Below, in pieces: positions 1 through 42,783 of a DNA stretch of 42,783 nucleotides. Both the position numbers and the translations under genes were made by a program. The notes under the pieces were generated by a model. The model saw only the letters and a program-made list of their open reading frames with translations. It ran no database searches and had not been told where the DNA came from. The stretch is taken from IMG/VR virus record IMGVR_UViG_3300036782_000033, positions 1-42,783 of that record; one strand, 5' to 3'. Source of the stretch: a virus. Each line of letters starts with the position of its first letter. Positions within the stretch are counted from its first letter, which is position 1.

Positions 1-127
1 GCGCAGAGCCATGCGGCGATCGATCCCAAAAACCCCCCTACGTTCGACAAGTATGCCTCCGATAGTTTGGCGGTGCAGGCGCAGCTCGGGGTCGCGCCGG
101 GCGATCGGCATATCCTGACTGCTGGCG
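1..127. repeat. Terminal overlap (left copy), identical to the last 127 bp
   Basis: Bases 1-127 match 42657-42783 exactly. A reading frame that is open at the right end continues in frame from base 1 once a single copy is kept. A length of exactly 127 is a common maximum assembler k-mer, so this is most likely an assembly overlap of a circular or circularly permuted molecule and not a biological terminal repeat. Confidence 0.95.
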
Positions 128-1386
128 AGGCTGCGGCGACGTCCAAGCAGCTCATGCAGGCGGATCCGGCGACCACGGATGTCGGCGCGCAGGTCGATGC
201 GATGTCGAATTTCTACGGCAAGAGCTGGCCGAAGGTGTTTGGCGACCTGGTCACGTTGGGCAAGCTGCCGGCGGACTATCAGGTTGCCGGCATGATGGAT
301 GCGCCTGGGCAGGGCTCGGCGCGGACCGATTTCGTGCGGGCGCTGCAGGCGAGCGCGAAAAAGGGCGGCTTGGCGCAGCTCGAGGACGATGCTCCGCCGG
401 CGGAGCTGAAGAACATCAAGCAGGGGCTGGACGCGGCGATCGATCCTTTCCGGCGCACCGCGTCGATCCCGGGGCTTTCCGGCAACATCGGCCTGGTGAC
501 GACGGTGCGGGACTCGGTCGAAAAGCTGGCGACCTACTACGCAATCCAGGGGATGGACGGGAACGAGGCGCTGCAGAAGGCGGCCGACGGGATCCTGAAC
601 GAAAAGTATGACTTCGGCAGCTCGAGCCTCGGGCCTGGCGCTCGGGTGCCAAAGGGGATGCTGCCGGCGGTCGAGAGCGCGGCGGTCGTGCGGCTGGGGC
701 AGCTCAAGGCGGGCGACCTGATGCCGTTTCGCTCCGCCGAGCCTCCCGTCGAGACTCCTGACTATACCGGCCAATTCAACACGAGCCTGTCTGCGGCCGA
801 CGAGGCGAAGTTTCAGGATTGGATGAAACAGCGGACCGCGTCCGAAGGTCGGGACGTCTCCAAGGATCTATTTGACTACGACCTGCGCGGCTTCTGGAAG
901 TCGGGGGCGCAGCTCGCTGGCAACGGGCATGGCGGGGACGAATGGAAAAAGCCGAATGAGCCGACGTTCTCGACGATGTCGCGCTACAGCGACGCGGCGC
1001 ATCCTGGCGGCCTGTGGGCGCAGGGTGAGGGCGGCAAGTGGTCATTCACGGCGTCGCCTTACAACCTGACGATGTACGGCCGGGAGGATCTCCAGCGGAC
1101 CTTCGCGCAGCAACAGCAGGGTGCGACCCTGAACCTGCCGCCGTCGGATTACGCCGCGGTCGACCAGCAGCGTGCGAGTGACGCGCTCAAGCAGGTGCAG
1201 GGCAGCGCGCAGTGGGCGCCGAACGAGGACGATAGCGGGCTATTCGCCTATGTGCGCATGAATGACGGGCGCGCCGTGCCGGTGAAAATGGCAAACGGCA
1301 ATCGGCTCGAGCTGCGCTTTGACTCCTTGCCGAAGGCGGCGCCGGCGCAGCCGCCGAATGTGGGGATGCAGCCGTGGCCGGGCTGA
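1..1386 (+). CDS. Internal virion protein with transglycosylase-like domain, 3' part (5' part at 40839)
   Basis: This is the C-terminal 461 residues of a 1067-residue protein whose 5' part begins at 40839; the frame is open at base 1 and joins exactly through the 127-bp overlap. The segment is mostly helical, rich in Ala, Gln and Asp, and lacks membrane segments. Position between the gp14-like gene and two further large internal proteins matches the internal core or ejection proteins of T7-like podoviruses, which leave the head with the DNA and bridge the cell envelope. The stop lies inside the next gene, which starts 13 nt earlier at GTG 1374, suggesting coupled translation. No enzymatic motif is visible in this part. 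Confidence 0.85.
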   Translation, partial: AQSHAAIDPKNPPTFDKYASDSLAVQAQLGVAPGDRHILTAGEAAATSKQLMQADPATTDVGAQVDAMSNFYGKSWPKVFGDLVTLGKLPADYQVAGMMDAPGQGSARTDFVRALQASAKKGGLAQLEDDAPPAELKNIKQGLDAAIDPFRRTASIPGLSGNIGLVTTVRDSVEKLATYYAIQGMDGNEALQKAADGILNEKYDFGSSSLGPGARVPKGMLPAVESAAVVRLGQLKAGDLMPFRSAEPPVETPDYTGQFNTSLSAADEAKFQDWMKQRTASEGRDVSKDLFDYDLRGFWKSGAQLAGNGHGGDEWKKPNEPTFSTMSRYSDAAHPGGLWAQGEGGKWSFTASPYNLTMYGREDLQRTFAQQQQGATLNLPPSDYAAVDQQRASDALKQVQGSAQWAPNEDDSGLFAYVRMNDGRAVPVKMANGNRLELRFDSLPKAAPAQPPNVGMQPWPG

Positions 1387-3341
1387 TCTCCGAGCCGGCC
1401 GGCGATCCGTCGGCGCAATGGCAGGACATGGGGTCGCAGGTGCCGTCGTCGGTGCTGGACGCGACTCCCTGGCTCCGCGACACGAGCCTGGTGGCGTCGT
1501 CGATCGGCAATGCCGCGGCGACCTATGGCACGCTCGACGACTACGGGCGGGCGGTCTCGCCTCCGGAGGCGACGATTCCGGCGGCCGATGCAAACAAGCA
1601 ATACGGGATCCCGGGGCGGCTCTCGTTCGCGAACGACGTGGCGCCGTCGGTGGCGCAGGAGATGAATACCGCCAAGCACGCCGAGATGGTGCGCGAGGAC
1701 GCGGCGGCGCGGCGGCCTGGCGGGTTCGTCGCCGGCGCGGCCGGGTTCGGCGCTGGGACGGCGGCGATGCTGCTGGATCCGCTCGATATCGCGTCGCTGC
1801 TGGTTCCGGTGCTGCCTGAAGGCCGGATTGCGGAGGCTGTGGCGGGCGCTGGGCTGGAAGGGCTCGCTGGCCGCACCGTTGCGCGGGTTGCCGCAGGGGC
1901 TGGCTCTGGAGCCTTGCAGCAGGCCGCGCTGTCGGCTCCGCGCTATGCCCTGTCGGCGCAGGAGCAGGCGGATTACAGCGCCTCGGACGTGCTTTGGGAC
2001 ACGCTGTACGGCGGTCTCCTGGGCGGTGCGGCGCATGGTGGGCTGGGGGCGCTGCGCGAGGGCCTGGGCGGCACGGACGAGGTGACGCAGGCGTTCCTGC
2101 GGACGCGGCTCGGGCAGGTGATGGCGACCAGTCCGGACGCGCGGATGGGCGTGATGAACGCGGCGCTCGCGGCGGTGGCCGACGAGCGGCCGGTCGACGT
2201 CGAGGCGCTCGGCGAGCTGATGGCGGAGGGTAGGATTCCGCCGGAGACGGGTCTCCCGCCGGTGCCTGGCGAAGCGACGACGGCGCGCGCGACGCCATTC
2301 GAGCCGGAAAACGAGCCTCGGCGGCTGATTGAGTTCCTGCGGCAGCCGCAGACGATTGGCACCGGCCTCGATGCGCGGACCATCCCGGGCGGCCTCATCG
2401 ATGACGGTGGGGATATCAGCGCCATTATCGGCGGCTCAAAGGGTCGGCCGGGGCTGCTGAACGGCAACGGGCAGCGGCTGGACGATGCGACGCTGCGCGC
2501 CTGGCAGGCGGGCTATTTCCCGGAGCACTCCGAGCGGCCGGAGATCAATGATCTGCTGGACGCGATCCGCGACGACCACAACGGCGTGGCGCGCTATTCG
2601 ATGCATGATGCTGACGCGGTCTCGGCCTTCGAACAGTCGAAAGGCGCTAACGAGGAGATCCTGCGGCTGTCGGACGAGACTGGCATCTCGACGGCCAACA
2701 AGACGCGGGCGCAGTTTTTTGATGCCGTGGCCGACCATATGTCGGTCGAGGATGCGGCTCGCGAGGTCGAGGGCCTCGAGGAACAGCATGCGGAGATGTT
2801 TGCCGAGCTGGAGCATGAGGCGGCCGGCGATGTAGAAACGGAGCCGCGGTCGCTCGAGGAGCTGGAAAGTGAGCATCGACAGGCAGACGCTGCTGAAGCA
2901 GCGGGACAAGGCCGCGCGGCTGCGGGACGACCTGGATCAGCCGGCGGCGGTCCGGAAGCTGGCGAAGCGCTCGGTGGATACAGCGGACGCGCTGCTGGGG
3001 ATGCGGGACGCGCTGGACCGGAAAGCCTCGAGGAGCGCATCGCCGACAGCGAAACCGTAAGGCAGGCTGGCGGGGGTCTCCCGCACGATGAGGAGGCCAC
3101 ATCGGAGGCGGCCGAGCGGGCTGCGGCCGCGCCTCCGCAGAAGGCTGGCGTGGTGCCCCCGGAGATCCAGACGCACATCGACGAGCTGACGGACTCCCTG
3201 GCGCGGGCGGACGCGGCGGGGCTGCTTACGGCGGCCGATCGCGCGGAGATCCAGGCAAGCGACGGCATGCTCGGCCAGGCCATGCTGATCGGCCAGGGCG
3301 CCATGCAGGCGGCCTCGTGCATCGCTCGGGGGCTTTCCTGA
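1374..3341 (+). CDS. Internal virion protein (ejection protein), 655 aa
   Basis: Large soluble protein in the ejection-protein cluster, starting at GTG 1374, which overlaps the stop of the preceding virion gene. A Gly/Ala-rich hydrophobic stretch at about residues 115-230 could become membrane-associated; the C-terminal half is strongly charged, with Glu-rich helices around 470-560 that look like coiled coil. Its place between the transglycosylase-like protein and the LPD38-like protein suggests it is one of the proteins ejected with DNA, comparable in position to T7 gp15 or gp16. I see no catalytic motif and no clear sequence match, so the role is inferred from context. The stop overlaps the next start as TGATG. 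Confidence 0.75.
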   Translation: MAGLISEPAGDPSAQWQDMGSQVPSSVLDATPWLRDTSLVASSIGNAAATYGTLDDYGRAVSPPEATIPAADANKQYGIPGRLSFANDVAPSVAQEMNTAKHAEMVREDAAARRPGGFVAGAAGFGAGTAAMLLDPLDIASLLVPVLPEGRIAEAVAGAGLEGLAGRTVARVAAGAGSGALQQAALSAPRYALSAQEQADYSASDVLWDTLYGGLLGGAAHGGLGALREGLGGTDEVTQAFLRTRLGQVMATSPDARMGVMNAALAAVADERPVDVEALGELMAEGRIPPETGLPPVPGEATTARATPFEPENEPRRLIEFLRQPQTIGTGLDARTIPGGLIDDGGDISAIIGGSKGRPGLLNGNGQRLDDATLRAWQAGYFPEHSERPEINDLLDAIRDDHNGVARYSMHDADAVSAFEQSKGANEEILRLSDETGISTANKTRAQFFDAVADHMSVEDAAREVEGLEEQHAEMFAELEHEAAGDVETEPRSLEELESEHRQADAAEAAGQGRAAAGRPGSAGGGPEAGEALGGYSGRAAGDAGRAGPESLEERIADSETVRQAGGGLPHDEEATSEAAERAAAAPPQKAGVVPPEIQTHIDELTDSLARADAAGLLTAADRAEIQASDGMLGQAMLIGQGAMQAASCIARGLS

Positions 3342-6229
3342 TGGCAATGGGGAAGTGCATCGAGGAGGTGCGCGCGGCGCTCGGCGGTGATCCGCTGGCC
3401 GTCACCACGAAGGCGGCGCGGGAGCTGCTCGAGCGGGTCGAGGCGCGGGCCGGTGCGTTTGAGCGCTCGGGCATGGATCCGCTGGAGGCCACGGCGCGGG
3501 CTGGGCGCGAGGTTCTCGGCGAGGCGGAGGTCGCCGCGGCGATCGAAAAGCGAAATACCCTCCTCAACCTGCAAAAGCGGGTCGGCCGGCGCGAGGCGCT
3601 GGAGGTCAAGGCGAAGGCGCTGGGCGGCAAGCGCGGGGTGGACCTGGTGCGGGCGATCCGCAACCAGCTCGTGTCGATCAACACCTATCAGCCCGGGGTG
3701 CTCGGCGGCCGGCGCAGCGTCTCGGGCGACCGCGATACGGTGCATCTGCAGTATGTCGGGGGTGCGGTCCGCGAGCTGTCGAACGCGGGGTTGTTTCAGG
3801 CGGCGCGGAGCAACCAGATCGAGCGTCTCTGGGGCCGGGAGCTGTACGAATTGTCGAGGCGGGATGCGGGTCGGCCGTCACAGGTGGGCGTGACAGGCTC
3901 CGCGGAAGCTGGCAAAATCGCTGCGATACTGCACAAATACGCGAGTCTCGCGCGGAGCCAGGTCAATCGTGAAGGCGCATGGATCGGCGACTATGCTGGT
4001 TACATTACCAGAACGGCGCACAACGTCGACAAGATGCGTCGCGCTGGTTTCCAGTCTTGGGCGGACTTCGTTACGCCGCTACTGGATTTGGATCGTACTT
4101 TCCAAGGTCGCGCTGATCGCGACGGTGTGCTGCATAGCGTCTATAATGCACTGAGGTCGGGCGTCCATCTGTCGGACGCGGGCGGTGTTGGCGTCGAGGA
4201 GCCGCAGTTCACCGGTCCCGCCAATCTGGCGGAAAAGCTCTCCGAGCATCGCATCCTGATTTTCAAGGATGGCGAAACGTGGCTGGACTATCAAAACAGG
4301 TTCGGCAACGGCACGCTGCTCGAGCAGACAATGGAAAGTTTTCGGCGTGCTGCACAGGCGCGGGCGCTGATGGGTCGCTTTGGCACCAATCCGGAATTGG
4401 AATTTCAGCAGGACATCCGCTGGGCGAAAGAGCGGTTTCGCGATAGCAACCTCGAGGCGGTCGAGGAGCTGAACCGCAACGAAAAGTCGCTGCAAAATAT
4501 CTTCGACGAGATGAGCGGCACGGCGCATCGTCCTGCGAACGAGCTGCTTGCTAAGATCGGGTCTTACACGCGGCTCGACCAGACGATGGCGAAGCTCGGC
4601 GGTGTGGCGCTGACGCACATGTCGGCCGCGGTCTCCAAGGCGGCGCTGCTGCGCTATCACGGCGTGGGGTTGCTGGCCGGCTATAGCGATTTCCTGGCGG
4701 CGCCGTTCCGCAACATGAGCCGGGGCGTCGCCGGCCGCTGGGCCGACGAGATGCTGGCGGGGATGGAGGGGACCAATCGGGACATCATCTCCGGCTTCTC
4801 GCCGAACGATGCTCTGCCGGGGACGGCGTCGAAGCTGGCGAACCTGTATTTTCGGCTCAATGGGCTGACCTGGCTGCTGAACAAGCAGAAAGCCGGGGCC
4901 GAGTGGGTCATGAGTAGGCAGCTCGGCCGCGTGCTGGACATGGCGCATGCGGACCTGGCGCCGCCGACGCAGCGGCTGCTGGCGCAATATGGTATCTCGC
5001 CGGCGGAGTGGGACATGCTCCGCAAGGCGCCGGACCACGTGGCGATCGACGGCCGGCAGTTCCTCACGCCCGGGGCGGCGATGCGGGTTCCGGCCTCGGA
5101 GATCGCCGCGGATCTGCGGGCGAGGGGGGTACTCAAGGCCGAGCAGGGCGCGCTGCCGCTGCTGCCGCCGGTGGCGGCCGGGTCGGTCCGGTTCTTCCAC
5201 GGCGGCCAGCCCTACGAGGGCGGCTCGCGGTTCGTGACCGAAGATCGGGCATACGCGCAGGGCTACGCCAACAAGTCGCCCGGCGGCTTCGTGCACTATG
5301 TCGACGTGCCTCTGAACCATCCGGATCTGGCGAACGTGCCCAAGTCGTTCGATGATACCGGCACGAATATGCGTGCGCCATTCGTGCATTTCGACGCGCC
5401 GCCGAGCATCGCGAAGGGGCTGCGGCCGGTGGAGGAGATGTCGCCGGCGGCGACACTCGCGGTCGATCGCGCGCGGGACGACCTGGCGTTGAAGGTGCAC
5501 GGGATGTTCCGCGACCTGGCCGACCAGTCGGTGGTTACGCCGACGATCGAGGATCGGGCGGCGTTCACGCAGGGGCTGCGGCCTGGCACGGTCGGCGGCG
5601 AGGTGGCGCGGTTTATCGCGCAATTCAAAATGTGGCCGTTGGCCGCGGCGCGGCAGATGTGGGGCCGCGAGCTGTATGGCGGCCAGTCGATGGCCGGCAA
5701 GATGGCCGGCATGATGAATTTGGCGGTTGGGTCGATGCTGACTGGCTATGCCATCATGACGCTAAAGGGGCTGCTGAAAGGGCAAAACCCGCGGCCTCCT
5801 GACGCGAAGGCTGCGCTGGCTGGCATGATGCAAGGCGGCGGCTTCGGGATCTTCGGCGACTATATGTTCGGCGAGGTCAACCGGTTCGGCCAGGGGCTCA
5901 CCGACACGATCGCCGGCCCGGTGCTCGGGGCGACGCTCAATAACGCATTCGATATGTTCAACCGGGCGAAAGCGTACGCGGAGGGCGACGAGAGCAAGCG
6001 GGGCATCGTCAAGGATCTGCTAGCGGACTCGGTCAAGCTCACCGTGGACAATGCGCCGTTTATCAATCTCAACCCGGCGCGACAGGCGCTGAATTACCTA
6101 TTTTTGCATTCGCTGCAGGAGTGGATCTCGCCGGGCTATCTGCAACGGCAGCAGAACGCGGCGAAGCGGCAACAGGGCATCACGTATTTTCTGTCTCCGC
6201 AGGCGCATCTTCATACCTTGGGACGCTAG
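3341..6229 (+). CDS. Polyvalent ejection protein with ADP-ribosyltransferase-like segment and LPD38-like C-terminus
   Basis: A 962-residue protein. ATG 3341 overlaps the previous stop as TGATG and is preferred to the in-frame GTG at 3317. The last 250 residues, with patterns such as FKMWPLAAARQ and GGGFGIFGDYMFG, resemble large polyvalent protein-associated domain 38 (LPD38), found in phage proteins that travel with the DNA into the host. At about residues 612-700 lies a compact module beginning RFFHGG, then a FVTEDRAYAQGYAN stretch and VHYVDVP; this His...Tyr pattern with a beta-strand start resembles the ART-like domains known from polyvalent proteins. The third catalytic position is uncertain. 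The block from about 3890 to 4530 is visibly less GC-rich than its flanks, suggesting mosaic exchange. The 3' end overlaps the convergent gene at 6180-6518 by 50 bp. Confidence 0.75.
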   Translation: MAMGKCIEEVRAALGGDPLAVTTKAARELLERVEARAGAFERSGMDPLEATARAGREVLGEAEVAAAIEKRNTLLNLQKRVGRREALEVKAKALGGKRGVDLVRAIRNQLVSINTYQPGVLGGRRSVSGDRDTVHLQYVGGAVRELSNAGLFQAARSNQIERLWGRELYELSRRDAGRPSQVGVTGSAEAGKIAAILHKYASLARSQVNREGAWIGDYAGYITRTAHNVDKMRRAGFQSWADFVTPLLDLDRTFQGRADRDGVLHSVYNALRSGVHLSDAGGVGVEEPQFTGPANLAEKLSEHRILIFKDGETWLDYQNRFGNGTLLEQTMESFRRAAQARALMGRFGTNPELEFQQDIRWAKERFRDSNLEAVEELNRNEKSLQNIFDEMSGTAHRPANELLAKIGSYTRLDQTMAKLGGVALTHMSAAVSKAALLRYHGVGLLAGYSDFLAAPFRNMSRGVAGRWADEMLAGMEGTNRDIISGFSPNDALPGTASKLANLYFRLNGLTWLLNKQKAGAEWVMSRQLGRVLDMAHADLAPPTQRLLAQYGISPAEWDMLRKAPDHVAIDGRQFLTPGAAMRVPASEIAADLRARGVLKAEQGALPLLPPVAAGSVRFFHGGQPYEGGSRFVTEDRAYAQGYANKSPGGFVHYVDVPLNHPDLANVPKSFDDTGTNMRAPFVHFDAPPSIAKGLRPVEEMSPAATLAVDRARDDLALKVHGMFRDLADQSVVTPTIEDRAAFTQGLRPGTVGGEVARFIAQFKMWPLAAARQMWGRELYGGQSMAGKMAGMMNLAVGSMLTGYAIMTLKGLLKGQNPRPPDAKAALAGMMQGGGFGIFGDYMFGEVNRFGQGLTDTIAGPVLGATLNNAFDMFNRAKAYAEGDESKRGIVKDLLADSVKLTVDNAPFINLNPARQALNYLFLHSLQEWISPGYLQRQQNAAKRQQGITYFLSPQAHLHTLGR

Positions 6230-6518
6230 GCTCTAGTGCGGCTTTGATCGCCTCGCGCCAGGTCTGACGCCAAGCGTGGCGCAGGATCTTGAGCGCCTCG
6301 ATCGGCAGTTCGTCGCCGCACGCTGCGTTCACCATTGCCTCGGTCGGTTCCATCATCGTGGCAATCGCGATGCGGGCGCGTTTCGTAAGCTGATCCCATC
6401 GCGGCGTGCCTCGCGTTTCTTGAATCGTCATGAGTGCAAGCTCGTGGTCGCCCGCTGCGGGCGTGAAAATTTTGTGAAAAAGCAGCGCCGCTGCGACGCG
6501 TTCCACCATCTCGCTCAT
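6180..6518 (-). CDS. Small - strand protein of an EPTEAM family, 112 aa
   Basis: On the strand opposite all neighbours. The start at 6518 is supported by a GGAGG Shine-Dalgarno (6528-6532 on the + strand as cctcc) nine bases upstream. The protein starts with a VERVAAAL helix and has the core MEPTEAMVNAA followed by WREAIKAALE. The same core (AEPTEAMLYAA, then YRAMIRAA) occurs in the - strand gene at 27888-28178, so the two are paralogues and both are probably real. Proteins of this pattern occur as small uncharacterised phage proteins; the function is unknown. It converges on the polyvalent protein gene (50 bp overlap) and its start lies 18 nt from the divergent tailspike start. Confidence 0.75.
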   Translation of the reverse strand: MSEMVERVAAALLFHKIFTPAAGDHELALMTIQETRGTPRWDQLTKRARIAIATMMEPTEAMVNAACGDELPIEALKILRHAWRQTWREAIKAALEPSVPRYEDAPAETENT

Positions 6519-6536
6519 ATTGGAAGGCCTCCGCTC
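6519..6536. promoter_or_regulatory. Shared palindromic ribosome-binding block for divergent starts 6518 and 6537
   Basis: Eighteen bases separate the - strand ATG (6518) from the + strand GTG (6537). GGAAGGCCTCC at 6522-6532 gives GGAAGG to the + gene and GGAGG to the - gene, each nine bases from its start codon. The centre AGGCCT is a perfect palindrome. There is no room for a promoter between the starts, so each transcript must begin inside the other gene. Confidence 0.65.
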
Positions 6537-8756
6537 GTGACGGTCACAACCAGCACGTCTAAAGTCATTTGGCAAGGCAACGGCGCTACGTCGGTGTTCG
6601 CGTATACGTTTCCGATGCCGGCGGTCGGCGACGTTGTCCTGACCTATACGGACGCGGGCGGCGACCAGACGGTCTTGAACGCCAACCAGTACGCCATAAC
6701 GGGTGTGGGCACGTCGACTACGGGCGGGGCAACGCAAGGTGGCACCGTCACCTATCCGCTGGCCGGCTCGCCGATCGCGGCCGGCACGTCGCTGACTTTG
6801 CAGCGCATGGTGCCGACGACGCAGCCGGTGTCGCTGGCGAACCAGGGCGGCCTGTGGCCTGGGGTGGTCGAGGCCTCCGACGACAATCTCGAGATGCAAA
6901 TCCAGCAGTTCACCGAGCAGGTCTCGCGGGCGCTGCTGTTCAACGCGGCGGACGTGGGTCCGTTCTCGCCGCTGCCGCCGGCGTCGCGGCGCGCCGGCCT
7001 GGCGCTGCTGTTCGATGCCAACGGCGAGCCATACGCGGGCGGGTTCCCAGCCGGGTCCATCCCAATTTCATCCGCGATGCAGCCGGTCGTCGGCGCGTCG
7101 ACCTTGACGCAAGCGGTCTACGAGCTGGGGCTGACGCCTGTTGCCGTCGAGGCCTATGGCGCGGTGGGGAATGGGACAACCGATGACAGCGCGGCGATCA
7201 ATGCGGCGCTCGCTGCAAACGTTGCCGTCTGCTTCCGGCCCGGCAAGACGTATTACATCGGCAGTTCGCTCGTCGTGCCGATCACCTGCCAGTGGATCGT
7301 GGGTACCGGCGCGACGGTCACTGGTCCGGGCACCAACACGATCGGCGGCACGGCCGGCGTCACGGTCGATGGGTTCACCTTTAGCAATTTCTACCAGGGA
7401 GCGGGCGAGCTGATCCCGGTTGACTCGTTCTATCGGCTGCCGAGCATCAAGAATTGCCGATCCGCCATTGTCCTGACGAATGCGGCGTGGGTCAATATCT
7501 TCTGCCAGTACATTCAGTTCTGCACCTGGGGCATCTACCTGAATGCTTCCGGCAGCGGCGGCGGTGCGTACTGCCTTGAGAACAACATCGGCGTTGGCAC
7601 GCTGGAGTTCTGCACGGCGGGCATCACGCTGCAGGCGATACCTGGCAACGGTGGTGTCCAAGGAAACCAGTTCAACGTTTTTTACATGGCGGGGAACTCG
7701 TACGCGATTAACGGCTACTTTGGCAGCACTTCTCCGGTTTTCATAAACAACCTTTTCCTGTTCACCGTGTGCGATGGCGCCGGCGGCCCGGGCACGCCCG
7801 TCGTGTGGATACAGGACTTCGCGGCCGGCGGTAGCAATCGGTTCAGCGCGCCGGGCGGGGTCGTCGGCTACGCGGCGAATACCAACCTGTTTCTGAATGT
7901 CGGGCCGACCACCACGTTTGATGCGCTGGGGTTTCAAGGTTCCGATCCCTACGTGATGGGCTGGCCGAATTTCACCATCCCGGGTCCGCGCACACGGCTT
8001 AACTCCGGCTCGGCAGTCCTTGTTCAGGTGAGCCCAAGCGGCAGTGATGCTACCGGCAACGGCTCTGCTGCGGCGCCGTTCGCCACGCTCAACGGGGCGT
8101 TCGCGCATATTCAACACCTGGACATGATGGCTACGTCGGTGCAGCTCCAACTGGCGGCGGGCACCTATGCGGGCGGCCTGACTTATAACGCCATCGGCGG
8201 GTCGAATTGCCGCGGGCAGGTGACTATTGCGGGGAACACCGGAAATCCAGGAACGGTGACGGTGTCTGGTTCTATCGCGGTCGCCGGGGCTGGGGCCTAT
8301 GTCTATCTGGAAGGCATCACGGTGACGGGCGCGGGAGCGACGGTGAGCAACGGCGCGGATGTCATCGTCGGTCCAAGTGTGCTCTTTGGCGGCCAGAACT
8401 CCGGGGCGTATCACCTCAGTGCGTTGTCGCACGGTCGCATTACCATTGAGAGCGCTTATCTGATCGCCGGCGGTGGTGGCAGCGGGCATATCTTCGTCGC
8501 TGACCAAGGGCAGATTTCGTTGTCTGCGCCGGCGCTGGTGACGCTCAGCGGCACGCCTGCGTACTCCATTGGCTTCGCTGTGGGCACGCGCGGCGGTATC
8601 GCTAATCTCGGCGGGATGACGTTCGCCGGCACCGGGGCGACGGGGCCAAAGTTCGATGTTGTCCTCAATGCGGTGATCGACACAGGCACCGGCAATACCA
8701 GCTATCTGCCTGGCTCGACAGCCGGAACGTACGGCATGGGCGGCGTAATCAACTAA
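6537..8756 (+). CDS. Tailspike / tail fibre with two beta-helix modules, 739 aa
   Basis: Start chosen at GTG 6537, which has GGAAGG nine bases upstream; the upstream open frame is the antisense of the - strand gene. Residues 1-140 resemble the virion-binding N-terminal domain of podovirus tail fibres (VIWQGNGATSVFAYTFPMP, then a VEASDDNLEMQIQQ segment). From about residue 200 a pectate-lyase-like parallel beta-helix begins with the classic GAVGNGTTDDSAAINAAL. A second beta-helix begins near residue 495 with VSPSGSDATGNGSAAAPFATL, as in DUF1565-type repeats. The protein probably binds and may degrade surface polysaccharide. No separate chaperone domain is evident at the C-terminus. The phage has a second tailspike at 32374. 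Confidence 0.85.
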   Translation: MTVTTSTSKVIWQGNGATSVFAYTFPMPAVGDVVLTYTDAGGDQTVLNANQYAITGVGTSTTGGATQGGTVTYPLAGSPIAAGTSLTLQRMVPTTQPVSLANQGGLWPGVVEASDDNLEMQIQQFTEQVSRALLFNAADVGPFSPLPPASRRAGLALLFDANGEPYAGGFPAGSIPISSAMQPVVGASTLTQAVYELGLTPVAVEAYGAVGNGTTDDSAAINAALAANVAVCFRPGKTYYIGSSLVVPITCQWIVGTGATVTGPGTNTIGGTAGVTVDGFTFSNFYQGAGELIPVDSFYRLPSIKNCRSAIVLTNAAWVNIFCQYIQFCTWGIYLNASGSGGGAYCLENNIGVGTLEFCTAGITLQAIPGNGGVQGNQFNVFYMAGNSYAINGYFGSTSPVFINNLFLFTVCDGAGGPGTPVVWIQDFAAGGSNRFSAPGGVVGYAANTNLFLNVGPTTTFDALGFQGSDPYVMGWPNFTIPGPRTRLNSGSAVLVQVSPSGSDATGNGSAAAPFATLNGAFAHIQHLDMMATSVQLQLAAGTYAGGLTYNAIGGSNCRGQVTIAGNTGNPGTVTVSGSIAVAGAGAYVYLEGITVTGAGATVSNGADVIVGPSVLFGGQNSGAYHLSALSHGRITIESAYLIAGGGGSGHIFVADQGQISLSAPALVTLSGTPAYSIGFAVGTRGGIANLGGMTFAGTGATGPKFDVVLNAVIDTGTGNTSYLPGSTAGTYGMGGVIN

Positions 8757-8780
8757 ACAATTGGGAACGGGTGGTCGCAA

Positions 8781-8942
8781 ATGCCGGGCGTAGCAAAGAC
8801 AATGCACGAGTGGAAAGCCGGCAAGCTGCATAGCGGCAGCAAGCGCGGTCCGGTGGTCTCGTCGCAAAAGCAGGCCGTTGCCATCGCGTTGAGCGAGCAA
8901 CGGGATGCGAAAGCGCAAAAGCTCTATCCAAAACATAAATGA
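8781..8942 (+). CDS. Small DUF6496-like protein, 53 aa
   Basis: A 53-residue basic protein with the pattern MHEWKAGKLHSGSK ... SQKQAVAIALSEQ. This matches the short phage and bacterial family DUF6496, whose function is unknown. It sits between the tailspike and the spanin-like pair, and its TGA overlaps the next ATG at 8939 (ATGA), so it belongs to the same translational unit. The upstream 24 nt contain GGGAACGGG, a weak Shine-Dalgarno. Confidence 0.8.
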   Translation: MPGVAKTMHEWKAGKLHSGSKRGPVVSSQKQAVAIALSEQRDAKAQKLYPKHK

Positions 8943-9340
8943 GCGTCTCAACGCGCTGGGACTTGGGCGCCTGGCTCTCCCCGCAGTCGATTGTGATGGC
9001 GGGGATGTTCGCTGTTTGGCTGATCTCCGGTATCAACCGAGGCGCCACCAATGAGCAACAGACCTCCGATCTGCGCACCGAAGTTGAACGGGAGGTTGCC
9101 ACGCTCCAGACCACGCTGACCAACGGCTTGGCGAACGTGCAGGCGCAAGTGGCAAGCGTGCAGCAACAGATTGCGGTGCTGCCAACGGAGCACGCGACTC
9201 TCGACGAGCTGCAGCGCCGTGTGCTCGAGGACGATGCTGAGATGCGTGGTCTCGACGGGCGGCTGACGCAGGAGGAGCACTTGCTCATCCAGTTGCAGGG
9301 CGAGGTTGGGCCGCGGCCATCGATCCGGATGCCGCGATGA
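8939..9340 (+). CDS. Rz-like inner-membrane spanin (putative)
   Basis: A 133-residue protein with one N-terminal membrane segment (about residues 15-30, VMAGMFAVWLISG) followed by a long coiled coil rich in Gln, Glu and Leu. This is the layout of an i-spanin, which disrupts the outer membrane at the end of lysis together with a lipoprotein partner. The partner is likely the next gene, which starts inside this gene's stop (ATGA) and encodes a small proline-rich lipoprotein. The endolysin is far away at 36467. A membrane-anchored coiled-coil protein with another role is possible. Confidence 0.7.
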   Translation: MSVSTRWDLGAWLSPQSIVMAGMFAVWLISGINRGATNEQQTSDLRTEVEREVATLQTTLTNGLANVQAQVASVQQQIAVLPTEHATLDELQRRVLEDDAEMRGLDGRLTQEEHLLIQLQGEVGPRPSIRMPR

Positions 9341-9585
9341 GGCGGCTGCTGGTCTGCGTGGTGCTGCTGGTGGCGGCATGCTCTGCGCCGACCAGCGTCG
9401 TGCCGCCTGAGCTGCGGTACTGCCCGCCGCGGCCAGCCAAGCCGGCGCCTCCGCCGGCGGCGCGGACGCGCGAGCAATTGGCGGAATTTGCGACGCGCGA
9501 GGAGCTGGCTCGGGAAGCTGAGCGGGCACGCGGCGACGTGTGCGCCGACCATTTGGCGAAAGTCGTGCACCTGCTGGCGCACTGA
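9337..9585 (+). CDS. Rz1-like outer-membrane spanin lipoprotein (putative)
   Basis: An 82-residue protein with a lipoprotein signal: RR, a hydrophobic stretch and the lipobox LVAAC, giving a predicted lipid-modified Cys15. The mature part is proline-rich (CPPRPAKPAPPPAA), typical of Rz1 proteins, followed by a charged helix. It overlaps the upstream i-spanin candidate by four bases. Together they would form the envelope-spanning complex that fuses inner and outer membranes during lysis of a Gram-negative host. Confidence 0.72.
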   Translation: MRRLLVCVVLLVAACSAPTSVVPPELRYCPPRPAKPAPPPAARTREQLAEFATREELAREAERARGDVCADHLAKVVHLLAH

Positions 9586-9637
9586 CTCTCGGCATACCGA
9601 TCTGGCGCGGTCTCGCCAGCAAGCAGGAGACAATCCA

Positions 9638-9994
9638 ATGACGATTATCGAACGGCTGGAAGCCGCGGGGCATGCTGCGCTCGACTGGACCGAACACGCC
9701 GCGATTCGGCTGGTGGGCGAGCTGGCCGACGGTGTCCAGGCGCTGTCCGATCTGGCGGCGTCGTCGCCGCTGGTGGCGATGGCGATTCAAGCCGGCAAGG
9801 CGTCGGCGCTGGCGCATGGCGTGCCGATCACCGCGATCGAACACGAGGGCGAGGCGGTGCTGAACCTGGCGGAGGAACTCGTCGGCAGCATGAAGCAGCC
9901 GGCGCCGGCGCCGGTGCCGGTGGCTGTGGATCCCGAGCCGGTGGCAGCGGTCGCGGCTGCGGATCCGGACAGCGCGGCGCCGTCGGCGGCGTGA
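9638..9994 (+). CDS. Hypothetical late protein, 118 aa
   Basis: Start at ATG 9638, preceded by GCAGGAGA. The protein is helical and acidic, with a Pro/Ala-rich C-terminal tail (PAPAPVPVAVDPEP). It follows the spanin-like pair by 52 bases and precedes a lipoprotein gene. There is no signal peptide and I do not recognise the family. The Ala/Pro tail and helical N-terminus would fit a structural or accessory lysis protein, but nothing visible shows this. Confidence 0.6.
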   Translation: MTIIERLEAAGHAALDWTEHAAIRLVGELADGVQALSDLAASSPLVAMAIQAGKASALAHGVPITAIEHEGEAVLNLAEELVGSMKQPAPAPVPVAVDPEPVAAVAAADPDSAAPSAA

Positions 9995-10043
9995 AACCGG
10001 CGTTTCCCGTCACCTGAAAGTGTAAAACAGGAGTTATCTGTAC

Positions 10044-10373
10044 ATGATTCGCGTTCTCGTCGCCGCGGCGGTTGCCGCGGGCGTTGGCGGCTGCCTGGCC
10101 GGCTGCAGCAAGACGTCGGTCTCCGGGACCGAGGTCGCGCTGACGGCGCTCGACCAGGCCGCGGTGGAATACGTGACGCTGCCGCTGTGCCCGCAGCCGA
10201 GCGGGACGCTGTGCTCGGTCGCGGCGACGTCGACGCAGATCAAGGTCGCGTCGGCGCAGGCCTATGCCGCGGTCAAGGCGGCGGAGGCTGGCACGGGCAC
10301 CGTGGCGGCGGCGCAGGCCGCACTCGACGCGCTGGCGGCGCTCGTGTCGCCGGCGCCGACCACCAACAACTGA
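10044..10373 (+). CDS. Small lipoprotein, 109 aa
   Basis: The N-terminus has a signal sequence (MIRVLVAAAVAAGVGG) and a lipobox LAGC, so the mature protein is probably anchored from Cys21. The remainder is Ala- and Thr-rich and helical, with two more Cys near residues 49 and 57. An AGGAG lies upstream of ATG 10044. It sits in the late block after the spanins and before another small Ala-rich protein; a role in the host envelope (superinfection exclusion or lysis) is possible but unproven. Confidence 0.65.
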   Translation: MIRVLVAAAVAAGVGGCLAGCSKTSVSGTEVALTALDQAAVEYVTLPLCPQPSGTLCSVAATSTQIKVASAQAYAAVKAAEAGTGTVAAAQAALDALAALVSPAPTTNN

Positions 10374-10385
10374 GGAGAGGGTCCG

Positions 10386-10583
10386 ATGCTCGCTTTGACA
10401 CCGCTCGTGCTGCAATTGCTGCAGCTCGGCTTGAACGTCGTGCCCGAGATCATCGCCGCGGCGCAGACCGAGGTGGATCTCTGGAACTCGGGAACGGCGC
10501 CGACGGCGGCGCAGCAGGCCGCGATCGACGCGGCGCTCGACCAGGCGAACGCGGCGCTGCAGGCGGCGCAGCCGGCCGCCTGA
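10386..10583 (+). CDS. Small hydrophobic-N-terminus protein, 65 aa
   Basis: Short protein with a strong GAGGAG ribosome site before ATG 10386. Residues 1-27 are hydrophobic (LVLQLLQLGLNVVPEIIAAA), followed by an Ala/Gln-rich amphipathic helix. It could be a weakly membrane-associated late protein. A holin role cannot be excluded but the single ambiguous hydrophobic stretch is not typical. It is the last + strand gene before the non-coding region and the opposite-strand block. Confidence 0.55.
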   Translation: MLALTPLVLQLLQLGLNVVPEIIAAAQTEVDLWNSGTAPTAAQQAAIDAALDQANAALQAAQPAA

Positions 10584-10588
10584 ACGTC

Positions 10589-10614
10589 TGCCCGACAACT
10601 ACCGTTATCGGGCA
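10589..10614 (+). terminator. Hairpin after the late block
   Basis: Inverted repeat TGCCCGA (10589-10595) / TCGGGCA (10608-10614) with a 12-nt loop, six bases beyond the last + late stop. There is no T run after it, so it may be a weak or Rho-assisted terminator, or a protein site. Confidence 0.4.
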
Positions 10615-10793
10615 TACATTCGTTTACCACGCCTTATCACTGAGTGCCTTAATTGGCTGAAGTGCCCGCTTTCCGGCCGGCTGCTCCGCTGTCGCGGTGC
10701 CTGTCGTCGGCCGCCGAGCCGCTCCTGCTGTCGAGCAATCTTCGGGTTCCACCGGTGCCGCGGGAGCGGGTCCGCCGGGGGGTCAGCGGAGCG

Positions 10794-10860
10794 TAGGGGG
10801 GGCGGCGAGCCCCCCCTAGTCCGAGCGGGCAAGGCGGTCCGCCTTTCCTTTGATTCTTTC
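10794..10860 (+). terminator. Double hairpin with pyrimidine tail, probable late terminator
   Basis: A perfect nine-base stem TAGGGGGGG (10794-10802) / CCCCCCCTA (10810-10818) with loop CGGCGAG is followed by a second stem AAGGCGG/CCGCCTT (10831-10845) and a pyrimidine-rich stretch with T runs (tttcctttgattctttctt). Together they look like the end of late + strand transcription. The G7/C7 stem could also act as a replication-fork or structural element near the putative origin. Confidence 0.5.
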
Positions 10861-10871
10861 TTACTGGCTGA

Positions 10872-10943
10872 GGTCGGCCACGCGATGGATTTTCAGTTCG
10901 GCCAGCTAATGGACGCGTAGTACTACCACGCAATGGACTAGGA
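10872..10943. repeat. Three imperfect 24-bp tandem repeats (candidate iterons)
   Basis: Units start at 10872, 10896 and 10920, exactly 24 bp apart. Each has C at position 4, CCA at positions 7-9 and ATGGA at 14-18 (ATGGA at 10885, 10909 and 10933); units 1 and 2 share TCGGCCA, units 1 and 3 share CCACGC, and units 2 and 3 share AATGGAC. The flanking 24-bp windows do not fit. The spacing, about two helical turns, and the adjacent initiator-like gene suggest protein-binding iterons. Confidence 0.5.
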
Positions 10944-11128
10944 TACTTACGACGTTGCGCAGGCGTGCTGTCTTGGCGCGGATTCTGCGCTCCCGCGCGC
11001 CGCGGGCAATCACGCGCGTTGATAGCTGCGCCGTTGGTTATTCCTGGAATTGATCGCTGATCGGGACCGTCCAACGGGGGCCGCCCGCTCGAGCGGCGGG
11101 GCGTCGGCTTAGGCCGTTCCGGAGCGCA

Positions 11129-11944
11129 TCAGGCGGGCGCTGGGCGCCTCTTGCTGGGAGAGGTGTTGAGCCCGAACACCCGGGCGACGAGGCCTGGGAA
11201 GTAAGGCGCTAGTTCGCGCAGCGCGGCCCCCATGCGTGCGATCGTCCTGGACGGGACATCGGCTGGCGCGGCCTCGACGAGATCGGCGTCAAGCGTCGCG
11301 TCTGCGCTGGCGGCCGGTGGCTGCGCGTCGCTGGGTGCCTGCTCCGGTTCGGCTGGCCGATTTCTCGGAAAGTAGGCGTTCGCGCCTCGTCGCTGGTCCT
11401 TGCCGAGCCAGTAAAACGTGTTGACGATCTGGACCAGGTCGGCGGCCCAGAGGGCGTGAATGATTTTGTGGAGCGTCGAGCGGCAGCAGTGCGTGAAAAA
11501 GGACCACAGATCGTACGACCAGCGGGCCATGCCGTTGCCGCCGGCGGCGGCGGCGGCGAGTTTCTCGCATGCCAGGATGACGGTCGAATGGTGGACGCGG
11601 CCGAAGTCGATGTGCTGCAATTCGCGCTCGACGTCGCGCATCCATTGTTCCCGGTTGAACGGGCGTCCCTGGAATTTCGGGAGATCCGCCTCGCAGACGG
11701 AGATGTTGACCATCCGGTCCGGGTCGGCGGCTGCGATCCTCTCGGCGCGGGTGAGTTTCGCGCCGGGGGCCAGCGGCTTTGGGCTGCTGCTGGAGCCGTC
11801 TCCCCGAACGTGCGCCGTGGCCTCCTGGGTGAGGCGCACGAGGTCGGCGTCTGGCACGGAAACGGTAGCGAGATGGGCGCGCGTTGCGGCGTGGCGCGCC
11901 TTGGTCTGCTCCTCGAGCAGCTCCGCTGAGGTTTTCGCTGTCAC
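11129..11944 (-). CDS. Putative replication initiator, winged-helix protein, 271 aa
   Basis: The start is GTG 11944, overlapping the upstream stop as GTGA. The N-terminal 70 residues are charged and disordered-looking. Residues about 140-193 (WSYDLWSFF, RSTLHKIIHALWAADLVQI, then GANAYFP) have the spacing of a winged helix-turn-helix with a short beta-hairpin wing, as in phage and plasmid replication initiators. The tail from about 197 is Pro/Ala-rich. It is the last gene of a four-gene translationally coupled - strand operon and lies 185 bp from three iteron-like repeats. Replication initiation is inferred from fold and context; a transcription factor is the main alternative. No helicase-loader or primase motif is visible. 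Confidence 0.55.
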   Translation of the reverse strand: MTAKTSAELLEEQTKARHAATRAHLATVSVPDADLVRLTQEATAHVRGDGSSSSPKPLAPGAKLTRAERIAAADPDRMVNISVCEADLPKFQGRPFNREQWMRDVERELQHIDFGRVHHSTVILACEKLAAAAAGGNGMARWSYDLWSFFTHCCRSTLHKIIHALWAADLVQIVNTFYWLGKDQRRGANAYFPRNRPAEPEQAPSDAQPPAASADATLDADLVEAAPADVPSRTIARMGAALRELAPYFPGLVARVFGLNTSPSKRRPAPA

Positions 11945-12165
11945 TTGCGCTGCGCCGTGCGGGGCGACGATAGGAGGGCAATCAGCGCCTCGTGGTCGAT
12001 GTCGGCGAGACAGCTCTCGCACAGGTCGGCAGACGGGGGTTTACCGCTTTCGCCGGGACGGCGTCGGCGGGAAAGGCGATTGATTTTCGCCGTGTCCGAA
12101 GATGCGCCGCAGACGGCGCAAATCCACGCGGGGGCCGTGCGGCTCGTCTTACCGCGCGCCGTCAC
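11941..12165 (-). CDS. Small zinc-ribbon protein, 74 aa
   Basis: The start is GTG 12165, overlapping the upstream stop as GTGA. Two CxxC pairs, CAVC near residues 16-19 and CESC near 49-52, are separated by a basic stretch (RLSRRRR), giving a zinc ribbon that could bind nucleic acid or protein. It is tightly coupled between the short GcrA-like gene and the putative initiator gene. The function is unknown; a replication or transcription accessory role fits the context. Confidence 0.65.
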   Translation of the reverse strand: MTARGKTSRTAPAWICAVCGASSDTAKINRLSRRRRPGESGKPPSADLCESCLADIDHEALIALLSSPRTAQRK

Positions 12166-12455
12166 GGTGCGTCGTCGAAGAGGCTGGGCAGCGGCGGCAA
12201 CGTCGGACCCTTTCCGGGTCTCTGGACAGGGCGTGCTGCGTTTGGCTGGTGGATCGGCGAGGGGCCTGCGCGCAGGCCGATCTTGGCAACCTTGCGGCTG
12301 CAGGCGTTCTTGGTGCGGTGCATCCGCTGGCCGATCTTCGCGAGCGAGAGTCCGCTGAGCCAAAGGTCGCGCAGGTCGACGATCGCCTCGAGGGGCCATT
12401 CTGGCGTGATCCACTTGGCGTCGACCCAGGCAGGCAGTTCTGGTGTTTCGGTCAT
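12162..12455 (-). CDS. Short GcrA-family protein, 97 aa
   Basis: The N-terminal domain matches the GcrA pattern of alphaproteobacteria: EWPLEAIVDLRDLWLSGLS followed by AKIGQRM and a TKNACSRKVAKIGLR recognition region (residues about 19-62), then a PSPI tail. Host GcrA binds sigma-70 RNA polymerase and activates promoters with methylated GANTC. This copy lacks the C-terminal zinc-like part of full-length GcrA. ATG 12455 overlaps the stop of the longer GcrA-like gene (ATGA), so the two are made together. It may redirect or antagonise host GcrA-dependent transcription. Confidence 0.7.
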   Translation of the reverse strand: MTETPELPAWVDAKWITPEWPLEAIVDLRDLWLSGLSLAKIGQRMHRTKNACSRKVAKIGLRAGPSPIHQPNAARPVQRPGKGPTLPPLPSLFDDAP

Positions 12456-13036
12456 GCGGCCTGGCTCCGCGGCCTGGGCATGTGCGCCGTCGCGTGGTGC
12501 TGCTCGCAGTACGGCTGGCGGGGCAGCGGGGGTCTGCCGCACTCGCGGTAGCCGGGCGTGCCTGGCTCTCCGATCGGCCAGCAACAGGTTGGCCTGTGGC
12601 GCCCTGGCGCCTCCTGGGGCGGCTCGGGACGCGGCTCGGTGGCTGGCGTGTCCTGCGGCTCGGCGCCGTCCTGCAGGGTCTCGTAGGCCGCCCGCAGCTC
12701 GTCGAAGCGCGTGCGCAGCGACGCGGAGATCTTGGCGCGCCGCGCCTGCTCCTGCTCCTCGGTGAGGTTTGGCGGCTGTCTGCGCCGGGCGTCGAGGCAC
12801 CGCTGGCCGAGCCGTCCTGCCGCGCGCATCCGGTGCAGGCGGCCGGCGACCTGTCCGGGGGTCAGCCCCATGTCGATCGCGATCTCGGTATGGCTGAGGT
12901 TCTGCGACCAGAGCCGGAGCAGCTCGAGCTCACGCTCGGGCCAGGGGGAGTCGCGGTGGTGAGTTATCCCCGAGATTTCACCGCAAGCGGGAGGCTCCGG
13001 CGTTGCGGACTCGGTGAGTTCTGCTAATCCACCCAT
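12452..13036 (-). CDS. GcrA-family cell-cycle regulator homologue, 194 aa
   Basis: The start at ATG 13036 was chosen over further upstream in-frame starts because it leaves about 30 residues before the conserved domain. Residues 31-70 carry the GcrA helix-turn-helix (PWPERELELLRLW ... LSHTEIAIDMGLT ... GRLHRM). The C-terminus has TCCWPIGEPGTPGYRECG followed by PYCEQHHATAH, matching the Cys/His-rich GcrA C-terminus (CxWPIGxP...CG...PYCxxH). First gene of the - strand operon. In Caulobacter, GcrA works with the adenine methyltransferase CcrM; the phage also encodes a methyltransferase at 19289. Confidence 0.8.
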   Translation of the reverse strand: MGGLAELTESATPEPPACGEISGITHHRDSPWPERELELLRLWSQNLSHTEIAIDMGLTPGQVAGRLHRMRAAGRLGQRCLDARRRQPPNLTEEQEQARRAKISASLRTRFDELRAAYETLQDGAEPQDTPATEPRPEPPQEAPGRHRPTCCWPIGEPGTPGYRECGRPPLPRQPYCEQHHATAHMPRPRSQAA

Positions 13037-13054
13037 CGCTAAATCCACCCCTTG

Positions 13055-13088
13055 GGTCCGCGCGGGTTCGTCCCGGCGGACCTTTTTT
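13055..13088 (+). terminator. Strong + strand intrinsic terminator antisense to the GcrA operon leader
   Basis: Stem GGTCCGC (13055-13061) / GCGGACC (13076-13082), extended inside by CGGG/CCCG around a TTCGT loop, followed by six T. It faces rightward, while the flanking genes are on the - strand, so it would stop rightward read-through or antisense RNA, or protect the GcrA operon leader. Confidence 0.6.
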
Positions 13089-13235
13089 GTTCTTCGTTTC
13101 GAATCGTCGAGCCGGCGATTTTCGCGCGACTCGCCGGACCAGATCAACCGGGGGTTCGAGCGGAACGGCGGAATTTGCCGCGGAGCGCGAGTGGCGCGTG
13201 AGACGGTTTGGCCGACCAAGCCGGTAAGGCGGCCG

Positions 13236-13262
13236 ACACGCCTGCGGCGTGTAACCGTTTTT
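13236..13262 (+). terminator. Hairpin with short T run
   Basis: Perfect seven-base stem ACACGCC/GGCGTGT with loop TGC (13236-13252), followed by aaccgttttta. It is a plausible intrinsic terminator for rightward RNA in the non-coding control region. Confidence 0.45.
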
Positions 13263-13267
13263 AGTGT

Positions 13268-13281
13268 GCAACCTAAGTTGC
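13268..13281. promoter_or_regulatory. Operator-like inverted repeat GCAAC-N4-GTTGC
   Basis: Perfect dyad with five-base arms and spacer CTAA in the non-coding control region. The same arms in the opposite order (GTTGC-N4-GCAAC) occur at 16246-16259 upstream of the recombinase gene, hinting at a shared DNA-binding protein. The arms are short enough for chance. Confidence 0.35.
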
Positions 13282-13463
13282 GCTTTGCGCGGGGGCTGGG
13301 GCGTGCCAGATTAAGGGCTCCTGTTGCCGGCTGGTTCTTCCTGCTGTGGGTCTTCGTGGGCCTCCGCTGGTGGTGCCTAGTTAGCTCCTAGGTTTTGTGT
13401 CGGACGCTCGAGGTGGCGCTCTCGCGTTCGGTGGTTTCGGAACTCAATTACTCTCGGCTACGC

Positions 13464-13502
13464 GGCGCGGACCCCGGCAGGGTCCGCGCCGTTTGCTTTT
13501 TT
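13464..13502 (+). terminator. Strong + strand intrinsic terminator
   Basis: Eleven-base perfect stem GGCGCGGACCC (13464-13474) / GGGTCCGCGCC (13480-13490), loop CGGCA, followed by gtttgctttttt. It is oriented rightward and lies 21 bp beyond the 3' end of the - strand ribbon-helix-helix gene. On the - strand it lacks a T run, so it is not a good terminator for that gene. Confidence 0.75.
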
Positions 13503-13523
13503 GGGCTTGCGCGCCGGAGCCGG

Positions 13524-13811
13524 TCAATCCGCTGCGTGCGCCTGCGCTGGGGGCTGGGCGCGCGATCTGCGGGGTCTCGGTTTCGGGACGCGCGTCGGCC
13601 TGGGCACCGGTGCCTTCTTTTCGGCAAGCCATTGCTGGTACTCCGGGCTGAGCGTCGCATAGTGGCGGATTGCGCGCATGATTACCGTCTGAATGGTGCG
13701 GTCCTCTGCGGCGGCGATCGTGCGCACGAGGTCGCCGTCGTCGTCGGATAGCCAGAACGCGGTGCCGTTCCGGCCATTCCTGGGATGCACTGGCGTCGCT
13801 CGTTTAGCCAT
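13524..13811 (-). CDS. Ribbon-helix-helix DNA-binding protein, putative repressor, 95 aa
   Basis: Start at ATG 13811. Residues about 17-52 (GTAFWLSDDDGDLVRTIAAA, then RTIQTVIMRAIRHYA) have the strand-helix-helix pattern of MetJ/Arc-type regulators; the C-terminal 30 residues are basic and proline-rich. There is no Shine-Dalgarno, and a TTGACA-N16-AATACA promoter ends so close to the ATG that the transcript would be nearly leaderless, as for some phage repressors. It is divergent from the early gene at 13932. A 14-bp direct repeat (13849-13862 and 13769-13782) is a candidate operator. A role as the early-gene repressor is inferred. Confidence 0.65.
   Translation of the reverse strand: MAKRATPVHPRNGRNGTAFWLSDDDGDLVRTIAAAEDRTIQTVIMRAIRHYATLSPEYQQWLAEKKAPVPRPTRVPKPRPRRSRAQPPAQAHAAD
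13769..13782. promoter_or_regulatory. Candidate operator copy inside the RHH gene
   Basis: TCCGGCCATTCCTG, identical to 13849-13862 and exactly 80 bp away. It lies near the 5' end of the ribbon-helix-helix coding sequence; internal operators are common in phage repressor genes. Confidence 0.4.
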
Positions 13812-13819
13812 AGGGCGAC

Positions 13820-13847
13820 TGTATTGGGCTGCCGGGAATCGTGTCAA
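13820..13847 (-). promoter_or_regulatory. Leftward promoter for the RHH gene
   Basis: On the - strand TTGACA (13847-13842) is followed after 16 bases by AATACA (13825-13820). The expected transcription start falls within a few bases of ATG 13811, so the message would be leaderless or nearly so. Confidence 0.5.
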
Positions 13848-13848
13848 C

Positions 13849-13862
13849 TCCGGCCATTCCTG
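13849..13862. promoter_or_regulatory. Candidate operator between the divergent promoters
   Basis: TCCGGCCATTCCTG lies between the two divergent -35 boxes (13842-13847 and 13864-13869), ideally placed to block both. An exact second copy lies at 13769-13782. Confidence 0.45.
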
Positions 13863-13863
13863 C

Positions 13864-13892
13864 TTGACGTGTAAAGCATTGCTGACAATACT
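13864..13892 (+). promoter_or_regulatory. Rightward early promoter
   Basis: TTGACG (13864-13869), 17-base spacer, AATACT (13887-13892). It drives the early operon starting at 13932. A GC-rich dyad CCGGGC-N5-GCCCGG (13900-13916) follows in the leader just before the AAGGAG ribosome site (13919-13924). Confidence 0.5.
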
Positions 13893-13931
13893 GCGCTCCC
13901 CGGGCTGCCGGCCCGGCCAAGGAGAGCGCCA

Positions 13932-14273
13932 ATGCAAATCCATCAAACCGAATCCGATCCCGCTTGGCTGCAGGACGTGCTGCACGCGATGGCGGTCGAC
14001 GACGCTACCGCTGCGCGGGACGATGCCTGCCGGATGCGCGACGTCGCGCGCGTCGTGCACGACCAGGCGCTGCGCGACATGAGTATGGCGGTCGCCGAGT
14101 GGGGCCGCGCCGAAGGTGCGGCGCGCGTGCGCCTGCGGCGCTTCACGCGGGCGGCGATCTGGCGCTGGCGGCGGCACGTCCGGAACTGCGCCGAGGCGGA
14201 GGCGGTCTGCCGTCGCGCTGAGCTGCAGCTCGCCGGCCTCACGGTGCCGGCGCTGCGGGAGCACGGGGAATGA
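13932..14273 (+). CDS. Early hypothetical protein, 113 aa
   Basis: First gene of the rightward early operon, with AAGGAG seven bases before ATG 13932 and a promoter immediately upstream. The protein is charged and helical with many Arg and Ala residues (for example RLRRFTRAAIWRWRRHV), so it may bind nucleic acid or form a coiled coil. The family is not recognised. Its stop overlaps the next start as ATGA. Confidence 0.7.
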   Translation: MQIHQTESDPAWLQDVLHAMAVDDATAARDDACRMRDVARVVHDQALRDMSMAVAEWGRAEGAARVRLRRFTRAAIWRWRRHVRNCAEAEAVCRRAELQLAGLTVPALREHGE

Positions 14274-14632
14274 TGCTCCCAAAAACCGAACGGTTGCGCG
14301 CGCCGCGCCACGTCGTTTTCGTGCGGTCGCTGCGTTGTCTGGTGCCGGGGTGCTGCGGCGACGAGATCCACGCGCACAACATCCGGAAAGGAACTCCGTT
14401 CACCATGCATCCGCTGGAGCGCGGGTGCGTGCCGGTCTGCCTGGAGCATCGGGAGGAGGGTCTGTCGGGCGGCTGGCGCGACTTCGAGATTCGGTATGGG
14501 CTGCGGCTGTTCGATATTGCGGACGGGCTCTGGCTCGCGAGCCAACGGGACCGAAGGGGGGCGGCATGGCGGAGCGCGGGGAGTTCTCGCTTTATCAGTT
14601 TTTCGCCGACGGCAGTTGCGAGGAGGTCATGA
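14270..14632 (+). CDS. HNH-like / DUF968-type nuclease-like protein, 120 aa
   Basis: The N-terminal 85 residues have the layout of small phage HNH-like (Ref or DUF968 type) proteins: RCLVPGCCGDEIHAHNIRKGT supplies a Cys pair and the H-x-H motif, PVCLEHREEG supplies a second metal-binding Cys/His set, and FEIRYGLRLFDIA resembles the usual WEkyGid ending. It may cleave DNA in recombination or in degradation of host DNA. The last 30 residues overlap the next gene by 67 bp and look unstructured. Confidence 0.6.
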   Translation: MMLPKTERLRAPRHVVFVRSLRCLVPGCCGDEIHAHNIRKGTPFTMHPLERGCVPVCLEHREEGLSGGWRDFEIRYGLRLFDIADGLWLASQRDRRGAAWRSAGSSRFISFSPTAVARRS

Positions 14633-14904
14633 CGCTCGTTGATGGTCGGTCGGCGGTGCTGCGCGCCAAGCGCCTCACTGAGTCTGTCGGGGCTACGATC
14701 GGCAACACCGCGCGCGTCGTCATCACGGACATGCACGGGCTGATCGTGTTCGACTGGAAGTTCGGCGAGGGTGCCGTCCATCCGCCTGTGACGTTCGTCT
14801 GTCCGATCTGCGGGCGTCAAAGCTGCAACCCGCACGACGCGCAAGAGCGGTACTGCGGCGTGTGCGGTTTCGTCGACGATCTGCCGGGGGGTCCAGCGGC
14901 ATGA
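14566..14904 (+). CDS. Zinc-ribbon protein, 112 aa
   Basis: ATG 14566 with a GGGGGGCGGC purine stretch upstream; the gene starts inside the HNH-like gene in another frame. The N-terminal half forms a small beta-rich domain (FSLYQFFADGSCEEV, VVITDMHGLIVFDW). The C-terminal half has CPIC and CGVCG pairs, a zinc ribbon. Function unknown; protein or nucleic-acid binding is likely. The stop overlaps the next ATG (ATGA). Confidence 0.65.
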   Translation: MAERGEFSLYQFFADGSCEEVMTLVDGRSAVLRAKRLTESVGATIGNTARVVITDMHGLIVFDWKFGEGAVHPPVTFVCPICGRQSCNPHDAQERYCGVCGFVDDLPGGPAA

Positions 14905-15173
14905 TCGATTTCCCGTTTGGGTGTCTGATCGAAAATACTCTTGATGCGCCGTTGTCGATGCGGGCGTGCGAGGCGCGCACGCGTCTCGGCTTGCTGTTCT
15001 CCGGCGGCGAGCTGCGCGGGCTCGCCGACGAGACGCGGCGCGAGCTGCGTGGGCTCGAGATGTTTTTGCTCGCGGTGAGCACGGAGGCCTTCGATCTCGA
15101 GTGCGCGGCGATGGTGTCGCGCGTTGAGCGACCGCGGCGCCGGCGGTGGCTCTGGTGGGGGAGGCGCCGGTGA
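14901..15173 (+). CDS. Early hypothetical protein, 90 aa
   Basis: ATG 14901 overlaps the previous stop as ATGA. The protein is helical, with a Leu/Arg-rich middle (ELRGLADETRRELRGLEMFL) and a strongly basic end (RRRRWLWWGRRR). The basic, Trp-rich tail could contact DNA or membrane. Family not recognised. Part of the coupled early operon 13932-15403. Confidence 0.65.
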   Translation: MIDFPFGCLIENTLDAPLSMRACEARTRLGLLFSGGELRGLADETRRELRGLEMFLLAVSTEAFDLECAAMVSRVERPRRRRWLWWGRRR

Positions 15174-15403
15174 TGGGCGCTCAACCGCTGCGGCCCGGGC
15201 TGCATGCCTGGCGCATCGGGTCGCGGGCGCCGCAAGCGGTCCGCTGCCTGGTGCAGCGTCTGCTGGCGGATGGCACCGTCGAGGTGCGGGCCAGCCGGTT
15301 CACTCGGGGCTTGATGACGTTGCCGCAGGCGGACGTGTTCGCCGATCGCGAATCCTGCCGTCTGGAGATCCAGCGTCGTCAGGAGGCTTCTAACCGGCTA
15401 TAG
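15173..15403 (+). CDS. Early hypothetical protein, 76 aa
   Basis: ATG 15173 shares its A with the previous TGA (TGATG). The protein looks like a small mixed alpha/beta domain: GLHAWRIGSRAPQAVRCLV, then TVEVRASRFTRGLMTLPQADVFADRESC. Family not recognised. It is the last gene of the early operon; a strong terminator follows 28 bp downstream. Confidence 0.65.
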   Translation: MGAQPLRPGLHAWRIGSRAPQAVRCLVQRLLADGTVEVRASRFTRGLMTLPQADVFADRESCRLEIQRRQEASNRL

Positions 15404-15431
15404 TTCCTCGTCCTCACCAGGGCTGCCTTGC

Positions 15432-15473
15432 ACGGGCCGGCTGCCAGCTTTGCGCAGCCGGCCCGTTGCTTTC
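15432..15473 (+). terminator. Early-operon terminator
   Basis: Thirteen-base perfect stem ACGGGCCGGCTGC (15432-15444) / GCAGCCGGCCCGT (15454-15466) with loop cagctttgc, followed by tgctttc. It stands between the early operon and a NusG-like gene. Confidence 0.75.
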
Positions 15474-15502
15474 AGGCAATACAACCTGCTTTCGTCTCTA
15501 AA

Positions 15503-16219
15503 ATGCGGTATAGGGAAGGTCCGGGATCGCCACGGGTGAATTTCGTGATTGACTCTAAAATCCAGGATCGCCATTGCGTATCCTTACCGGACGCGCGGGG
15601 CGCCTTTGGCACTCTGTTCGTGCCGTGCGGATGCCATTCCTCCTCGCAATACCAGTGGTTTGTGGCTCAATCCGAGCACCGGCAGGAACGTCTCGCGCTG
15701 CAATGGATCAGGAGGTTAGGGCTGTGCGCATGGCTTCCTGAGTTCTCACCGGTCAAGCGGCGGTCGGCGCTGCGGCGGCCTCTCACCGAGGCTCCGCGCT
15801 ACCAATACGGGCAGCGCGATCTCAGTGCCGATCCGCACATTAGGCCGCTTTTCCGAACGTATCTGCTGTTTGAGGCCGACCTCGCGGAGGATCTCTGGCG
15901 CGGCGTTTATAGCCAGCCGGGCGTGTCGGCGGTGCTCGGCACGCGGTTCGGGCCGGAGCCGGTGCCGCAGGCTGCGATGGACGTGCTTTGGAAACAGTGT
16001 GCCGCCGACGGCGTCATCTACGAGGCGCGGCCGGATGCTGGCCGTAAGCCGATCGGCCGCAGCACGGCGGTGCGGCTGACCGACGATTTCGATCCGCGGT
16101 TCGCCGGGCTCGAGGGCATCGTCGAGTACACCAACGCGCAGCGGGTCAATATCCTGCTGGAGATCCTGGGGCGCGAGGTGCGGCTGTCGGCGCAGCGGCG
16201 CTACGTCGAGCAGATCTAG
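15503..16219 (+). CDS. NusG-like transcription elongation / antitermination protein
   Basis: The part from QWFVAQSEHRQERLALQW through RPLFRTYLLFEADL matches the NusG N-terminal (NGN) fold, which binds RNA polymerase; the C-terminal 45 residues (FAGLEGIVEYTNAQRVNILLEILGREVRL) match the KOW domain (function, then lengthening beta strands). NusG, RfaH and related factors modify elongation and termination. The start is uncertain: the frame is open from 15428, but that would place it within the terminator stem, so ATG 15503 or a GTG further in is likelier; no good ribosome site is visible. Location just after a strong terminator suggests control of read-through into the recombinase or late genes. 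Confidence 0.7.
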   Translation: MRYREGPGSPRVNFVIDSKIQDRHCVSLPDARGAFGTLFVPCGCHSSSQYQWFVAQSEHRQERLALQWIRRLGLCAWLPEFSPVKRRSALRRPLTEAPRYQYGQRDLSADPHIRPLFRTYLLFEADLAEDLWRGVYSQPGVSAVLGTRFGPEPVPQAAMDVLWKQCAADGVIYEARPDAGRKPIGRSTAVRLTDDFDPRFAGLEGIVEYTNAQRVNILLEILGREVRLSAQRRYVEQI

Positions 16220-16233
16220 GCGTGACCCATCCG

Positions 16234-16269
16234 CGTTAACGGTCGGTTGCGGGTGCAACGTTCCTAACG
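16234..16269. promoter_or_regulatory. Nested inverted repeats upstream of the recombinase gene
   Basis: Inner dyad GTTGC-gggt-GCAAC (16246-16259) lies within an outer dyad CGTTA (16234-16238) / TAACG (16265-16269). The 36-bp span ends nine bases before the recombinase ATG. It could be an operator or the recombinase's own crossover site. Confidence 0.4.
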
Positions 16270-16278
16270 AGGTCTAGA

Positions 16279-17013
16279 ATGCCGCTTCCGCGCCATCGGG
16301 TTGCCGCTGGCGGGCCTCCTTCGGCGCCGTCCTTCGTTGCATATTTCCGGGTTTCGACGGAACAGCAAGGCCACAGCGGTCTCGGGTTGGCCGCGCAACG
16401 GGCGGCGGTCGGCAAATATGCTGCGTCGTTAGACGGTGTTGTCGTTGCGGAGTACGAGGAGGTCGAGTCCGGCAAGCGCGCCGATCGGCCGCAGCTCGCG
16501 CTGGCGCTGGCGGCGTGTCGGGCAAGGCGGGCTGTATTGGTGATCGCCAAGCTCGACCGACTGGCTCGCAACACCGCGTTTTTGCTCTCGATCGTCGAGG
16601 GCACCGGCGAGCAGGGCGTCGTGTTCTGCGACCTGCCGCAGGTGCCTCCCGGTGCAATGGGCAAGTTCTTTATCACCTTGATGGCGGCGGTTGCGGAGCT
16701 GGAGGCGGGGCTCATTTCGCAACGCACGAAAGCGGCGCTCGCGGCGGCGAAAGCACGCGGCGTGAAGCTCGGCAGTCCGCGGCTGTCGGTGGGGTTCGAC
16801 TCAAGCGCCAGCCGTGCTGGGCGCATGGCGCAGACGGCTCGGTCGAAAGCGCACGCCGCGGATGTCCTACCGTATATCGAGGCGGCTCGAGGCGCGGGGG
16901 CTGCATCGCTCCGCCAGGTCGCCGCGGCTTTGACGGCTCGCGGGATCCAACCACCGTCCGGGGGCGACGCGTGGCATGCCAGCCAGGTGCAGCGGATAGT
17001 GCGCCGCGCGTGA
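16279..17013 (+). CDS. Serine recombinase (resolvase/invertase family), 244 aa
   Basis: The catalytic core begins with VAYFRVSTEQQGHSGLGL, placing the nucleophile at Ser26 and the usual Arg24 just before it. KLDRLARN (about residues 95-102) is the second active-site motif, and ELEAGLISQRTKAALAAAKARG is the long E helix with dimer and DNA contacts. The C-terminus (SLRQVAAALTARGIQPPSG ... SQVQRIVRR) is a small helix-turn-helix domain. The length is that of resolvases or invertases, without the zinc and coiled-coil domains of large serine integrases. It may resolve genome multimers, invert DNA, or integrate the phage; no att pair was identified. Confidence 0.85.
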   Translation: MPLPRHRVAAGGPPSAPSFVAYFRVSTEQQGHSGLGLAAQRAAVGKYAASLDGVVVAEYEEVESGKRADRPQLALALAACRARRAVLVIAKLDRLARNTAFLLSIVEGTGEQGVVFCDLPQVPPGAMGKFFITLMAAVAELEAGLISQRTKAALAAAKARGVKLGSPRLSVGFDSSASRAGRMAQTARSKAHAADVLPYIEAARGAGAASLRQVAAALTARGIQPPSGGDAWHASQVQRIVRRA

Positions 17014-17187
17014 GGTGGGGAGAGGCGGCTGCGCGTCGGCTTTCAAATGCGCCGCGGACCGCATGATGCAGGCCAGCTCGTGGTCGAGGTACCGGTCCTT
17101 CTTTCGAAGTCGGCGCAGCAGGATCGCGTTGCAAAGCATGAGCGCTGCACTGATGACCAGGCACGCCCATCCGAGTCCCATTACCAT
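16867..17187 (-). CDS. Small membrane protein on the opposite strand, 106 aa
   Basis: ATG 17187 follows AGGAGG at ideal spacing on the - strand. Residues 5-23 form one membrane helix (WACLVISAALMLCNAILL) followed by RRLRKKDR, predicting a cytoplasmic C-terminus. The first 58 residues are encoded between genes; the remainder is antisense to the end of the recombinase gene and may be less constrained. Function unknown. The start lies 21 nt from the divergent start at 17209. Confidence 0.5.
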   Translation of the reverse strand: MVMGLGWACLVISAALMLCNAILLRRLRKKDRYLDHELACIMRSAAHLKADAQPPLPTSRAAHYPLHLAGMPRVAPGRWLDPASRQSRGDLAERCSPRASSRLDIR

Positions 17188-17208
17188 CTCAACCTCCTGG
17201 AGTGATCG
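17188..17208. promoter_or_regulatory. Shared palindromic ribosome-binding block for starts 17187 and 17209
   Basis: CTCCTGGAG (17194-17202) is palindromic around a central T. It supplies AGGAGG to the - gene (5-nt spacing) and GGAG to the + gene (6-nt spacing). Confidence 0.6.
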
Positions 17209-17664
17209 ATGCCTTTAGACGCGACGCGTGCGGTCTCGAAGACGGAAGCAATCAACGAGGCGTTCTCGCAGATCGGCACAGCCGCTGGCAACGGCACGCG
17301 GATGCCGCCAAGCAAGCGCAACACCGAGCCGCTCGCCTGGGAATACTTCGTGGCCGCGCATCTCAACCGATTGGCGGAGGCACGCAAGGCGCGGGCGATC
17401 AAGGCAGCGGTCGCGGCCGGCGTGATGTTCGATCCGGAAAAGCAGCAGCTCCCGGTCGGCAGCCACAGCCTGGTATATGCCGGGGACGTGGTGGAGATCG
17501 CGTGCTCTGTAAGCTCGCCGACCGTGCGCCTCGATGGCGCTGCGCTCGTGACGGATCTGGTCGAGGCGGGCGTCAAGCCGGCGCTGCTGAAGCGCCTGGT
17601 CGCGCGGCACACGCGCGAAAACCGGGCGCCGCATAAGTTCGTCGGGACGCTCGCCACGCCCTAG
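17209..17664 (+). CDS. Hypothetical protein, 151 aa
   Basis: ATG 17209 with GGAG six bases upstream. The protein is helical and basic at the N-terminus (KRNTEPLAWEYFVAAHLNRLAEARKARAIKAAVAAGV), with a beta-rich middle (HSLVYAGDVVEIACSV) and a basic C-terminus (LLKRLVARHTRENRAPHKF). Family not recognised. It converges on the - strand HTH gene, overlapping by four bases. Confidence 0.65.
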   Translation: MPLDATRAVSKTEAINEAFSQIGTAAGNGTRMPPSKRNTEPLAWEYFVAAHLNRLAEARKARAIKAAVAAGVMFDPEKQQLPVGSHSLVYAGDVVEIACSVSSPTVRLDGAALVTDLVEAGVKPALLKRLVARHTRENRAPHKFVGTLATP

Positions 17665-17861
17665 CGGGCTGCGATCCGGTGCAGGACTCGGCCGATGCTC
17701 GGGTCGAGGGACAGCTCCAACAGGCGCCATACCGGCTCCGGGATGCTCGTTTGGTCCTGCAAGTACCGCTGCACGGTGCGCCGGTCGACGCCTATAAAAC
17801 GCGCAAGCCCTGCAGTGTCCATCTGCAGGGCGATGCGGATCTCGGCGAGGTCTCGGGTCAC
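17661..17861 (-). CDS. Small helix-turn-helix regulator, 66 aa
   Basis: GTG 17861 overlaps the upstream stop as GTGA. The protein has a compact HTH of the phage repressor type: LAEIRIALQMDTAGLARFIGV followed by the recognition helix DRRTVQRYLQDQTS and PEPVWRLLEL, so it spans nearly the whole length. It probably binds DNA as a dimer and regulates early or lysogeny genes. Last gene of the - strand cluster 17661-18324. Confidence 0.65.
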   Translation of the reverse strand: MTRDLAEIRIALQMDTAGLARFIGVDRRTVQRYLQDQTSIPEPVWRLLELSLDPSIGRVLHRIAAR

Positions 17862-18103
17862 GGGGCCGTCTCGACCAGGTCGAGCCGGCGCTCGATGCGT
17901 TCCAGCCGATGCGTCACGTCGGCCGACCATGACTCGATCGCCGTGATTCGGCCCTCCAGTCCGAGCAGTCTGCCTTCGACGCCGATCAGCCGGGCGGCGA
18001 CGGCGTCAAATCCACGGTTCATCGCCCGTTCCATGCGCTCGGTGCGCTCATCGACAGCACGCAAATAGCGCAGGGTCAGGTTCTCGGGTCCGTTGTCGCT
18101 CAT
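17858..18103 (-). CDS. Coiled-coil protein, 81 aa
   Basis: Residues about 10-75 form a continuous amphipathic helix with heptad-spaced Leu, Ile and Val (LIGVEGRLLGLEGRITAIE, LERIERRLDLVE), so it is likely an oligomeric coiled coil. ATG 18103 overlaps the upstream stop as ATGA. Cotranslated with the HTH gene; it could be a partner or multimeriser of that regulator. Function unknown. Confidence 0.65.
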   Translation of the reverse strand: MSDNGPENLTLRYLRAVDERTERMERAMNRGFDAVAARLIGVEGRLLGLEGRITAIESWSADVTHRLERIERRLDLVETAP

Positions 18104-18324
18104 CGGTCAGCCCCTCCGGCTAGCTTAGTGGCGGCGAGGTTCGCCAGATTCGCGCGAGCCATCGCCAATCCTTCCCGGCACCGTTTCAGGACGTCCGGGC
18201 CGATCTCCGGATCTTTGATGCACTGCGCCACCGCGCTTTCGTTTTGAGCGACAACGCAGCGGGCGATTTCGATCTGTGTCTCGATGGGGTAGACTGGCGC
18301 TTTGTATACGCGGCGCTTGGCCAT
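18100..18324 (-). CDS. Hypothetical protein, 74 aa
   Basis: First gene of the - strand cluster, with AAGGAG eight bases before ATG 18324. It is helical, basic at the start (MAKRRVYKAP), then IETQIEIARCVVAQNESAV and a Cys-containing amphipathic helix. Family not recognised. A possible promoter lies upstream at 18362-18390. Confidence 0.6.
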   Translation of the reverse strand: MAKRRVYKAPVYPIETQIEIARCVVAQNESAVAQCIKDPEIGPDVLKRCREGLAMARANLANLAATKLAGGADR

Positions 18325-18361
18325 CAGTCAGGCTCCTTCCGGCGGGAGCGCCGGGACGCAA

Positions 18362-18390
18362 TGAATACGACAACCTGTCGCTACGGTCAA
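18362..18390 (-). promoter_or_regulatory. Possible promoter of the - strand HTH cluster
   Basis: On the - strand TTGACC (18390-18385), 17-base spacer, TATTCA (18367-18362). The -35 box and spacing are good, the -10 is weak. The leader to ATG 18324 would be about 30 nt. Confidence 0.35.
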
Positions 18391-18519
18391 CGGGCATTTC
18401 CCGACCTGGGTGACTCGCTCCGACTCGCCGCAGCGAATCGCGCGGTCGTGTCGGCCGGTTCGCGGTTTCCGCTGATTGTCGCTGCATCTTTAGCGGGTTC
18501 GTAGTATGTTCTCCGCGTC

Positions 18520-18855
18520 ATGAGCAGCCTGGGAATTGAGTTGGATCGCGCGCTGGCGCGGCTCGCCGCATCGGCGGGTTTTGCTTACGAGGAGGAGTCC
18601 GGCATGGCGGAGCTGCGCGTGGTGAAACCGGACGAGCCTGCGGGCGTCGAGGTTGTGACGTGCACGATGGGGGAGGCGCTGCTCGACGTGTGCGCGCGCG
18701 TCGCCGCGTGCCGGGCCTCGGTCGCGATGGTCCTTTATGAAATGCCGGGCGGCCGGTTGGAAATGTGCACACTGCCGGGATCAACGTCGCTGGCGCGCGG
18801 CATGATCGATCGCGCCTATGCGCTGTTGTTCCCGGACGGTGCTTCGCCGACCTAG
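18520..18855 (+). CDS. Hypothetical protein, 111 aa
   Basis: ATG 18520 has no clear ribosome site; TAGTAT at 18502-18507 could be a -10 box giving a very short leader. The protein is mixed alpha/beta: GIELDRALARLAASAGF, ELRVVKPDEP, VAMVLYEMPGGRLEMCTLPG, then an amphipathic helix. Family not recognised. It converges on the - strand gene at 18852. Confidence 0.6.
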   Translation: MSSLGIELDRALARLAASAGFAYEEESGMAELRVVKPDEPAGVEVVTCTMGEALLDVCARVAACRASVAMVLYEMPGGRLEMCTLPGSTSLARGMIDRAYALLFPDGASPT

Positions 18856-19214
18856 GCGGCCTTCGCGATCGCGACGACGTATCCGCCTTCGTATCCCCCG
18901 ATGGCGGGCATAGCTGCGGCTGCGGTCTGCAGGATGTGCAAACCCTGCTCGACGGTTGTTGGTGGCGTCAGCAGCAACGTCTTTGCCAGTCCCTCGGCCA
19001 GCGGGTGAGTCTTGGCGTTGGCTGGCAGTCCATTGACTGCGCTTGCGGCACGTCGCGCTGCCGCGGACGTTGCTGCGGGTGCTGCGGCCTCGCCGGCGGC
19101 GGCGACTGGCACCTTGCGCGGCCGACCGAGTTTCTTGCGGGTGCCGAGCTTCTTGGCGCGGCGCTGGGTTGGTGCTCCGCCCTGAGTCGCTGCGGCGGAT
19201 GTTTGGTCAGACAT
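18852..19214 (-). CDS. Basic AT-hook-like protein, 120 aa
   Basis: ATG 19214 with GGGAG upstream on the - strand. Residues 1-60 are low-complexity and basic with RAKKLGTRKKLGRPRKVP, where GRPRK resembles an AT-hook core; the remainder is Ala-rich and helical, ending in LHILQTAAAAMPAIGG. It may bind DNA. It is divergent from the methyltransferase gene, with 74 bp between the starts. Confidence 0.6.
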   Translation of the reverse strand: MSDQTSAAATQGGAPTQRRAKKLGTRKKLGRPRKVPVAAAGEAAAPAATSAAARRAASAVNGLPANAKTHPLAEGLAKTLLLTPPTTVEQGLHILQTAAAAMPAIGGYEGGYVVAIAKAA

Positions 19215-19288
19215 TTTGCGGGTTGCTCCCTGTTGGTAGCGGCCGACCGTAGCTGTTTGAAATGCCGCACACAATCAAAGGTCAATCA

Positions 19289-20734
19289 ATGCCGCGTGGT
19301 GGCGCACGTCCCGGGGCTGGTCGGAAGCCGGCTGTTCCGGGGTTTCCGGACACGCAAAAAGGGGCGCTTGCCGTCCGGTATGTTCCGATCTCCTCGGTCG
19401 TGCCTGCGGCTCGCAATGCGCGCACGCACTCGCCGGACCAGGTGCGGCAGATTGCTCGGGCGATAGCGGTGCGCTGGACCAATCCGATCCTGGTCGATGA
19501 GCGCACGGTCGTCATCGCGGGCCACGGCCGGCTCGAGGCGGCCAAGCTGCTTGGCCTGGCGGAAGTGCCGACGATCGCGCTGGTCGGCCTCACGGAGCCG
19601 CAGAAGCGGGCGCTGGCGCTGGCCGATAACCAACTGGCTCTCAATGCCGGCTGGGACGACGAGCTGCTGCGGCTCGAGCTGGCCGAGCTGGGCGCGGAGG
19701 GGTTCGATATCTCGCTGATCGGGTTCGGCGACGTTGAGTTGGCCGGGATCCTGGCGGACCGGACGGAGGGTCTCACCGATCCGGACGATGCTCCGCCGCT
19801 GCCGGCCGCGCCGGTATCGGTGCTGGGTGACGTGTGGCTGCTGGGGCGGCATCGTCTTTGCTGCGGCGATTGCACTGATGCTGCCGTGGTGGCGCGGGCG
19901 CTGAACGGAGCCAAGCCGCCGCTGATGGTCACGGACCAGCCTTGGGGCGTTGGCTACGCGGCGGCGTCTCGTGCGAGGGCGCGGGCGGTGGGCGCGGTCG
20001 CGAATGACGATCGTGTCGACTGGCGGTCTGCCTGGGTGCTGTTCCCCGGGGACGTTGCTTACGTCTGGCATCCTGGGACGCTCGTCGCTGCTGTGGCGCG
20101 GTCGCTCGCGGAGGCGGGGCTCGAGCTTCGCGCGCATATCGTATGGGTCAAGGCGCGGTCGATCATTGGCCGCGGCAACTATCACTTTCAGCACGAGCCG
20201 GCGCTGTACGTGGCGCGGGATGGTGTGGATGAGCATTGGCACTTCGTCGAGGAGCACGAGCTTGCCGGCTATGCCGTTCGCGAAGGCGCGACAGCGCATT
20301 ATGTCGGTGGTCGGCGACAGTCCACGGTGTGGGAGCTTGAACACCGAGCGTCGGAAACCGGTCACTCGACGCAAAAGCCGGTGGAGTGCATGCGTCGGCC
20401 GATCTGCAATAACAGCGTCGCCGGCGAGGCCGTTTATGATCCGTTTGTGGGCTCGGGCACCACGCTGATTGCCGGCGAGATGACCGGTCGCGTGATCCAC
20501 GCCATCGAGATCGAGCCGGGTTATGTCGATGTTGGGGTGCTGCGCTGGCAAGCGTTCACCGGGCGGCAAGCTACTCTGGAGTCCAATGGTCAAACATTTG
20601 AAGCCGTCCAAGCGGCCCGCGCGCCCAAAGAGCACGGCGAAGCCTCGGCCGTCGCGCACGCCCGCGCCAAGTCGGCGAGCAAAGCCGGCGCCGCACGGAG
20701 AGTCCCTGTCGCCGGCAGAGTCCGCGCCGCTTAA
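19289..20734 (+). CDS. ParB-like nuclease domain fused to DNA (adenine/cytosine-N4) methyltransferase, 481 aa
   Basis: ATG 19289 is preferred (AAAGG upstream) to the in-frame ATG at 19262. Residues 30-140 are ParB/Srx-like (VVPAARNARTHSPDQVRQIARAI, VIAGHGRLEAAKLLG, VGLTEPQKRALALADNQLAL). From about 180 comes an amino-methyltransferase with motif IV before the SAM-binding motif (DPFVGSGTT, residues 384-392), the beta-class order. Motif IV, normally (D/N/S)PP(Y/F/W), reads TDQPWG at residues 215-220, so its second position is Gln. Such fusions are common in phages and may modify phage DNA against restriction or alter host epigenetics. They lie just upstream of the terminase genes. The target site cannot be read from sequence. 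Confidence 0.8.
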   Translation: MPRGGARPGAGRKPAVPGFPDTQKGALAVRYVPISSVVPAARNARTHSPDQVRQIARAIAVRWTNPILVDERTVVIAGHGRLEAAKLLGLAEVPTIALVGLTEPQKRALALADNQLALNAGWDDELLRLELAELGAEGFDISLIGFGDVELAGILADRTEGLTDPDDAPPLPAAPVSVLGDVWLLGRHRLCCGDCTDAAVVARALNGAKPPLMVTDQPWGVGYAAASRARARAVGAVANDDRVDWRSAWVLFPGDVAYVWHPGTLVAAVARSLAEAGLELRAHIVWVKARSIIGRGNYHFQHEPALYVARDGVDEHWHFVEEHELAGYAVREGATAHYVGGRRQSTVWELEHRASETGHSTQKPVECMRRPICNNSVAGEAVYDPFVGSGTTLIAGEMTGRVIHAIEIEPGYVDVGVLRWQAFTGRQATLESNGQTFEAVQAARAPKEHGEASAVAHARAKSASKAGAARRVPVAGRVRAA

Positions 20735-21206
20735 CCCCACGCCGAACGTCGGCGGTCGGCCGCCGGTCGCGATCGATCCGGGTCAGGTGGAGCGTGCGGC
20801 GACAATCGGCTGCACGATGGATGAGATCGCGGCGCTGCTGAGTGTCGGCCGGACGACGCTCTATGAGCGCATGGAGTCGGACGAGGCGCTGAAGGCGGCG
20901 ATGGAAAAGGGGCGCGGCAGCGGTCGCGCGACGCTGCGGCGGCTGCAATGGCAGAAGGCGAGTGCGGGCTCCGACACGATGTTGATCTGGCTCGGCAAGC
21001 AGATGCTCGGGCAAAAGGACCATGCGACGGTCGACGGTGAGTTCGCGGTGAACATCAAAACGATGCCGGATGAGCGTCTCAACCGTCGACTCGCTGAGCT
21101 ACTCGGAAAAGCTGGAGCTGCTGGAGCTGCTCGAGGAGCAGGCTCGCCGGACGGCTCGGCGGAAATTGTGGAGCTACTACCCGGAGGACGGTCCGCTACG
21201 GCGTGA
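20586..21206 (+). CDS. Terminase small subunit, 206 aa
   Basis: ATG 20586 is chosen; the methyltransferase ends at 20734, giving a 149-bp overlap in different frames. The N-terminal 50 residues are very basic (KPSKRPARPKSTAKPRPSR). At about 60-120 lies an HTH (QVERAATIGCTMDEIAALLSVG followed by RTTLYERMESDEAL), as in TerS proteins that recognise pac or cos DNA, then GRATLRRLQWQKA and MLIWLGKQMLGQKD, typical of this family. It delivers DNA to the ATPase subunit. The C-terminus overlaps the large subunit gene by 137 bp. Confidence 0.8.
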   Translation: MVKHLKPSKRPARPKSTAKPRPSRTPAPSRRAKPAPHGESLSPAESAPLNPTPNVGGRPPVAIDPGQVERAATIGCTMDEIAALLSVGRTTLYERMESDEALKAAMEKGRGSGRATLRRLQWQKASAGSDTMLIWLGKQMLGQKDHATVDGEFAVNIKTMPDERLNRRLAELLGKAGAAGAARGAGSPDGSAEIVELLPGGRSATA

Positions 21207-21816
21207 ACTCTACGCGCGGCATATGGAGATGTTCGCGGCCGGCGCCGAGCATCGCGAGCGTCTCATGTTGGCGGCCAACCGCATCGGTAAGACGGAGGGC
21301 GTCGGCGGCTACGAGAGCACGCTGCACCTGACCGGGCTCTATCCCGCCTGGTGGGTTGGCAAGCGGTTCGATCATCCCGTGCAGTGGTGGGCGGCTGGGC
21401 GCACCAATGAAACGACGCGCGATATCGTGCAAGCCAAGTTGTTTGGTAAAGTTGAGTTTGCGGGCGGTCGGAAGGGTGTGTCGGGAACGGGTCTCGTTCC
21501 CGCTGAAACTATCGGCGACGTGCACTGGAAGTCGGGCGTGCCGGATCTGATCGACACGGTGAGCGTCAAGCATGTCTCGGGCGGTCTGTCGGTGCTGGGC
21601 CTCAAGAGCTACCAGCAAGGCAGGGGCAGTTTCGAAGGCACCGAGCAGGACGGGATCTGGCTCGACGAGGAGCCGCCGCTGGACGTCTACTCGGAGTGCC
21701 TGGTACGGACCATGACGACGGATGGCTGCCTGATCCTGACGTTTACGCCGCTCGAGGGCATGTCCGACGTGGTCATGCTGTTTCTTCAGGACGGCAAGCT
21801 GCCGACGGTGCAATGA
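21070..21816 (+). CDS. Terminase large subunit, ATPase domain polypeptide (split gene, part 1)
   Basis: Residues 1-248 cover the packaging ATPase: an N-terminal helix, RRELYARHMEMF, Walker A AANRIGKTEG (Lys74, Thr75), Walker B GIWLDEEPP (Asp199, Glu200) and the coupling region LTFTPLEGM. The frame stops at TGA 21814-21816, where homologous proteins continue directly into the nuclease domain. The nuclease half is encoded separately from 21920. All visible motifs are intact, so this looks like a functional split and not decay. Total length of the halves (about 509) equals a normal TerL. Confidence 0.85.
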   Translation: MSVSTVDSLSYSEKLELLELLEEQARRTARRKLWSYYPEDGPLRRELYARHMEMFAAGAEHRERLMLAANRIGKTEGVGGYESTLHLTGLYPAWWVGKRFDHPVQWWAAGRTNETTRDIVQAKLFGKVEFAGGRKGVSGTGLVPAETIGDVHWKSGVPDLIDTVSVKHVSGGLSVLGLKSYQQGRGSFEGTEQDGIWLDEEPPLDVYSECLVRTMTTDGCLILTFTPLEGMSDVVMLFLQDGKLPTVQ

Positions 21817-21923
21817 GCGTTGTTTGTTGGCTCTGGTTGGTTCTTGCCTGCGCGCTGTCCTTCGTGGCTGGCTGCGTGGTTGCCATCTGGACGCAGCCTG
21901 TCATCGATCGCCGGCGCCGGTGA
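21813..21923 (+). CDS. 36-residue membrane ORF inside the split terminase gene
   Basis: ATG 21813 overlaps the ATPase stop (ATGA), and the TGA at 21921-21923 overlaps the GTG of the nuclease half (GTGA). The protein is one membrane helix (WLWLVLACALSFVAGCVVAIW) with a positively charged tail (DRRRR), indicating N-out, C-in topology. There is no Shine-Dalgarno, so translation would depend on coupling. A short direct repeat TGAGC (21814-21818 and 21921-21925) borders the insertion. It may be a small holin-like or membrane-targeting protein, or merely a linker ORF. Confidence 0.55.
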   Translation: MSVVCWLWLVLACALSFVAGCVVAIWTQPVIDRRRR

Positions 21924-22705
21924 GCCGCTTCGTCGTTCAGGCAACTTGGGCTGACGCTCCCCATCTTACCGAGGAGGCGAAGGCCGAGCTGCGGGCGTCG
22001 ATCCCGCAATACCAGCTCGACGCGCGTTCCAAGGGTATTCCGCAGCTCGGCAGCGGCGCGATCTATCCCGTGCCGGAGAGCGATGTCACGGTGCAGCCGT
22101 TTCCGATCCCGGAGCATTGGCCGCGTGGTTATGCACTCGACGTGGGCTGGAACCGGACGGCGGCGGTTTGGGGCACGATGGATCGCGAGACCGATACGCT
22201 CTACCTCTACAATGAATATTACCGCGGCCAGGCGGAGCCGTCGGTGCATGCCGCTGCCATCCGGGCGCGCGGCGAGTGGATGATCGGGGTGATCGATCCT
22301 GCGGCGCGCGGGCGCAGCCAGAAAGACGGCTCGCAGCTTATGCAGGACTATACCGACCTGGGTTTGACATTAGTCAAGGCGGACAATTGGGTGGAAACCG
22401 GGCTCCTCGATGTGTGGCAACGGCTGAGCCTGGGGCGGCTGAAGGTGTTCTCGGTGCTGCAAAACTGGTTCATGGAGTATCGATTGTATCGGCGCGACGA
22501 GAAGGGCCGCGTTGTGAAAGTGCTGGACCACCTGATGGACACGACGCGCTACCTGGTGGTGAGCGGCATTGAGCTGATGGCGATTCCGCCGGACTATCTG
22601 AAGCGGTCCGGGCTGGTGATCCGCTCGGGAAACGACGTGATGCCGTCGGGCGACTACGATCCGTATGCGGGCATGGGTCTGCCGCTGCCGGGGAGGGGAC
22701 GATGA
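21920..22705 (+). CDS. Terminase large subunit, nuclease domain polypeptide (split gene, part 2)
   Basis: GTG 21920 gives 261 residues beginning SRFVVQATWADAPHLTEEAK, the sequence that normally follows the ATPase domain. The RNase H-fold nuclease has its first acidic residue in ALDVGWNRTA (Asp74) and its second in GVIDPAARGRS (Asp126), followed by DGSQLMQDYTDLG. The upstream open frame from 21824 has no TerL similarity before Ser21921-21923 region. No ribosome site is visible; initiation probably follows termination of the 36-residue ORF. It cuts concatemeric DNA during packaging, presumably after assembling with part 1. Confidence 0.8.
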   Translation: MSRFVVQATWADAPHLTEEAKAELRASIPQYQLDARSKGIPQLGSGAIYPVPESDVTVQPFPIPEHWPRGYALDVGWNRTAAVWGTMDRETDTLYLYNEYYRGQAEPSVHAAAIRARGEWMIGVIDPAARGRSQKDGSQLMQDYTDLGLTLVKADNWVETGLLDVWQRLSLGRLKVFSVLQNWFMEYRLYRRDEKGRVVKVLDHLMDTTRYLVVSGIELMAIPPDYLKRSGLVIRSGNDVMPSGDYDPYAGMGLPLPGRGR

Positions 22706-23085
22706 GCGCGGTAGCGGAGCATTTCGAGCGTCTGCAGGCGCACTTGGCGATGGGCCAGGTGCGCGCGGTAAGGCTGACGCGGCTGCTGGCGCTCGCTGTG
22801 GACGAGGACGGTCGGCCGTCCGTGTTTGTATTGCCGATGGCGCACTCGCTATTGTCGGCCTCGCTGATCCAGGCGAGCGATGCGGCGGCGGACGTTGGTA
22901 TCGAGCTGGGGGATATCCGCTGGACCGCGGTTGTGACGCTGCTGCACAACGCGGGGACGCATGTGCGCGGGATGTCCTGGCGTGAGGCGCTGTCGGTCGC
23001 GAAGCTGCTGCAGGGGCTGCAGGTTCGGGCGGCGCAGCTCCGGCAGCGGCGGTCGACCAGCGAGCCGCGCGTGAGGCTCAGCTGA
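22702..23085 (+). CDS. Hypothetical protein, 127 aa
   Basis: ATG 22702 overlaps the terminase stop (ATGA) and has GGGGAGGGG upstream. The protein is helical with a hydrophobic middle (MAHSLLSASLIQASDAAADV) and a WTAVVTLLHNAG segment. The C-terminus is basic (RAAQLRQRRST). Family not recognised; position between terminase and portal is typical for small head-assembly accessories. Confidence 0.65.
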   Translation: MSAVAEHFERLQAHLAMGQVRAVRLTRLLALAVDEDGRPSVFVLPMAHSLLSASLIQASDAAADVGIELGDIRWTAVVTLLHNAGTHVRGMSWREALSVAKLLQGLQVRAAQLRQRRSTSEPRVRLS

Positions 23086-23294
23086 TGGCGCGCGAGGATT
23101 GGCGGCGCTTATGGCGGGTGAAGCGGATCGTGCGGCGCGAGCGAACGAAGGCGCTGCGTTCCAGCTTGGCATTCGGCAGCGGGGTTATCGAATGGGGCGA
23201 TTTCGGCGAGCCGCGGCGTGATGGCTCCGATGTGTGCCATTTCGTGCCGGTTGTCCTGATGCTGATCCGCAGGGACGCGGCGGAGCGAGGATGA
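23085..23294 (+). CDS. Hypothetical basic protein, 69 aa
   Basis: ATG 23085 overlaps the previous TGA (TGATG). The first 25 residues are very basic (REDWRRLWRVKRIVRRERTK), then a mixed strand/helix part with VCHFVPVVLMLI. Family not recognised. Its stop overlaps the next start (ATGA). Confidence 0.6.
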   Translation: MAREDWRRLWRVKRIVRRERTKALRSSLAFGSGVIEWGDFGEPRRDGSDVCHFVPVVLMLIRRDAAERG

Positions 23295-23506
23295 TGGCAA
23301 AGAGGTGGATTGGCGGCGCTACCTCGAACGCGCACGGGCAGTTCAAGCGCAAGGCGCAGAAGGCGGGCATGAGCACGGCGGCGTTCGCGCGCAAGGAAGC
23401 CGGTGCGCCGGGCAAGCTGGGCGAGGAGGCTCGGCTCGCCGAGACGCTCATGGGTCTCGGTCATCGTCAGGCGGCGAAGAAACTGTATCCGTCGGCGAAG
23501 GCGTAA
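23291..23506 (+). CDS. Small basic conserved phage protein, 71 aa
   Basis: Pattern NAHGQFKRKAQKAGMSTAAFA ... ARLAETLMGLGH resembles short basic proteins that often lie between terminase and portal in podoviruses (the K-G-x-L/F-x-x-x-A ... R-x-x-x-A-x-T-L layout). Function unknown. ATG 23291 overlaps the previous stop; ATG 23294 is equally possible. The 3' end overlaps the opposite-strand gene by 59 bp. Confidence 0.65.
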   Translation: MMAKRWIGGATSNAHGQFKRKAQKAGMSTAAFARKEAGAPGKLGEEARLAETLMGLGHRQAAKKLYPSAKA

Positions 23507-23717
23507 GCCGCCAGAGCCTGCCAGTACAGGCGCCGCAGAAGCGGGCGGTCGCTCCGTCGGGGTGGCGGGTCAGGATCAGCGGGACGTCGTCCTCTCCGAT
23601 CGGTGTGTCGCAGGTGGAGCAGTGCTCTCGCGGTAGCTCGTCGGGGCGTTCCCAAGCGACTGCCCACCAATCGAGTTCTTCGGTTGGGTGGAGCTGCCAT
23701 TTAGGTAGGTTTGCCAT
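23448..23717 (-). CDS. Opposite-strand zinc-finger protein, 89 aa
   Basis: ATG 23717 follows GGAGG at six-base spacing. The protein has CSTC (about residues 33-36) and CGAC (about 61-64) separated by an aliphatic strand (VPLILTRHP), a two-CxxC zinc ribbon, after a Trp-rich start (WQLHPTEELDWWAVAW). Family unknown. It converges on the previous + gene and diverges from the + gene at 23740 with only 22 nt between the starts. Confidence 0.6.
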   Translation of the reverse strand: MANLPKWQLHPTEELDWWAVAWERPDELPREHCSTCDTPIGEDDVPLILTRHPDGATARFCGACTGRLWRLTPSPTDTVSSPPDDDRDP

Positions 23718-23739
23718 TTCGTGCCTCCAGGAGTGTGAG
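23718..23739. promoter_or_regulatory. Shared palindromic ribosome-binding block for starts 23717 and 23740
   Basis: CTCCAGGAG (23725-23733) is palindromic around a central A. It gives GGAGG to the - gene and AGGAG to the + gene, each six bases from its start. Confidence 0.65.
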
Positions 23740-23979
23740 ATGGTTCCCCCGCACGGCATGCAGGTGACGCCCGCGTCGTTCATGGCGTCCTTACGGACCG
23801 GTGGGTCGGCGTTTATCCCGGCCGGCAGTCCTACCCCTCCGCCGGCGGCTGGGGCTCTGCAACCGGCGCAGGCGCCGCAGGCGCCGCAATCGGCCGGGCT
23901 GCAGAGCACGGTGTTGACCGGGCCGCTTGGCGCTGGCGGCGGGACGGCGTATCCGACCAAAACCCTGACAGGGCAATAG
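23740..23979 (+). CDS. Small connector-region protein with LTGPxGA motif, 79 aa (copy 1)
   Basis: ATG 23740 has AGGAG upstream; the longer open frame from 23305 is an artefact. A Pro/Ala-rich low-complexity middle is followed by the C-terminal motif STVLTGPLGAGGGTAYPTKT. The next gene ends with the same motif, so the two are tandem duplicates. Short proteins with this kind of T-LLTG...KKTLLG ending are commonly encoded next to podovirus portal genes; the function is not known. Confidence 0.7.
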   Translation: MVPPHGMQVTPASFMASLRTGGSAFIPAGSPTPPPAAGALQPAQAPQAPQSAGLQSTVLTGPLGAGGGTAYPTKTLTGQ

Positions 23980-23982
23980 CAA

Positions 23983-24192
23983 ATGGGTGGTCCCAAGATC
24001 CCCGCGGCTCCCGCTGTTCCGCCTCCGCCGCCGCTGCCGCCGACGATCTCGACGTCGCAGGTGCAGGCGGCCGGCGCGAGCTACCGGAACAACGCGGCGG
24101 CTGCTGCCGGGCTCGGCAGCACGATACTCACCGGGCCGATGGGCGCGGACCAGGGCACCAGCTACGCGCCGAAGACGCTGACTGGTAGCTAG
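23983..24192 (+). CDS. Small connector-region protein with LTGPxGA motif, 69 aa (copy 2)
   Basis: Shares with copy 1 the ending STILTGPMGA followed by TSYAPKTLTG. The N-terminus is a proline block (PAVPPPPPLPPT), then an Ala-rich helix. Only three bases separate it from copy 1. Tandem duplication of a virion-associated peptide is the simplest explanation. Confidence 0.7.
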   Translation: MGGPKIPAAPAVPPPPPLPPTISTSQVQAAGASYRNNAAAAAGLGSTILTGPMGADQGTSYAPKTLTGS

Positions 24193-24194
24193 GG

Positions 24195-24497
24195 GTGTCG
24201 CGCGGTCGCCCGGCGCGGCCTGTCGGTGAGGCGCCTAAAGCGGTGCTGAACGGCGAGGCGCCGGGCAATATCCCGTTTGAATGCGCGGCCGATCGGCGGC
24301 TGCATGGGCTGGCGGCGCCGCGGTATTGCGCTGTGTGCGGTCTCGGCCCGTGCCGCAGCGCGATCTGGACCGCGACGCCCGAGCTGCGCTGGTTTCGGCC
24401 GCCGCGCGGCGGTGATCACGACCTTGTCCTGCAACAGCGCTGGACCGGCTTTGGCCAGTCCGAGTGGCGCGACGTCCAGGTGGAAATGGCTGACTGA
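24195..24497 (+). CDS. Hypothetical protein, 100 aa
   Basis: Start at GTG 24195, three bases beyond the previous stop. The middle has a Cys cluster (ECAADRRLHGL ... CAVCGLGPC) that may bind zinc, followed by a Trp-rich C-terminal half (LRWFRPP, QRWTGFGQSEWRDV). Family not recognised. Its TGA overlaps the portal start (TGATG). Confidence 0.6.
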   Translation: MSRGRPARPVGEAPKAVLNGEAPGNIPFECAADRRLHGLAAPRYCAVCGLGPCRSAIWTATPELRWFRPPRGGDHDLVLQQRWTGFGQSEWRDVQVEMAD

Positions 24498-26374
24498 TGG
24501 CTGCGCCGTTCGCTGTCGCTCCCGCAAGTTCGTATCGTTCCCCGCCGGCTCAAAAGCCGGCGGTGCCGCAGCGCCGTGGCGGCGACGTTGTGCCTGGTCC
24601 GGCGTCGTGGTTTCAGCCGCGGCTCAAGAGCCCGGAGGTCATCAAGCTCGTCCAGCATATGGAGAGCCGGCTCATCGGGCTACGGACCGATCGGTATACC
24701 TGGTGGGTGCATTGGCGCGAGGTGGCTGAATACATCCTGCCGCGGCGCTATCGTTGGCTGGTCACGCCGAATGAGCTGAGCCGCGGCGTTCCGCTCAACC
24801 AGCACATCATCAACAACACGGGGAGCAAAAAAGCGCAGGATTGCGCTGCTGGTTTGAAAGAGGGCACGACGTCGTCCGGGCGGCCCTGGTTCAAGTTGAC
24901 CATCCCGGATATGGACGTCGCGGATACCTCGCCGGTCAAGCTGTGGCTGGACGAGGTGGAAAAGCGCATCCTGCGTGTGCTGGCTGGCTCCAACTATTAT
25001 AGCGCCAAGGCAACGCAATACTTCGACCTGGTCGTATTCGGCACGGCGCCGATGCTGATTTACGAAGACAGCACGGACGTCATTCGCTGCTTCAACCCGT
25101 GCGCGGGCGAGTACTACCTCGCGAACAGCGACGAGCTGCGGATCGATACCTTCTACCGCGAGATCACGATGACGGTCTCGCAGTTGGTGCAAAAGTTCCA
25201 ACTGGTGAATTGCTCCAACGGGGTGCAGCAGGCCTTTCGCAATGGCGGTGCTGCGCTCGGCCGGGAGATCAAGGTGTGCCATGCCATCGAGCCGAACGAC
25301 TCCCGGGTCGGCGCGAGGGTGCTGCCGGATCGGTTCGCTTCGCGCGAGGTGTATTGGGAGGCGGGCAACTACTCGCAGGGGGTGCTGTCGCTCAAAGGGT
25401 ATTTTGAGCAGCCGTTCTCGGCGCCGCGCTGGGATCTGGCGGCGAACGATGCGTATGGGCGTTCGCCGGGGATGGATGCGCTCGGGTCGATCAAGCAGCT
25501 CCAGCTCATGGAACGGCGCGCGGCGCAGGGCATCGACAAGCAGGTCAATCCGCCGCTGAAGGCGCACGTGTCGATGAAGAACCAGCCGGCGATCAATCTG
25601 CCGGGCGGGATCACCTTCGTGCCGGACATGACGGCGGCGGGCTCGGGCATTGCGCCGGTGTATGAGGTCAAGCCCGACCTGGCGGCGATGCACGAGGACC
25701 GGAAGGAGGTCGAGCAACGGATCTCCGACACGTTCTTCGGCAACCTCTGGCAGATGATCTCCAACCTGGAGCGGGACGTCACGGCGTTCCAGGTCGCGCG
25801 GATGCAGGAAGAAAAGCTGGTGCAGCTCGGGCCGGTGCTCGAGCGCAATCAGAACGAGTCGCTCGACCCGGATCTCAATCGGGTGTTCCAGATCATGGCG
25901 CGGCGCGGGATGCTGCCGCCGGCGCCGAAGGAGATCCACGGCTTTCCGGTGCAGATCCAGTATGTGTCGATGCTGGCGGTGGCGCAGCGGGCTGCCTCGA
26001 CGTCGGCGCTGGAGCAGCTTGTGGGCTTCATAGGCCATCTGCAGGCGGGCGACATCGCGACGGCGCAGGCGGGCGGTGCGGCGACCGCGTGGGACAACAT
26101 CGATCGGGACGAGATCGTCGACGAGTATGCTGATATGTTGGGCGTGTCGCCTCGGGTGATCCGGGCGACGATGCAGGTGGCGCAAATCCGGCAAGCGCGG
26201 GCGCAAGCCGTGGCGCAACAGCAGCAGCAGCAGCAACAAATGGCGATGCTGCAACAGGCTGGGGATAGCGCCAAGACGCTGAGCCAGACCGACGTGGGCG
26301 GCGGTCAGAACGCGCTGGCGGCGATGCTGGGCAATGCAGGGGGTGCGCCGGGTTCGATGGCGCAGGCGGCCTAG
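24497..26374 (+). CDS. Portal protein (head-tail connector, T7 gp8-like), 625 aa
   Basis: The length and motifs match podovirus head-tail connectors: WVHWREVAEYILPRR at the N-terminus, NQHIINNTGSKKAQDCAAGL, RPWFKLTI, YYSAKATQYFDLVVFGTAPM and RRAAQGIDKQVNPPL. It forms the dodecameric ring through which DNA enters and leaves and to which the tail attaches. The C-terminal 60 residues carry a poly-Gln tract (eight Gln after QAVA) and a Gly/Ala-rich tail, often disordered inside the head. The stop TAG at 26372-26374 shares CTAG with the stop of the convergent - gene. Confidence 0.92.
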   Translation: MAAPFAVAPASSYRSPPAQKPAVPQRRGGDVVPGPASWFQPRLKSPEVIKLVQHMESRLIGLRTDRYTWWVHWREVAEYILPRRYRWLVTPNELSRGVPLNQHIINNTGSKKAQDCAAGLKEGTTSSGRPWFKLTIPDMDVADTSPVKLWLDEVEKRILRVLAGSNYYSAKATQYFDLVVFGTAPMLIYEDSTDVIRCFNPCAGEYYLANSDELRIDTFYREITMTVSQLVQKFQLVNCSNGVQQAFRNGGAALGREIKVCHAIEPNDSRVGARVLPDRFASREVYWEAGNYSQGVLSLKGYFEQPFSAPRWDLAANDAYGRSPGMDALGSIKQLQLMERRAAQGIDKQVNPPLKAHVSMKNQPAINLPGGITFVPDMTAAGSGIAPVYEVKPDLAAMHEDRKEVEQRISDTFFGNLWQMISNLERDVTAFQVARMQEEKLVQLGPVLERNQNESLDPDLNRVFQIMARRGMLPPAPKEIHGFPVQIQYVSMLAVAQRAASTSALEQLVGFIGHLQAGDIATAQAGGAATAWDNIDRDEIVDEYADMLGVSPRVIRATMQVAQIRQARAQAVAQQQQQQQQMAMLQQAGDSAKTLSQTDVGGGQNALAAMLGNAGGAPGSMAQAA

Positions 26375-26640
26375 TCGAGCGCGCCGGGGCACTTCGTGTC
26401 GAATAATCGGGCTGCGTTGAGCAGAAGCGCTAGGGTGGTTTCCGCGAGGACGGTTCGGCCGTCTGGCAGGTCGATCCGGATTGTGACGCTGGGCTTGCCG
26501 CTGGTCGTGCCGATCTCGAAGAGGGCGAAGCCTATCGGTGGCGCGCCGTTTCCAAGGTGGATGACCTGGTCTGTGCCCACCTTGCCTTTGAGGTCGGGCC
26601 AGCAGCCGTCTCCGTCGAGGTAGATGATGATCGCCGGCAT
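26371..26640 (-). CDS. Opposite-strand hypothetical protein, 89 aa
   Basis: ATG 26640 with AAGGAA eight bases upstream. The protein is mainly beta: MPAIIIYLDGDGCW, VIHLGNGAPP, FALFEIGTTSGKP, SVTIRIDLPDGRTVLAET, ending in an amphipathic helix. Family not recognised. It converges on the portal gene (stops share CTAG) and diverges from 26671. Confidence 0.6.
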   Translation of the reverse strand: MPAIIIYLDGDGCWPDLKGKVGTDQVIHLGNGAPPIGFALFEIGTTSGKPSVTIRIDLPDGRTVLAETTLALLLNAARLFDTKCPGALD

Positions 26641-26670
26641 TGGCTGGGTTCCTTGTGCACGGGGGTCTCG

Positions 26671-26853
26671 GTGGCCTGGATCATAGAGCGTCGGGGCTGG
26701 TCGCACACGCACCGTGGCTGGCGTCCGGGAATGGACGAGGCCGTGCGGTATCCGACTCAAGGCGAGGCGCAGGCGGAGGTCGACGAGTTGCACCGCGGGC
26801 TGCTGGCGCAGCTCGGCGGCACGCTAGAGGTCAAGGAGGTGGGTCATGAGTGA
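26671..26853 (+). CDS. Small hypothetical protein, 60 aa
   Basis: Start at GTG 26671 with a GGGGG tract five bases upstream. Pattern WIIERRGWSHTHRGWRPGM, then a Glu/Gln-rich helix (EAQAEVDELHRGLLAQL). Family not recognised. Its end overlaps the next ATG by eight bases. Confidence 0.5.
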   Translation: MAWIIERRGWSHTHRGWRPGMDEAVRYPTQGEAQAEVDELHRGLLAQLGGTLEVKEVGHE

Positions 26854-27091
26854 CACTGGAACCGGGGAGCCGGCCGTTGCGCCGGCGAGTCACGTTGCCG
26901 CCGCGGAGTTCTTTGCGCGCGATCGGTACCACGCGGCGACGCATCTGCGGTCGCTGAACCTGCCGGACGAGCTGGCGACAGCGATCCTGCGGGATCTGAA
27001 TGCGGTTTCGCCGGCGCAGCATGTGCTCGTCGCGTATAGCGATGGCGGGGCTCATCACCGCGTCATGGCGTTCGGGTTCGTGACGCCATGA
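26846..27091 (+). CDS. Hypothetical protein, 81 aa
   Basis: Strong AAGGAGG before ATG 26846. Helical with AAAEFFARDRYHAATHLRSL and a beta-strand ending (HVLVAYSDGGAHHRVMAFGF). Family not recognised. Located between portal and the Bbp19-like gene. Confidence 0.65.
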   Translation: MSDTGTGEPAVAPASHVAAAEFFARDRYHAATHLRSLNLPDELATAILRDLNAVSPAQHVLVAYSDGGAHHRVMAFGFVTP

Positions 27092-27291
27092 GGGTGCGCT
27101 CGGCGCCGCTGCGGATGCATCGGCAGATCTACTACGGCAGCGGTCGGCCGATGGAGGAGCGCGGCGAGGATGATCCCGTGCGGCCGGCGCTGCGGGCTGG
27201 GCATCCGGAGAGCTGGGACGTGCTCGTGGCGGGAACGTCGCTGGCCGGCATGCGCTATCCCACGCCGACCCGGCTATCGCGGATCCGGTGA
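27088..27291 (+). CDS. Hypothetical protein, 67 aa
   Basis: ATG 27088 overlaps the previous stop (ATGA). Basic protein with MHRQIYYGSGRP and a Pro/Arg-rich end. No recognised family. Its stop overlaps the next GTG (GTGA), so it belongs to the coupled string 26671-27710. Confidence 0.55.
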   Translation: MRVRSAPLRMHRQIYYGSGRPMEERGEDDPVRPALRAGHPESWDVLVAGTSLAGMRYPTPTRLSRIR

Positions 27292-27710
27292 GCGACTCGC
27301 CGGAGCCTGCGGCGGAGGATCCTGACTGGCTCAACGAGGCCAGGGTCATGCACGGGCTGCCGGCCCTGGCGGAGGGCGAAAAGCCTCCGCCGGACAGCTC
27401 GGATCCGGACGAGGTGCGGAAGCAGCAGCGGGCTGCGCGCCTGCAAGCTCGCAAGATGGCGGCGACGATCGCCGGCATGATGGAAAACGAGCAGGTGCGG
27501 GCGTGGATGTATCGGCTCCTGTCGACCTGCAGGGCGTTCGAGCGATGCGATTTCCCGCCGACGACCTATCAGATCGATGCGCTCGGCCTGGCGCGGTTCG
27601 CGGCGCACCGGGAGATTGCGCAGTTCCTGACTGCGGAGATCATGGCGGCCTGTCCCGAGCTGTATCTTACGATGCTGCGCGAGTGTGCGGGCGCTCAAGG
27701 GCAGGCGTGA
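27288..27710 (+). CDS. Bbp19-like virion protein, 140 aa
   Basis: The C-terminal 75 residues match the Bbp19 structural-domain pattern of BPP-1-like podoviruses: VRAWMYRLLSTCRAFERCDFPP, then HREIAQFLTAEIMAACPELYLTML. The N-terminal 60 residues are acidic with a basic helix (RKQQRAARLQARK). It is probably a head or connector-associated structural protein. Start GTG 27288. The 3' end overlaps the opposite-strand gene by 44 bp. Confidence 0.7.
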   Translation: MSDSPEPAAEDPDWLNEARVMHGLPALAEGEKPPPDSSDPDEVRKQQRAARLQARKMAATIAGMMENEQVRAWMYRLLSTCRAFERCDFPPTTYQIDALGLARFAAHREIAQFLTAEIMAACPELYLTMLRECAGAQGQA

Positions 27711-27885
27711 TGCGCAGCGTCAATCCGGCTCGGCGCATGATCGAGACGCTGTCGTGGAAGTACTGATTGAGGATTGCGAGGTTGCTGGCGTTGTCGTCGG
27801 CGCGGAGTAGCTTGACGCGTGTTGCCGCGGCTAGTGCGGCGAGTTTGTCGTAAGCCGCTGCCTTGGTTTCCTCTTGGTTGTACAT
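27667..27885 (-). CDS. Opposite-strand hypothetical protein, 72 aa
   Basis: ATG 27885 has AGGAG with nine-base spacing. The protein is helical: EETKAAAYDKLAALAAATRV, LLRADDNASNLAILNQYFHD, SIMRRAGLTL. Family not recognised. Lies two bases downstream of the EPTEAM-family gene on the same strand, forming a two-gene antisense unit. Confidence 0.6.
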   Translation of the reverse strand: MYNQEETKAAAYDKLAALAAATRVKLLRADDNASNLAILNQYFHDSVSIMRRAGLTLRITPALERPHTRAAS

Positions 27886-27887
27886 CG

Positions 27888-28178
27888 CTAAGCTCCTGTC
27901 GCTGCGGCTCGGATCATGGCGCGGTACGTCGTGTGGATGGCCTGGGCAGGATCGCCGAAGTGGGTCGGCGTGATCCAGGCGGCGTAAAGCATGGCTTCCG
28001 TGGGCTCCGCCATTGCGGCGAGGGCTGCCTCTGCAATCAGGTCCAGGTCGAGCGTCCCGGAGAGCGAGAGGTCGATGCCTACGCGTCCCGGGCTGGTCAA
28101 TGTGGTGGCTGCTTCGGCGGCTTGTTCCGTCATTGCAACTGCAATCGCCCAAGCGACGCGCTCTCTCATTGATCGCAT
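27888..28178 (-). CDS. EPTEAM-family protein, 96 aa (paralogue of 6180-6518)
   Basis: The core AEPTEAMLYAA followed by YRAMIRAA matches the - strand gene at 6180-6518, as does the opening RERVAWAIAVAM. ATG 28178 is given; ATG 28169 is also possible, and neither has a clear ribosome site. The start lies 19 nt from the divergent scaffold gene. Function unknown. Confidence 0.65.
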   Translation of the reverse strand: MRSMRERVAWAIAVAMTEQAAEAATTLTSPGRVGIDLSLSGTLDLDLIAEAALAAMAEPTEAMLYAAWITPTHFGDPAQAIHTTYRAMIRAAATGA

Positions 28179-28197
28179 CCGAAAGGATTAACACCGT

Positions 28198-29022
28198 ATG
28201 TCTGAGTCGACCAGTGCGGCGCCTGCTGCGGGCGCTGCGGCGGCTGGTGCTGTCTCTCCTGCTGCTGCGCCTGGTGCCGTCGCGCCGGGCGCAGGGGCGG
28301 CTCCTGCGGGCGCTGCTGGCTCCCCCTCGGCGGCGCCCGCGGCCGAGCCGGCAATTGCCGCGTCGGTCCTGACCGATCCGCCGGCGCCGGATCCGGCAAA
28401 GCCGGCCGAGCCTGGCGCGGCGGCGCCGGAAACCAAGCCGGGCGAGGCCAAGCCGGCGGAAGAAACCAGGCCCATCGAGTATGCCGATTTCGAGCTGCCG
28501 GAGGGTCTGGCGAAGGACAACGCCACGCTGGCGACGTTCCGCGAGGAGGCGGCCAAGCTCGGGCTGACGCAGGACCAGGCGCAGGCGCTGGTCAAGACGG
28601 TCGGCCAGCAAGTGGCTGGTCAGGCTGCGGAGCAAATGCAGGCCTGGATCACCACGAATGAGGCCTGGCAGGCCACGATCAAAGCCGATCCGGAGATCGG
28701 CGGCGATCATTTCGAGGGCATGCGCACGAATGTGGCGCGTTTGTTCGATGACTTTATCGGTCCCGCGACGCGCGGTCCCGATGTCAAGGGTGCGGACGGC
28801 AAGCTGTCGCCCGGCCCGATCCTGGATCCGGAACGGAAGGCCCTCTCTGAGGCTCTCCTCCTGACCGGTGCCGGGAACTCTCCACCGATCGTGAAAGCGT
28901 TCGCCCGCATCGCGGCGGCGTACAACGAGGGCGGCCCTGTGCAGGGCAGTCCCGCTCGTACGCCTGTCGATGCCGCGAACCTGCTTTATCCCACGCATGG
29001 CAAGCCCGCAGGGGCGAGATAG
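28198..29022 (+). CDS. Capsid scaffolding protein, 274 aa
   Basis: The gene lies immediately before the major capsid gene. The first 100 residues are Ala/Pro/Gly low-complexity, then acidic helical segments (LPEGLAKDNATLATFREEAAKLG, QAQALVKTVGQQVAGQAAEQM), typical of phage scaffolds, which template the procapsid and leave or are degraded before packaging. AAAGGA lies ten bases before ATG 28198. Confidence 0.8.
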   Translation: MSESTSAAPAAGAAAAGAVSPAAAPGAVAPGAGAAPAGAAGSPSAAPAAEPAIAASVLTDPPAPDPAKPAEPGAAAPETKPGEAKPAEETRPIEYADFELPEGLAKDNATLATFREEAAKLGLTQDQAQALVKTVGQQVAGQAAEQMQAWITTNEAWQATIKADPEIGGDHFEGMRTNVARLFDDFIGPATRGPDVKGADGKLSPGPILDPERKALSEALLLTGAGNSPPIVKAFARIAAAYNEGGPVQGSPARTPVDAANLLYPTHGKPAGAR

Positions 29023-29028
29023 GCATAA

Positions 29029-30075
29029 ATGGCAACTCTTGGCACCACTGCCACTACGCTTGCCGATTGGGCTCGCGAGCAAGATCCCGACGGCAAGACG
29101 TCCATTATCGTCGACCTGCTGTCGCAGGCGAACGAGATCCTTGAGGACATGATGTGGATCGAGGGCAACCTCGTGACCGGGCATAAGGGCACGGTCCGCA
29201 CGTCATTGCCCACGCCGACGGCTCGGCCGATCAATATGGGCGTGCCGAACGCGAAGGCGACCGCTGCGCCGATCACCGCGACCTGCGGAAACTTCGAAGC
29301 GTATTCCGTGATCGACAAGGATCTGGCCGACCTGAACGGAAACACCGCTTCGTTCCGGCTCAACCAGGATCGCGGCTTCTTCGAGGGCATGTCGCAGTTC
29401 ATGGCGGGGCAGCTGTTCTATGGCTACGCTCCGACGTCGCCGGCGACCTTCACCGGGCTCGCGCCTTACTACTCGACCGCGACGATCGCCAACGCGCAGA
29501 CCGCCAACTGCGTGATCCCGATGGGTGGCACGGCGAGCACCAATACCTCGCTGTGGCTTGCGAGCTGGTCGGAAGATACCTGCCACGGGATTTTTCCCAA
29601 GGGCAAGAAAGCCGGGCTGCAGCACATCGATATGGGCGAGTGGCCCGTGCAGGACGCTGCGGGCAACACCTATCAGGCCTACCGGTCGCACTTCAAATGG
29701 GAGGCGGGGCTGTTCGTCGCGGACTGGCGCTTCCAGGTGCGGGCTCCGAACATCGACGTCACGCAGCTCTCCGGTGTCAACGCGCCGAACCTGATAAACG
29801 CGCTGGATCGCATTCTCGAGCGTCCACCACGGCTGATGGCGCGTGCGGCGTCGACGCAGGCTGTGACCGATCCGTCCGGCTTGGTCGGCACGGGCGATCG
29901 GTCGGTGCTCTACGCAAACCGCGTGGTTCGCACGTGGCTGCGCATCCAGATGCACAACAAGCCGAACCTGCTGTTGAGCATCGATAACTGGGACGGCAAG
30001 CCCGTGCTGAACTATTGCGGCGTGCCGATCCGAACCGTGGACCAGTTGCTGTCCACTGAAAGCGCGGTTGTGTAA
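29029..30075 (+). CDS. Major capsid protein (BPP-1-like, HK97 fold), 348 aa
   Basis: The N-terminus (TTLADWAREQDPDGK, IVDLLSQANEILEDMMWIEGN) and the interior (FEAYSVIDKDLADLNGN, DRGFFEGMSQFMAGQLFYG, LGKP-like GKPVLNYCGVPIRTVDQ near the end) match major capsid proteins of BPP-1-type podoviruses. It forms the icosahedral shell and is expected to be the most abundant virion protein. Order scaffold, capsid, cement is conserved in this group. Its TAA overlaps the next ATG. Confidence 0.9.
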   Translation: MATLGTTATTLADWAREQDPDGKTSIIVDLLSQANEILEDMMWIEGNLVTGHKGTVRTSLPTPTARPINMGVPNAKATAAPITATCGNFEAYSVIDKDLADLNGNTASFRLNQDRGFFEGMSQFMAGQLFYGYAPTSPATFTGLAPYYSTATIANAQTANCVIPMGGTASTNTSLWLASWSEDTCHGIFPKGKKAGLQHIDMGEWPVQDAAGNTYQAYRSHFKWEAGLFVADWRFQVRAPNIDVTQLSGVNAPNLINALDRILERPPRLMARAASTQAVTDPSGLVGTGDRSVLYANRVVRTWLRIQMHNKPNLLLSIDNWDGKPVLNYCGVPIRTVDQLLSTESAVV

Positions 30076-30770
30076 TGATCACCGACGGGCAGCTTTTTCT
30101 GGAGCCGCTTTCCGGCACGGCAATCACCGTGTCGGCAACCTCCACCAACGTGCTCGACCTGGTTGCCAATCGCGATCTGGGCGGCGGCAACGGGATGACG
30201 GCGCCGGCGATCGTCGCGAGCGTGCTGGCGTCCTTCGCTTCCGCGACGGCAACGGCGACATTGACGATTGCGGTGCAGGGCGCGCCGGACAACGGCGCCG
30301 GCTCGCCTGGCGGGTATCAGACGTTCCAGGCCACGCCCGCGCTGCCGCTGGGCATGCTGACGGCGGGGCAACGCCCGCTCAAGGTGCCGCTGGCGTCCAT
30401 CGCCGAGATGCCGCTCGTGCCGGTGCTCGCGAACCTCACGACCACCAGCGGGAGCACGTCGGCGACGGTCTCGAGCGGGACCGGGATCCTCGACGGCATG
30501 GCGATCTACGGCAACCCGAACGTCGTGCCGGGCACCACGGTGGCGGCCGGCGCGGGCACCACGTCGCTGACGCTGTCGGCGAACGCCAGCGCGGCCGGGA
30601 CCGCGATCATGACGGCGTTCTCGGCGCCGCAGCCAAAGCCGCGGTTCCTGCGGCTGTCCTATACGTGCTCCGCGACGATGACGGCGGGCTCGCTATGGGC
30701 AGGCATCGTCATCGATGACGACCAGCCGGCGCTGTATCCCCCGGGCTATTCCTGGCCCGCGTACGCGTAA
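30075..30770 (+). CDS. Bbp16-like capsid cement protein with inserted beta domain, 231 aa
   Basis: The start MITDGQLFLEPLSGTAITVSATSTN and the end (RFLRLSYTCSATMTAGSLWAGIVIDDD) match the Bbp16 capsid cement family, found directly after the major capsid gene. Between them, about residues 117-190 form an insert with the common beta repeat SGSTSATVSSGTGILDG ... VPGTTVAAG ... TSLTLSANASAAGT, which would project from the capsid surface. Insertions of surface-exposed beta domains in decoration proteins can mediate weak adhesion. Confidence 0.75.
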   Translation: MITDGQLFLEPLSGTAITVSATSTNVLDLVANRDLGGGNGMTAPAIVASVLASFASATATATLTIAVQGAPDNGAGSPGGYQTFQATPALPLGMLTAGQRPLKVPLASIAEMPLVPVLANLTTTSGSTSATVSSGTGILDGMAIYGNPNVVPGTTVAAGAGTTSLTLSANASAAGTAIMTAFSAPQPKPRFLRLSYTCSATMTAGSLWAGIVIDDDQPALYPPGYSWPAYA

Positions 30771-30786
30771 GGAGGCGCGCAGGTAG

Positions 30787-31278
30787 ATGGCAACTCCCCG
30801 CTACAAGGTCACTGAGGAAAAGGGCGCGTATATGCCGCGCTCTCCACAGGTGCAGCTCCTGCAGCTCGGCGCCGATCACGTGGCGGCTCGGATCTACGGG
30901 ATCCGGGCTGCGGTGTGCGAGCTGCTGCTGGAAGGTTCGGAGATCGAGTACGAGGGTCTCCCCGGGCCGCATCTCGAGCCGCTGAACGATGAGGCGCGCG
31001 AGATGACGGCGCAATACCGCGCCAAGTTCCCCAATGCGACGCTGGATCCGACCCGGCATATGCCGCTGGGGCAGGATCCCATGATGCCGCGCTCGTTCGA
31101 GCAGCAGGTGCTCGGGCGGCTCGACATGCAGCTCGCGGCGATGGCGCCGGCGCCGGCGGCGGCGGAGGATCCCCGCATTGAGGCGCTCCTCGCGGGGACG
31201 CTTGCGATGCAGCAGATGATCGCCAAGCTGGCGGAGGCGCTCAGTCCGCCTCCGTCGGGCAACGGGAGGAGCAAGTAG
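30787..31278 (+). CDS. Virion-region hypothetical protein, 163 aa
   Basis: GGAGG lies upstream of ATG 30787. The protein is mixed: an aromatic-rich start (RYKVTEEKGAYMPRSPQVQLL), an interior DNA-neutral charged region and a helical Met/Ala-rich C-terminus (AMAPAPAAAEDPRIEALLAGTLAMQQMIAKLAEAL). Probably a minor head or tail component; family not recognised. Confidence 0.65.
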   Translation: MATPRYKVTEEKGAYMPRSPQVQLLQLGADHVAARIYGIRAAVCELLLEGSEIEYEGLPGPHLEPLNDEAREMTAQYRAKFPNATLDPTRHMPLGQDPMMPRSFEQQVLGRLDMQLAAMAPAPAAAEDPRIEALLAGTLAMQQMIAKLAEALSPPPSGNGRSK

Positions 31279-31920
31279 ATGGCGCTCCCCATTGCGCAAG
31301 AGTTCAACGTCGCCGGCTTGAATCGGGTCGTCGATGGCTTCACCGGCAGCGGGCAGGCTGCGGGCGTCAGTCCGTATGGCCGGCTCTCGGTCGATGATAC
31401 CGGCGGCGCGCCGACCTATTCGGGCGGGATTGTGAATTTCACGCCGCAGGCCACGCCGCAGGATTTCTTCACCTTGACCGGCAACGCGCTGGTGGTGTGT
31501 CGCCTGCGGCTGGTCGAAGTTTGGACCGGTGCCACGGCTGCGGAGGCGATGGAGCTGCAGCTCGTCTACAACACCGCGCCGGATACCGGCGGGACGTCGA
31601 CGGCGCCGGTCGCGGTGCCGCTCGATCCCAACGACGCGGCGCCGCTGTGCACATTGGCGGCCTATACCGTGGCGCCCACGGCGGGCACCACGCTCGGCCT
31701 GATCGCCGCCGGCCGTGTGGCTGGTCCAATCCTGGCGGGCGCCGGGCAGCAAACGCCGCTGGTCTGGACGTTCTCGGCGCTCAACGACAAGCCGCCGACG
31801 CTGCGCACGGTCAACCAGCAGATCGCGCTGAACGGCAACGCGGCGGCGCTGCCGGCGGGTATCAAGTTCTCGATCCGGTTTACCTGGACCGAGATACCGG
31901 TGCTGCTGTCGGGCGGCTGA
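31279..31920 (+). CDS. Virion-region hypothetical protein, 213 aa
   Basis: GGAGGAG lies before ATG 31279. The protein is beta-rich with many Thr, Val and Gly (VVDGFTGSGQAAGVSPYGRL, VVCRLRLVEVWTG, RTVNQQIALNGN, FSIRFTWTEIPVLL), suggestive of a jelly-roll-like decoration or tail protein. Family not recognised. Followed by 46 bp before the next gene. Confidence 0.65.
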   Translation: MALPIAQEFNVAGLNRVVDGFTGSGQAAGVSPYGRLSVDDTGGAPTYSGGIVNFTPQATPQDFFTLTGNALVVCRLRLVEVWTGATAAEAMELQLVYNTAPDTGGTSTAPVAVPLDPNDAAPLCTLAAYTVAPTAGTTLGLIAAGRVAGPILAGAGQQTPLVWTFSALNDKPPTLRTVNQQIALNGNAAALPAGIKFSIRFTWTEIPVLLSGG

Positions 31921-31966
31921 CTCTGATCTCTGCCGGGGGCGCTTCGGCGCTCCCGTAGGAACTCCA

Positions 31967-32377
31967 ATGGCAGTCCCTGTCTCTGACATTGCCTCGCAGG
32001 CGATGGCGACGACGCTCGTCAACAATACCGATGAGTTGCTTGCCACGCTGATCGGGGCGACGACCAGCGTCACCTTCGGCCCGTTCTATAATCCCAAATC
32101 GGTGCTGCGGCTCGCGGTCAATGTCTCCGCCATTACGGCGGGGTCGCTGACTGTGACGTTGCTCGGGTATGACAACTCGAGCGGGGCAACCTGGACGATC
32201 CTGGCGAGCACGGCGCTCGCCGCAACCGGGTTGGTGCGGCTCGAGGTCGGTCCGTGGATCGTCGCCTCCGCGAACGCGATCGCGCAGGACTACGCGCCGG
32301 CCTTCTATGAGGTGCAGTGCACGATTGCGACCGGGCCGGTCTCGGCGACGATCGGCGCGCACGGGCTCGGCGGATGA
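31967..32377 (+). CDS. Small beta-rich virion protein, 136 aa
   Basis: AGGAA lies before ATG 31967. The protein is beta-sandwich-like: ATTSVTFGPFYNPKSVLRLAV, SLTVTLLGYDNSS, LASTALAATGLVRLEV, VQCTIATGPVSATI. It is probably a decoration or tail-adaptor protein like the preceding gene. Its TGA overlaps the tailspike start (ATGA). Confidence 0.65.
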   Translation: MAVPVSDIASQAMATTLVNNTDELLATLIGATTSVTFGPFYNPKSVLRLAVNVSAITAGSLTVTLLGYDNSSGATWTILASTALAATGLVRLEVGPWIVASANAIAQDYAPAFYEVQCTIATGPVSATIGAHGLGG

Positions 32378-34782
32378 GCGACGACAACGGCGGATACGGC
32401 AAGATCGATGCCGGCGAGGCCGTCGTCGTCTACAACCAAAACCCGCAGATCTACACGCCCGCCGGCGTGGTGAACCTGCTTGGGCAAAGTGGCGGCGGCG
32501 GCACTTTGGCTACCGTGCCTGCGTTGCGCCTGGTGACGACTGCGTCCTATCGCTCGACGAGCGTTGTGCTCGGCGGTTTGGCAGTCGTCGGCGATGGTGC
32601 CGGCGGCACGTATGTCTATGTCGCGACCGACAGGACGAGCGCGGACAACGGAAACACCATTATCGTCGATGCGTCTGGGCGGCGCTGGTATCGCCTTGCC
32701 GTGGGCTCGTCGAGCTATGATCCGACAGCCGTCGCCATCACGGGCGGCTCAATCAACGGGACAACGGTCGGTTTGACGACGCCCGAAGCGGGCGCTTTCA
32801 CAACGGTGGCCGCGCAGACTGTGACGTTGTCGGGCCAGTTGGACCTCGGCTCGTGGACGACGTCCGGGCGGCCGACGACCCGGCCTGTCGGCGCAACCGG
32901 CTTCAATACGACCATTGGCTTGCAGGAGAGCTGGAATGGCTCGGCGTGGGTCTCCGGCGGCAGCGGCGGCGGCGGGATCCCGGTAATAGCCAGCATTACC
33001 GCGCTGCGTGCCGCGACCAGCACAAGCCTGGCCGCCGGTGACTGTTACGTCAGCAACTATGCAAGCAGCGTGGTCGGTGGCGGGGGCACCTTCTGGTATA
33101 ATGCTGCCGACACATCGTCGTCCGACAATGCAGGCACGATCATCGTCGATGCTAGCACTCGGCGGTGGTATCGCGTCCTTGACGGGTTGTTGCTCACGCC
33201 GGAAATGTTTGGCGCGGTTGGGGACGGCTCGACGGACGATACTACCGCGCTCGCGGGTTTCCTCGCGACGCTTCAGTCGCCGGTACGGCCGCCGGGTCTG
33301 CTGGGCGCTCGAACCTACAAGGTAAGCAACGGGTTCTCGATTACTGCGCCGATCACGCTGTCTGGCGTGAACACGCAGACCAGTGTGATTTCGAATAGCA
33401 ATGCGTCGCTGAACGTCCCGATACTGCGTCTCTCGTCGGCGGCTGTGAATGGCAGCGTGCTGGAAAAGTTCGGCGTCACGTCTGTGACGGGGACTGGCAC
33501 GGCGTGCTACGGGATCCAGGTCGAGGGCGGGCAGCGCTTTGTCCTGGACGAGCTGCAGGTATCCTACACCTACGGCGGGATCAGCATTCCGGCGGCGCAA
33601 ACCGGCGCCTGGATGACGCGCTGCCTGGTCAACAACACCACGGCTGCCGGCTACAATATTGACGCTGGCAACATGAACGTTACCGATAACGTTGCCGTAA
33701 ACTGCGGCGGCAATGGGTTCCAGTTCACCAGCCTCACGGCGGCAAGTGCCGGTTTGATCGTCAAGGGTTGCACCGGTTTTAACAACGGCTTGGGCGGCGC
33801 CGGCAATAACTTTGCGTTCGTCGGCAACGCCACCTTTGGCCTGATCGACCTGACCGTGACGTCTTGCACAAGCTCGGCGGCTCCATTCGGCTGCGGCTTC
33901 CTGTTCGATACCCACGGCGTTGCCATTACCGTCTCGGACCTGTTCAGCGAGTTGGCTGGGATGACTGCGGCTGTGGCCTACTCCACGCCCAATGAAGGCA
34001 TTCTGTTTACCGTCAACAATGGCTCGGTGTCGCTCAACAATTCCACGGTTGACTTCTCCGGCGCCTCCGGAATTGCAATGAGCTGCGGCAATTTCACAAT
34101 CACCGGTGCCACGCTGTTCGCCAACAATCAGAGCGGCAACGCCAACGGCGCCGGGCTGCTGATCGGCGCGTCTGGGGCTGTTACCGATTTCACAGTCACG
34201 GGCGTGAACACCAAGCAGTCCAATATCGATGCTCCGCCGGACTCTCAGGCCTATGGGATTTCCAGCTTCTCGAGCGGCAGCTTTGGTCTCGTCACTGGGT
34301 GCCGGCTGCATGGCTCGACTGGTCCGTTTCTCAATGTGGGGAACTCGGTCAAGTTCATCGGCAACCTGACCGATGCTGCCACGCCGGTGGGCCAGCCGGG
34401 CGATTCCGTCACCAATAGTAATGCTGGCGTGTCGATGACCTCGGGCGCTGCGCAAAGCGTCGTGTCGATTACGTTGCCGCCTGGGCAGTGGGATGTCAGC
34501 GCGACCGTACAGGCGATACCCGCCGGCTCGACGGTGATCACGTCGGTCTCGGCTGCGCTCAACACAGTAACGAACACGATGCCTTCAACCTTGGCCGCGT
34601 CGGGGGGTGCCTACGCTGGCATCAACACTCCCGCCAATGCCGGCGCCTCCTACCTGCTTCCGACTGGGACGAGGCAGATGACCGTATCGTCAAATACAAC
34701 GGTCTATCTCGTGGCGAACACGATATTTACGACGTCGACATGCACATGCAGCGGCGTAATCAACGCGAGGAGGGCATGGTAA
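32374..34782 (+). CDS. Tailspike with pectate-lyase-like beta-helix, 802 aa
   Basis: ATG 32374 is chosen, overlapping the previous stop. Two copies of a 65-residue module (about 45-108 and 205-270) end in DNGNTIIVDASGRRWYRL and DNAGTIIVDASTRRWYRV. The beta-helix then begins with EMFGAVGDGSTDDTTAL, as in pectate-lyase-like tailspikes, and continues to about 650. The last 115 residues (NAGVSMTSGAAQSVVSITLPPGQWDVSATV to the end) form a separate module shared with the next gene's C-terminus, likely for trimerisation or receptor binding. This is the second beta-helix adhesin of the phage. Confidence 0.85.
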   Translation: MSDDNGGYGKIDAGEAVVVYNQNPQIYTPAGVVNLLGQSGGGGTLATVPALRLVTTASYRSTSVVLGGLAVVGDGAGGTYVYVATDRTSADNGNTIIVDASGRRWYRLAVGSSSYDPTAVAITGGSINGTTVGLTTPEAGAFTTVAAQTVTLSGQLDLGSWTTSGRPTTRPVGATGFNTTIGLQESWNGSAWVSGGSGGGGIPVIASITALRAATSTSLAAGDCYVSNYASSVVGGGGTFWYNAADTSSSDNAGTIIVDASTRRWYRVLDGLLLTPEMFGAVGDGSTDDTTALAGFLATLQSPVRPPGLLGARTYKVSNGFSITAPITLSGVNTQTSVISNSNASLNVPILRLSSAAVNGSVLEKFGVTSVTGTGTACYGIQVEGGQRFVLDELQVSYTYGGISIPAAQTGAWMTRCLVNNTTAAGYNIDAGNMNVTDNVAVNCGGNGFQFTSLTAASAGLIVKGCTGFNNGLGGAGNNFAFVGNATFGLIDLTVTSCTSSAAPFGCGFLFDTHGVAITVSDLFSELAGMTAAVAYSTPNEGILFTVNNGSVSLNNSTVDFSGASGIAMSCGNFTITGATLFANNQSGNANGAGLLIGASGAVTDFTVTGVNTKQSNIDAPPDSQAYGISSFSSGSFGLVTGCRLHGSTGPFLNVGNSVKFIGNLTDAATPVGQPGDSVTNSNAGVSMTSGAAQSVVSITLPPGQWDVSATVQAIPAGSTVITSVSAALNTVTNTMPSTLAASGGAYAGINTPANAGASYLLPTGTRQMTVSSNTTVYLVANTIFTTSTCTCSGVINARRAW

Positions 34783-35660
34783 TGCGGTCGGGTTTTCTCG
34801 CGCTGCTGCTGCTGGTCGTCGGTGTGGTGGGCGCGCAGGCGCAGCAGACCAGCGCGGTCTGCAATGGCGCGACGGTTCCGGCGTGGGTGACGGCGAACCG
34901 TCCCAGCACGCCGAACGATCAGACCACGGGCTATAACCTCACCAGCGGCTATTGCGAGACTTACTCCGCAGCTAATGCTGTATGGGCGCCGTCGGGCAGC
35001 GGCGGCAGCACTGGCACGGTTACGAGCGTTTCTGTTGCAACGGCGAATGGGCTGGGTGGCACCGTCGCCAATGCGACTACGACGCCGGCCATTACCCTGA
35101 CGACAAGCGTCAATGGTTTGGCGAAGGGCAATGGAACTGGGCTCGTAGCAGCAACAGCCGGCACGGACTATCTCGCACCTGGTGGCGCTGGGTCGTTCAC
35201 CACGCTGTCGGCATCCGGCGCGATCACTCCCTCCCAGACCGCCGGCATCGTCGGAACCACAACGAACAACAACGCGAACGCGGGCAGCGTTGGGGAGTTC
35301 GTCAGCTCCAGCGTCGCAGCTGGGTCCGCGGTCAACCTGACCACCTCAGTCGCCGCGAATATTACCTCTGTCAGCCTGACGGCCGGAGACTGGCAATGCT
35401 ACGGAAATGAGGTGTTCTCAGCATCTGGCGCCACCATAACCAGCCTTATAGGTTGGACGAGCAGCACATCGGCGACCGTGCCAGCGGCTCCCAATAACGG
35501 CGGGTACGCAAATGTAAGCGGCTCCGGCCCGACTTTGACCATCGGCGAACAGCGTTTTAGCGTCGCCGCAACCACAACGGTGTATCTGAGCGCAAGTTCG
35601 GCCTTTAGTGGGGGAACGGTCACTGCCTTCGGCTTCATCGGCTGCCGGCGCCCACGTTGA
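34782..35660 (+). CDS. Fibre-like protein with signal peptide, 292 aa
   Basis: ATG 34782 has GGAGG eight bases upstream, better than ATG 34776. Residues 1-20 form a classic signal peptide (RSGFLALLLLVVGVVGAQA) with an AQA cleavage site, unusual for a tail protein assembled in the cytoplasm. The middle carries tail-fibre-like repeats (GLAKGNGTGLVAATAGTDYLAPG). The last 110 residues (SAVNLTTSVAANITSVSLTAGDWQCYG ... TTTVYLSASSAF) are homologous to the end of the preceding tailspike. It may be exported to the host periplasm or envelope, or be a fibre whose leader is not cleaved. Confidence 0.65.
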   Translation: MRSGFLALLLLVVGVVGAQAQQTSAVCNGATVPAWVTANRPSTPNDQTTGYNLTSGYCETYSAANAVWAPSGSGGSTGTVTSVSVATANGLGGTVANATTTPAITLTTSVNGLAKGNGTGLVAATAGTDYLAPGGAGSFTTLSASGAITPSQTAGIVGTTTNNNANAGSVGEFVSSSVAAGSAVNLTTSVAANITSVSLTAGDWQCYGNEVFSASGATITSLIGWTSSTSATVPAAPNNGGYANVSGSGPTLTIGEQRFSVAATTTVYLSASSAFSGGTVTAFGFIGCRRPR

Positions 35661-36458
35661 ATGACCGACGAGGTCTCCATCGCCAACCGCGCGCTTGCGG
35701 ACGCGGGCACGCGCTCGACGATCTCCTCGTTTACCGAAGGGTCGAACGAGTCGAACAACGTCAGCCTGGTGTATATCCCGGTGCGGCAGCAGGTGCTGCG
35801 GGCGGCGCATTGGGGGTTTGCTGGGGCGACCGCGACCTTGTCGCTGCTGAAGTCGGCGCCTGGCACGCCCGAAACGCCGGATTTCCCAGCTTCCGGTGTG
35901 TGGTCGACGGCGTATCCTCCGCCGGGCTGGAACTATGAATACGCCTATCCGGGCGACTGCCTGCAGGCGCGCAAGATGTTGCAAAACTATGCGCTCGCGC
36001 AGGCCAGCGGCGTGCCGATCTTTCCGAACCAGCTCATAGGGCTGCAAGACTTCTGGACCGCGCCTGGGCAAAAGTTCGCGGTTGGCACCGATCTGGATAC
36101 CACGGGCAACCAGATCTCGGTGATCCTTGGGAACATCGACCAGGCGATCCTGAGCTACACGCGCGATATCACGGTCGAGGCGCTGTGGGATCCGCTCTTT
36201 CAAGAGGCGGTCGTCGGCGCTTTGGCGGCGAAGCTGTGCTGGGCGCTCACCGGCGACAAGGCGCGCTCCAATGATCTGTTCAAATTGGCAAACGACAAAA
36301 TCATGATGGCGCGGGCGGCCGACGGCAACGAGGGCCTCACCGTCATGGACCACACGCCCGACTGGATCACGGTCGGGCACGGCGCGCGGTGGTTCGGCAC
36401 GGCCGAGTGGGGCGGTGGCTGGTATTTTCCGTACGGCCCGCTGTTCTCAACGTTCTAG
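35661..36458 (+). CDS. Tail tubular protein A-like (T7 gp11-like), 265 aa
   Basis: Pattern SIANRALADAGTRSTISSF, then VRQQVLRAAHWGFA and YAYPGDCLQARKM matches the gp11/tail tubular protein A family, which forms the upper tail ring attached to the portal. The C-terminal part contains AVVGALAAKLCWALTGDK. ATG 35661 directly follows the previous stop. It precedes the endolysin and the tail tubular protein B gene. Confidence 0.85.
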   Translation: MTDEVSIANRALADAGTRSTISSFTEGSNESNNVSLVYIPVRQQVLRAAHWGFAGATATLSLLKSAPGTPETPDFPASGVWSTAYPPPGWNYEYAYPGDCLQARKMLQNYALAQASGVPIFPNQLIGLQDFWTAPGQKFAVGTDLDTTGNQISVILGNIDQAILSYTRDITVEALWDPLFQEAVVGALAAKLCWALTGDKARSNDLFKLANDKIMMARAADGNEGLTVMDHTPDWITVGHGARWFGTAEWGGGWYFPYGPLFSTF

Positions 36459-36466
36459 AGGCATCG

Positions 36467-36973
36467 ATGGAAGTGCTCGACCAGGTAGTGGCCGCGCTGG
36501 TCGCGCGGCTCGCTGGGCTGTCGGATATCGTCGACAAGGCGTGCGGCCTGATACGGCATTTCGAGGGCTGCAGGCTCATCGCGTATCTGGACGATGGCGG
36601 GACGTGGACGATCGGCTGGGGCGCGACCTTCTATCCGGGCGGGTTGGCGGTCGAGGGCGGCGACACGGTCTCGCAGGAGCGTGCGGACGCTATGCTCGAG
36701 CTGCTCCTCGAGGGCGTGGTCGGCGATGTGCGGCAGATGGCGCCAATGACAACGCCCAACCAGCTCGCGGCGCTCTGTGACTTTGCCTACAACTTGGGCG
36801 TCCCGGCGCTGCGCACGTCGACCTTGCTGCGGCTGCTGCGGCGGGGCGATGTCGCTGGCGCTGCCGCGCAGTTCCCCTCCTGGGACCACGAGCACCGGGA
36901 TGGCCAGCTCGTCGAGGTGCCTGGGTTGCTGACGCGGCGCCGGGCCGAGTCGGCGCTGTTCCTCACAGCCTGA
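36467..36973 (+). CDS. Endolysin, GH24 lysozyme, 168 aa
   Basis: ATG 36467 is chosen; the longer frame adds 26 unrelated residues. The catalytic triad of T4-type lysozyme is present with exact spacing: Glu in RHFEGCRL, Asp nine residues later in AYLDDGG, Thr fifteen residues after the Glu in TWTIGWG. The remainder (LCDFAYNLGVPALRTSTLLRLLRRGD) matches the lysozyme C-terminal lobe. It cleaves peptidoglycan between N-acetylmuramic acid and N-acetylglucosamine. There is no signal-anchor sequence, so a holin is probably needed; none is adjacent. It sits inside the tail gene cluster. Confidence 0.9.
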   Translation: MEVLDQVVAALVARLAGLSDIVDKACGLIRHFEGCRLIAYLDDGGTWTIGWGATFYPGGLAVEGGDTVSQERADAMLELLLEGVVGDVRQMAPMTTPNQLAALCDFAYNLGVPALRTSTLLRLLRRGDVAGAAAQFPSWDHEHRDGQLVEVPGLLTRRRAESALFLTA

Positions 36974-36984
36974 AGGTTCTTCGC

Positions 36985-37341
36985 ATGAAAGCGGTGGATA
37001 TGTCGGTCACTGAGGCCGAGAAAAAGCAGCGCGAGCGGAAGATGCAAGAGCGCATGGAAGGCACCGACGGGCCGGATTATCCGTACGGGCTGAGCGTGCA
37101 TCTGGACGAGGGGTCGCTGCTGAAGCTGCAGGTCAAGGATCTGCCGAAGGCTGGCGAGGAGGTGCGCATCGAGGGCACGGCAAAGGTGCGCTCGGTGCGG
37201 CAAGAGGACGTCGACGGCGGCCAGCAGGAGCGCAGCGTGGAGCTGCAAATCACGCATCTGGGGCTGGGCGCTCCGCCGGCGAAAACCGGCGCCGATACGA
37301 TGTATGACGGCGCCGGGAAGCGTGCAACGCCGATCGACTGA
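36985..37341 (+). CDS. Capsid staple-like virion protein, 118 aa
   Basis: Pattern YPYGLSVHLDEGSLLKL followed by GEEVRIEGTAKVRSV and ERSVELQITHLGLG matches a small conserved protein often annotated as capsid staple protein in podoviruses. The N-terminal 35 residues are a charged helix (EAEKKQRERKMQERM). It probably binds the capsid or internal core; the exact role is uncertain. Confidence 0.65.
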   Translation: MKAVDMSVTEAEKKQRERKMQERMEGTDGPDYPYGLSVHLDEGSLLKLQVKDLPKAGEEVRIEGTAKVRSVRQEDVDGGQQERSVELQITHLGLGAPPAKTGADTMYDGAGKRATPID

Positions 37342-37346
37342 TTGCC

Positions 37347-39833
37347 GTGAGCGTCAACCTCATACAAACCAGCTTTGCGGCGGGCGAGCTAAGCCCGTCG
37401 ATGTTCGCGCGTGTCGACCTCGCCAAGTATAAGGTTGGCGCGGCGACGATGCGCAACTTCTTCGTCGACTACCGCGGCGGTGCGCCGACCCGGCCCGGCA
37501 CGCGGTATATCGCTACGTCGGCGACGCCCGGCTCTGGTCCTCCGCCGCGCCTGGTGGCGTTTCAGTTCTCGACGCTGCAAAGCTACGTGCTCGAGTTTGG
37601 CTTGGGCTATATCGCATTTTATAAAAACGGCGCGCAGGTGCTCAACGTCGGCACCGGCTACACGATCGGCAGTCCCTATGCGCTGGCCGATCTGCCGTTG
37701 TTGAAGTTCACGCAAAGCGCGGACGTGATGACGCTGACGCATGCGTCCTACACGCCGAATAGCCTCAATCGTTTTGCCGACACGAATTGGACCCTGCCGG
37801 CGATCACCTACGCGGCGAAGCAGCAGCCTCCGACTGGCGGTGCGTCGGCCTCAACGCATGGGAGCGAGGCGCCGGCGACTGGCGACGATACGACCACGAG
37901 CTACACGTATTGTGTGACTGCGCTGAGCGCGACGGGCGAGGAGAGCGTCGCCTCGGTGTCGTTCTCCAATCCGGCCGACTCGCGGATCATGTCGACCGAT
38001 GGGAATGCCTACCAGACGCTGACCTGGACCGCTCCGGCCGGCACGGCACCGAGCATTTACAACGTGTATCGGGCGCAGGAGGTGCCCAACGGGGCGGCGC
38101 CGGATGGCAGCATTTTCGGGCTGATCGGCAGCTCGACGTCGACAACCTATGTCGACCGGGCTGGATCGCCGGATTTCTCGACCGCGCCGCCGACCCATCA
38201 AAACCCGTTCGCCGCCGGCAACAACCCGGGCTGCACGACGTATTATGCGCAGCGGCAGTGGTTCGGCGCGACGGGGGCTGATCCGGAAACGTTCTACGCG
38301 ACCAAGACTGGCGCGTTCACGAACATGGACACGTCGGATCCATCGCAGGCGACGGATGCGATTACCGACACGCTGGCGAGCACTCAGGTCAACGCGATCA
38401 AGTCGTTTACGCCCATGCCGAGCGGCCTGATCGCGTTCTCCAGCTCGGGCGCGTGGCTGATCTCCGGCGGGGGCGTCAACCAGGGCGGGATCCCCACGGC
38501 GATCTCGCCGGCGTCGATCGTGGCGCAGCCGCAGGCGTTCAACGGTGCCAGCGATCTGCCGCCGATCGTGGCTAACTATGACGTGCTGTTCGGCAACCCG
38601 TTCGGCTACATCCGCGACCTCTCTTATAATTTTTACGTCAACATTTACACGGGCACCGATATGACGGTGCTCTCTAATCACCTGTTCTCCGGCCGCGTGA
38701 TCCGCGAATGGGCGTATGCGGAGGAGCCTTACAAGATCATCTGGTGCGTGCGCGACGACGGCATTCTGCTCGGGTTTACCTACCTCAAAGAGCAGGATGT
38801 CTATGGCTGGTCGCGGCACGATACCAATGGGCTGTTTCAAAGCGTGTGCACGGTGAAGGAAACCGTGGCGACCACCTCGGGCGGGACGGTCACGACCGCG
38901 GTGGTGTTCGCGACCTATTTCGTGGTCAAGCGGCTGCTGGGCGGAACCTGGCGCTACACAATCGAACGGCTGGCCGATCGCTTCCTGATGGAGGGCAATC
39001 CGGCGCTGAACATCCCGGCGAATATCGAGAACGCCTGGTGCCTGGATTGTGCGCTATCGCTGCCGCAGCCGCAGCCGTCGGCGAACCTCTATCCGCAGGC
39101 CTATGTTGCCGCCGATGGCGCCTCGGTGGCGGCGCCGATGGGCGCGACGGTGACGTTCTATGCCGACGCTGCGGTGTTCGGCTCCGGCAACGTCGGCAGC
39201 GTGATCCGGGCGTTTGCCGGCAAGGCGACGATCACCGCGGTCATCGATGCGCAGCACGTGACGGCGACGGTCGGCGCGATGTTTCCGACCATGCCAAACG
39301 ATCCGCTCTATACGCCGCTGCCGGCGGCGATGGGCGCCTGGACCATGACGGCGCCGGCGACCACGGTCGGCAACCTGGCTTACCTCAACGGGATGACGGT
39401 CGGGATCCTGGCCGATGGGAATGTCATGGCGCGGCAAGTGGTCGCAAACGGGCAGATCACGCTACAAATCGCTGCCAGCTCGGTGGTCGTCGGGCTGCCC
39501 TACCAGTGCCAGCTCCAGACGCTCTACCTCGACGCGGGCGAGGGGCAACAGGGCACCATCCAGGGCAAGCGTAAGAAAGTCTCCGCCGTGACGGCGCGGG
39601 TGCGCGACAGCCGCGGGATCAAGGCGGGGCGGACGGCGGCGACGGTGGTTCCGGTCAAGGAGTGGAACTCCACGATTACGATGGGTGGCCCGCTGCCGCT
39701 GGTGACGGGCGATCAGCGCATCGTGCTGGACCCGCTCTACGATACCGGCGGGCAGATGTGGTTTCAGGTCGACGATCCTGTACCGGCGACGATCCTGGGC
39801 GTCGTGCCGGAGATCTCGATCGGGGACTCGTGA
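37347..39833 (+). CDS. Tail tubular protein B-like (T7 gp12-like), 828 aa
   Basis: Start GTG 37347. The N-terminus (IQTSFAAGELSPSMFARVDLAKY, TMRNFFVDYRGGAPTRPGTRYI) is diagnostic of the tail tubular protein B / stabilisation protein family that forms the nozzle of short tails. An IIWCVRDDGILLGFTYLKEQDVYGWSRH segment and a beta-rich C-terminus are also typical. It closes the tail and interacts with the tailspikes. Confidence 0.92.
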   Translation: MSVNLIQTSFAAGELSPSMFARVDLAKYKVGAATMRNFFVDYRGGAPTRPGTRYIATSATPGSGPPPRLVAFQFSTLQSYVLEFGLGYIAFYKNGAQVLNVGTGYTIGSPYALADLPLLKFTQSADVMTLTHASYTPNSLNRFADTNWTLPAITYAAKQQPPTGGASASTHGSEAPATGDDTTTSYTYCVTALSATGEESVASVSFSNPADSRIMSTDGNAYQTLTWTAPAGTAPSIYNVYRAQEVPNGAAPDGSIFGLIGSSTSTTYVDRAGSPDFSTAPPTHQNPFAAGNNPGCTTYYAQRQWFGATGADPETFYATKTGAFTNMDTSDPSQATDAITDTLASTQVNAIKSFTPMPSGLIAFSSSGAWLISGGGVNQGGIPTAISPASIVAQPQAFNGASDLPPIVANYDVLFGNPFGYIRDLSYNFYVNIYTGTDMTVLSNHLFSGRVIREWAYAEEPYKIIWCVRDDGILLGFTYLKEQDVYGWSRHDTNGLFQSVCTVKETVATTSGGTVTTAVVFATYFVVKRLLGGTWRYTIERLADRFLMEGNPALNIPANIENAWCLDCALSLPQPQPSANLYPQAYVAADGASVAAPMGATVTFYADAAVFGSGNVGSVIRAFAGKATITAVIDAQHVTATVGAMFPTMPNDPLYTPLPAAMGAWTMTAPATTVGNLAYLNGMTVGILADGNVMARQVVANGQITLQIAASSVVVGLPYQCQLQTLYLDAGEGQQGTIQGKRKKVSAVTARVRDSRGIKAGRTAATVVPVKEWNSTITMGGPLPLVTGDQRIVLDPLYDTGGQMWFQVDDPVPATILGVVPEISIGDS

Positions 39834-39834
39834 G

Positions 39835-40272
39835 GTGCCGTTGGTGATCGTTGCCGCGGCTGCGGCGCATGTCGACGCGATGGTCGATCGGCTGCGGCCG
39901 GCGCACGTGGCGGAGCTGGCCGAGCGGGGCATGGCGGTCCGCGAGGCGCTCGAGCTGGGGCTGCGGTGCTCTGTGGCGGCCTGGTCGGCGCTCGACGATG
40001 CCGAGCCGGTGGCTATGTGGGGTCTCGCGCCGGCCTCTGTGCTGGGCGACATGGCGTATCCGTGGCTGATCACCACGACGGCGACCGATCGCCACAAGGT
40101 GCGCTTCTGGCGGGAATGCCTGCGGCAGACCAGTCGGATGCGGGCGCTTTACCCTGTCCTGACCAATGAGTTCGACGTGCGCGACGCGGAGGCCTGTCGG
40201 CTGCTGGCGCGGCTCGGTTTCCGTCCGGTCGGCGCTGCCGAGCCGTTCCGAACATACGTACTCGGAGCCTGA
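39835..40272 (+). CDS. Internal virion protein A-like (T7 gp13-like), 145 aa
   Basis: Start GTG 39835, one base after the previous stop. Pattern AELAERGMAVREALELGL, PVAMWGLAPASVLGD, PWLITTTATDRH, FWRECLRQTSRMRALYP, VLTNEFDVRDAEACRLLARLGF resembles the gp13-like family, which has a GNAT (acetyltransferase) fold. A true acetyltransferase activity is possible but not shown. It precedes the gp14-like and large ejection proteins as in T7. Confidence 0.75.
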   Translation: MPLVIVAAAAAHVDAMVDRLRPAHVAELAERGMAVREALELGLRCSVAAWSALDDAEPVAMWGLAPASVLGDMAYPWLITTTATDRHKVRFWRECLRQTSRMRALYPVLTNEFDVRDAEACRLLARLGFRPVGAAEPFRTYVLGA

Positions 40273-40275
40273 TCG

Positions 40276-40839
40276 ATGCCCGTACTTCCGGTTGTCGCGA
40301 TTGCCGCGACTGTGCTTGCGGCTGGCGTCAGCGCCTATGGTGCCGTGCAAAGCGGCCAGGCGAGCAGCGCCGCGGCTTCCTACCAGTCGCAGGTGGCGGC
40401 GAACAACGCCATCATCGCCAACCAGAACGCACAATACGCGACGGCGGCCGGCGCGGCGCAGGCGAGTCAGGAGCAACTCAAGACGGCTGCGACGATCGGC
40501 GCGATCCGCACCAACCAGGCGGCCTCGGGTCTCGACGTCAACGCGGGCTCGAATCTCGACGTCCAATCGTCCGCGAAGGAGCTGGGCGAGCTGAACACGC
40601 TCACCATCCAGAACGCGGCGGCGCGGCAGGCGTATGGCTATCAAACGCAATCGATGAGCGACGTGGCGAGCGGGCAGCTCCTCTCGGCGCAGGCCTCGCA
40701 GGACACGACGGCTGGGCTGATCGGCGGCGCGTCGTCGGTGCTGGGCGGCGCTTCGAGCGCGAGCAGTGAATACCAGAACTACCTGCGCACGGGCGTGGTC
40801 AACCCGGGGCTGCTCTCGGGCGGCGGCGCGGCGCCCTGA
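40276..40839 (+). CDS. Internal core protein (T7 gp14-like), 187 aa
   Basis: Residues 1-25 are hydrophobic (VVAIAATVLAAGVSAYG), followed by an Ala/Gln-rich coiled-coil body (QVAANNAIIANQNAQYATAAG, GAIRTNQAASGLDVNAGSN). This is the layout of gp14, which inserts into the outer membrane and forms the first part of the ejection channel. Its TGA overlaps the next ATG (TGATG). Confidence 0.8.
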   Translation: MPVLPVVAIAATVLAAGVSAYGAVQSGQASSAAASYQSQVAANNAIIANQNAQYATAAGAAQASQEQLKTAATIGAIRTNQAASGLDVNAGSNLDVQSSAKELGELNTLTIQNAAARQAYGYQTQSMSDVASGQLLSAQASQDTTAGLIGGASSVLGGASSASSEYQNYLRTGVVNPGLLSGGGAAP

Positions 40840-42783
40840 TGCCGAACGTTCCCTATACGCCCTATCCGACGGTCACGCCGCCGAGCGCGGTGCCGAGCGA
40901 TTACCTGAACATCCAGGCCACGCCGGCGGATTTCGGCGCGCAGGTCGGGCAAGCCGCGGAGCGCTTCGGTGGCGTGCTCGGCCAGGCGGGACAGGCGGAG
41001 TCGCAGCAGCTCCTGCAAAACCAGGCGCTCGACAACGAAACGTATGCGCGCGACGCGGGGATGAAGCTGGCGCAGGGCATGAGCCAGAGCTGGGCGGACT
41101 ACCGGCAAAAGGAGGGGCAAGCGGCCTATGAAGGGCTGCCGTCGTTCATTCAGAAATTGCAAGACGATCGCTCGGCCGCGCTCGACCAGATGCCGAATCC
41201 GATGGCAAAGGAGATGCTGGCGAATCAGTCGGCCTACCTGGTCGATCGCTGGCAACTCACGGCGGGCGGCTACGCGGCCGATCAGCGCAAGGCTTGGATG
41301 GTGCAGTCGCACCAGGCGAACCAGCTCAACGCCGAAGATCAGGCGGTGCAGTTCCGCAACCAGCCGGACATGGTCGCGAAGTGGGCGCAAACGGCGACAG
41401 ATAGCGTCGAGCAACAGGGCAAGCTGCAAGGTTGGGACGCGGCGACGATTGCCGCCCAATCGGCGGCGGCTCGCGGGCGGGTTTACAAGAACGTCATTGG
41501 CACCTTGGCCGCGGAGGATCCGGTCGCGGCTGTGACGATGCTGAATAAGATAGGGAACACGATAGACGCGCCGACCTTCATGGGGCTCGTGCGCGAGCTG
41601 AAGGTGAAGGCCGGCGACACTGCCGCGCAGAACTACGTCAGCGGGCTGATGGGTCAAAACCCGGCCGGTCCACCTGGGACAACGCCTGCTGCGTTGTCGC
41701 AGGCGATTGCGGCGCAGGAGGGCAGTGGGACGTCGCCGGCGGGCGCGGTCGACGGGATCATGCCGGCGACGTTCAAGCAGTATGCCCAGCCGGGCGAGAA
41801 TTTCGGCAACGCGGCCGATCGGGCGACCGTGCGCGACCGCATCGTCAACGACCTGTGGCAGAAAACCGGGGGCGATCCGGCCCGAGTGGCGGCCGGGTTC
41901 TTCAGCGGCGGCGGTGCTCCAGGCGTCGGGCTCGGGAATATGTCGCCGGCGGGCAGCGCGCAGCCGTTCGTGCACGACGCTGCGGATGTGACGGGCAAAA
42001 CCACCTCGAGCTATGTGCGGGACGTGCTGTCGCGCCTCGGTTCGGGCTCGAGCGGTTCCGATACGGCGAGCGGCTCCGGTGCGACGCCGTCGGTCTATCC
42101 GGACGAAAGCGCGCTGTATCAGAAGGCGCTGACCGACTGGTCGGGCAATCCCGAGATGCAGACCAAGGTGCTGGCGCAGCTCTCGCGGCAGTTGTCGATC
42201 GTTCGGACGGCAACGGCGACCGATCGGGCCGACCTGGAGCGCAGCCTGCCGGACCTGCAGGCGGCGGCGCTCGGCGGCCAGGACGTGACGATTCCGGTTG
42301 ACCGGATGCGGCGGCTGCTGCCGCCGGCGGATGCCGCGCAGCGTATCGAGCAGCTCGAGGTCGCGCAGTCGGCCGGGCAGGTGTTCAAGGGCGTGCAGTG
42401 GGAGTCGCCGGAAAAGCTGCAAGAGGCGTACCAGGACTTGTCCACCGGGCTGGGGCCGATCTCGACCGTCATCCGGGGAAAAGTCGCTGGCACGCTAGCT
42501 GGGGGTTCTCCAGGCACTGCGTCTCCGGACCAAGATAGTCCGGAGGCGTATCGCCTGCGTACGTCCATCCTGCGGGAGTTTCAAGCGCAGGTCGGGGCGC
42601 GCGAGCTGGCGCTGAAGAACGATCCGGCCGGGTATGTCGTGCAAAATCCGCTCGTGGCGCAGAGCCATGCGGCGATCGATCCCAAAAACCCCCCTACGTT
42701 CGACAAGTATGCCTCCGATAGTTTGGCGGTGCAGGCGCAGCTCGGGGTCGCGCCGGGCGATCGGCATATCCTGACTGCTGGCG
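40839..42783 (+). CDS. Internal virion protein with transglycosylase-like domain, 5' part (continues at 1-1386)
   Basis: The frame is open at the window end and continues in frame at base 1 after removing the 127-bp overlap, giving 1067 residues in all. At about residues 285-370 the pattern AIAAQEGSGTSPAGAVDGIMP ... VAAGFFSGGG resembles the lytic transglycosylase layout: catalytic Glu in AAQEGSG, a G-x-M-P motif and a degenerate form of the usual A-A-Y-N-x-G. Such a domain in an ejection protein opens a local hole in peptidoglycan during infection. The rest is helical with no membrane segment. Role by analogy to T7 gp16. Confidence 0.8.
   Translation, partial: MPNVPYTPYPTVTPPSAVPSDYLNIQATPADFGAQVGQAAERFGGVLGQAGQAESQQLLQNQALDNETYARDAGMKLAQGMSQSWADYRQKEGQAAYEGLPSFIQKLQDDRSAALDQMPNPMAKEMLANQSAYLVDRWQLTAGGYAADQRKAWMVQSHQANQLNAEDQAVQFRNQPDMVAKWAQTATDSVEQQGKLQGWDAATIAAQSAAARGRVYKNVIGTLAAEDPVAAVTMLNKIGNTIDAPTFMGLVRELKVKAGDTAAQNYVSGLMGQNPAGPPGTTPAALSQAIAAQEGSGTSPAGAVDGIMPATFKQYAQPGENFGNAADRATVRDRIVNDLWQKTGGDPARVAAGFFSGGGAPGVGLGNMSPAGSAQPFVHDAADVTGKTTSSYVRDVLSRLGSGSSGSDTASGSGATPSVYPDESALYQKALTDWSGNPEMQTKVLAQLSRQLSIVRTATATDRADLERSLPDLQAAALGGQDVTIPVDRMRRLLPPADAAQRIEQLEVAQSAGQVFKGVQWESPEKLQEAYQDLSTGLGPISTVIRGKVAGTLAGGSPGTASPDQDSPEAYRLRTSILREFQAQVGARELALKNDPAGYVVQNPLVAQSHAAIDPKNPPTFDKYASDSLAVQAQLGVAPGDRHILTAG
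42657..42783. repeat. Terminal overlap (right copy), identical to bases 1-127
   Basis: Second copy of the exact 127-bp end overlap. Removing it gives a circle of 42,656 bp in which the internal virion gene starting at 40839 joins 606 codons on this side to 462 codons (stop included) at the window start. Confidence 0.95.

Follow-up and report, generated by a model that had tools for sequence, protein, structure and literature searches.

Phage large terminase genes split between the ATPase core and the lid recur among podovirus-like relatives

The large terminase, TerL, serves as a phylogenetic marker and is regarded as a hallmark protein made in one chain, whereas in the phage genome studied here it is encoded by two ORFs, a split that recurs at the same place among the genome's relatives. 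We consider it probable that this podovirus-like phage makes a two-chain TerL through a coupled NTGA junction, that the underlying fission is recurrent, and that the small membrane ORF now lying between the two halves is a later insert.

The window, by which we mean the whole IMG/VR virus record of 42,783 bp, carries both halves on its plus strand. Chain 1 (21070–21816; 248 aa, frame 1) matches Terminase_6N (PF03237, E 1.5e-12, above cut-off) and PHROG 31467 (E 1e-84), and has the Walker A and B motifs and catalytic glutamate of an ASCE ATPase core: Walker A, AANRIGKT, is at residues 68–75 and DEE at 199–201, and alignment with relatives shows A69–K74 and D199–E201 to be invariant or nearly so. 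Chain 2 (21920–22705; 261 aa, frame 2, with a GTG start at 21920) contains the lid, the linker and an RNase H-like nuclease with its acidic motifs; it matches Terminase_6C (PF17289, E 1.9e-5, above cut-off) and phrog_5653, its family profile matches the P22 nuclease 4dkw with E 9e-57, and the nuclease acids D74 and D203, together with the lid residue R36, are invariant among relatives. Rather than lying on a single polypeptide, the two domains are thus in ORFs of different frames with a stop between them. The 103 nt separating the chain 1 stop from the chain 2 start are covered by a hydrophobic single-pass ORF of 36 codons (21813–21923, plus strand, frame 3), which shares an NTGA overlap with each TerL ORF. 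Short direct repeats are present here (TGAGC at 21814 and 21921, CGGTG at 21806 and 21918), as are in-frame GTG codons at 21808 and 21920; the inserted segment (21814–21925, plus strand) covers 107 bp and, in addition, the second of the TGAGC copies, which are at 21814–21818 and 21921–21925. The coordinates, short repeats and matched GTG codons given in a first-pass annotation of the window proved correct on re-reading the sequence. The same annotation held that the internal starts have no Shine-Dalgarno; indeed, within the window no Shine-Dalgarno-like 4-mer was found upstream of the micro-ORF or nuclease starts, nor upstream of the ATPase start.

The surrounding genes on the plus strand are those of a packaging and head module, marked by a podovirus-type portal (head-tail connector) at 24497–26374 (PF12236, E 1e-131). 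A probable small terminase subunit at 20523–21206, whose start codon is uncertain, overlaps the start of chain 1 (phrog_309, E 3e-5 on 20601–21203), and the next operon gene in the ORF list (22702–23085) has an ATGA overlap with chain 2 and a Shine-Dalgarno-like sequence. Directly upstream of the terminase genes, at 19262–20734, lies a ParB-like domain fused to an N6/N4 DNA methylase. A serine recombinase (DNA invertase and integrase PHROGs) is encoded at 16279–17013; because of this, the phage may be temperate.

The first-pass annotation had chain 1 ending exactly where the nuclease begins, which proved wrong: it ends about 40 residues earlier, at the boundary between ASCE core and lid inside the ATPase domain. 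The lid subdomain occupies about the first 41 residues of chain 2, and no part of that chain before profile position 42 aligns with the P22 nuclease structure. The D6E large terminase (5oe8–5oee), by comparison, aligns to chain 2 from D6E chain position 199, upstream of the D6E lid residues Y213, M216 and R224 and linker 230–241 (PMC5727402), its chain numbering being apparently offset by three from that paper, to judge from matching residues; the invariant R36 of chain 2 falls opposite D6E R224. In the structure predicted for a fused relative (L075, pLDDT 85.8) the cut would lie in a loop, residues 246–259, upstream of the residues equivalent to D6E Y213–R224. Foldseek matched this model to the D6E, P22, T4 and HK97 terminases with low full-length TM-scores, probably owing to a different placement of the two domains. 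Chain 2 is like the P22 enzyme in its nuclease fold, by sequence and by structure model, and like D6E in its lid and linker, which align; unlike these one-chain enzymes, it is severed from its ASCE core. Because the break falls inside the ATPase domain, between core and lid, the "nuclease" chain is in fact lid, linker and nuclease, and the motor is probably complete only when this chain docks on the chain 1 core. The D6E lid touches the P-loop arginine; if that contact is valid here, ATP turnover would need both chains together.

By searching phages, plasmids, IMG/VR and bacterial genomes we collected 236 non-redundant loci that contain both halves. The gene is split at the same place in 95 and fused into one ORF in 141, a ratio that is not a prevalence, the loci having been picked as best-scoring. 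An essential gene thus occurs in two pieces where relatives have it continuous, and the arrangement, earlier thought singular, turns out to be shared once related phages are searched, as had been proposed. Among the split loci are 18 named bacterial genomes, for example Acetobacter musti, Roseomonas acroporae, Azospirillum, Halomonas and Sphingomonas, and one of the 18 is a closed Endozoicomonas plasmid on which the split terL is annotated as two CDS; in the GenBank phage MW202785 two CDS are already annotated "large terminase". The closest one-chain comparators, EBPR podovirus 1 gp39 (JF412294) and Chlorobiaceae phage CV-1-33 (MT192033), are of the same family, with nuclease halves 59–63% and ATPase halves 48–59% identical, and likewise have a small terminase upstream and a portal downstream; their TerL is a single continuous ORF. 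We found no report of a two-chain terL in the open-access papers searched, which does not prove absence.

Most split loci end their upstream chain at the same place, give or take a few residues, while the junctions themselves are diverse: NTGA overlaps (16 loci), starts that precede the stop by 5 nt, ATGCCTGA for instance (13), TAATG (10), and short and long gaps. The distance from ATPase stop to nuclease start ranges from −20 nt to 3.9 kb, in both −1 and +1 relative frames. Since NTGA, TAATG and ATGCCTGA junctions differ in frame, no single frameshift or error explains them. A tree of 212 ATPase halves requires at least 26 changes between split and fused states, 9 of them forced by starred branches, and the nuclease tree likewise gives 26; a careful tree of 72 rows requires at least 8, of which 5 are starred. 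These counts do not distinguish fission from refusion. The idea that fused genes are pre-adapted by carrying an internal ATG at the junction site was not supported (15 of 114, against 5–14 in controls). Ten close split pairs show purifying selection on both halves, dN being far smaller than dS (for example 0.10/1.37 and 0.10/1.24) and dS saturated in a few, which is consistent with pieces that reassemble into an active enzyme.

The junction has also acquired other genes. On the 72-row tree the window belongs to a clade of seven rows, all split (support 95/87), of which three (L036, L073 and L236) have a bare NTGA overlap; these three and L038 share a single NTGAGC junction free of any insert. 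In a Roseomonas member of the clade (L074) the gap is exactly filled by an HNH endonuclease gene, and other inserts are found in L049, L261 and the window. The bare overlaps within the clade indicate that the 107-bp insert most likely arrived at a junction that was already NTGA-coupled, which bears out the first-pass suggestion of a secondary insertion into a coupled split gene. The micro-gene may or may not be mobile, as that annotation had raised; the genes that recur at the site are those for HNH endonucleases. The window has no homing endonuclease gene at the break, whereas six relatives carry an HNH endonuclease gene in the gap (L050, L067, L074, L107, L254 and L273), and in a seventh locus (L003) a 46-aa ORF in the gap, which shares 41% identity with the L254 endonuclease at the latter's AP2 end, may be read as an HNH/AP2 relic. 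Elsewhere the gap holds a Dam methylase (L271), a MotA/ExbB protein (L276) or an N4 gp49/Sf6 gene 66 protein with a beta-helix protein (L083), and some of the remaining gaps contain small ORFs. One ORF overlaps or abuts both neighbours in 13 of the 37 gaps of at least 60 nt, where shuffled interiors lead one to expect 2.9. Gap contents differ between close relatives: 16 against 551 nt in the pair L046/L050, and 405 against 2679 nt in two Azospirillum loci (L082/L083) whose ATPase halves are 92% identical.

The order of events appears to differ among the HNH loci. L254 adjoins fused relatives, so insertion may have made the split there; L074 and L050 adjoin split relatives that have no HNH gene, so the split probably came first. 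The first residues of the nuclease are repeated at the start of the HNH ORFs of L107 and L074, a duplication of the nuclease 5′ end that is exact over 16 nt in L107 and visible at the protein level in L074; within the window insert no significant duplication of this kind was found. As a separate observation, L067 combines its split and HNH gene with two intein-like insertions in the ATPase half (2933–5554), one of them inside Walker A, all within one open frame.

The 36-codon ORF appears, on sequence evidence, to be a local insert without a detected relative. The first-pass view that a membrane peptide is integral to the split did not hold: the ORF is missing from relatives, tblastn in phages found no homologue (best E 8), and two degenerate DNA patterns gave 0 matches in IMG/VR. 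That the ORF is instead a real, selected membrane gene, lysis-related or a moron for instance, rather than passive filler, is a tentative proposal that would add to the two-chain reading. Its hydrophobicity (KD19 = 2.6) is reached by 0.2% of open shuffles, its codon score, about 1.8 sd above shuffles, weakly favours the frame, and L233 has another small hydrophobic ORF starting at the same junction; set against this are the missing relatives, sister loci that do without the ORF, and an open frame that is itself unremarkable, since 65–70% of shuffled inserts are open and the chance probability of an ORF tiling the insert is about 0.7. No HNH relic was seen in the other frames of the insert.

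Could the two halves nevertheless yield one chain, or be no genuine pair at all? Translational bypassing, raised in the first-pass annotation, would have the ribosome hop from GTG 21808 to GTG 21920, and the matched codons are there, with a joined linker of the length seen in fused relatives. Siblings with a bare 4-nt overlap, however, need no hop, and with −1 and +1 frames and such a spread of distances a conserved recoding signal is unlikely. In contrast to bypassing of the T4 gene 60 type, the stop lies one codon beyond the take-off codon instead of adjacent to it, the segment's folding does not exceed that of shuffled sequences (z = −0.9), and relatives show no conservation; bypassing or frameshifting that rejoins the halves is most improbable. 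Removal of the insert by a small intron or intein is barely conceivable, even though vibriophage ICP1 (PMC10448857) and the gut Jug phages (PMC12363816) have terL genes with spliced group I introns, and L067 has its intein-like insertions. The intron-bearing terL genes resemble ours in being coded in pieces with homing endonucleases nearby, but they are spliced to give one TerL, whereas stop/start overlaps lead us to expect two chains here. No Rfam match, and hence no catalytic intron RNA, was found in the window or at the junction, an insert of 103–112 nt is short for a group I intron, bare-overlap siblings have nothing to splice, and halves in different frames with a stop between them cannot be the product of an intein.

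That the split is an artefact of assembly or sequencing, or the mark of a prophage in decay, is very doubtful. The window is a metagenomic-type record, some related loci (L064 and L039) look frameshifted, and some splits in MAGs could be sequencing errors or decayed prophages; yet the same split occurs in named isolate genomes and on a closed plasmid, both halves of split pairs are under purifying selection, and the window has intact catalytic motifs and tidy overlaps. A single 17-kb contig (IMGVR_UViG_3300043640_000418) carries two split terL copies, L038 and L064, the ATPase half of the second being frameshifted, and six near-identical contigs (L039–L044) have a gap of 91 nt in common, the nuclease ORF appearing frameshifted shortly after it begins.

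We therefore favour a large terminase made as two polypeptides, the ASCE core as chain 1 and the lid, linker and nuclease as chain 2, in keeping with the first-pass proposal of a two-chain terminase expressed through overlapping stop and start codons. The ancestral junction in the window clade was most likely a 4-nt NTGA overlap, from which chain 2 would be translated by termination-reinitiation after chain 1, by likeness to what has been suggested for T4 mobE (PMC2988022). The chains would then assemble, the chain 2 lid docking on the chain 1 P-loop to give one working motor subunit, much as two-chain assembly was shown for Aeh1 NrdA (PMC2988022). Fission at the loop would have happened many times by stop/start overlaps, and once or twice probably through insertion of an HNH homing-endonuclease gene. 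Since neither protein is interrupted by an insert at that point, an established junction would accept further genes; the 36-codon ORF, if expressed, would be one of these, starting and ending on NTGA overlaps that keep the chain of coupled starts unbroken.

Precedents for essential phage enzymes in pieces include Aeh1 nrdA, interrupted by the HNH endonuclease gene mobE, T4 topoisomerase with mobA, and the 43A/43B DNA polymerase (PMC2988022). Like the nrdA type, terL here is an essential enzyme gene in two pieces, predicted to be translated separately, with overlapping stop and start codons, and HNH homing endonuclease genes occupy the break in relatives. Unlike it, the split affects terL, recurs across many phages, mostly lacks an endonuclease and any detected intron, and has a site used by other genes as well; the nrdA pieces reassemble, and assembly of the terL pieces is predicted. 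Whether these loci represent a large podovirus-like class, in which every ATPase site would be completed in trans by a lid that couples ATP hydrolysis to DNA movement and is carried on the nuclease chain, fissions arose in parallel many times, and selfish and cargo genes find in the junction a protected place to land within the packaging gene, we judge to be evenly balanced.

In split phages, one half of TerL would be overlooked or wrongly named by annotation pipelines. The repeated natural cut between core and lid offers material for asking how ATP hydrolysis is coupled to lid and nuclease, whether the two chains can differ in stoichiometry, and why fission is tolerated there. Here, too, an essential gene has come to receive inserted genes, HNH endonucleases among them.

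Free reassortment of halves in split phages is not claimed: the distance correlation between halves is 0.11 in split against 0.75 in fused loci, the low value stems mostly from a few nuclease-class exchanges, and within one class the figures are 0.42 and 0.58. The two nuclease classes are about 40–45% identical and differ in their second motif, DPA in one and WPHDG in the other. In L034–L066 closely related ATPase halves, 67–74% identical, are paired with the two different nuclease classes, which points to exchange of the downstream half.
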